Source of the DNA: Candidatus Yanofskybacteria bacterium RIFCSPLOWO2_02_FULL_41_13
Lineage (GTDB): Bacteria > Patescibacteriota > Minisyncoccia > 2-02-FULL-40-12 > GWA2-44-9
Direction of reading: 5' to 3'
Assembly: GCA_001795735.1 (NCBI GenBank)
Contig: MGKQ01000005.1
Coordinates: forward strand, 1 to 35,151
DNA length: 35,151 bases
Shown here: positions 1 to 35,151 of the stretch, one piece after another
Layout: every line of letters starts with the position of its first letter
How positions within the stretch are numbered: the first letter of the stretch is position 1
Translations under genes and position numbers: made by a program
The notes under the pieces: model-generated
Told to the model about the DNA's origin: nothing
What the model saw: only the letters and a program-made list of their open reading frames with translations
Databases searched by the model: none

Positions 1-1
1 T

Positions 2-514
2 GTAAAATTTACTTCCAAGTTTGCAAATGGCAGTGGAGGAGGCGGAAATAGTCTTTATAAAACAAGTCATGGATTTAGCACTCTCTACCCAATAAATACT
101 GGTACCAGTATCATTCTCACAGATCAGTCTGGAAAGCAATATTCTTCTCCGTATGTAAAATATTCTTTGGGCCAACACTGTAGTCAGGTTAACTTAAACT
201 TTACGAGTGTTGCCAGTAGTCAATTCTCATGGAGTCCGCCGGGAGAAACAGCCGTAGCTAATCCTAATTCTTCTTTTGTCTTAAATACATTTACCAGAGA
301 TTTATACTTTGGACTCACCGGCAATGATGTCAAACAACTCCAGGCACTTCTGGTAAATGAGGTGGGTTATTCAGCCGATTTGATCACCGGTTATTTCGGT
401 CGCATTACCCGCGATGCTGTGAAAAAACTTCAGGAGAAATATGGCATTAAGCCGACGTATGGCTACTTTGGTGAAATAACCAGAAAAGCTATAAGTGCGC
501 TTATATCCAACTGA
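2..514 (+). CDS. C-terminal part of a secreted/surface protein with a peptidoglycan-binding (PG_binding_1-like) domain; truncated by the window start
   Basis: Frame is open from base 2 (VKFTSKFANGSGGG...); C-terminus GLTGNDVKQLQALLVNEVGYSADLITGYFGRITRDAVKKLQEKYGI...GYFGEITRKAI matches the PG_binding_1 pattern. The track's TTG start at 167 is internal. Confidence 0.8.
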   Translation, partial: VKFTSKFANGSGGGGNSLYKTSHGFSTLYPINTGTSIILTDQSGKQYSSPYVKYSLGQHCSQVNLNFTSVASSQFSWSPPGETAVANPNSSFVLNTFTRDLYFGLTGNDVKQLQALLVNEVGYSADLITGYFGRITRDAVKKLQEKYGIKPTYGYFGEITRKAISALISN

Positions 515-538
515 CGCTGGTTGAAACTTTATATGGAT

Positions 539-562
539 CCCGTTAGAGATAACCCTAACGGG
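539..562 (+). terminator. Hairpin CCCGTTAG-N8-CTAACGGG downstream of PG-binding protein
   Basis: 8-bp perfect inverted repeat shortly after the stop codon; weak T tract. Confidence 0.5.
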
Positions 563-648
563 TTTGCAAACAAATTATAAATTTAAAGTAGTGTATACTG
601 CTTGCTATCGTACGGTGGCAGTTAGTGCCTTGTACTACTTCTAACGGG

Positions 649-1605
649 ATGGATATTCCAGAGATCATAAATACACCGGTAATAACAGATTCTAAAAAGA
701 GCAATAAGAAGCTGCTGATTGTTTTAGTTATAGTCATCATTCTTGGCCTTGGCGGAGGCGGGTATTGGTATGTAATGATATATCAGCCGGCACAGTATGC
801 CAAAGCGATTTTTGCGCTCGAAATAGAGCTTCAAGCATATGGAACCCAATCGGGACAGTCCCAATTTAGATGGCGGTATGATTACGATACTGCTCTAAAT
901 GCTCTTGATAAACATGAGGTGTTTTTTGCTCAGTTTAACAAGAAAATTGAAGCCCTTAATCCGCCGCCATTTGATCAGGAGATGAAAGAACTTAAGGAAA
1001 ATCTCTTGTTCTTCGGAGGGGGATTTACCGGAGGAGTTAATAATGGGAGAAGAACGATCGTTTTTGTAAAAGATGCAATAGAGATTTATAAGATATATTA
1101 TCCGGAAAGCACCACCATTCGAGAAACACTACCCCCAGAATTAAGAAGTTCCCAGCCGTCTGTGCCTCGTTCTCAACCTTATGATTTGGGTACGGCCATT
1201 GATTTTTGGAAATCACTGCTTGCGTCGGCAAAACCATATGCCGACAGGATGTTCAATCAGGATCCGATTAATTTAGGCGATAATTACTTTTCGGATTTGA
1301 AATCTCTTTGGGGAGAAATGAGTCGTGCACATAATACAGTGCTCCCTGTTTTAGAACAAAAATTCGGCCGAAATTATCCCCTAAGTTCTTTACCACATCA
1401 GCAAGAGCTTGAAAAAATAATCCCCGGTGCCGCTTCCCTTGATAAAATTGATGAATTTCTACAAAAGCTTGAGAGCGTAATTATCAGAGGCAGTGCTGAA
1501 GGAATTTTGCAATCTGCTATATATTCTCAATCTTCAGATTCTCAAGAACGCAGTCAAAGCATGAACGAATCTCTTAAAAAATTGAAAGAAAAGTATGTCC
1601 AGTAG
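649..1605 (+). CDS. Single-TM hypothetical exported/membrane protein
   Basis: Long ORF; KKSNKKLLIVLVIVIILGLGGGGYWYV TM anchor near the N-terminus; start chosen at MDIPE (ORF track begins at 625). Confidence 0.7.
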   Translation: MDIPEIINTPVITDSKKSNKKLLIVLVIVIILGLGGGGYWYVMIYQPAQYAKAIFALEIELQAYGTQSGQSQFRWRYDYDTALNALDKHEVFFAQFNKKIEALNPPPFDQEMKELKENLLFFGGGFTGGVNNGRRTIVFVKDAIEIYKIYYPESTTIRETLPPELRSSQPSVPRSQPYDLGTAIDFWKSLLASAKPYADRMFNQDPINLGDNYFSDLKSLWGEMSRAHNTVLPVLEQKFGRNYPLSSLPHQQELEKIIPGAASLDKIDEFLQKLESVIIRGSAEGILQSAIYSQSSDSQERSQSMNESLKKLKEKYVQ

Positions 1606-1617
1606 CGGAACTTCCAA

Positions 1618-2700
1618 ATGGTAAATAAGTTTGTTTTTGTTGCAAGCCTTATTTTTATTGTTAGCGGCATGGGAGCGGCTAATTTTATTTTTGCCCAAAG
1701 CCAGTCTCCTTGTTCGAGCAGTGTAAGCATTACCGATATCTCGCAAGCCCAGCCGGGCACTATATTTGTACTTTCTAACTCCGCTCAAGCAAATTTTACC
1801 ATTACTAATCCGGTAACACAGGAGTTGATATATAAGGGGAGCGGCTATGGCGGTTATGCGTGGTCTCGAGAGGGAGTTACAGCCGGAGCTTATACTATCA
1901 CTTGGGGTGCTGTTTCCGGATGTGGAACTCCGCCTTCTGAAACTAAAACGACCGACTCTAGAGGCTCTATCGCTTTTGCCGGAAACTATCAAAATATAAG
2001 CACACCTGCACCAGCTACTACTGGCACCATCGACATACGAACCAATCTTGTTCAATCTTCTGACCGAGAAAAAATAACTTTTATCCTAACTGGCCCTCAA
2101 AACAAAACCATTACCGCTGATAACTTTACCTGGTTTTATGCGCCGGCAGGAACTTATACTATTACCTATCGCGGAGAAATAGAAGGTTACGATGCCCCTG
2201 CTCCGCAAACCAAAATTCTTCCGGCCAATGGTTCAATCGTATTTCAAGTAGACTACAAGCTTTCTCAAACCACCCTCCCGCTTACCGTTGATTCTTTGCC
2301 AACGGGTGCAACTGTTTACATAGATGAAGTGTTGGTTGGCAAAGCTCCGGTGGTAAAAAAAGTTTCACGTGGTGCCACCCATAGAATTCGCTGTACTCTT
2401 CCTGGTTACAATGACTATACTTACAACTATGTAGTTGCTCCATTTAGTTCTACGGTCAATGTCGTCAAAGGGGATTGGAGGTGTTTACTTACTGTTAAGA
2501 ATGGGCAAACTATTCCAGCTTATTCGCCAACGACTCAACCTCAACAGTCTTTATCTCCTCAGGAACAGCCAAGAACTACCGTCTTGCCTCAAAACAGGAT
2601 AGAACAAACAACGTCACCAATAGCTTATCCAGTTCAGGCCAAACCAAAAGGATTTTTCTCTCGCATTTGGCAGTCAATTCTATCGTTATTTTTAAAATAA
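1618..2700 (+). CDS. Secreted PEGA-domain protein with C-terminal hydrophobic tail
   Basis: Signal peptide MVNKFVFVASLIFIVSGMGAANFIFAQ; LPLTVDSLPTGATVYIDEVLVGKAPVVKKVSRGATHRIRCTLPGYNDYTYNYVV is PEGA-like. Confidence 0.8.
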   Translation: MVNKFVFVASLIFIVSGMGAANFIFAQSQSPCSSSVSITDISQAQPGTIFVLSNSAQANFTITNPVTQELIYKGSGYGGYAWSREGVTAGAYTITWGAVSGCGTPPSETKTTDSRGSIAFAGNYQNISTPAPATTGTIDIRTNLVQSSDREKITFILTGPQNKTITADNFTWFYAPAGTYTITYRGEIEGYDAPAPQTKILPANGSIVFQVDYKLSQTTLPLTVDSLPTGATVYIDEVLVGKAPVVKKVSRGATHRIRCTLPGYNDYTYNYVVAPFSSTVNVVKGDWRCLLTVKNGQTIPAYSPTTQPQQSLSPQEQPRTTVLPQNRIEQTTSPIAYPVQAKPKGFFSRIWQSILSLFLK

Positions 2701-2819
2701 TAGATCTTTAATCCGAGCTTTTAAAAGCACATCCGGTATCGAATACGGGATTTCAAAAGGCATTCCCGGGGAGCAGTTGGATTTTAAAAAACCAATTAAA
2801 TAAAAATAATTAAAATCAT

Positions 2820-3053
2820 ATGAATAAAAAACGTCTTGAAGTATTCTTTGAATTTCTTATTTTTGGTGTGATTGTCGGAGTTGTTGAGGATTTAATTGCC
2901 GTAAAATTAGTTACCGGAGAGCCCATTACCTGGGATGTTATAGGTATCGTTATAGCGGTAGCCATTCCTTTTGCCTTTATAGGCGAGGTTTTAGTTGACC
3001 AGGTTGATTTTATTGAACTATGGGGAAAATTTAACCGTAAGAATAAAAAATAG
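2820..3053 (+). CDS. Small two-TM membrane protein
   Basis: 77-aa ORF with two hydrophobic stretches. Confidence 0.6.
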   Translation: MNKKRLEVFFEFLIFGVIVGVVEDLIAVKLVTGEPITWDVIGIVIAVAIPFAFIGEVLVDQVDFIELWGKFNRKNKK

Positions 3054-3063
3054 CTATAATACG

Positions 3064-3348
3064 ATGTTACTTAATAAACAAGAAGTAGATTGGCGTATCG
3101 GCGAACTAGGGGGATGGAAAATCGAAGAAGGTAAATTAAAGAAAATCTTTAAATTCAAGGATTTTATTTCAGCTATAGAGTTTGTTAATGCTGTTGCTGG
3201 ACTGGCTGAAAAAGAGAACCATCACCCGGATATTTTGATAACATACAATAAGGTTAGAATTACTCTTTGGACTCATGATGTCGGCGGGCTTTCAGAAAAG
3301 GATTTTAACCTTGCGTCAAAAATTGAAAAGGGCTTGATTGACTTGTAA
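3064..3348 (+). CDS. Pterin-4a-carbinolamine dehydratase (PCD/DCoH-like)
   Basis: WKIEEGKLKKIFKFKDFISAIEFVNAVAGLAEKENHHPDILITYNKVRITLWTHDVGGLSEKDFNLASKIE contains the PCD signature (F.F..A..F......AE...HHP......V.....TH..GGL...D...A..I). Start set to MLLNKQEV. Confidence 0.9.
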   Translation: MLLNKQEVDWRIGELGGWKIEEGKLKKIFKFKDFISAIEFVNAVAGLAEKENHHPDILITYNKVRITLWTHDVGGLSEKDFNLASKIEKGLIDL

Positions 3349-3411
3349 TTTCTGAGCTTGCAGTTTTAGATGTTTGCATTATTATATAATAAATTAAATT
3401 AGTTTAAAAAG

Positions 3412-3936
3412 ATGAGCATGTATTCACAAAAAGGAAATGTTTTAGTAGTCGTATTGGTACTGGTCATTGTTGTCGCCGCGGGAGGATATGCAAGTTATAA
3501 AATGTTTTGGAGCAACCAAGCAGACGACAGTAAAGAGGCGGAACATACAATGGAAAATGACGAGATAATGAGTGACGATATGATGCCGAATGAATCTGGA
3601 GACGGAGGAATGATGGGGACTGACGACGACGATTCTATGATGGGTGGTGGCGTGATGGATCAAACCAAAGAATTTATGGTTTCGGGAAGCCCGTTTAAAT
3701 TTTCAGTCAGTGAGATCAGGGTAAAGAAGGGGGATACGGTTAGGATTGTTTTTACGAACGAGCAGGGGATGCATGATTGGGTTGTAGACGCATTCAGTGC
3801 CAGAACAAAAGTTCTTCAGGCCGGCCAGACAGAAACCATCGAGTTTATAGCTGATAAAATCGGAACCTTCGAATACTATTGTTCGGTCGGCAATCATCGC
3901 CAGGTGGGGATGAAGGGAAATCTCATAGTCGAATAG
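3412..3936 (+). CDS. Membrane-anchored cupredoxin (plastocyanin/azurin-like) with Met/Asp-rich linker
   Basis: N-terminal TM; VKKGDTVRIVFTNEQGMHDWVVD...GTFEYYCSVGNHRQVGMKGNLIVE retains His, Cys, His, Met type-1 copper ligands; linker EHTMENDEIMSDDMMPNESGDGGMMGTDDDDSMMGGGVMD. Confidence 0.87.
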   Translation: MSMYSQKGNVLVVVLVLVIVVAAGGYASYKMFWSNQADDSKEAEHTMENDEIMSDDMMPNESGDGGMMGTDDDDSMMGGGVMDQTKEFMVSGSPFKFSVSEIRVKKGDTVRIVFTNEQGMHDWVVDAFSARTKVLQAGQTETIEFIADKIGTFEYYCSVGNHRQVGMKGNLIVE

Positions 3937-3960
3937 CGGGGCGGGGTTGGATAAACTTTA

Positions 3961-4006
3961 GAAATAACTTAAATGCCGAGGCTTGCCTCGGCATTTAAGT
4001 TATTTC
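3961..4006. terminator. Bidirectional intrinsic terminator between convergent genes
   Basis: 21-bp perfect stem GAAATAACTTAAATGCCGAGG-CTTG-CCTCGGCATTTAAGTTATTTC. Confidence 0.85.
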
Positions 4007-4014
4007 TACAAGCG

Positions 4015-7000
4015 TTATGGAATAACGGTAAACCTAACCTCGTTTGATGTATCGTTTAGAAGAGGACCTACTCGTATAGTATACTCTCCGGGCGTAAGAA
4101 CCGGATCTACTTTCCAAGTTCCCAAAGTATTACTCGGGTCAAGCTTGCCGGTAGTGGTATTTCTTACTCTGTTCTTATCATGAACTTGGACGGTAAAGTA
4201 TTTTCTGGCGACTTCCAGGGCATTTCCAAGATTGCTACCGTTTATGGTGATAACTTGCCCGATTTTAGCGCTAGAGGGAGATATTGATGTTATAATTCTC
4301 GGTTTAGGTATAGGTCCTTCAATCCTAATAACCACTCTGCTTATTTGCGTACTGCCGGAGCTATCACGCAAAGTATAAGTATGGGTACCGGCAGAAACAT
4401 TCGTATCGGTTACGGATCCGCTTGGCGGTGAAATATTTTGCCAAGAAAATCCATCTTTATATATGATAGAGTTACCCGAACCCGTTCCAAGGGTGTAATT
4501 CAAAGTTACATCACAATTGGGGTTGGTGCTGCTTAACCCTTTTGTACAGGCTAACCATGGAGATGACAGCGATCCCTGATAATATATGTTTACGACTGTG
4601 CTTGATAATGAAGCACCGGTGACTCGATTGTTTAAAGTATATGAATAAGTTCCGGCCGGCGGATTTGATTCTGCTCTTGATCCCGAAGTTCCGCTTAACG
4701 ATGCCCAATCTATGCCATTTTTCTTGATAATTGCTTCACCGGCAGTAATTCCGGATATGCTGTAATTTAAGGTGATATTGCAGTTCGGATTTGAGATTGT
4801 GACATTCTTGGTACATGAGGCCGGCGTAGCAGTAATGTTTGCGCATGCTCCGGAACAGGTGCTTATTCCTTGCATGGCATTAGCTGAAATTTTACCCCAG
4901 CCGTAAAAAGCATCTTTGCCGGCCGATCCAAGATCTACGGCGCTATTAATAATAGTTTGTTCAACCTGATCCACAGTGTAATTAGGAAATGCCGACTTTA
5001 TTAATGCAACAACACCGCTAACAACCGGAGTGGCCATACTGGTTCCGGTCTTTGTTCCGTAACTGTTGCCCAGAATTGATGAATATAAATTAACTCCGGG
5101 AGCTGTAATATCTACTCCAGCGCCCAGACCGGAGAAACTAGCTCTCAAGTTGTTACTATCAATGGCCCCAACAGTAAATGACTCGCTTAAGCATCCCGGC
5201 AGAGACACTCCGGCAGGGTTGTTGCCGGCGGCTATGACTACCAGTACCCCATGACTCTTTGCGTATTGGATGGCTTTTGATATTCCGAGAGCAGTTGCAT
5301 CCATATTATCGCATAAGTTAGCATAAGTTCCGCCGCCAATGCTTATGTTAATTGCATCAGGGTCAAAATCATCGCTTGTACCGTAGGTGTTGTCAGGGCC
5401 GTTAATAGCCCAGTATATACCGTTAATGATTGCACTATAACTTCCCGCTCCGTTTGAATCTAATATTTTGCCGGAAATAATATTGCTGTTCGGGGCAACG
5501 CCGATTGATTGAGGATCTATTCCGTCAGAAGTGATAATGCCGGCAACATGACTGCCATGACCGGGCGCGCCGACACTACCGATATGATCATCCATCGGGT
5601 CATTGTCGTTGTTAACAAAATCCCATCCACCAAGATAGCTTGATTGAAGCTCAGGATGGTTGTAATTATAGCCGGTATCAAGAATTACAATACGGGTACC
5701 TTGGCCTTTGTTGCCTGTCGTTTGAGTGATCGTTGCCCCAATTTGATTATTGACGTTTGTATCTTGTAACTGGAAAACGGTATCAGGGGTAAGATTTGCT
5801 GAAGTATCAGGACATTCTACAGCGCTAAAATCCTGATAGCCTGACCCGGTAGTTCTGGAACAGCCGGCGGCAAAAGCAGACGTGGCTTCTGCCTCTGAAT
5901 GGACAACGAATTTTAATTCAATTTGGCAATCAGTATCAAGGGTGCAAGCGCCGATTGTTCCATTATTACAGACATTATTAATGCAGACTACGTTGCAATC
6001 GGTATTCTGAGTACAGGCTTTCGAGCTGTTGTTACTGCAAAAACCGTTATCACAGGTCGGTTGGGTTATCAGGCTTTGTCCGCTTGGTCCCGAGCCTATG
6101 CCCTGAAAATTGAATCCACCTCCGACTAATTCAGGATTAATCGTGTAAAGAATTACATACGACGACGCAAGAAGGACAGCTCCAACCACAGCGTTAAACA
6201 TATAAGATTTGGCAGTAGCAATGTTGCCCGGATTGGCGGCCGATGTCATCCATAAAAATCCTGCCCACAAGAATACAATAAAGACGGCAATACCGATAAC
6301 GTATAAAGAGTATTTGACGGCGTTATTTATCAAGTCCTGAAAATTTGAAGCAGGCGGAATAGATATTCCGACATTAGGTTGAAAGGGAAGGATTGGAACA
6401 GGTTGATTAGGTTGGTTGGGTGTGGTGGGTACAGAGCTAACAGTTAATGTTCCGAGGTAAGTTGATTGAAAATAACGCTTTCCATCGATTTGAGTTACAT
6501 TGCCTTCAATGGTTACCTCATACTCACTCTCAGCCATACTAGACGGAACAGTGAAGGTTAAGATAGCGTTCGATGAATTTACGGAACCGGTTAAACTCGT
6601 TACGGTTCCCGCCGCAGAGGTTAGCAGGACAGTAGTAGCGAGATTAAACCCGGCTACTTGGACTGTTCCGCCAGGTGCAACAGTTGAGGGGGAGAAATTG
6701 CAAGTAATCATATATCCGGGTACGTTCAGGCTTGGATCACATGGGGTCGGTGCGGATTGGGCTGTGAGACCGGCAAGACTGCCAACGCCCAAATTTGATA
6801 AGAATCTCACCATAGCATAATCCTTGCTTGATATTGCTGCATATTTTCCGTCTCTGGTATTCGGAGCGATAAAAGGAGAGTAATTTCCATTAGTACCGTC
6901 GGTAAAAATATACGAACTGGTTAATAAAACGCCCCGATTATCTAGCTGGCCGAACCTGTTTCTGATACTGCTTTGATCCTGGGCTACGACGGCATAAGTA

Positions 7001-8988
7001 TTAGACGTCGGATTGTAAGTATTAATCGCTGAGCCGGCATCATTTAAAACCATAAATGATCCGGAAGAGGCATCGGTTCCGTCACAAGAACTCAATATCT
7101 TGCCTTTTACGCTTGGGCCGGAATTTATATCCTTCCAAGTGGCTAAATATTGGTTATCAGTTGAGTTATAAGCGAGACTTACTTCTCCGGCTGTATTAAT
7201 TTCGGCTAGCGTCATTTGACCGACTTGGCCGGTTTGCGGGTCCACTCTCCTTATGGCGGTGGCACTGCTGTTGGGACTGACAGTACATGAACCGCCATAG
7301 CAATGATAAGCGATACAGTATTCGTTTGCTTGTTCGTTTATTGCCAATGAGGGGGCGGATCCGATAATGCCGCCGGAATTCACGATCTTTATGGTCGGGT
7401 CTCCTTGGCCGGTATTAGGGTTAATGGTTCTCAAGTAAATATCAATGTTGGGACTTCTATTTTCCCAGACCAGAACAAACTTTTTATTTACCGAGTCGTA
7501 TCTTAGGGGGGCATTCGGGTAGAAAAAGGGATTGTCCGTAAAGTCTCTGGTGATTAAGAATGGATTTCCGGCGAAACTGCCATCAGAGTTAATAAATCTT
7601 CCGAATATTTCAGTTTGTGATGTATCCAAGTCAATCCAAACTGCCAGGTATCTATTTTTATCTTTATCATAAGCAACGTGAGGGCTTATTGAGTTACTTT
7701 TACCACTGATACTGAACTGAGCTGTTATGGGAGTCTGGTTATTAGCCATTATTCTGCCCCAAATTATTCCTTGTCCGCCGGAATAATCGTCACTGACAAC
7801 AAGCCAAGTGTCATTAGTTGGATTATAATCCAACTGACCTCGCCATCCTGCGGTGGCATTTACCGGAGTCCCGACTACTGGAGCTCCCACACCGCAAGTT
7901 TCAGGAGCCAACCCTCCTGATAAATCATTTCTGGGAGCTGTATCCGAAACGGTTACTACAGATAGCTTGCCTGTATTGTCGTTGAAAGCGACTGTAAATA
8001 TCCCATTATTGTATACAGTACTTACTGATACCGGTCCGGTGGGTGCATTTATGACAATACTGCTTCTTTCTCCCCATGGTCTTAACAATACGGCCGAGAT
8101 GCCATTAGTCTCAGTCATGGTTACTATCCACGGCCGGCTGTTAACCATAATAATCTGTCCAATATGCTCCTGTCTTGAAGAAGTCGCCGTTAGATCGATA
8201 TCTTTATTATCATCAAGACAAATTCCTCTGACCGGACCAAAACCGCCGTAGGCGATATATTTATCTTTTAAAATTGTCTCAAAATTTGGAGTTTTAGCGG
8301 TAAATTTTTTGGTTTGATTTGCGCTCTCCCAGAGACAGATCTCCGTCTCATCGCCATTTAAACAGCCAGTGGCCAAATTATTTCCGCTGATTGATATTCT
8401 CCAATTATTTCCCGTAGAGAATAATTGGTTATCTTTACTAATTCTCGTTGGGTTAGATGCAAGTCCGGAAGCCCAATGACCGTCAGCGGCGCGAAGAACA
8501 CCGGATACAAGATTTGGATCATCACTTGTTTTGTTTGCTGTCCATTGTCCGACTTTAACTTCATAACGATCGGCGGTAGTACCGGTAGCGTTAGTTTCAC
8601 AATTAAATGTTGCCATATCGGGCTGAATCCACCATCCACCGAAACAACCACTTCCGCCGAAAGTTCTTTCCTGGTTTGCTTGGATGTCGGCGATGAAACT
8701 TCCTCCAAAACCATATGCAACGTATCTTCCATTAGGTGACAATTGGGGAAACCAGCCATTACCTTGAGAGGGGCTCCATTGGCTCAAAATAGGTGCATAT
8801 TGGATCGATTGAGCTTGAGCATATCCGTTTTCGTAGTACAGATGAACAAATTGAACGGACACCAATAAAGAAGCAATCAGGATAAACAAAAATAACCCGA
8901 ACCAATGAGCATGCTGGTGACGAGGATGGTTATGCCAAGAGTGATACCAAGTAAAATATTTACAAAATTGGTTATGAAGGTAGCGCAT
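4015..8988 (-). CDS. Giant (1657 aa) surface protein: His-rich N-term + TM, propeller-like region, IPT/TIG, internal VirB2-like two-TM pilin hairpin, Cys-rich repeats, subtilisin (S8) protease domain, Ig-like repeats, C-terminal IPT/TIG
   Basis: S8 triad motifs IVILDTGYNYNHPE, GHGSHVAGI, GTSMATPVVSG; VirB2-like YSLYVIGIAVFIVFLWAGFLWMTSAANPGNIATAKSYMFNAVVGAVLLASSYVILYTINPELVGGGF; propeller-like repeats from WFPQLSPNGRYVAYGFGG onward; C-terminal ITSISPSSAKIGQVITINGSNLGN (IPT/TIG). Confidence 0.88.
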   Translation of the reverse strand: MRYLHNQFCKYFTWYHSWHNHPRHQHAHWFGLFLFILIASLLVSVQFVHLYYENGYAQAQSIQYAPILSQWSPSQGNGWFPQLSPNGRYVAYGFGGSFIADIQANQERTFGGSGCFGGWWIQPDMATFNCETNATGTTADRYEVKVGQWTANKTSDDPNLVSGVLRAADGHWASGLASNPTRISKDNQLFSTGNNWRISISGNNLATGCLNGDETEICLWESANQTKKFTAKTPNFETILKDKYIAYGGFGPVRGICLDDNKDIDLTATSSRQEHIGQIIMVNSRPWIVTMTETNGISAVLLRPWGERSSIVINAPTGPVSVSTVYNNGIFTVAFNDNTGKLSVVTVSDTAPRNDLSGGLAPETCGVGAPVVGTPVNATAGWRGQLDYNPTNDTWLVVSDDYSGGQGIIWGRIMANNQTPITAQFSISGKSNSISPHVAYDKDKNRYLAVWIDLDTSQTEIFGRFINSDGSFAGNPFLITRDFTDNPFFYPNAPLRYDSVNKKFVLVWENRSPNIDIYLRTINPNTGQGDPTIKIVNSGGIIGSAPSLAINEQANEYCIAYHCYGGSCTVSPNSSATAIRRVDPQTGQVGQMTLAEINTAGEVSLAYNSTDNQYLATWKDINSGPSVKGKILSSCDGTDASSGSFMVLNDAGSAINTYNPTSNTYAVVAQDQSSIRNRFGQLDNRGVLLTSSYIFTDGTNGNYSPFIAPNTRDGKYAAISSKDYAMVRFLSNLGVGSLAGLTAQSAPTPCDPSLNVPGYMITCNFSPSTVAPGGTVQVAGFNLATTVLLTSAAGTVTSLTGSVNSSNAILTFTVPSSMAESEYEVTIEGNVTQIDGKRYFQSTYLGTLTVSSVPTTPNQPNQPVPILPFQPNVGISIPPASNFQDLINNAVKYSLYVIGIAVFIVFLWAGFLWMTSAANPGNIATAKSYMFNAVVGAVLLASSYVILYTINPELVGGGFNFQGIGSGPSGQSLITQPTCDNGFCSNNSSKACTQNTDCNVVCINNVCNNGTIGACTLDTDCQIELKFVVHSEAEATSAFAAGCSRTTGSGYQDFSAVECPDTSANLTPDTVFQLQDTNVNNQIGATITQTTGNKGQGTRIVILDTGYNYNHPELQSSYLGGWDFVNNDNDPMDDHIGSVGAPGHGSHVAGIITSDGIDPQSIGVAPNSNIISGKILDSNGAGSYSAIINGIYWAINGPDNTYGTSDDFDPDAINISIGGGTYANLCDNMDATALGISKAIQYAKSHGVLVVIAAGNNPAGVSLPGCLSESFTVGAIDSNNLRASFSGLGAGVDITAPGVNLYSSILGNSYGTKTGTSMATPVVSGVVALIKSAFPNYTVDQVEQTIINSAVDLGSAGKDAFYGWGKISANAMQGISTCSGACANITATPASCTKNVTISNPNCNITLNYSISGITAGEAIIKKNGIDWASLSGTSGSRAESNPPAGTYSYTLNNRVTGASLSSTVVNIYYQGSLSSPWLACTKGLSSTNPNCDVTLNYTLGTGSGNSIIYKDGFSWQNISPPSGSVTDTNVSAGTHTYTLRDSSGSTQISRVVIRIEGPIPKPRIITSISPSSAKIGQVITINGSNLGNALEVARKYFTVQVHDKNRVRNTTTGKLDPSNTLGTWKVDPVLTPGEYTIRVGPLLNDTSNEVRFTVIP
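6118..6345 (-). other. Region encoding VirB2/TrbC-like two-helix membrane hairpin inside the S8 giant protein
   Basis: Two hydrophobic helices separated by the NPGNIATAK loop; near-identical module in the neighbouring protein. Confidence 0.75.
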
Positions 8989-9002
8989 AGAAATTAATAA
9001 GC

Positions 9003-12000
9003 CTATTTTTCCAAATGAAGGTTATTGCCGGTAGTTGTACCGTAAATTGTCACCGTTGGGCATACGCTAAAGGTTTGACCTGCTAGAGAACTATACTCAT
9101 TGATAATCGTGGTAAAACCGGCGTCTTCAGCGGCCTGACAGAGCTTGTCCAGATTAGCGGCTGTAGTAGAGGATCTGAGGGCAATATCTATTCCTTGGCC
9201 GTTATAATGGCTTAGATCAAGATGAGATACTGTTGGGCAATAAGCCTCGGTAACTTCAAACGTCACACCCTGGTTAGCGGCCTGAGTAATCAACGAGGTA
9301 AGCGCTGTATCTACTGACGCGGTAATCTTTGGATTCGGTGCCCAAATATCTCCGACTCCTGATTTTCTGGGTACACCGGTATTCATTACTACGCAACCGC
9401 TGCAGCCGTTATCGGGCAAACCATTAGCATTGTTTGGACATAAATTACCGGTTACTGGCGGTGGCGGAGGTGGAGCTTCAAGCCCTCGCAAGCTAAATCC
9501 GCCGCCAACCAGTTCTGGACTGATAGTATTAAGAATTACATAAGATGACGCCAGAAGAATGGCGCCAATAATGGCGTTTCTAATATATCCTTTAGCTGTA
9601 TTAATGTTTCCCGGATTGGCGGCGGAAGTCATCCATAAAAATCCTCCCCACATGATCATTATAAAAACGGCGATGCCGACAAGGATGAGGGAGTAGTCAT
9701 AGGCAGAAGTTATTAGGTCTTGGAACTTAGTGGCGGCGGGTAGAAGGGGTGCGGATGCGGCAGATGGTCCACCGAACGGTGCATCTCCTATTATTATTAG
9801 AACATCCGGACTTATTGCCGTGCTGTTCATTCCCGCAATACCAACATTATATATTCCGGGCAGCATAATCTCCGGAATAATGACCGTGGTTATCTGTGCG
9901 CCGGCATTTACCCAGCCGATAACATTTGTCGTTCCTCCGCTCGCATCATAAAATTGGACATTAGGCGTTAAATAATCCCCGATGATCTCCAAGGTCCCCC
10001 CTATACCCACGGTCATCGGATTTAAAGAGTATATTATGGGATTATTTTGGCTGACTGAACTAGGTGGTGGCACTATGCAGTTGCTTCCCGTACCGTTTAA
10101 TATGTTGAAAGGCAAAGAATTAGAAAAATTAGTTAAACTGCCAACCCTAACGCTTCCGGCGCCGGTACAAAGGCCAGATGGAACCAGAACAGTTAATGAA
10201 GTGGGGGATGTTACATTTCCGCTTGCAGTAGATCTTGCTCCAGTAAGATCAAAAAACTGAACATTACATCTTGTCGGATCAGATATCGGCTCGCAGTTAT
10301 CGAGGTTCTGGCCGGTTATGGTTACGGTTGTTCCTTCAGGGGCGGAACCGGGCGAGATTGAGCTTATGGTGGGAGCAGTTGATGGTAAGGTTGATGAACC
10401 ACCGGGAGCCGGAGGTAATGGCAAAGGTGCTTGGCCGGTAGATAATTCCCATGGCAACATAGACTGAGGAAAAAATGAATTATTTAGTATTGCTAGTGCA
10501 AAGGTTAAATTTCCTCCGGCATTTTTCAGCTCATCCAAAAATTGAATGTAAGATCCGTTTGCCGTGATGCCCATCCAGAAATCCGGTCCCCCATAACCGA
10601 TTAAAGTTCCCTGGCCAATACTTATAGAAGGTTGAACTCCCCCTAGGGCACTATTTATAGCCGCATTAACTCTTGGAAGCCAAGATTGAGCGCCTGGCGT
10701 TGAACAGTCATAAACAAGATAATTTCCTCCTCTATTTCTCGCTTCGGAAGCCATTAGAGTAATCGTTTGACCGGGAGGAGGATCACAAATAACATCCGTG
10801 TTCACGATAGTATCAGGACCGAGCAAGTTCGGATTTTCAGAAATATCATGGTAGTCTCTGTAAATTGCTTGCGGATGAATAGGATCGTTTCTGTTCGGCG
10901 GATTATCAACTAACTTATTTTTGCCCCACCACTGGTTTGCCTGAGTTAAAAACTGATTAAGGTTGAATTGTCCCGAATCTTTAAACGGCTCAGAAAGAGG
11001 TTGGAATAGGATTGTGTCCGGCGTATTTTGAGCTAATTTTAATATCAGGTTATACCATACATTTCTTAAGAAATTTCTTGTTACTGTCGAAGTATCTCCG
11101 CTCATGGCCAGTCCGAGCTCGGTAATAAAAATATCGGGATTGGTCAAAGGGTCTGTTTCCGGGTTAACGTTATTTGCCGGATTGAATGGATTAAGATCCC
11201 AGCCTTGTCCCGGGTCATCCATCCACATATTGTATACTGCGAGCAGAGTATAGATGCCTCTGCTTTTTGCCGCATTAGTGTATTGTGATAATGCCTGATA
11301 AAAAACTGAATTTGGTCTGGTTAAGTCAAGTTGTATGGTTCCGCATTTAGGATTAACTATTCCATTCCACTGAAGCATCACAATATTACTTCTTTCGGCA
11401 ATATTTGTACCACCGCCCATGTTGTTTGGCGGTACGCCGCTGACCATAAATCCGTACCATTCACCCTGCTGTAACGTATAGCCATCCAGGGATCCATCCA
11501 AAACACCGCATAAGCTTCTGCCGGCAAGGTTTGAGGTGTCTTTTACTGTTTGACCCTGACCAAGATATTCCCAGGCGTCAGCATGCCACTGGCCGTTCAA
11601 ATAAATAAATATCCACGGCGAACCGACGATTCCTGGCCCAACACCGGGTACTGTTGTGGACGGCCAGACGTTAGCCTTGTCATAGTTCAGAGTAATAATT
11701 TTTCCATTGACGCCGACGTTTAGGTTAGCTGTCCGATTCCAAGTACTAACTACAGAATCAACGGAATGAACCCACTGAACCGTACTCAAATCTATCGGGT
11801 CGCCGGAGCCGCTTGGATAAGTACAAGAACCGTCATCCTGTGTTGCATTCGGATCATAATTTAGTGCGTTAGGATCCGTACATCCCGAAATAGGGCCGGG
11901 CGGGTATGTACAAGAACCATCATCGTGATTCGCACTCGAATTATAATTATTGGCAATAGGATCGATACAGCCATATACACAGGCTGTATCGCCTGGTAAA

Positions 12001-12239
12001 GGAGTATAGTTGGGGTCGCCGGGGTCATAACATACTGAAGTATCATGGCCTCCGAAAGCATAATTACTGCCGCTATAAAGACTCGCCATCTGATTTATCA
12101 GAAAAGTGCTCAGTATTATTAAGACAACCATCAACGCCGACCAATGGGCATGTTGATGACGAGGGTGATTGTGCCAATTATCGTACCACCTAAAAGATTT
12201 TCTTAGATGGCAGTGATACGAGTGTTCGTTAGGGTTCAT
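9003..12239 (-). CDS. Giant (1078 aa) surface protein: His-rich N-term + TM, GCTDPNALNYDP repeats, TIM-barrel glycosidase-like region, two IPT/TIG domains, VirB2-like hairpin, C-terminal M15-like (DD-peptidase fold) domain
   Basis: GCIDPIANNYNSSANHDDGSCTYP and GCTDPNALNYDPNATQDDGSCTYP; IPT motifs TISSISPGSAPEGTTVTITGQNLDN; YSLILVGIAVFIMIMWGGFLWMTSAANPGNINTAKGYIRNAIIGAILLASSYVILNTISPELVGGGF; C-term VSHLDLSHYNGQGIDIAL...GNNLHLEK resembles M15 SxHxxGxAxD...HxH. Confidence 0.85.
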   Translation of the reverse strand: MNPNEHSYHCHLRKSFRWYDNWHNHPRHQHAHWSALMVVLIILSTFLINQMASLYSGSNYAFGGHDTSVCYDPGDPNYTPLPGDTACVYGCIDPIANNYNSSANHDDGSCTYPPGPISGCTDPNALNYDPNATQDDGSCTYPSGSGDPIDLSTVQWVHSVDSVVSTWNRTANLNVGVNGKIITLNYDKANVWPSTTVPGVGPGIVGSPWIFIYLNGQWHADAWEYLGQGQTVKDTSNLAGRSLCGVLDGSLDGYTLQQGEWYGFMVSGVPPNNMGGGTNIAERSNIVMLQWNGIVNPKCGTIQLDLTRPNSVFYQALSQYTNAAKSRGIYTLLAVYNMWMDDPGQGWDLNPFNPANNVNPETDPLTNPDIFITELGLAMSGDTSTVTRNFLRNVWYNLILKLAQNTPDTILFQPLSEPFKDSGQFNLNQFLTQANQWWGKNKLVDNPPNRNDPIHPQAIYRDYHDISENPNLLGPDTIVNTDVICDPPPGQTITLMASEARNRGGNYLVYDCSTPGAQSWLPRVNAAINSALGGVQPSISIGQGTLIGYGGPDFWMGITANGSYIQFLDELKNAGGNLTFALAILNNSFFPQSMLPWELSTGQAPLPLPPAPGGSSTLPSTAPTISSISPGSAPEGTTVTITGQNLDNCEPISDPTRCNVQFFDLTGARSTASGNVTSPTSLTVLVPSGLCTGAGSVRVGSLTNFSNSLPFNILNGTGSNCIVPPPSSVSQNNPIIYSLNPMTVGIGGTLEIIGDYLTPNVQFYDASGGTTNVIGWVNAGAQITTVIIPEIMLPGIYNVGIAGMNSTAISPDVLIIIGDAPFGGPSAASAPLLPAATKFQDLITSAYDYSLILVGIAVFIMIMWGGFLWMTSAANPGNINTAKGYIRNAIIGAILLASSYVILNTISPELVGGGFSLRGLEAPPPPPPVTGNLCPNNANGLPDNGCSGCVVMNTGVPRKSGVGDIWAPNPKITASVDTALTSLITQAANQGVTFEVTEAYCPTVSHLDLSHYNGQGIDIALRSSTTAANLDKLCQAAEDAGFTTIINEYSSLAGQTFSVCPTVTIYGTTTGNNLHLEK
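9505..9730 (-). other. Region encoding VirB2/TrbC-like two-helix membrane hairpin inside the second giant protein
   Basis: Same FLWMTSAANPGNI.TAK core as at 6118-6345, visible at nucleotide level too. Confidence 0.75.
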
Positions 12240-12368
12240 TATGATGTGGTGAAAGAGAGTCTAACTATATTCCGTCTATATTATTATAGGCTATATTGAG
12301 AAAGCCGTCATTAGAGGAATATCAACAATTTTGGTATACTAAACATAATGTAAAAATCAAAAATTAAA

Positions 12369-13706
12369 GTGCAAAATGACAGCGTAAAATTCAAAAAAAT
12401 TATAAATTCTAAAGGGTTTTGCTCTTTGCTTTTTGCTCTTTACTTTTTACTCTTTGCCCCAGGCTTAGCCGCCGATGCCGCCATAGAAGACGAAATATCC
12501 GAGAGGCAGCAGCAGATAGAAGAGATTCAGCGCCAGATAGAAGAATATCAGAAGCAGATAGAAGCTAACCAATCTCAGGCTAGGACTCTTGAAAGCGAGA
12601 TTAACTCTTTAAATACCCAGATAAAACAGATAGAGCTCACTATTCGCAGTTTGGAATTATCTATAAACCAGACTTCGTCGGAAATTTCCGATACCGAATC
12701 TAAAATAACCGATGCCGAAGACAAGATAACCAAACACAAAGAAGCCATTGCCCAATTTTTAAAAATAACCTACGAGAATGACCAGAGGTCTCTTACGGAA
12801 ATAATCCTGTCTAATGAGAACTTATCAGATTTTTTTACGGCTCTTAATAATCTGCGTGTAAATCATGAAAAGTTAAAAACTGTGATAGATGAGATGAAAA
12901 GCGTTAAGGCCGACCTTGAACAGCATCAGGAGAAACTCGAAGATAAGCGTTCTGAGTTTGAAAGATTGCGCGGTTTGGAGGCGGTTGAGAGATCAAGCTT
13001 AACCGGAGCCAAAGGTACTAAGAATAAAATTCTGAAAGATACTAAAGGCCAGGAGAAAAAGTTCCAAGAATTAGTTGTTAAATCTAAAAAAAATGTGGAG
13101 GCCCTCCGTGCTCAGGTGGCATATTTAGAGCTTAATGGCGTTACGGCTGAAGAGGCTATTAAGTATGGCCAGCTTGCCGCGATTGCTACGGGTATCCGTC
13201 CTGCGTTTTTGATTGCTGTTCTTGAAGTTGAATCCGGGCTTGGGCGGAATGTCGGTAAATGCAACCGGGCCGAAGATCCTCCGGCTAAACATTGGCAGAG
13301 TATTATGCATACCCGCGACCATCAGCCGTTTCAAAGTATTACCTCAAGACTTGGCTTAAATATTGATACAACGGCTGTTTCCTGTCCTCAATATGTAAAT
13401 GGCCGGCGCTACGGCTGGGGCGGAGCAATGGGAGCGGCTCAGTTCATACCGTCAACATGGATTGCCTATGAAGACGAGGTTTCAAGAATTGTCGGCCGGA
13501 TGGCCAACCCGTGGAATATTGAAGATGCTTTTACGGCGGCGGCGGTTAAGCTAGCCAGAGCCGGGGCAACGGCAAAGACAAGAGCGGCTGAAGTTGCCGC
13601 ATCCAAAGCCTATTATAGCGGTAAGTCCTATTGCTCAACTGCACCATGCAATTCATATGCCAATGCAATACAAAGGAAGGCAGCTGAAATCGAAAAAAAT
13701 CTCTAA
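12369..13706 (+). CDS. Secreted coiled-coil protein with C-terminal lytic transglycosylase-like domain
   Basis: GTG start; signal peptide GFCSLLFALYFLLFAPGLAADA; long coiled coil (ISERQQQIEEIQRQIEEYQKQIEANQ...); IRPAFLIAVLEVESGLGRNVG...YGWGGAMGAAQFIPSTW is MltB/SLT-like. Confidence 0.87.
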   Translation: MQNDSVKFKKIINSKGFCSLLFALYFLLFAPGLAADAAIEDEISERQQQIEEIQRQIEEYQKQIEANQSQARTLESEINSLNTQIKQIELTIRSLELSINQTSSEISDTESKITDAEDKITKHKEAIAQFLKITYENDQRSLTEIILSNENLSDFFTALNNLRVNHEKLKTVIDEMKSVKADLEQHQEKLEDKRSEFERLRGLEAVERSSLTGAKGTKNKILKDTKGQEKKFQELVVKSKKNVEALRAQVAYLELNGVTAEEAIKYGQLAAIATGIRPAFLIAVLEVESGLGRNVGKCNRAEDPPAKHWQSIMHTRDHQPFQSITSRLGLNIDTTAVSCPQYVNGRRYGWGGAMGAAQFIPSTWIAYEDEVSRIVGRMANPWNIEDAFTAAAVKLARAGATAKTRAAEVAASKAYYSGKSYCSTAPCNSYANAIQRKAAEIEKNL

Positions 13707-13709
13707 CTC

Positions 13710-13750
13710 TTACTCTCTTGTTAAACACCGAGTGTTTAACAAGAGAGTAA
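13710..13750. repeat. REP-like palindrome P1 flanking RAYT 3' end
   Basis: TTACTCTCTTGTTAAACAC-CGA-GTGTTTAACAAGAGAGTAA, 19-bp perfect stem. Confidence 0.9.
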
Positions 13751-13771
13751 TTTGATCGGATGATATACGTA

Positions 13772-14440
13772 CTACTCATCGATCATAATCTCTTCGTTTA
13801 AAGCTTTTTTAGCAGGACTCATTTTTAAAAAATCGGAATATTTATTTTTACCCAAAAATTGAGAAATTATGACCTCTCTTTTTAGGATCTCTCCCCATCT
13901 ATTTTCTTTGGTATAGTCTTGATAACTTGACCATGGATAGTATTTTTCTCTATTTTTCCATTCTTGAATCTCTCTCGGATTGCGATGAATATATGTAGAA
14001 AGATATAGTAACTGCTCGTTGTTATCGATAGGTACTGCTTTGTAGGGACCTTGAAAGAGATGACCAACCTTATCATATTTAGTGTTAAAATATTTGGTAT
14101 ATGAATTTAAAACTCTTTGCATATATTTAGATATGCCTCCCTCGCTAGTTTCGGCAAGGGTTAAGTGAAAGTGGTTTGGCATAATGGCGAAATTTATCAA
14201 GTCAGTGTATCTGCGCTCAATTATAGTTTTTTCTAAGTCTTTTGATATGTTAAACACCCGGTGTTTAACATAATAAGATGTTTGTCGGCCTAAATTGTAA
14301 AAGTTAATTGGCGATTGGAAATAAAGAATGAGGAATAATAATCTAACCCAGTCTCTTTGGTCTGAAAATATATTTTGTTTATTATTACCTCTATTAAAAA
14401 TATGATAGTATCCTCCAGTTGTGATTTTATTTTTGCGCAT
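13772..14440 (-). CDS. REP-associated tyrosine transposase (Y1 / RAYT, IS200/IS605-like TnpA)
   Basis: GGYYHIFNRGNNKQNIF, HUH motif MPNHFHLTL, YMQRVLNSYTKYFN with candidate catalytic Tyr, LFQGPYKAVPI, YIHRNP. Start taken at MRKNKI; the track start at 14482 reads into the flanking palindrome. Confidence 0.93.
   Translation of the reverse strand: MRKNKITTGGYYHIFNRGNNKQNIFSDQRDWVRLLFLILYFQSPINFYNLGRQTSYYVKHRVFNISKDLEKTIIERRYTDLINFAIMPNHFHLTLAETSEGGISKYMQRVLNSYTKYFNTKYDKVGHLFQGPYKAVPIDNNEQLLYLSTYIHRNPREIQEWKNREKYYPWSSYQDYTKENRWGEILKREVIISQFLGKNKYSDFLKMSPAKKALNEEIMIDE
14246..14272. repeat. REP-like palindrome P2 inside the RAYT coding sequence
   Basis: TATGTTAAACACC-C-GGTGTTTAACATA; encodes ...YVKHRVFN... 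in frame. Confidence 0.88.
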
Positions 14441-14455
14441 TGTTAGTATATAGCA

Positions 14456-14501
14456 TGTTAAACACCCAGTGTCTAACAGCATTCAGTGTCTAACAGCATT
14501 C
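14456..14501. repeat. REP-like palindrome P3 plus 17-bp tandem duplication at RAYT 5' side
   Basis: TGTTAAACAC-CCA-GTGTCTAACA (one mismatch), then AGTGTCTAACAGCATTC twice (14468-14484 and 14485-14501). Confidence 0.88.
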
Positions 14502-14536
14502 ACCATGGGTTCTTACGGCTCGTTATCTCTTAATCG

Positions 14537-15322
14537 TTATTTCTCATCGTCGATAAACTTTTCGTAGTAAGAAACGATGGTTGGAGGATAGAGCAACATC
14601 CAGAAGATTATTTCTTCAACAGGAAATGTTCTGCCAAGGTAGGTCACCATACCCATGTAGTTATTTCCCGGAAAAATCCAATAGTTGAATGTTACTCCAA
14701 CTATTTCAAAAATAAAAAATACGAAGAAGAGGGATGCTGAAAGTTTTAAGTATTTTAATAATAATGACGGTTTTCTAGTTATTTGCCATATCATTGGTAT
14801 TATTGCCGCTAATCCAATTTTTAGGTATGGGTGGCTGAACATTAATCGTGACGGATTGGTGAGGTAAATGAAGGTGATAAGAACTATCGCTAGTATGGCT
14901 GGTATGATTGCCGACCAAATACGAGGCGATATTTTGTGGCTTATATCTTCATCAAAAAAATGTTCATAAAAGACTAACACCAACAATGTCATCGGGATGT
15001 AACCTATTAACCCCTCGATGGTGCTGGCTCCAAGAATACGAAATGGGAAAATAGTATTCGGAACTTGCCATGCAAGCGTAACGTGAGCAATAAATTCAAG
15101 AATTACTCCAAAAAGTAAGCCAAAAACTAATGATCCAGAAATAACTTTCTTCCAATTTTTCTTTTTACGAAGTCCCAGAAAAGTTGCTATTGGTATAACT
15201 ACAACAAAGGACCATATCATCGGGTTGTTGAGAACTGTACCCTCTACTAGCCAAGGGAATGACGAGGTTGCTAACAAGAGGACGATAAATATAACGACAT
15301 CAAATAAAATGCTTTTCTTCAT
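14537..15322 (-). CDS. Lycopene-cyclase-domain-like polytopic membrane protein
   Basis: Multiple TMs; WIFPGNNYMGMVTYLGRTFPVEEIIFWMLLYPP resembles the CrtY-c/d P-x-E-E signature; a related segment occurs in the first half (PNTIFPFRILGASTIEGLIGYIPMTLLVLVFYEHFF). Confidence 0.65.
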   Translation of the reverse strand: MKKSILFDVVIFIVLLLATSSFPWLVEGTVLNNPMIWSFVVVIPIATFLGLRKKKNWKKVISGSLVFGLLFGVILEFIAHVTLAWQVPNTIFPFRILGASTIEGLIGYIPMTLLVLVFYEHFFDEDISHKISPRIWSAIIPAILAIVLITFIYLTNPSRLMFSHPYLKIGLAAIIPMIWQITRKPSLLLKYLKLSASLFFVFFIFEIVGVTFNYWIFPGNNYMGMVTYLGRTFPVEEIIFWMLLYPPTIVSYYEKFIDDEK

Positions 15323-15359
15323 GGCCTCATTATATCATATAGAGGAGAGAACTATTAAA

Positions 15360-15383
15360 AAGCCCGCGGTGTTCTGCGGGCTT
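15360..15383 (-). terminator. Intrinsic-terminator-like hairpin in a divergent intergenic region
   Basis: Minus strand AAGCCCGC-AGAACACC-GCGGGCTTTTT; lies upstream of the lycopene-cyclase-like start. Confidence 0.6.
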
Positions 15384-15460
15384 GTCAATTGAAAACTAAA
15401 AACAATAGTGCTAGCTTTTATTTATTGTTTTTTAAAAATCTATAGTAGAATGGGAGAGCA

Positions 15461-16777
15461 ATGGGAAAGAGATTCACATTACTTTTTTGGCTGTTTTTTC
15501 TATTAGCGGTACTAGCTTTATTTGTTATGCGGCCGAGAGCTGAAGAGCTTTTGCCTTCTCGAAGCATTGAAGCTCAGGGAGCTAATATTGCCTCTGCAGT
15601 TCAACCGCAATTCCAATGGAGTTTTTTAGATAAGATAGAGGAGGCCAAGAAGCTGGTTTTAGATGCTAACTTGGTCTTAAAGGTTGGTCAAAAAGACATT
15701 GTTTACTATGAATCAAGGATTACCCAAAATGCTAATGGAACGGTATCGGTCACCAAAAAACGTATGGCTGATCCCGAGAGAGAGATAGCCCTTGTCTTGG
15801 TGGATTTAAAGAGCGGAGATTTGAAACTTATAGCAGTAACCGAAAAAGGGAATGAGCTTATTATGCCTGCAGGTTATGAGATAGAAAATATTACACGGCC
15901 CAACGGCATAACAAATAACTCTTGGAATACTCAACGCCGGGTTGTAGAACCGAAAAATCACGCCGTTATTCTAAATGTATGGCCATACTGGGTTACTGAA
16001 AGAGTCCCCAGAATCGTAAAGGATGTGCGAGGCAGATCCAGAACCGTATATGATAACAAAAAAGTAGTTGAGAACAGAATCTACATTCCTTTTAGTAGCG
16101 AGCTGGTTGCTCAGGAATTGGTTGATAGTGGTAAAAACAGGCGCAAGTATACTGTTCAGAAAGCCCGGGAATTACTAGCCGAAAGACAGGTTATGTCGAA
16201 AACTTATCCCGGTAAATTAATTGTTGACATCGAACTGTTAAAGCCGGAAGTTTTCGAAAGATTGCCCCTAATTGAACAAGCCGACTATGCTGAGTTCCTT
16301 TTAGACTCGGAGGCTTCACTAAAAAGAGTCGACGTAATCATAGGTGCTAACGGCGAATTTGCCTATGCTTATACTTGTAGCGGTGCTAGCGCCTGCGGTT
16401 TGCTCCAGTTTACAAGAGGAACCTATAATGACATGAAGAAAAAATATCCAAAAGCATTATTAATTTCTGACTTTGCAATCGGGTATAAAGATCAGGTAAA
16501 CTTAATGATGGCCGCAATGCTTTTACATGATAATAATCTAGCCGCTATGATCAGTAAATTTGGAGAAACAAAAATCTCACAGACTATTAAAAAATACGGC
16601 GAAGGGATAATTGAAGAAATGTTAGCTGCTAATTATAATGGTGGGACGGTTAGACCTCACAAGGCACTAAGCGCCTCCATTCTAAAAAATCTTACAGATT
16701 GGCTGATTAATCCGATGAGAACTGAAACCAAGCAATATATTAATAAGCTGAGATATATTCGTGAGAACTATAACTAA
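15461..16777 (+). CDS. Membrane-anchored protein with lysozyme/SLT-like C-terminal domain
   Basis: N-terminal TM; C-terminal YTCSGASACGLLQFTRGTYNDM...VNLMMAAMLLHDN...MLAANYNGG resembles the SLT pattern (S..GA.GL.QF...T...; A.YN.G). Confidence 0.65.
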   Translation: MGKRFTLLFWLFFLLAVLALFVMRPRAEELLPSRSIEAQGANIASAVQPQFQWSFLDKIEEAKKLVLDANLVLKVGQKDIVYYESRITQNANGTVSVTKKRMADPEREIALVLVDLKSGDLKLIAVTEKGNELIMPAGYEIENITRPNGITNNSWNTQRRVVEPKNHAVILNVWPYWVTERVPRIVKDVRGRSRTVYDNKKVVENRIYIPFSSELVAQELVDSGKNRRKYTVQKARELLAERQVMSKTYPGKLIVDIELLKPEVFERLPLIEQADYAEFLLDSEASLKRVDVIIGANGEFAYAYTCSGASACGLLQFTRGTYNDMKKKYPKALLISDFAIGYKDQVNLMMAAMLLHDNNLAAMISKFGETKISQTIKKYGEGIIEEMLAANYNGGTVRPHKALSASILKNLTDWLINPMRTETKQYINKLRYIRENYN

Positions 16778-16806
16778 AAAGCGTCGAGCTTGGCTCGACG
16801 CTTTTT
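16776..16806 (+). terminator. Intrinsic terminator
   Basis: AAAAAGCGTCGAGC-TTG-GCTCGACGCTTTTT. Confidence 0.9.
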
Positions 16807-16961
16807 CATTTGAGATAACTACATTTCGGCCGGCGCGGGGCAAGCCCAGTGCATCAGAAAGGATTTACAAAGCAGTTGTTCTGATATATTTCAATGACGC
16901 TAACTTACAATACAAGTATTGAAAACTCGGTCTGTCATATTCAACTTTGCAAGTGTAGAAC

Positions 16962-17147
16962 TTACCCTTTCTGTATTACTGGGCAGGTGCAGTTCTCTTC
17001 CGCCTCATTACACTCGGCACACTTGGCCATATGCCTTTCTCCGCCGCAGCTTTCACACTTGGCCATTTTTTCTTCTGACTCATGACCACAGTCAGCACAC
17101 TTGTGGCCTTCAGCTTTTTTGCTACAGGTTTCACATGTATTGTCCAT
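16962..17147 (-). CDS. Small Cys-rich (10 Cys / 61 aa) putative zinc-binding protein
   Basis: MDNTCETCSKKAEGHKCADCGHESEEKMAKCESCGGERHMAKCAECNEAEENCTCPVIQKG; repeated CxxC pairs. Confidence 0.75.
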   Translation of the reverse strand: MDNTCETCSKKAEGHKCADCGHESEEKMAKCESCGGERHMAKCAECNEAEENCTCPVIQKG

Positions 17148-17213
17148 AGATTAATTATAAAAATTTATAAATACCATGTAAAGTTGATAAAAGGCAGACA
17201 AAAAGAGGTTTTA

Positions 17214-17735
17214 TCAACCCCTTTTTAAATTATAGCTTGCAAAGAGCTCCTTAATAGTTACTATGATGAGTCCTGTCAGCATTAAAAGATCACCCGGCGA
17301 TGCTATTCCACTTGTAAGGTAGGGTATGTATACCCAATCACTCAGCCATGGCAACATAGTATTATCCATATAATTATACCCACTCTCAAGACCGAAAACC
17401 CTACCACAACAAGCGATCATTCCTTGTTTTGAAACAGGCATGCCGCCATTTAGCGTTACTACTAAGCCATTAGATAATATTCCAAGGCCTAAAATTAATA
17501 ATCCGAAAAAATAGTAGTTGAAATGGTAAAATATGATAAAAGATATACCACCGGCAATTAAAAAAATTCCATCAAGAACCGGTGATGGTATGAAGAAATT
17601 GGCGATAATCGAAGAGATACCAACGACTCCTATTAGGTGAAGAGTCCAGACTTGATTCAGTTTGCCCGACTCCAACCTCTTTGCCACGACAAGGATCGCT
17701 ACTACCAGGAATAAGATCAGAAGCATGAGCAGCAT
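17214..17735 (-). CDS. DUF5317-like membrane protein
   Basis: Five or so TMs with GLVVTLNGGMPVS and a late LPWLSDWVYIPYLTSGIASPGDLLMLTG segment, resembling DUF5317. Confidence 0.65.
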   Translation of the reverse strand: MLLMLLILFLVVAILVVAKRLESGKLNQVWTLHLIGVVGISSIIANFFIPSPVLDGIFLIAGGISFIIFYHFNYYFFGLLILGLGILSNGLVVTLNGGMPVSKQGMIACCGRVFGLESGYNYMDNTMLPWLSDWVYIPYLTSGIASPGDLLMLTGLIIVTIKELFASYNLKRG

Positions 17736-17794
17736 GCAATGCCTTCCGGGGTAAAGTTGTTTAAGAACAGTTTTTATAGTATAATATCAAAACT

Positions 17795-19039
17795 ATGAAA
17801 GGTCAATCCAGCACCAATCTGATCCGCCGTCCATTATTAAGAAAAAGGGTGGGATTATTGCGGGGCAAGTCCCCGAAAACTGTTTATGTGGCTATGTCGG
17901 GAGGAGTTGATTCTTCTGTTGCGGCGGTACTGCTGAAGAAGCAAGGGTTTAATGTGGTTGGAGTTTTTATGAAACCATGGTCGCCAGAGGCGACAAATTC
18001 CAAATCCCAAATCTCAAGCTCCAAACAAATTCCAAATTCTAAATTCCAAATTCTAAATTCCAGTCTTTGCCTTTGGCAGCAGGATCGGGAGGATGCCATG
18101 AGAGTCGCGGCTGTATTGGGAATTCCTCTTCTGACCTGGGATTTTTCAAAAGAATATAAAAAAGAGGTGGGGGATTATATGATCCGCGAATATAGAGCCG
18201 GCCGGACACCGAATCCCGATGTAATGTGCAATAAGGAAATCAAGTTCGGCCTGTTCCTAAAAAGAGCCCTAGAAGAGGGGGCCGATTATATTGCGACGGG
18301 ACATTATGTTAAAAAGCAAAAAGCAAAAAGCAAAAAGCAAAATCACAACTCAAAATCTAAAATTATCTATAGATTGTTTCAGGCGAAGGATAAAAATAAG
18401 GATCAGAGTTATTTCTTGTGGACTTTGAGTCAGGAACAGCTTAAATACTGCCTGTTTCCGATCGGGGATTACACTAAGCCGGAGGTCAGGAAGCTGGCTA
18501 AGAAATTTGGCTTGCCCAATTATGATAAAAAAGACAGTCAGGGCGTGTGCTTTATTGGGCCATTAGATATGAAAGATTTTTTAAAGAGGTATATTAAACC
18601 AAAAACTGGCAAAATTTTACTTTTGGATGACAATAATTCTTCGGTCAACTCAGGACGAACCGTCCACAAAACAGTCGGTTCGCATGATGGAGTTTACTAC
18701 TACACTATCGGTCAACGGCATGGGTTGGATATAAAAAACGGCCAAGGACCGTACTATGTTATCAGCAAGGATATTAAGAAAAATATTATTTATGTTGGAA
18801 AAGATAAAGATTTAGGCACCAGAGAGACTAGAATATCAAATATTGTTTGGACGGGTGGCAAGGTTAAATTACCGGCAGAATTTGATGTCAAAATTCGCTA
18901 TAGAACAAAATCAGAGAAGGCTACTCTGTATAAAAATGGCAGTCTGAGGTTCAAAAAACCGATAAGAGCGATTACCTCCGGCCAATCAGCTGTGCTTTAT
19001 AAAGGGCAAGAGCTTGTTGGCGGCGGAATAATCGTTTGA
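17795..19039 (+). CDS. mnmA: tRNA-specific 2-thiouridylase
   Basis: VYVAMSGGVDSSVAAVLLKKQGFNVVGVFMK, RAGRTPNPDVMCNKEIKFG, ADYIATGHYV, KDQSYFLWTLSQEQL, DSQGVCFIG, YYYTIGQRHGL, ITSGQSAVLYKGQELVGGGII. Confidence 0.97.
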   Translation: MKGQSSTNLIRRPLLRKRVGLLRGKSPKTVYVAMSGGVDSSVAAVLLKKQGFNVVGVFMKPWSPEATNSKSQISSSKQIPNSKFQILNSSLCLWQQDREDAMRVAAVLGIPLLTWDFSKEYKKEVGDYMIREYRAGRTPNPDVMCNKEIKFGLFLKRALEEGADYIATGHYVKKQKAKSKKQNHNSKSKIIYRLFQAKDKNKDQSYFLWTLSQEQLKYCLFPIGDYTKPEVRKLAKKFGLPNYDKKDSQGVCFIGPLDMKDFLKRYIKPKTGKILLLDDNNSSVNSGRTVHKTVGSHDGVYYYTIGQRHGLDIKNGQGPYYVISKDIKKNIIYVGKDKDLGTRETRISNIVWTGGKVKLPAEFDVKIRYRTKSEKATLYKNGSLRFKKPIRAITSGQSAVLYKGQELVGGGIIV

Positions 19040-19051
19040 TATAATATACGT

Positions 19052-19360
19052 ATGTCATTTTTTAGAAAAGAAACACCACCTCAACCACCCCCCGATTTAT
19101 CAGCTAGTTTAGAGCCTGAAAAAACTTCAGAAACAAAACCGGAGCTGGATCCGGTAAGCGAAGAATTGCATAATCGAGCAGTGAGGGAGAGACTGGATAT
19201 AACTAGGAAAATCTTTGACTTAGAGTCAACCGAAAGAACTTTATTAAGTATCGGTATGCAAAAAGACTCAGGCATTACCCCGGATTCTAAATTTCCCGAG
19301 ATACTCGATTACGTCAATCACGAGTTAAAAAGAAACAGGGAACTTAAGGATGAATTATAG
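19052..19360 (+). CDS. Hypothetical small protein downstream of mnmA
   Basis: 102-aa ORF, 12 bp after mnmA stop; acidic and proline-rich N-term. Confidence 0.55.
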   Translation: MSFFRKETPPQPPPDLSASLEPEKTSETKPELDPVSEELHNRAVRERLDITRKIFDLESTERTLLSIGMQKDSGITPDSKFPEILDYVNHELKRNRELKDEL

Positions 19361-19369
19361 AGTAGATTT

Positions 19370-20914
19370 TTAATTTAATACCTTAAATAAACTCTCTCCT
19401 GTCATCTCCTCCGGTTTAGGTATCCCCAGCATCTCAAGTATTGTCGGTGCAACGTCAGCAATTATACCTTTTGGCCCGTAAAGGGTCTCTTTTATTTCTT
19501 CTTCTGACCGCTGTCTTTCGTATTCTTTGACGACTATGTGGAAGGGCACAGGGCTTAGATTATGTTTTGTCTCTGACTCCCCGCCTTTATAAGTCAAACC
19601 TTCTGCATTACCATGGTCAGCAGTTATGATTAAAATTCCATCTTTTTCAAAAACGGCCTCTTTAAGCTTGCCGACGCATATATCAACGGTCTCAACTCCT
19701 TTTATCGTTTTTTCAAGATTTCCTGAGTGGGCGATAAGGTCGGCATTGGCAAAATTAATTAATATAAAATCGTAGTAGTCTTTTTTGAGTTCTTCGATAA
19801 CTTTTTGAAGTATTTCGTTGGCCATCATTTCAGGCTCCTGGTCCGGTTTTCTGATCGATTTTATAAATACATCTGTTTCTCCGTCGAAAGCCCTATTCTT
19901 AAGACAGTTAAAGAAAAAAGTGGCATGTGCATATTTATCAGTTTCGGCAATATGAAATTGTCTTTTATTATTTAAACTGAGTACTTCGGCTAAGCCGTTC
20001 TTAATATCCGGTATAGAGAAGGCCGTATGAAGATTAGGATCTTCAGAATATGGAGTCATACCTACGACGAAGACACCGTTCACTTCGGTTCTTTCGAAGG
20101 TGCCTAAATTTTTGTCTAGGAAGGCTTTAGTTATCTGCCTCATGCTATCCTCTCTGAAATTAAAGAATATTAACGAATCATTCTCCTGAATAGTTCCGGA
20201 CGGATCAAGTAAAAGAGGAGGAATCTTCCCGTCAAAAATACCTTGGCCGTAATATTCATCCAGCTTTGCCGCAATATCGTCCGTTTTTTCTCCGTCACCT
20301 CCGGTTAAAAGATTGTAGGCTTTTTTAGTCAGATCCCAGTTATCGTTCCTATCCATAGGAAAATCTCGTCCCATTACTGTTGCCAGTTTTATATTAGGAT
20401 AGTTTTTAATATAGTCCTGTAACTTTATCATAAGCGGTTTAGCTTCTTTTAATCCTGAATCCTTGCCGTCTGTAAAAAGATGAAGTTTAACTTCGGGGAG
20501 GCCGCTTTTTTTAGCTAGTTCGAAAAGGGCCAGAATGTGATTGAAATAAGCGTGAACGGAGCCGGAGGTTAAAAGTCCGGCCAGATGAAGTTTTGAGTTA
20601 TTCTTTCTGGCGTGGTCTATGGCTGAAGAAAAAGCGGGGTTATTAAAAAACTCCCCAGTTTCGATGGTCTTGTTAATCCTGCTTAAATATTGGGAAATTA
20701 TTCTTCCGGCTCCGATAGTAAGGTGGCCGACTTCGCTGTTTCCCGTCTCACCCCAAGTTAAACCAACGGCTTTGCCGGAGGCTTGAAGAAGAACGGTGGG
20801 GTAATTAGCCATGATAAAATCCATATTAGGGGTCCGGGCATTAAAAATAGCATTGCCGACATTCTGCGGAGAGTAACCCCAGCCATCAAGGATTGTCAGA
20901 ACGATAGGACGCAT
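19370..20914 (-). CDS. gpmI: 2,3-bisphosphoglycerate-independent phosphoglycerate mutase
   Basis: MRPIVLTILDGWGYSPQNVGNAIFNARTPNMDFI, TGNSEVGHLTIGAGRIISQYLSRI, HLFTDGKDSGLKEA, MGRDFPMDRNDNW, INFANADLIAHSGNLEKTIKGVETVD, ITADHGNAE. Start placed at MRPIV, not at the track's 21010. Confidence 0.97.
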   Translation of the reverse strand: MRPIVLTILDGWGYSPQNVGNAIFNARTPNMDFIMANYPTVLLQASGKAVGLTWGETGNSEVGHLTIGAGRIISQYLSRINKTIETGEFFNNPAFSSAIDHARKNNSKLHLAGLLTSGSVHAYFNHILALFELAKKSGLPEVKLHLFTDGKDSGLKEAKPLMIKLQDYIKNYPNIKLATVMGRDFPMDRNDNWDLTKKAYNLLTGGDGEKTDDIAAKLDEYYGQGIFDGKIPPLLLDPSGTIQENDSLIFFNFREDSMRQITKAFLDKNLGTFERTEVNGVFVVGMTPYSEDPNLHTAFSIPDIKNGLAEVLSLNNKRQFHIAETDKYAHATFFFNCLKNRAFDGETDVFIKSIRKPDQEPEMMANEILQKVIEELKKDYYDFILINFANADLIAHSGNLEKTIKGVETVDICVGKLKEAVFEKDGILIITADHGNAEGLTYKGGESETKHNLSPVPFHIVVKEYERQRSEEEIKETLYGPKGIIADVAPTILEMLGIPKPEEMTGESLFKVLN

Positions 20915-20956
20915 AGATACAGTATATATTATTTTGGGGCAAGTATTAAGCGTTCG

Positions 20957-21160
20957 CAAACCCCTCCCAATTTCTCTCCAGTCCTCGTCTGCGTCAATAT
21001 CTTCGAACATAGACTAGGATTTATATAACAATAATCACAGGTACCCTCGCTTGCCTCTTCATTATCATTCAGCGCTCGACCTCGTGATTATTGTATAAAT
21101 CCAGTTCAGTTCTCAGATATTTCCTTGTCTGCGGAAGGAGAATAAATTGGGAGGGGTTTG
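20957..21160 (-). ncRNA. Long-hairpin element A (candidate structured RNA or foldback element)
   Basis: 17-bp perfect terminal inverted repeat CAAACCCCTCCCAATTT (20957-20973) / AAATTGGGAGGGGTTTG (21144-21160), plus inner stem GGATTTATA(TAA)CAATAATCAC / GTGATTATTGTATAAATCC; homologous to element B in opposite orientation. Confidence 0.6.
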
Positions 21161-21186
21161 TTCACTATCTATCATTGCAGAAATTA

Positions 21187-21209
21187 AAAAGTGCGAGACT
21201 ATCGCACTT
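21187..21209 (-). terminator. Intrinsic terminator of the 121-aa gene
   Basis: Minus strand AAGTGCGA-TAGTC-TCGCACTTTTTAATTT. Confidence 0.75.
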
Positions 21210-21573
21210 AGTAACTTGCTTTTAGACTGGCCACTGATTGTCTCAGACTCTCGATCAGCCTGTCTAAAACTTCGGCTTCGTAATTTACCATTTGGAAGGC
21301 GGTCGGCTCTACACCAGATACAGCAACAACATACTGTTTTAATAGATCTCTGAGCGACAGTTTTCCCAATGAATAGCCAGACATCATAAATCTGGCATCC
21401 CATGAACCATCTTTGTTCAGATATAGGCGTTGGTCAACAACTGGCAAAACATTATTTTCGGGCAATAGGCGTAGAGCTTCTTTCTCCAGTTCTTTAAAAG
21501 TATTAATATCTCTTTGGCTAAGCATCTCGAGTTCCGCTTGGGAATGAACTAAAACTGTATCCCACAATAACAC
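21208..21573 (-). CDS. Orphan 121-aa hypothetical protein between hairpin elements A and B
   Basis: ORF followed at once by an intrinsic terminator; no recognisable motif; start codon uncertain (GTG at 21573 or an internal ATG). Confidence 0.55.
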   Translation of the reverse strand: MLLWDTVLVHSQAELEMLSQRDINTFKELEKEALRLLPENNVLPVVDQRLYLNKDGSWDARFMMSGYSLGKLSLRDLLKQYVVAVSGVEPTAFQMVNYEAEVLDRLIESLRQSVASLKASY

Positions 21574-21619
21574 TCTTTATCTACGTAAGTCCAGCACTCA
21601 CCTCATAACAACCAAGTGA

Positions 21620-21818
21620 ACCCCTTCTCAATTTTATATCCTTCCGCAGTCTAGGAGATATACGAGAACTGATATGAATTTATCCGATAATAATAGGTCG
21701 AACGGTCGCCTTAGGCGACAGGCAAGAGAGGGTACCTGTTATTATCGGCTATAAATTCTTAATTAGTTTGAGTATGTCGACGCAGACGAGGACTGGACTA
21801 TAAAAATTGAAAAGGGGT
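21620..21818 (+). ncRNA. Long-hairpin element B (inverted, diverged paralogue of A)
   Basis: Outer stem ACCCCTTCTCAATTTTATA / TATAAAAATTGAAAAGGGGT; inner stem CCGATAATAATAGG / CCTGTTATTATCGG; apical hairpin GTCGCC-TTA-GGCGAC; 19-nt identity with A (GACGCAGACGAGGACTGGA). Confidence 0.6.
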
Positions 21819-21827
21819 GAGCGATAT

Positions 21828-21856
21828 TTGCAGGAAATTTTGTTATCTGATACAAT
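21828..21856 (+). promoter_or_regulatory. Putative sigma70-type promoter upstream of element C / rny
   Basis: TTGCAG-N17-TACAAT (a TATAAT also overlaps at 21856-21861). Confidence 0.5.
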
Positions 21857-21886
21857 ATAATAGTTAGCTTAATTTATATTAGTTTA

Positions 21887-22036
21887 GTAAGTAAATGTCT
21901 GCGCACAGCGTAGCGAGCACAGGGACAGTTACTTACCCCGCCCTCTAAGCTTGTTGTAATCGATAATCATATTGCATAGAAGGATCATTTCTTAGATAGG
22001 GTGTTATAGATCATACGACGGGCATAGAGGGCGGGG
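21887..22036 (+). ncRNA. Structured leader element C upstream of rny (two adjacent hairpins)
   Basis: GTAAGTAA (21887-21894)/TTACTTAC (21929-21936), then CCCCGCCCTCTA (21936-21947)/TAGAGGGCGGGG (22025-22036), extended inside by GCUUGUUGUA/UACGACGGGC with G-U pairs. Confidence 0.55.
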
Positions 22037-22094
22037 TTGCGAGTTTCTTGCTATTCGCTTTGCTCATAGACAAACATGCAAACTTTTCAAAAAA

Positions 22095-23627
22095 ATGCTC
22101 TCAAACCTAAATCCGCTTATTGCGGCGATTTCGGCGTTGCTCCCCGGTTTAATAATCGGTTATCTGGTCAGGCAAGTACTCTCAAGCAGGAAAGCCAGTC
22201 AAGCTGAGGCTAAAGCCGAAGCTATTCTCAATGAATCTAAGTCAAAAGCCCAAGATATTCTTCTTGAAGCTAAGAACAGGGCATTAGAAACCCTTGAAGA
22301 GGTTAAAAAAGAAGAAAAGGAGCGCAGTTCCCAGCTGTCCAGAATCGAAAACCTCTTAACTAAAAAGGAAAACGAGCTGGAATCTCGCGACAAAGAATTA
22401 AGAATAGACAAAGCCAGCCTAGTATCGAAAGGTCAGGAATTGGTTGTTTTAAAGTCTGAACTTGAGAAAAATCGCCAGAAACAAATACAGGAGCTTGAAA
22501 GAGTTGCCAGCTTAAATAAAGAACAGGCTAAAGCAGAGTTATTTAGAAAAGCCGAAGAAGAAGCTAAGGATGAGCTGTATAAAAAAATTATTAGACTTGA
22601 GCAGGATAATAAAGAAGAGCTTGATAAAAAAGCTCGCGAGATTCTGACATTGGCTGTTCAAAGATATGCTGCTTCGCAAATAGCAGATACGGTTAGTACA
22701 ATTGTGACGCTCCCGTCAGACGAGCTCAAGGGTAAAATTATCGGTAAAGAGGGTAGAAATATTAAAACTATAGAAAGATTGACCGGGGTTGATATTATTA
22801 TTGATGATACACCTGAGGCTCTTGTTATCTCCGGATTTGATCCCGTCCGCAGACAGATAGCAAAATTAGCTCTTGATAAGCTGATTGCCGATGGTCGCAT
22901 TCATCCGGCCAAGATAGAAGAAATGGTTGAGAAGGCTAAAGCCGAAATAAACGATAAAATTAAAGAAGCAGGGGAAGCGGCATTATTTGAAACCGGTATC
23001 GGAGCGGTGGATCCCCGTTTAGCATATTTTCTTGGCAGATTGGCATTTAGAACGAGTTTTGGCCAGAATGTGCTATTGCATTCTATTGAAATGGCTCATA
23101 TTGCTGGTATGATAGCGGCTGAACTTGGGGCTGATGTAAGCGTAGCCAAGAAAGGCGCCCTGTTTCACGATGTCGGAAAAGCGGTTGATCATGAGGTTCA
23201 GGGTACGCATGTTGAAATCGGCCGAAAAATACTTCAGAAATTCGGTATGGATGAAAGAGTGATCAGGGCAATGGAAGCCCATCACGAAGAATATCCGTAC
23301 GCAACTCTTGAATCTCGTATCGTTCAGGCCGCCGATGCAATATCAGGAGCGAGGCCGGGAGCAAGAAAGGATACCGTTGAGATATATCTAAAGAGACTCG
23401 AAGATTTAGAAAGGATCTCTAACTCATTTGATGGGGTGGAAAAATCATATGCCATTCAGGCCGGTAGGGAACTTAGAATATTTGTTACCCCAACTGCAAT
23501 CGATGACTTGGGGGCTCTTAAAATGGCCAAGGACATCGCTAAAAAAATAGAAGACGAGATGAAGTATCCTGGAGAAATAAAGGTCAATGTTATACGAGAA
23601 ACTCGCGCTGTTGAGTATGCCAGGTAA
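22095..23627 (+). CDS. rny: Ribonuclease Y
   Basis: N-terminal TM, coiled coil, KH motif IIGKEGRNIKTIERLTGVDIIIDDTPEALVISGFDPVRR, HD motif GALFHDVGKAVDHEVQGTH. Confidence 0.97.
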   Translation: MLSNLNPLIAAISALLPGLIIGYLVRQVLSSRKASQAEAKAEAILNESKSKAQDILLEAKNRALETLEEVKKEEKERSSQLSRIENLLTKKENELESRDKELRIDKASLVSKGQELVVLKSELEKNRQKQIQELERVASLNKEQAKAELFRKAEEEAKDELYKKIIRLEQDNKEELDKKAREILTLAVQRYAASQIADTVSTIVTLPSDELKGKIIGKEGRNIKTIERLTGVDIIIDDTPEALVISGFDPVRRQIAKLALDKLIADGRIHPAKIEEMVEKAKAEINDKIKEAGEAALFETGIGAVDPRLAYFLGRLAFRTSFGQNVLLHSIEMAHIAGMIAAELGADVSVAKKGALFHDVGKAVDHEVQGTHVEIGRKILQKFGMDERVIRAMEAHHEEYPYATLESRIVQAADAISGARPGARKDTVEIYLKRLEDLERISNSFDGVEKSYAIQAGRELRIFVTPTAIDDLGALKMAKDIAKKIEDEMKYPGEIKVNVIRETRAVEYAR

Positions 23628-23659
23628 ACTAACCTGAACAATTATCTTTTTGGAAACAG

Positions 23660-23686
23660 AAAAATCGGCTCCAGCGGCCGATTTTT
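23660..23686. terminator. Bidirectional intrinsic terminator
   Basis: AAAAATCGGC-TCCAGCG-GCCGATTTTT; T-rich on both strands. Confidence 0.88.
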
Positions 23687-23888
23687 CTTCGGAGGCGATT
23701 CCCACTGAGTTCCTCGTGTGAACCTTCGCCTTTCTCCTCGACATTTTGCAGAACCAAGCCAAAATGTCTCCGGATGTTCCTTAAAGATAGCTTGTCCAGT
23801 TGTGCTCCTTCGCCACTCCCCGACCGACGCCGAGGCGCTTGTCCAGGAGATCGAGCTGTTCTTGCGGTGTGCGACGAGTATCTCAGGA
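23660..23888 (-). ncRNA. Candidate ~230-nt GC-rich small RNA, unit with own promoter and terminator
   Basis: Minus-strand promoter TTGACT-N17-TATTAT (23924..23896), GC-rich body with hairpins such as GACATTTTG-N11-CAAAATGTC, ends at the intrinsic terminator 23660-23686. Confidence 0.5.
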
Positions 23889-23895
23889 TATCATA

Positions 23896-23924
23896 ATAAT
23901 AGCATATTTTATACTAAAAGTCAA
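23896..23924 (-). promoter_or_regulatory. Sigma70-like promoter for the candidate sRNA
   Basis: TTGACT (23924-23919), 17-nt spacer, TATTAT (23901-23896). Confidence 0.65.
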
Positions 23925-24017
23925 TGTGTTGATATGCTATCATTGAATTTCCTAGGAAAAATTAGGATAATTAAGGGGTCAGGTTAAAATTCTAGGGGTC
24001 GACTAGAGTCTATAATA

Positions 24018-24120
24018 AAGTTAAAAATCAAAATGCAAAAATCAAAATGACAATGTAAAAATTAAAATTTAAGATTTTAAATTGTTATTTTAAACTTTGA
24101 TATTTACATTTTGAATTAAT
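24018..24120. repeat. AT-rich low-complexity repeat (AAAATCAAAATGCAAAAATCAAAATGACAATGTAAAAATTAAAATTT...) upstream of HU
   Basis: Resembles sequence at ~12348-12460 and inside mnmA at ~18308-18365. Confidence 0.7.
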
Positions 24121-24123
24121 ATC

Positions 24124-24405
24124 TTGCCAGTAAAAAAGGCACAATTGGCAGAAAGACTAGCTGAACGCTTTGGTGTTTCCAAGAAGCAGGGAGCCGAGTG
24201 GCTTGATGCTTTTATTGAGGAAATTACTAAGGTTCTTCGTTCAGGAGACAAGGTCAACATTACCGGCTTCGGTATTTTTAAGGTTGCCGACAGAAAAGCC
24301 CGGGAAGGCATCAACCCTAAAACCGGGGAGAAGATTCACATCGCGGCCTCAAAGAAGCCCCGATTCACTCCGGGTAAAGTTTTGAAGGAAGCGGTCAAGG
24401 GATAG
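24124..24405 (+). CDS. HU-family DNA-binding protein
   Basis: VKKAQLAERLAERFGVSKKQGAEWLDAFIEEITKVLRSGDKVNITGFGIFKVADRKAREGINPKTGEKIHIAASKKPRFTPGKVLKEAV; TTG start. Confidence 0.96.
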   Translation: MPVKKAQLAERLAERFGVSKKQGAEWLDAFIEEITKVLRSGDKVNITGFGIFKVADRKAREGINPKTGEKIHIAASKKPRFTPGKVLKEAVKG

Positions 24406-24449
24406 AGCTTCTAATATTTCGGATCCAAAATATTAAAAACACTATATAT

Positions 24450-24474
24450 AAAACCCCTCATTGCGAGGGGTTTT
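24450..24474 (+). terminator. Intrinsic terminator
   Basis: AAAACCCCTC-ATTGC-GAGGGGTTTT. Confidence 0.9.
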
Positions 24475-24568
24475 ATAATAATTCAGCACGAGTGGGCAAC
24501 TGTTTTTTGACATTAGATACCAAAGGCGTATAAAGAAAATATCAGCTCATTAAAAAAACGGACTTGCT

Positions 24569-25621
24569 ATGGATAGGCTGTTTGATAAAAATGCAAGAAT
24601 CGCCCTTGTCTGCAAGGGCGGTCCGGAAAATGGTCCCTACAGTTCTTTAGCGGCCAGAACAATAACCGAGATACTAGAGAAAAACGGTTCTAAAATTTCT
24701 GGAATCTATGCCTGTTCGGGCTCAACTCCCACTGCATTATTGGGTTGTGTCGGCGAGTATCCGAAACTTTGTGATACATGGGCTAATCTTAAGCCGATCG
24801 ATGTTGTAGGCAAAGTCCACAAGATAAGGACAGTTATGCGGATATTAAGGAAAGAATCAGTTTTTGAAAGCCATGCTCTGGGCGAGTTATTGAGAAAAAA
24901 TTGGGACCTTGATAAAATCTTTTCTTCCGAAGCGTTGCCAATAAAGTTTCCGGCAGTTGATATTTACTCTTCAGAATATGTTATTTTCTCCAACAAAAAC
25001 GAGAAGCATAAGAAGTGGTTTTTGGAAGGCGTTCTGGGTTCAATGGCTCTTGTGCCGTTTCTCCAGCCACAGACGATTTTAGATCCGGTAGAATCTGAGC
25101 TGATTGAGCCGGAGAGAGTGGTGGGTAATAAGCTTTTACTGGTTGACGGCGGCTTTATGGGCAATTTGCTTCTTGAAGAGGCTATGCGGGATGGTTACGA
25201 CCTTATTTTCTTGATTGATATTCATGGGCTCAATCCTTCAAAAATGGGTCTAGATGAAAAATACCACTGGACAAATCTTACCAGAAGTTCACTGCATGTT
25301 TTGACAAACACTAACGACGTTCGGCAATACCAGATGACTGACAGAATTAACGAAGAGATCAGAATTAAGGATGAGCTTAAGGCTTTACTTGAATTGCTTC
25401 CCCAAGAACATGCCCCTATTCTTCGGGCCACTATCAACAGAATGAACAGCGGAAGATTAAGGCTTGGCGATAAGAATGAAACACAAATTGTTGTTGTATC
25501 GAATAAGAAACATGCTTCGCTCTTTAACTTCGCTAAATTTACCCGAAAAGATGTTCTTAAGTTAATGAATGCCGGTTATGATGCCTCGGTAACCGCATTA
25601 GACAGACTGGGCTTGAAGTAA
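24569..25621 (+). CDS. Patatin-like phospholipase family protein
   Basis: ARIALVCKGGPENGPYSS (oxyanion-hole-like), GIYACSGSTPTALLG (nucleophile elbow position), LLLVDGGFMGNL (Asp-Gly dyad motif). Confidence 0.78.
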   Translation: MDRLFDKNARIALVCKGGPENGPYSSLAARTITEILEKNGSKISGIYACSGSTPTALLGCVGEYPKLCDTWANLKPIDVVGKVHKIRTVMRILRKESVFESHALGELLRKNWDLDKIFSSEALPIKFPAVDIYSSEYVIFSNKNEKHKKWFLEGVLGSMALVPFLQPQTILDPVESELIEPERVVGNKLLLVDGGFMGNLLLEEAMRDGYDLIFLIDIHGLNPSKMGLDEKYHWTNLTRSSLHVLTNTNDVRQYQMTDRINEEIRIKDELKALLELLPQEHAPILRATINRMNSGRLRLGDKNETQIVVVSNKKHASLFNFAKFTRKDVLKLMNAGYDASVTALDRLGLK

Positions 25622-25629
25622 AAATACAT

Positions 25630-25656
25630 GCTCCCTAAAGGGGAGCTTTATTTTTT
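25630..25656 (+). terminator. Intrinsic terminator after patatin gene
   Basis: GCTCCC-TAAAG-GGGAGC followed by TTTATTTTTT. Confidence 0.8.
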
Positions 25657-25708
25657 CGTAGATTTAGCTTACTCTATGGCTATAATCGGATCTTTAAAAA
25701 GGCTGAGT

Positions 25709-27037
25709 ATGTCTGTTGCAAACCAAATAAAAACCGACCTTATTATCATTGGCGGTGGCATAATGGGCTCAGCTGTTGCTTATCAGGCCGCATTACTGGG
25801 AGTAAAATCAGTAATTCTTGAGAATAATAATCTTGCCGGGCCTCATTATTCTACTAATATCTGGGCTCCCAGGGCCGATTACATGCCCAGCGATATTGAT
25901 GAAGTTGAAAGAACGACTTACGAATGTTGCCGCTGGCTTCATATTTTGCCGGAATGCTTTAGTCCGCAATTATTTTTAATATTGATAAACAGTAGAACTC
26001 CTTACAAGTATAATGATTTCAGATCATTGCTTCGCCTCTATGACCGCTTAACAAAAGAAAGGCTAAGTCCTTTCCCATCCAAAAGTTTTGGCATAAGTGA
26101 AGCCGGTCTTAGAAAAATGGAGCCTAATCTAAGGGTAGGCAAGTTTGACAGGGGTCTTGGCTTTTATGAGCTGGTTTCCGATCCCAAGATAATTGCCAAG
26201 GCGCTTAAATCGAGAACGGAAAGTTTAGTATTGGGCAATAAAATGCTGAGAATAAGAAAAATTGCCGGCTATGAAAGAAATTCCGATGGCATGATAAGCC
26301 GGGTTATCATTATCACCGAATCGGATGATGTCATCGTGTTATCAAAAAGCAGAGGTATCCCGGCAGTTATTAATGCAACCGGACCCTGGATTAATCAAAC
26401 TGCATCGGATTTAGGGATAAATTTTCCCATTGAGTCGCATATCGGTGTTCAGGGGGCAATTTTTGAGAAATACTGTTTTCAGTCGAATCTTTTAATCTTT
26501 GCTGAAGACGGCAAATATCTGATAGTAAGGCCGTATAAGGATCATGTTCAGATTGGTCCGACAAACAAGTTTTACGGTGGTACGATAGATGAATTTAAGT
26601 CTGACAAAGAAAAAATGGAAAAGCACCTAAGCTATCTCGAAAGAAACTTTAAAGAGATAGTTGAGCTTAACTATACGAATAAGGATTTGGTATTAAAATC
26701 AGTTGGTGCCCGTCTTAAGCTAAAGTTGCCGATTAACTCCAATCGGCCATTCATTTTCTCAGAAAATAATGCCAGCATCAGTAATTATTTTGCGGTTTAC
26801 CCGGGGAAACTTCCATCAGCTTTAAGAACGGCCGATGAGCTCCTGAAGATTGTAGCAGAAAGAGGATTGACGCCGTATAGTATCAAGCATTTCATTGGCA
26901 GTACTAAAGGAGTTCTGATCGGAGAACGGCGGACCAAGAATTCTGTGCTATTATGGATGGAAAAAATAAAATCTCTTTTCATCGTTGGAATTAATATATT
27001 TATTGATAAATTTAAATCAAAAACCCCTAGAAAGTAG
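25709..27037 (+). CDS. FAD-dependent oxidoreductase, DAO / glycerol-3-phosphate dehydrogenase-like
   Basis: DLIIIGGGIMGSAVAYQAALLGVKSVILE (Rossmann GxGxxG); VINATGPWINQTASDLG; SVGARLKLKLP. Start moved to MSVANQ because the upstream part of the track ORF is the terminator. Confidence 0.85.
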   Translation: MSVANQIKTDLIIIGGGIMGSAVAYQAALLGVKSVILENNNLAGPHYSTNIWAPRADYMPSDIDEVERTTYECCRWLHILPECFSPQLFLILINSRTPYKYNDFRSLLRLYDRLTKERLSPFPSKSFGISEAGLRKMEPNLRVGKFDRGLGFYELVSDPKIIAKALKSRTESLVLGNKMLRIRKIAGYERNSDGMISRVIIITESDDVIVLSKSRGIPAVINATGPWINQTASDLGINFPIESHIGVQGAIFEKYCFQSNLLIFAEDGKYLIVRPYKDHVQIGPTNKFYGGTIDEFKSDKEKMEKHLSYLERNFKEIVELNYTNKDLVLKSVGARLKLKLPINSNRPFIFSENNASISNYFAVYPGKLPSALRTADELLKIVAERGLTPYSIKHFIGSTKGVLIGERRTKNSVLLWMEKIKSLFIVGINIFIDKFKSKTPRK

Positions 27038-27044
27038 GGGTTTT
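27020..27044. terminator. Bidirectional terminator between convergent genes
   Basis: AAAACCCCTA-GAAAG-TAGGGGTTTT. Confidence 0.88.
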
Positions 27045-27928
27045 CATTTAATTATGCCTCTTTTTTTCAGGTCTTCTATGAATTCATTTACGTCTTTTAT
27101 CGATACGGCGTAGATGAATTTTCTCATTACTTCGAGGGTTACTCCTCCGACTCTTCCTTTTTTATTTAAAACCGGCCCGCCGGAAAAGCCTTCTTCTGCA
27201 TCACCCAGAATTCTGTATAGGGTATTTACGCCGCTTTTGTTTATTGGCATATTCTGAATAACTTCATAAACCTGTCCTTCGAAACTTTCTTTTATAATGT
27301 CGCTCAGTACGGAGATCATTCTTCCGTTGGCATCAGGATAAGAAGAAAAAACCGGTATATAGCCGCTGCTATAGACGAACTCTTGTTCTTTTAGCTCTTC
27401 TGTTTCAAGCGGTTTTAGGTTCTTGGGATACTTTTCGGCTCTAAGCGCCATATAATCTTTGTGTTGTCCCAACTTACCCATTGCGATTGGTACTAGTTTA
27501 AAATCTTCGGAAATCCCGTTAATATTGGTGGTTGCATTAAAAGTATATTCATATTGGCCGTTAGCGCTTCTTGGGAATTCTGATATCGGATCAATCTCAG
27601 AGAGAATGCCTCGTTTGGCCAGTTCAGAAATACTGTCAACCAGTAAATGTCTGGCAGTTATAACTATTCCTGGCTTGATCATAAATCCTGTTGCTCCGGC
27701 TTCTATCTTTGGCACAAATGTCCGGGTCACCATGCTCAGGGGGTCGTTACCGGTAATTTTGAATACTAGGGTTATGGCCAGTACGTTCTTTTCAGCTTCT
27801 TTTACCGCATCAGGTCTTGCCGGTATTGTTTGTGATCTTTCCGATTGAGACGGCGGGGGATAGCCGGACTGGGCACTGCAACCGGCAAATAAAAAAGCCA
27901 AAATGACTACAAAAATTTTTCTCATCAC
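27044..27928 (-). CDS. Trypsin-like serine protease lipoprotein
   Basis: Lipobox FLFAGC; GATGFMIKPGIVITARHLL (His), HKDYMALRAE (Asp), EEGFSGGPVLNKKGRVGGVT (Ser). Confidence 0.82.
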   Translation of the reverse strand: MMRKIFVVILAFLFAGCSAQSGYPPPSQSERSQTIPARPDAVKEAEKNVLAITLVFKITGNDPLSMVTRTFVPKIEAGATGFMIKPGIVITARHLLVDSISELAKRGILSEIDPISEFPRSANGQYEYTFNATTNINGISEDFKLVPIAMGKLGQHKDYMALRAEKYPKNLKPLETEELKEQEFVYSSGYIPVFSSYPDANGRMISVLSDIIKESFEGQVYEVIQNMPINKSGVNTLYRILGDAEEGFSGGPVLNKKGRVGGVTLEVMRKFIYAVSIKDVNEFIEDLKKRGIIK

Positions 27929-28041
27929 GTCCTCTTTTCAAAGATCGATGTCTGAATCAAAGAGTAGTATTCTTTTAAACTTAAAACAACCCTATTCTGT
28001 GGAGATAGTTAGCGTAGCATATAGTATGCTATGATACGTGT

Positions 28042-28666
28042 ATGAATCATCTAAGGAAGAGCGCACAAGAATTACGAGATGATGGTTACTCTTATAACAT
28101 GATTTCCGCTAAGCTGGGCATAGCCAAGAGCACTTTAAGTAATTGGTTCAAAGATAAGCCCTGCTATAAAGTCTGCTGAAAAAAGTCACAACAAGAAAGT
28201 AACGGAAATTAATAATTTACTAGAAGAAGGGATTAGGGAAGTCGGGATACTGAACAGAAGAGATTTGTGGTTATTAGGCCTAGGTCTTTATATAGGCGAG
28301 GGAACAAAAACTTATGAAAATGTTCGCATCATAAACTCTGATCCTAATGTTGTCAACCTTGCTATTAAATGGTTCAAAGAAATTTGTAAAGTAAAGAATG
28401 ATAATATAACCATAACTCTACATCTTTACCCGGATAATGACCTGAAAGAATGCATTGACTTTTGGATGGAAACCACCGGTCTTACTTTAAAAAACTTTAG
28501 AAAAACACAGTTAGATAGGAGGAAAGATAAATCAACGATAAGAAAAAGAGCATTGCCATTTGGCACAGCTCATATTAATATAATCTGTAATGGTAATAAA
28601 AAATACGGAGTAAAGTTACATAGAAGATTAATGGGATGGATTAATGGCGTCTTATCTCAGTCATAA
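28042..28666 (+). pseudogene. HTH + LAGLIDADG-like (homing-endonuclease-fold) protein split by an apparent frameshift
   Basis: Frame 1: MNHLRKSAQELRDDGYSYNMISAKLGIAKSTLSNWFKDKPCYKVC*; shifting by one nt after AAG-CCC-T gives AIKSAEKSHNKKVTEINNLLEEGIREVGILNRRDLWLLGLGLYIGEGTKT... through to 28666. Confidence 0.75.
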
Positions 28667-28670
28667 GAAC

Positions 28671-28744
28671 GCGGGTATAGTACAGTGGTAGTACGACTCC
28701 CTTCCAAGGAGTAGACACGAGTTCGAATCTCGTTACCCGCTCCA
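28671..28744 (+). tRNA. tRNA-Gly (anticodon TCC), 3' CCA encoded
   Basis: GCGGGTA...TACCCGC acceptor, ACTCC-CTTCCAA-GGAGT anticodon arm, CGAG-TTCGAAT-CTCG T arm, discriminator T then CCA. Confidence 0.95.
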
Positions 28745-28861
28745 AAGGAGAATTTTTTCTAAAAATTCTCAAGTAACTCAATTAATATCTCAAATTTTAA
28801 AGGTCGTCCATTAACCTGCTCAAAATTACTTTATAATAAAAAAACCAGCATATATTGCTGG

Positions 28862-31147
28862 CTAATTTTTATCTGAATAGCGTTGAGTTAACTCATTCAG
28901 GTAGTTTTCGACTTGTTCAGAAAATTCAACTTTATTTCGGTTCTCGTAGATTCTGTCTATTACCCTTCTGGCCAACGGGCCGGCAACCCAGCCTCCGGTA
29001 ACTTGCGTATTGATGCTACCGCTGGTTTTTCTCATGTAAGTCGGGAGATCTATGATTTTACTGAAATCATCATTCCCGAAACGGAAAGCAATTACTATTT
29101 CCGGCGTTCCGCACCAGATCGAAACATCTTTTGGTCCATTTGATGTGCCGGTTTTGCAAGCTACCTGCTGTTTGATATCGCGCATTGATATTTTAGCCGT
29201 CCCGATCTTAGTTACCGCTCTCATTAAGGCGACCATCTTATCGGCTGTTTTATCCGATAATACTTCTTTCGCTATGGGTGCATCTGATTTAAAGATTGTT
29301 TTAATGCCATAAGAATCCTTTACTTCTTTAATAAGGGTTGGCCTTAGGTAAATACCTTTTCGGAAGAAAACCGTATAAGCATTGGCAAGCTCAAGCATAT
29401 TAACGTCAGAACCACCTATTACCGTCGGCAAACCTACTTCTAAGCCGCCGCCGTTCCCATCATATCCCGGTCTTCTAAACCAGACATTGCCGTCTGAATC
29501 TTTAACTACGCCGTAATTACCACGGACCCCCATGCTATTGGCAGTTAAAACTACCGATTGGGCTCCATTCGGAAGCGACATGGCTAAATTAAGCGTAGCC
29601 AGATTTATGGAACGAATTAGGCCGGTGGCAAGGTCTATGTATCCATAAGGTACGGGATTTTCTTCTCTAAAATTCTGAGGCGCCCAGATTTTGCCTTCGC
29701 CCCATATTCTGGTGAACGGACAATTGCAAATCTTGTCAAAAAATCCTTTCTGATAATGTTCCATTGCTGCGGCGTAAGTAAACGGCTTAAATCCGGAACC
29801 GGGTGATCGGGAAGCCATCGCCCTGTTGTATTGAGTTTCGTCAAAGTTATTACCTCCGCTCAAAGCAAGAATATTACCGGTAGAAGTTTCGATTATAACG
29901 AATGCTCCGTTTATTTTGTCTTCTTGCTTGAGGCCCTCATTAAGGGAGCCCAGATGTTTCTCAAATTCTTCCGAGGCTATATTCTGAACCTCCGTATTTA
30001 TGGTTGTATAGATTCTGAATCCACCATGTTCTGATAACTGTGCCTCTGAGACACCCCGAGACAGAAGAAATTCTTTTACCATCCGGTTGCCATAACCATA
30101 GGCCGGATTCTTAATCGGCTTAAGTCTGATTAGGTCAGAGTCAAGCGGTTCATCTTTTTTAAATCTGGTAGTTTCGAATTCTGTTTTAGAAATATTGCCT
30201 TCATCGAGCATTCTTTCTAGAACCCAGTTGTACCGGTCTCTGGCGAAAGTAAGCCTGATAATTTCTTTGGCTGATTCGGCTTCGTATTCTTTTTTTATTT
30301 TCTGGGTAGCTTCCGGGTCTTCTTTCCCGTCGATTATCGGCTCGTTTGGTTTATGATAGACTGGGCAGTAAAGAGAGGGGGATTTATTCATACTGACAAG
30401 AATTGCAATTTCTCGCAAAGTCAGTTCATCTTTTCTTAAATCTTTGCCGAAATACCTCAAAGCTCCTTCGGCAACTCCGTTGACGCCATGGCCGAGATAA
30501 ATCATATTCATAAAATCTTCAATAATTTTATCTCTCGACCTGTGTTCTACCAGTTGGATTGCAATACGGGCCTCTTTTACTTTTCTGGATAAAGTATGTT
30601 CTCGGGTGTAAAATTGTTTTATCTTATCGCCGTAATATAGCCGAGTATACTGCTGGGCGATTCCGCTTGCCCCAGAATTTCTCAGATACTTAATATTAAA
30701 CTTGCGAAGAATATTTCCAACAACGGCTCTGATTACAGCCGGAAGATCCACGCCCGGATGTGAATAAAATCTTTGATCTTCGGCGGCTATAAGCCCATTT
30801 TTTAATTGTTCAGGCACTTCGGCTAATTTTAGTGGGTCTCTCACTTCCTGAAAAAATCTCCCTATCGTTTCGTTATTATCGGCGTAGACATAAGAGGTAA
30901 GCTTAAAGCCCGCCTGGCTTTGTTCGGAGAAATCCAACAGCTGGCCGTTATCATCTTTTAGATCGCCGACATAACGGAAGATATAATAATAGCTTCCGGC
31001 TGAAGCAAGCGTAAAAAAAATAACAATACCCCAGAATGCTCTTTTAACCCACGGCCGTCGTTTAATTATGACAAGCCAGTATTTTTCTTTGATTCTCTTG
31101 GGTATATATTCAAGGAGTTCTCTTGATTTTGACCAGAATATCCGCAA
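28862..31147 (-). CDS. Class A penicillin-binding protein (PBP1A family)
   Basis: GT51 motifs AAEDQRFYSHPGVDLPAVIRA, RKVKEARIAIQLVE; transpeptidase SPGSGFKPFTYAAAME and KTGTSNGPKD. Confidence 0.95.
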   Translation of the reverse strand: MRIFWSKSRELLEYIPKRIKEKYWLVIIKRRPWVKRAFWGIVIFFTLASAGSYYYIFRYVGDLKDDNGQLLDFSEQSQAGFKLTSYVYADNNETIGRFFQEVRDPLKLAEVPEQLKNGLIAAEDQRFYSHPGVDLPAVIRAVVGNILRKFNIKYLRNSGASGIAQQYTRLYYGDKIKQFYTREHTLSRKVKEARIAIQLVEHRSRDKIIEDFMNMIYLGHGVNGVAEGALRYFGKDLRKDELTLREIAILVSMNKSPSLYCPVYHKPNEPIIDGKEDPEATQKIKKEYEAESAKEIIRLTFARDRYNWVLERMLDEGNISKTEFETTRFKKDEPLDSDLIRLKPIKNPAYGYGNRMVKEFLLSRGVSEAQLSEHGGFRIYTTINTEVQNIASEEFEKHLGSLNEGLKQEDKINGAFVIIETSTGNILALSGGNNFDETQYNRAMASRSPGSGFKPFTYAAAMEHYQKGFFDKICNCPFTRIWGEGKIWAPQNFREENPVPYGYIDLATGLIRSINLATLNLAMSLPNGAQSVVLTANSMGVRGNYGVVKDSDGNVWFRRPGYDGNGGGLEVGLPTVIGGSDVNMLELANAYTVFFRKGIYLRPTLIKEVKDSYGIKTIFKSDAPIAKEVLSDKTADKMVALMRAVTKIGTAKISMRDIKQQVACKTGTSNGPKDVSIWCGTPEIVIAFRFGNDDFSKIIDLPTYMRKTSGSINTQVTGGWVAGPLARRVIDRIYENRNKVEFSEQVENYLNELTQRYSDKN

Positions 31148-31254
31148 TTACACCCCCTTTTTATTGTAAATGAACATCGTGATGCCTATAGTATTAGCGT
31201 ATTTTTTGCTGTTTGGCAAATGCGTATTTTTATGATAAAATTTAAAAGTTAAAT

Positions 31255-31326
31255 GCCCCTGTAGTTCAACGGATAGAATACCTCCCTTCTAAGGAGGGGA
31301 TCCAAGTTCGATTCTTGGCGGGGGTA
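31255..31326 (+). tRNA. tRNA-Arg (anticodon TCT), CCA apparently not encoded
   Basis: GCCCCTG/CGGGGGT acceptor (first pair G-U), CCTCC-CTTCTAA-GGAGG, CCAAG-TTCGATT-CTTGG; followed by CATAG. Confidence 0.92.
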
Positions 31327-31332
31327 CATAGA

Positions 31333-31369
31333 AATCTAAAAACGGGTCTTTAAGACCCGTTTTTAGATT
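31333..31369 (+). terminator. Intrinsic terminator downstream of tRNA-Arg
   Basis: AATCTAAAAACGGGTCT-TTA-AGACCCGTTTTTAGATT. Confidence 0.88.
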
Positions 31370-31406
31370 AACTTTTTTTCGAAGGAAACCAACTGTACCT
31401 AATATC

Positions 31407-31435
31407 TTGACACTTCCAGCCTTCTTTTGCTAATC
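31407..31435 (+). promoter_or_regulatory. Putative promoter for the 31480 gene
   Basis: TTGACA-N17-CTAATC with TG extended -10 context; SD AAAGGAG before the ATG. Confidence 0.45.
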
Positions 31436-31479
31436 TGCTTTCGGAATGGGTACTTAAAAACTAAAGCAAAAGGAGTAAA

Positions 31480-32142
31480 ATGCCTTACGTTCCGAGTAAA
31501 AAAACAGACGGCAAATCTACTGACCGCGAGGTTATTGATGGTGCGGTAGAATGTCTGGCCAATGAGGTGGTTTCGAAAATTTCGGACAATCTTTCCCTTC
31601 TCATTCAGTACAAGCTTGCTTTCATGGATGTCGCGAAGTCACTTTATTTTACGTCTTGTGGAATCGGCATTAACAAAAGGGTTGAATTGGCGCAAGCAAT
31701 TCGTGATGTCGGTGCCGAGTATGATTATGAGGGTGCGTACTTAGGAGAGCTTAACTATGCGATTACCAGATTTATTCAGCGTGTCCCACAGCTTCTTGTT
31801 GCGAAAAAAAAGTGGAAGGATGAGTTGCGTTACTGGGTCTATGCACGGACTGTTGCAGCACTCATTTACGCCGCGCGACATACGGAACATTTTGGTACAG
31901 GCATTGATGGCGTTTTTGAGGATATCAAAGATGAGTATAAGCGTCGTGTAAATCCAGCTTATGAAGCAGCTCAGATTCTCAAGAACGGCGACTGCTATGA
32001 TACGCCGTACTACACTCGGCTAATCGAACTCGTTGATGAGGCTGGAACGCTGATTGGCCATCAAGAAGTTATGCTAAAACGAAGTGACACTACGCTTCAT
32101 CAAGACCTGCTCGATTTTAGTGTTGTAGTAAAAAAGAAGTAG
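31480..32142 (+). CDS. Conserved-looking protein of unknown function (MPYVPSKK...)
   Basis: 220-aa ORF with strong SD (AAAAGGAGTAAAATG); alpha-helical, no catalytic motif recognised. Confidence 0.75.
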   Translation: MPYVPSKKTDGKSTDREVIDGAVECLANEVVSKISDNLSLLIQYKLAFMDVAKSLYFTSCGIGINKRVELAQAIRDVGAEYDYEGAYLGELNYAITRFIQRVPQLLVAKKKWKDELRYWVYARTVAALIYAARHTEHFGTGIDGVFEDIKDEYKRRVNPAYEAAQILKNGDCYDTPYYTRLIELVDEAGTLIGHQEVMLKRSDTTLHQDLLDFSVVVKKK

Positions 32143-32232
32143 GGGACTTTTTTTTACGATCACAGGTATCAGCCTCACATATCGTGGGGCTTTTAAAATG
32201 GTAAAATTTGAGCTATAATTAGTAGTTATTAT

Positions 32233-32306
32233 CGGGGTGGCGTATGATGGTGGTACGACTGCTTTGGGAGCAGTTAGACCGAGTTCGATTCTCGGCACCC
32301 CGACCA
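32233..32306 (+). tRNA. tRNA-Pro (anticodon TGG), CCA encoded
   Basis: CGGGGTG...CACCCCG-A-CCA; ACTGC-TTTGGGA-GCAGT; CCGAG-TTCGATT-CTCGG. Confidence 0.92.
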
Positions 32307-32386
32307 ATCAAAACTTAGCGATTTTTTGGAGTGCTGGCCATCAGGGAATGGGGTCATCAATTACAGAGGAATAATAATTTAATAAA

Positions 32387-32776
32387 ATGGACAATAAATT
32401 ATTTCAAGTTTCAATAAAAGGATTGATCATTAAGGAAAATAAAATCTTACTTCTGCACGAAAAGAAGGATACTTGGGACTTGCCAGGCGGGAGATTGCAA
32501 CATGGAGAAAGTTTCGAACAAACACTAGAGAGAGAGTGTGAAGAGGAAATGGGAGTAAAATGTGAAGTATTAGACAAACAGCCCACTTTTTCTTGGATTG
32601 CCGAGGATAGCATTGGGAATTGGCGGGTTATGCTTTGTTTTCGTATAAAACTGGAACATTTTAATTTTCGATACTCAGATGAATGCATTGGATACGATTT
32701 TTTTAATAAATCTACCATTAATACCATTAACGTTGTTCCGCAGATAAAACGGCTAAAAGAATTTTTGCAATCTTAG
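32387..32776 (+). CDS. Nudix hydrolase
   Basis: Nudix box GGRLQHGESFEQTLERECEEEMG. Confidence 0.93.
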   Translation: MDNKLFQVSIKGLIIKENKILLLHEKKDTWDLPGGRLQHGESFEQTLERECEEEMGVKCEVLDKQPTFSWIAEDSIGNWRVMLCFRIKLEHFNFRYSDECIGYDFFNKSTINTINVVPQIKRLKEFLQS

Positions 32777-32898
32777 AGGCCCAATATAGCCGTTCCAACT
32801 TCCTCCCATAAAGCCGACAGAATTTGACATAATTTATTATATTTGATATAATATACACAATCTTGAGCTCTTGAACAATTTGATAAAAGGAGGCGCGG

Positions 32899-33846
32899 AT
32901 GGAAGAAAAGAAAATGGGCTTGATGAAGTGCCTGTTTGTGCTGTTTGCTGGGGGAGTAATTTTTCTACTCCTGTTGGCCATTTACCCCTTTTGGCTATTG
33001 TTTGCGAAGGTGACGAATCTCATCGGTGTGAAGGGCATTCGTAACACAAGCGGGAAGCTTCAAACCCCTGTGGTGTTTTACGAACATTCTGTCACGAAGA
33101 GAATTGTTGCTTTTGTAGCAGTAATTCATATCGCTGAACCGGCATATTACGCCGCCATTCAAGAGCTCATCGATTCACTCAAAGGCTATAAGATTCTCTT
33201 TGAGGCGACAGGCAAACTATCTCCACAAGAGGAGCAGGCTCTGACCCAAAAAGAGAAAGATATCTCGAGTCAATTTGACTTCATCTTCGACCTGATGAAA
33301 AAAATCAATGAGCTCATGTCGCTTCAGTACCAGAAAGACGGATTGACCTACTCTGCCTCGTGGATTAATACCGACATGAGGTTGTATGATCTGATTCGGG
33401 CATTTGCCCAACAGGACATCTCTCTTATAAAGAAAGGTAGGGACATCGACGACCCGTTCACAGAGGAATTTGGGCAGACCGTCGCGAGATGGTTCATCAA
33501 TAAACTCTTCAGCCGATTCATTCCAGTTGGAGTTGTTCTGTCCGTCGTCGCCTTCTTCTCGAGAGACAAGAGGGTGGCAAAACGGTTAATCCTAGATGCT
33601 CGTAACGAAATAGCTTTTCAGGGTATAAACGAGTACTTGAAGGACAGCGACATCGTGACGATTTGGGGAGCGGCGCATCTGTCTGGTATCGAGAAATGCC
33701 TCAAGAAGAGTGGGTTCAGAGAAGTTCGACGAGAGTGGTTCACGGCCTACACGGTTCGTGACTACTCGCTTTTCGATGCCATCAAAAAGGGCATGCGCGC
33801 TACCAAAGAAGCGGCAAGTGCTGCAACCGCGCTCAAAAAGGACTAA
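32899..33846 (+). CDS. TraB/TIKI-like membrane-anchored protein
   Basis: N-terminal TM; VAVIHIAEPAYYAAIQELIDSLKGYKILFE and VTIWGAAHLSGIEKCLKKSGFREVRREWFTAY resemble TraB/GumN/TIKI motifs; SD AAAGGAGGCGCGGATG. Confidence 0.68.
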   Translation: MEEKKMGLMKCLFVLFAGGVIFLLLLAIYPFWLLFAKVTNLIGVKGIRNTSGKLQTPVVFYEHSVTKRIVAFVAVIHIAEPAYYAAIQELIDSLKGYKILFEATGKLSPQEEQALTQKEKDISSQFDFIFDLMKKINELMSLQYQKDGLTYSASWINTDMRLYDLIRAFAQQDISLIKKGRDIDDPFTEEFGQTVARWFINKLFSRFIPVGVVLSVVAFFSRDKRVAKRLILDARNEIAFQGINEYLKDSDIVTIWGAAHLSGIEKCLKKSGFREVRREWFTAYTVRDYSLFDAIKKGMRATKEAASAATALKKD

Positions 33847-33850
33847 CGTC

Positions 33851-33882
33851 CAGCGGTGGTGATCTCGTGATTGCCACCGCTT
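33851..33882 (+). terminator. Hairpin terminator
   Basis: AGCGGTGG...CCACCGCTTTTAA. Confidence 0.7.
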
Positions 33883-34012
33883 TTAATTTTTCTAAAGAAC
33901 AAACAATTGAAATAAATCTGTTTTTAATATATTATTTCTTTATTCCTACTTATCCCGATATTATTGCGTTCACTCAAAATGGGTTCGCACTAAATTCAGG
34001 ATACGCGACAAG

Positions 34013-34051
34013 AAATTAAAAACTAGACATGTTGTGTCTAGTTTTTAATTT
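34013..34051. terminator. Bidirectional intrinsic terminator
   Basis: AAATTAAAAACTAGACA-TGTTG-TGTCTAGTTTTTAATTT, 17-bp stem. Confidence 0.87.
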
Positions 34052-34065
34052 GATGAAGGGATATC

Positions 34066-34983
34066 TTAGAAAATAGAGGCGTTGATGTATACGTCTGCGG
34101 CGGAGACTATGATTCCCAAAAGAAAGATGTTTATGTGGACTAAAGATTTGAGTGCCATATGCCGGCTTCGGCCGAATAGGAAGATAGCCATAACTGATAT
34201 AAGAGCCATGGCAAAACTGTAAAATACAAACGCTAGGTTAGTAGAAGAGACTAAATTACTTATCTCTATTCCCTTGCTGGAACTCACCATTATTGGTTTT
34301 CTTACCGGCATTACAGATTCATCAGTTGAAACGGCCTGAACTGGTTCGGAAGTACTTTCTGCTGCCGCCACTGCTTGTGAAGCTGGTGTAATTGAAGGTA
34401 ACTGAGCTATAGCAGTTTGAGTCGGTTGATTAACAGCGACAGGTCCTGTTTTGGTTGGTAGACCAAACATTTGAACGACAACGATTCCTTCACGGCCATT
34501 AATATTTGCTTTTCCCACGGCTATCCCTATATCCTGATATTTAGTATTTAAAAGATTAGCTCGATGGGATGGTGAATTAAACCAGGCATTGACCGTGTCT
34601 TTGGCGGTAAAAAATCCTATTGCTAAATTTTCGCCGGCGACGCCATAGGTATAGTTAGACTTTTTGATCCAGAACCAAGGCGTAACTCCAGAGGGGCTGA
34701 CATGGGCAAAATAATTATTTTTAACCATGTCGTTCAGTTTTGCGTTGGCGGCTGAATCAAGCTGAAAACTGGCTTTTAATGGAGTAAGGTTGTTGTTAGC
34801 CCGGACTTCGTTCGTAATAGATATAACTTCGCGGGAGTTAAATAAAGGAGCTTGCTCAAGAATTGTGGCAAGAGGAAATGTTGAATGGGGGAGTATTATT
34901 TTAACAAAAACAAGCAGAGCTATGTTCCAGAATAGTATATATCCTCCAAGTGGATGCAGGTGTTTTTTTATAGTATTTATCAT
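34066..34983 (-). CDS. CAP/SCP-domain membrane protein
   Basis: ITNEVRANNNLTPLKAS..., NNYFAHVSPSGVTPWFW, AGENLAIGF, AWFNSPSHRANLLNTKYQDIGIAVG; C-terminal TMs. Confidence 0.93.
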   Translation of the reverse strand: MINTIKKHLHPLGGYILFWNIALLVFVKIILPHSTFPLATILEQAPLFNSREVISITNEVRANNNLTPLKASFQLDSAANAKLNDMVKNNYFAHVSPSGVTPWFWIKKSNYTYGVAGENLAIGFFTAKDTVNAWFNSPSHRANLLNTKYQDIGIAVGKANINGREGIVVVQMFGLPTKTGPVAVNQPTQTAIAQLPSITPASQAVAAAESTSEPVQAVSTDESVMPVRKPIMVSSSKGIEISNLVSSTNLAFVFYSFAMALISVMAIFLFGRSRHMALKSLVHINIFLLGIIVSAADVYINASIF

Positions 34984-35070
34984 TAGATGGGGCTTAGATA
35001 CATCAAATTACCAAGACTACCTCTATTATACCATATTTTCGATTATTTTACTAATGGTTAAAAAGTACAT

Positions 35071-35151
35071 TCAACCTGCAAGTGCAACACTAAAGGCTTC
35101 TAATGGGGTTAAATAGTTAAGTCTTTTTCTGGGTCTAGTATTAAGCTTGTA
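35071..35151 (-). mobile_element. C-terminal end of an IS30-family-like transposase, truncated by window end
   Basis: Minus-strand translation YKLNTRPRKRLNYLTPLEAFSVALAG* resembles the IS30 C-terminal LN.RPRK.L.Y.TP.E.F. Confidence 0.85.

Follow-up and report, generated by a model that had tools for sequence, protein, structure and literature searches.

A dispersed non-coding foldback element of Candidatus Yanofskybacteria with conserved internal loops, freely varying but paired stems and frequent placement behind stop codons

Two long hairpins in the gpmI–rny interval

The window analysed here is a 35,151-nucleotide stretch of contig MGKQ01000005.1 from Candidatus Yanofskybacteria bacterium RIFCSPLOWO2_02_FULL_41_13. 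Its gpmI–rny interval, which separates two divergent genes, is enlarged by two long hairpins (A and B) and by an open reading frame (ORF) without relatives. Throughout, 'canonical' denotes the sense in which B sits on the plus strand, namely 5'-AAGCGA...GAGCGA-3'. The features of the interval are as follows.

20949..21168, minus strand: element copy A, with its canonical 5' end at 21168 and the outer stem CAAACCCCTCCCAATTT/AAATTGGGAGGGGTTTG
21208..21573, minus strand: 121-residue ORF (P0001), situated between A and B
21614..21824, plus strand: element copy B, canonical 5' AAGTGA ... GAGCGA 3'
21614..21619, plus strand: 5' terminal motif of B, AAGTGA (family consensus AAGCGA)
21644..21649, plus strand: middle module of B, 5' side, CCGCAG, opposite GACGAGGA
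21695..21704, plus strand: apical module of B, 5' side, AGGTCGAACG
21721..21737, plus strand: apical module of B, 3' side, GGCAAGAGAGGGTACCT
21785..21792, plus strand: middle module of B, 3' side, GACGAGGA, opposite CCGCAG
21819..21824, plus strand: 3' terminal motif of B, GAGCGA (family consensus GAGCGA)
21828..21856, plus strand: putative rny promoter, TTGCAG-17-TACAAT (by eye), also present at rny in same-genus genomes

A preceding sequence-only reading had described A and B as hairpins that fold end to end, with B being a diverged, inverted copy of A. Both hairpins were found where they had been placed, and both fold as described. The RNA folding energy of A is -90.6 kcal/mol, compared with -48.0 +/- 4.6 for shuffled sequences (z = -9.3), and that of B is -87.6 kcal/mol (z = -8.4); for either hairpin, 0 of 200 shuffles were as low. 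The arms of the two copies match over 73 nt at 78%, 32 nt at 84% and 26 nt at 92%. The sequences of the middle and apical loops are common to A and B, and the stems differ in sequence with their pairing kept. The limits given for the two hairpins were right in position but too narrow at the outermost ends, where the terminal motifs add approximately 5–8 nt per copy. The orientation of A in the sense of gpmI and of B in the sense of rny was likewise borne out. B cannot, however, be the rny leader, because it lies upstream of the conserved rny promoter: the 3' edge of B stops approximately 4 nt short of the -35 box of the putative promoter (by eye), and this promoter (TTGC.., 17 nt, TAxAAT) is kept at rny in genomes G001 and G002 (also by eye).

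The 121-residue ORF between A and B has no Pfam match and no relative among 27 genomes of the family, and nothing indicates that it is a member of the element. As a candidate for the mobilising gene, it was rejected for its lack of a domain and of relatives. A further inverted repeat, CCCCGCCCTCTAAGCTTGT / GCATAGAGGGCGGGG, is located between B and rny (21935–22037), and a very similar sequence is present behind another gene of the same genome.

Copies and distribution of the element

A and B are not a private pair of RNAs but members of a dispersed element family, being two of approximately 44 copies of a non-coding foldback element of about 210–280 bases. A DNA search and a covariance model (R1, built from 19 copies) identified 12 complete copies in the genome to which the window belongs, plus one masked copy and one cut by a contig end. 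The other R1 matches in this genome were reverse-strand echoes of the same hairpins. The element is carried by 12 of the 28 genomes of the family. In a sample of the phylum, it was found in 2 of 389 genomes, both belonging to the same family, and was absent from the other 387. A scan for the core pattern in one genome per GTDB species yielded 23 loci, 22 of them in Ca. Yanofskybacteria and one in another metagenome-assembled genome.

No match was detected in the phages, plasmids and viral contigs searched. Rfam gave no match at the gathering threshold, and a relaxed threshold produced only sub-threshold matches to microRNAs and scaRNAs, none of which is credible. The element appears not to have been described before; the open-access literature on repeats in CPR/Parcubacteria contained no description of it that we could find.

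Fold, internal loops and covariation

Conservation was analysed in a set of 44 copies (45 entries, one of which is a duplicate register). The element folds into one long rod in which terminal, middle and apical loops stand at constant spacing, and the stems between the loops vary freely yet always pair. In canonical order, the 5' arm consists of an AAGYGA-like end, the outer stem, the middle loop, the inner stem and AGGTCGARCG, followed by the apical loop; the 3' arm then runs through GGCAAGNGAGGGTACCT, the inner stem, the middle loop and the outer stem to a GAGCGA-like end. The fixed part comprises three internal loops of the form CGAG opposite CGAG, or CGCAG opposite CGAG. The end loop is AAGCGAAGCC / GGCGGAGCG, the middle loop is TGACGAGTC or CCGCAGTC / GGCGAGGA and the apex loop is AGGTCGAGCGCC / GGCAAGCGAGGGTTACCT. 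By their sequences, loops of the CGAG type have the potential for tandem sheared G.A pairing. We did not retain a kink-turn interpretation of the apical loop, since its bulge, in our own reading, is not on the side of the G.A pairs where a kink-turn would have it. Of the 41 copies measured, 39 have 51–55 nt between the middle loop and the apical core on the 5' side and 53–57 nt on the 3' side. The two outliers are L003, which has a palindrome inserted in the 3' arm, and L002, where the pattern matched the wrong spot.

The pairing of the stems is specific to each copy. Among 41 copies, cognate outer arms pair at -34.3 kcal/mol versus -14.9 kcal/mol when arms are swapped between copies (z = -21.7), and the corresponding values for the inner arms are -37.5 and -15.3 kcal/mol (z = -20.0). 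In the core alignment of 19 copies, both sides have changed in 15 of 29 pairs, and compensated cells number 51, compared with 17.4 +/- 3.4 in shuffles (reached in 0 of 500). The covariation score in this alignment is lost when the pairing partners are slid. The compensatory stem changes first noticed between A and B are therefore real and extend well beyond that pair, and the view of A and B as a selected structure rather than a plain palindrome is supported by the arm-swap, pair-count and strand-bias tests (the last described below).

Several copies (L007, L011 and L020) contain a nested palindromic repeat, GTCCCGATT...AATCGGGAC, in the apical loop beside GAGGGT. In addition, single arms with TCCGCCAGCTGGCGGA and an insert bearing GTGCTTTAGCCG were observed (L003, L029 and L035).

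The selected strand

The constraint acts on one strand only, the canonical (B-sense) strand. When the arms were compared without favouring wobble pairs, mismatches on the canonical strand included 87 G.T versus 27 A.C (p = 1.5e-8, an optimistic value because the copies share common ancestry and the counts are not fully independent) and 82 A.G versus 6 C.T. The excess of G.T over A.C is alike at copies adjoining stop codons (45 versus 15) and at the others (42 versus 12). The complementary strand would hold mostly A.C and C.T mismatches, which fit a helix less well; it is the folded canonical strand that is under selection. Selection on an RNA would likewise yield more G.T than A.C.

Position relative to genes

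In 22 of the 44 copies, the 3' end of the element adjoins the stop codon of a convergent gene; the count is of long reading frames that run on the opposite strand and terminate no more than about 12 nt from this end. Approximately one such copy would be expected (p = 4e-23) from the chance rate of 2.7%, which was obtained from 128,620 intergenic bases of the genome of the window; stop-to-stop frames over 90 codons were counted for the observed set and ORFs of 100 codons or more for the background. The adjoining genes are housekeeping genes, including rpoC (twice), ftsZ (twice), khpB/jag (twice), rnc, gyrA, ftsK, pheS, the ribonucleotide reductase gene, Sua5, lemA and others. TAG is the stop codon at 12 of the 22 junctions, compared with 67 of 309 (22%) genome-wide (p = 8e-4). 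The sequence CGCTC behind stop codons was rejected as a general property of genes, since it or a near variant was present at 9 of 309 gene ends, some of which are elements.

Where the native terminator is visible, for instance at rpoC of G000, the element is located between the stop codon and the terminator, and the copies seen are either intergenic or placed at the margin of an intergenic region. Landing directly behind the stop codons of essential genes affects the build of the 3' ends of key mRNAs, such as those of rpoC, ftsZ, gyrA and rnc. Because it is the 3' end of the element that meets the converging gene, the strand under selection runs antisense to that gene, which argues against the 3' end of the mRNA as the selected molecule.

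Evidence for mobility

The element is dispersed and has been recently mobile. Genome G018 contains two copies that are 98.4% identical over 255 bp and have unrelated flanks. Empty sites are present in relatives: the element lies directly behind ftsZ in G000 and G021, and there is none in G001–G003 of the same genus; it lies behind rpoC in G000 and G010, and there is none in G001 or G020; and the divergent neighbours gpmI and rny are without A or B in G002, G005, G006 and G008. These findings, together with the patchy distribution, uphold one suggestion of the sequence-only reading, that of a foldback mobile element. Its dichotomy, in which covariation would indicate an RNA and a lack of covariation a miniature inverted-repeat element (MITE), fails because the element combines covariation with mobility. 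Evidence of covariation is not in itself enough to establish a functional RNA.

No target-site duplications were detected among the 16 copies for which an automatic placement of the ends succeeded; the longest flank match there averaged 4.25 for cognate and 3.74 for swapped flanks, with junctions fixed only to within a few bases.

Proposed mechanism and alternative explanations

On balance, and with some reserve, we favour the view that this is a non-coding, non-autonomous element that is moved in trans via a folded single strand and placed next to a short target. A fold constrained on one strand with conserved mismatches, the lack of a detectable duplication and a short target together point to movement as single-stranded DNA by an enzyme supplied in trans. 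Such an enzyme would recognise the folded strand as a DNA hairpin with G.A modules and would insert the element beside a short target, which in canonical-strand terms is often (A)CTA. In a compact genome, the space separating a stop codon from its terminator would be where insertions are tolerated. It seems to be fold and spacing that are recognised, given that the three modules and their distances are conserved on one strand and the stems are free. The element may thus serve as a testable case of a transposition signal read by its shape in the streamlined Patescibacteria.

The leading candidates for the mobilising enzyme would be transposases of the IS200/IS605 type (Y1, HUH), because these act on one strand, read mismatched hairpins and make no duplications. 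Known Y1 hairpins are much shorter than the element. Y1 (IS200/IS605-like) genes are present in the genome of the window, one of them within the window, but the intact Y1 genes inspected there are flanked by repeats other than the element, and the idea that the element flanks Y1/RAYT genes was rejected. The presence of Y1 genes across relatives does not track that of the element. A coding version with the termini of the element was sought in 787 kb of the 1022 kb and none was found; this search needed the two terminal motifs together and picked up only a few of the hairpins already known. The RAYT-like Y1 transposase gene at 13772–14482 of the window has GTTAAACACC palindromes inside and beside it, with no link to A or B. 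Separately, inverted arms of 24 nt (GAAATACCCGACACTCC...) were seen within the reading frame of a Y1 transposase that borders the end of a contig (L203:14627-14829), which may be an assembly chimera.

An explanation that we regard as fairly unlikely is that the element functions at the RNA level, with every copy giving rise to a rod-like RNA of the canonical strand that binds a protein or modulates mRNA decay, and with mobility being incidental. The molecule would be a transcript antisense to the gene that the element follows, or a separate small RNA. The strong conservation of pairing with tolerance of G.T and the very stable RNA folds of A and B are in its favour, and tandem G.A modules are common protein-binding motifs in RNA. 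However, the antisense orientation of the selected strand in 22 of 44 copies does not suit a role in the adjoining mRNA 3' end, and copies that are nearly identical have different flanks, so that a promoter outside the element would not be the same for them. Furthermore, most sister genomes are without the element, which argues against an essential function, and B lies upstream of the rny promoter.

A standard MITE, mobilised by a DDE transposase that recognises the terminal inverted repeats, would account for a short, non-coding, dispersed element with inverted repeats at its ends. This explanation is improbable: the outer inverted repeats are not the same from one copy to the next, and each arm matches only its partner in the same copy, so that they cannot serve as a common recognition signal; cognate flanks are hardly more alike than swapped ones; and the bias towards one strand also speaks against it. 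Even less probable is an attC-like folded-strand site behind stop codons at which a tyrosine recombinase of the integron type shuffles genes. The folded single strand, variable apical structure, strand specificity and position right behind stop codons are all features that such a site would have, but no RYYYAAC/GTTRRRY ends were seen by eye in the end alignments, no arrays occur, and the adjoining genes are conserved housekeeping genes, of which ftsZ and rpoC are without the element in relatives. Finally, the suggestions that A and B are a 6S-RNA-like regulator or cis leaders of gpmI and rny, which their rod shape and their sense, the same as that of the next gene, had invited, can hardly be sustained for a multicopy element that is patchy within one family, has no credible Rfam match, is missing from the readable gpmI–rny intervals of relatives, lies behind stop codons in half of its copies and, in the case of B, ends upstream of the conserved rny promoter.

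Comparison with known systems

By analogy, the element appears to work most like the YPAL and REP elements, and it is filed under neither because at least one defining feature of each was tested and not found. YPALs (Yersinia palindromic sequences, RU-2) are reported to follow stop codons closely as a rule (De Gregorio et al. 2006), which resembles the insertion of the element close behind stop codons in 22 of 44 copies. Both are mobile repeats that are short, non-coding and prone to fold strongly, and both have occupied as well as empty sites. YPALs are about 168 bp long, are linked to upstream genes and have target duplications of 3–26 bp (PMC2229807). In contrast, no target duplications were found for the Yanofskybacteria element, which also differs from YPALs, as compared by description, in its three G.A modules, free stems, one-strand bias and different phylum.

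The nearest mechanistic parallel is provided by the GTAG REP/REPIN sequences and their RAYT (Y1) transposases. REPs are palindromic hairpins read as single strands, as is proposed for the element, and TAG is over-represented at the junctions of the element. Cleavage by RAYT is reported to need mismatches at the edge of the hairpin loop, and neighbouring genes often take their TAG stop from the GTAG terminus of a REP (PMC3733652). REPs are, however, 20–40 bp long with a fixed GTAG tag, whereas the element is about 210–280 bp and the base before TAG is not fixed; moreover, the RAYT genes inspected in the genome of the window are flanked by other repeats.

Several families of Rickettsia palindromic elements (RPEs) proliferate in small genomes, in which respect they resemble the present hairpins; RPEs are shorter and many are inside genes, in contrast to the intergenic or near-intergenic copies seen here. 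Integron attC sites share the single-strand folded site behind a stop codon and the variable apical part, but the element is without R and L boxes (R'' RYYYAAC, R' GTTRRRY), arrays or cassettes. RPEs are among the elements listed in PMC2229807.

Related families of long hairpins

A scan for long hairpins, made on slightly overlapping stretches that total approximately 787 kb of the 1022-kb genome of the window, revealed further families of the same design. Family II, which is distinct in sequence from the family of A and B (family I), starts with AAGCGAA, has CGCAGACC opposite GGTCGA and ends with GAGC; its members include those at L207:13220-13416, L197:4749-4955, L210:16648-16857 and L188:14393-14614. 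Here too, the outer arms are variable in sequence yet paired (z = -6.4). The strand bias of family II is in the same direction but not significant (17 versus 8, p = 0.11). Family II was found in 9 of the 60 genomes searched, 8 of which also carry family I (Fisher p = 0.001). The near-identical sets of carriers of families I and II, together with their same termini, are as a shared mobiliser would predict.

A hairpin of family III follows TAG and the adjoining TCGCTC behind ftsZ in G043. Members of family IV are located at L215:12685-12819, which has AAGCGAGG...CCGAGCGACTA, and at L205:12359-12496, L220:5315-5452 and L187:6722-6933. We tentatively suggest that there are at least three or four sequence-distinct families that share AAGCGA...GAGCGA termini, modules and the post-stop target, and that one enzyme might read their shape and spacing, rather than the stem sequence, via folded single strands. 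That a single mobiliser is common to families I–IV is a conjecture. Family IV is also observed to have outer arms of the form AGAGACTATACCC with nested palindromes inside, and one of its members has AAGCGA...GAGCGACTA ends.
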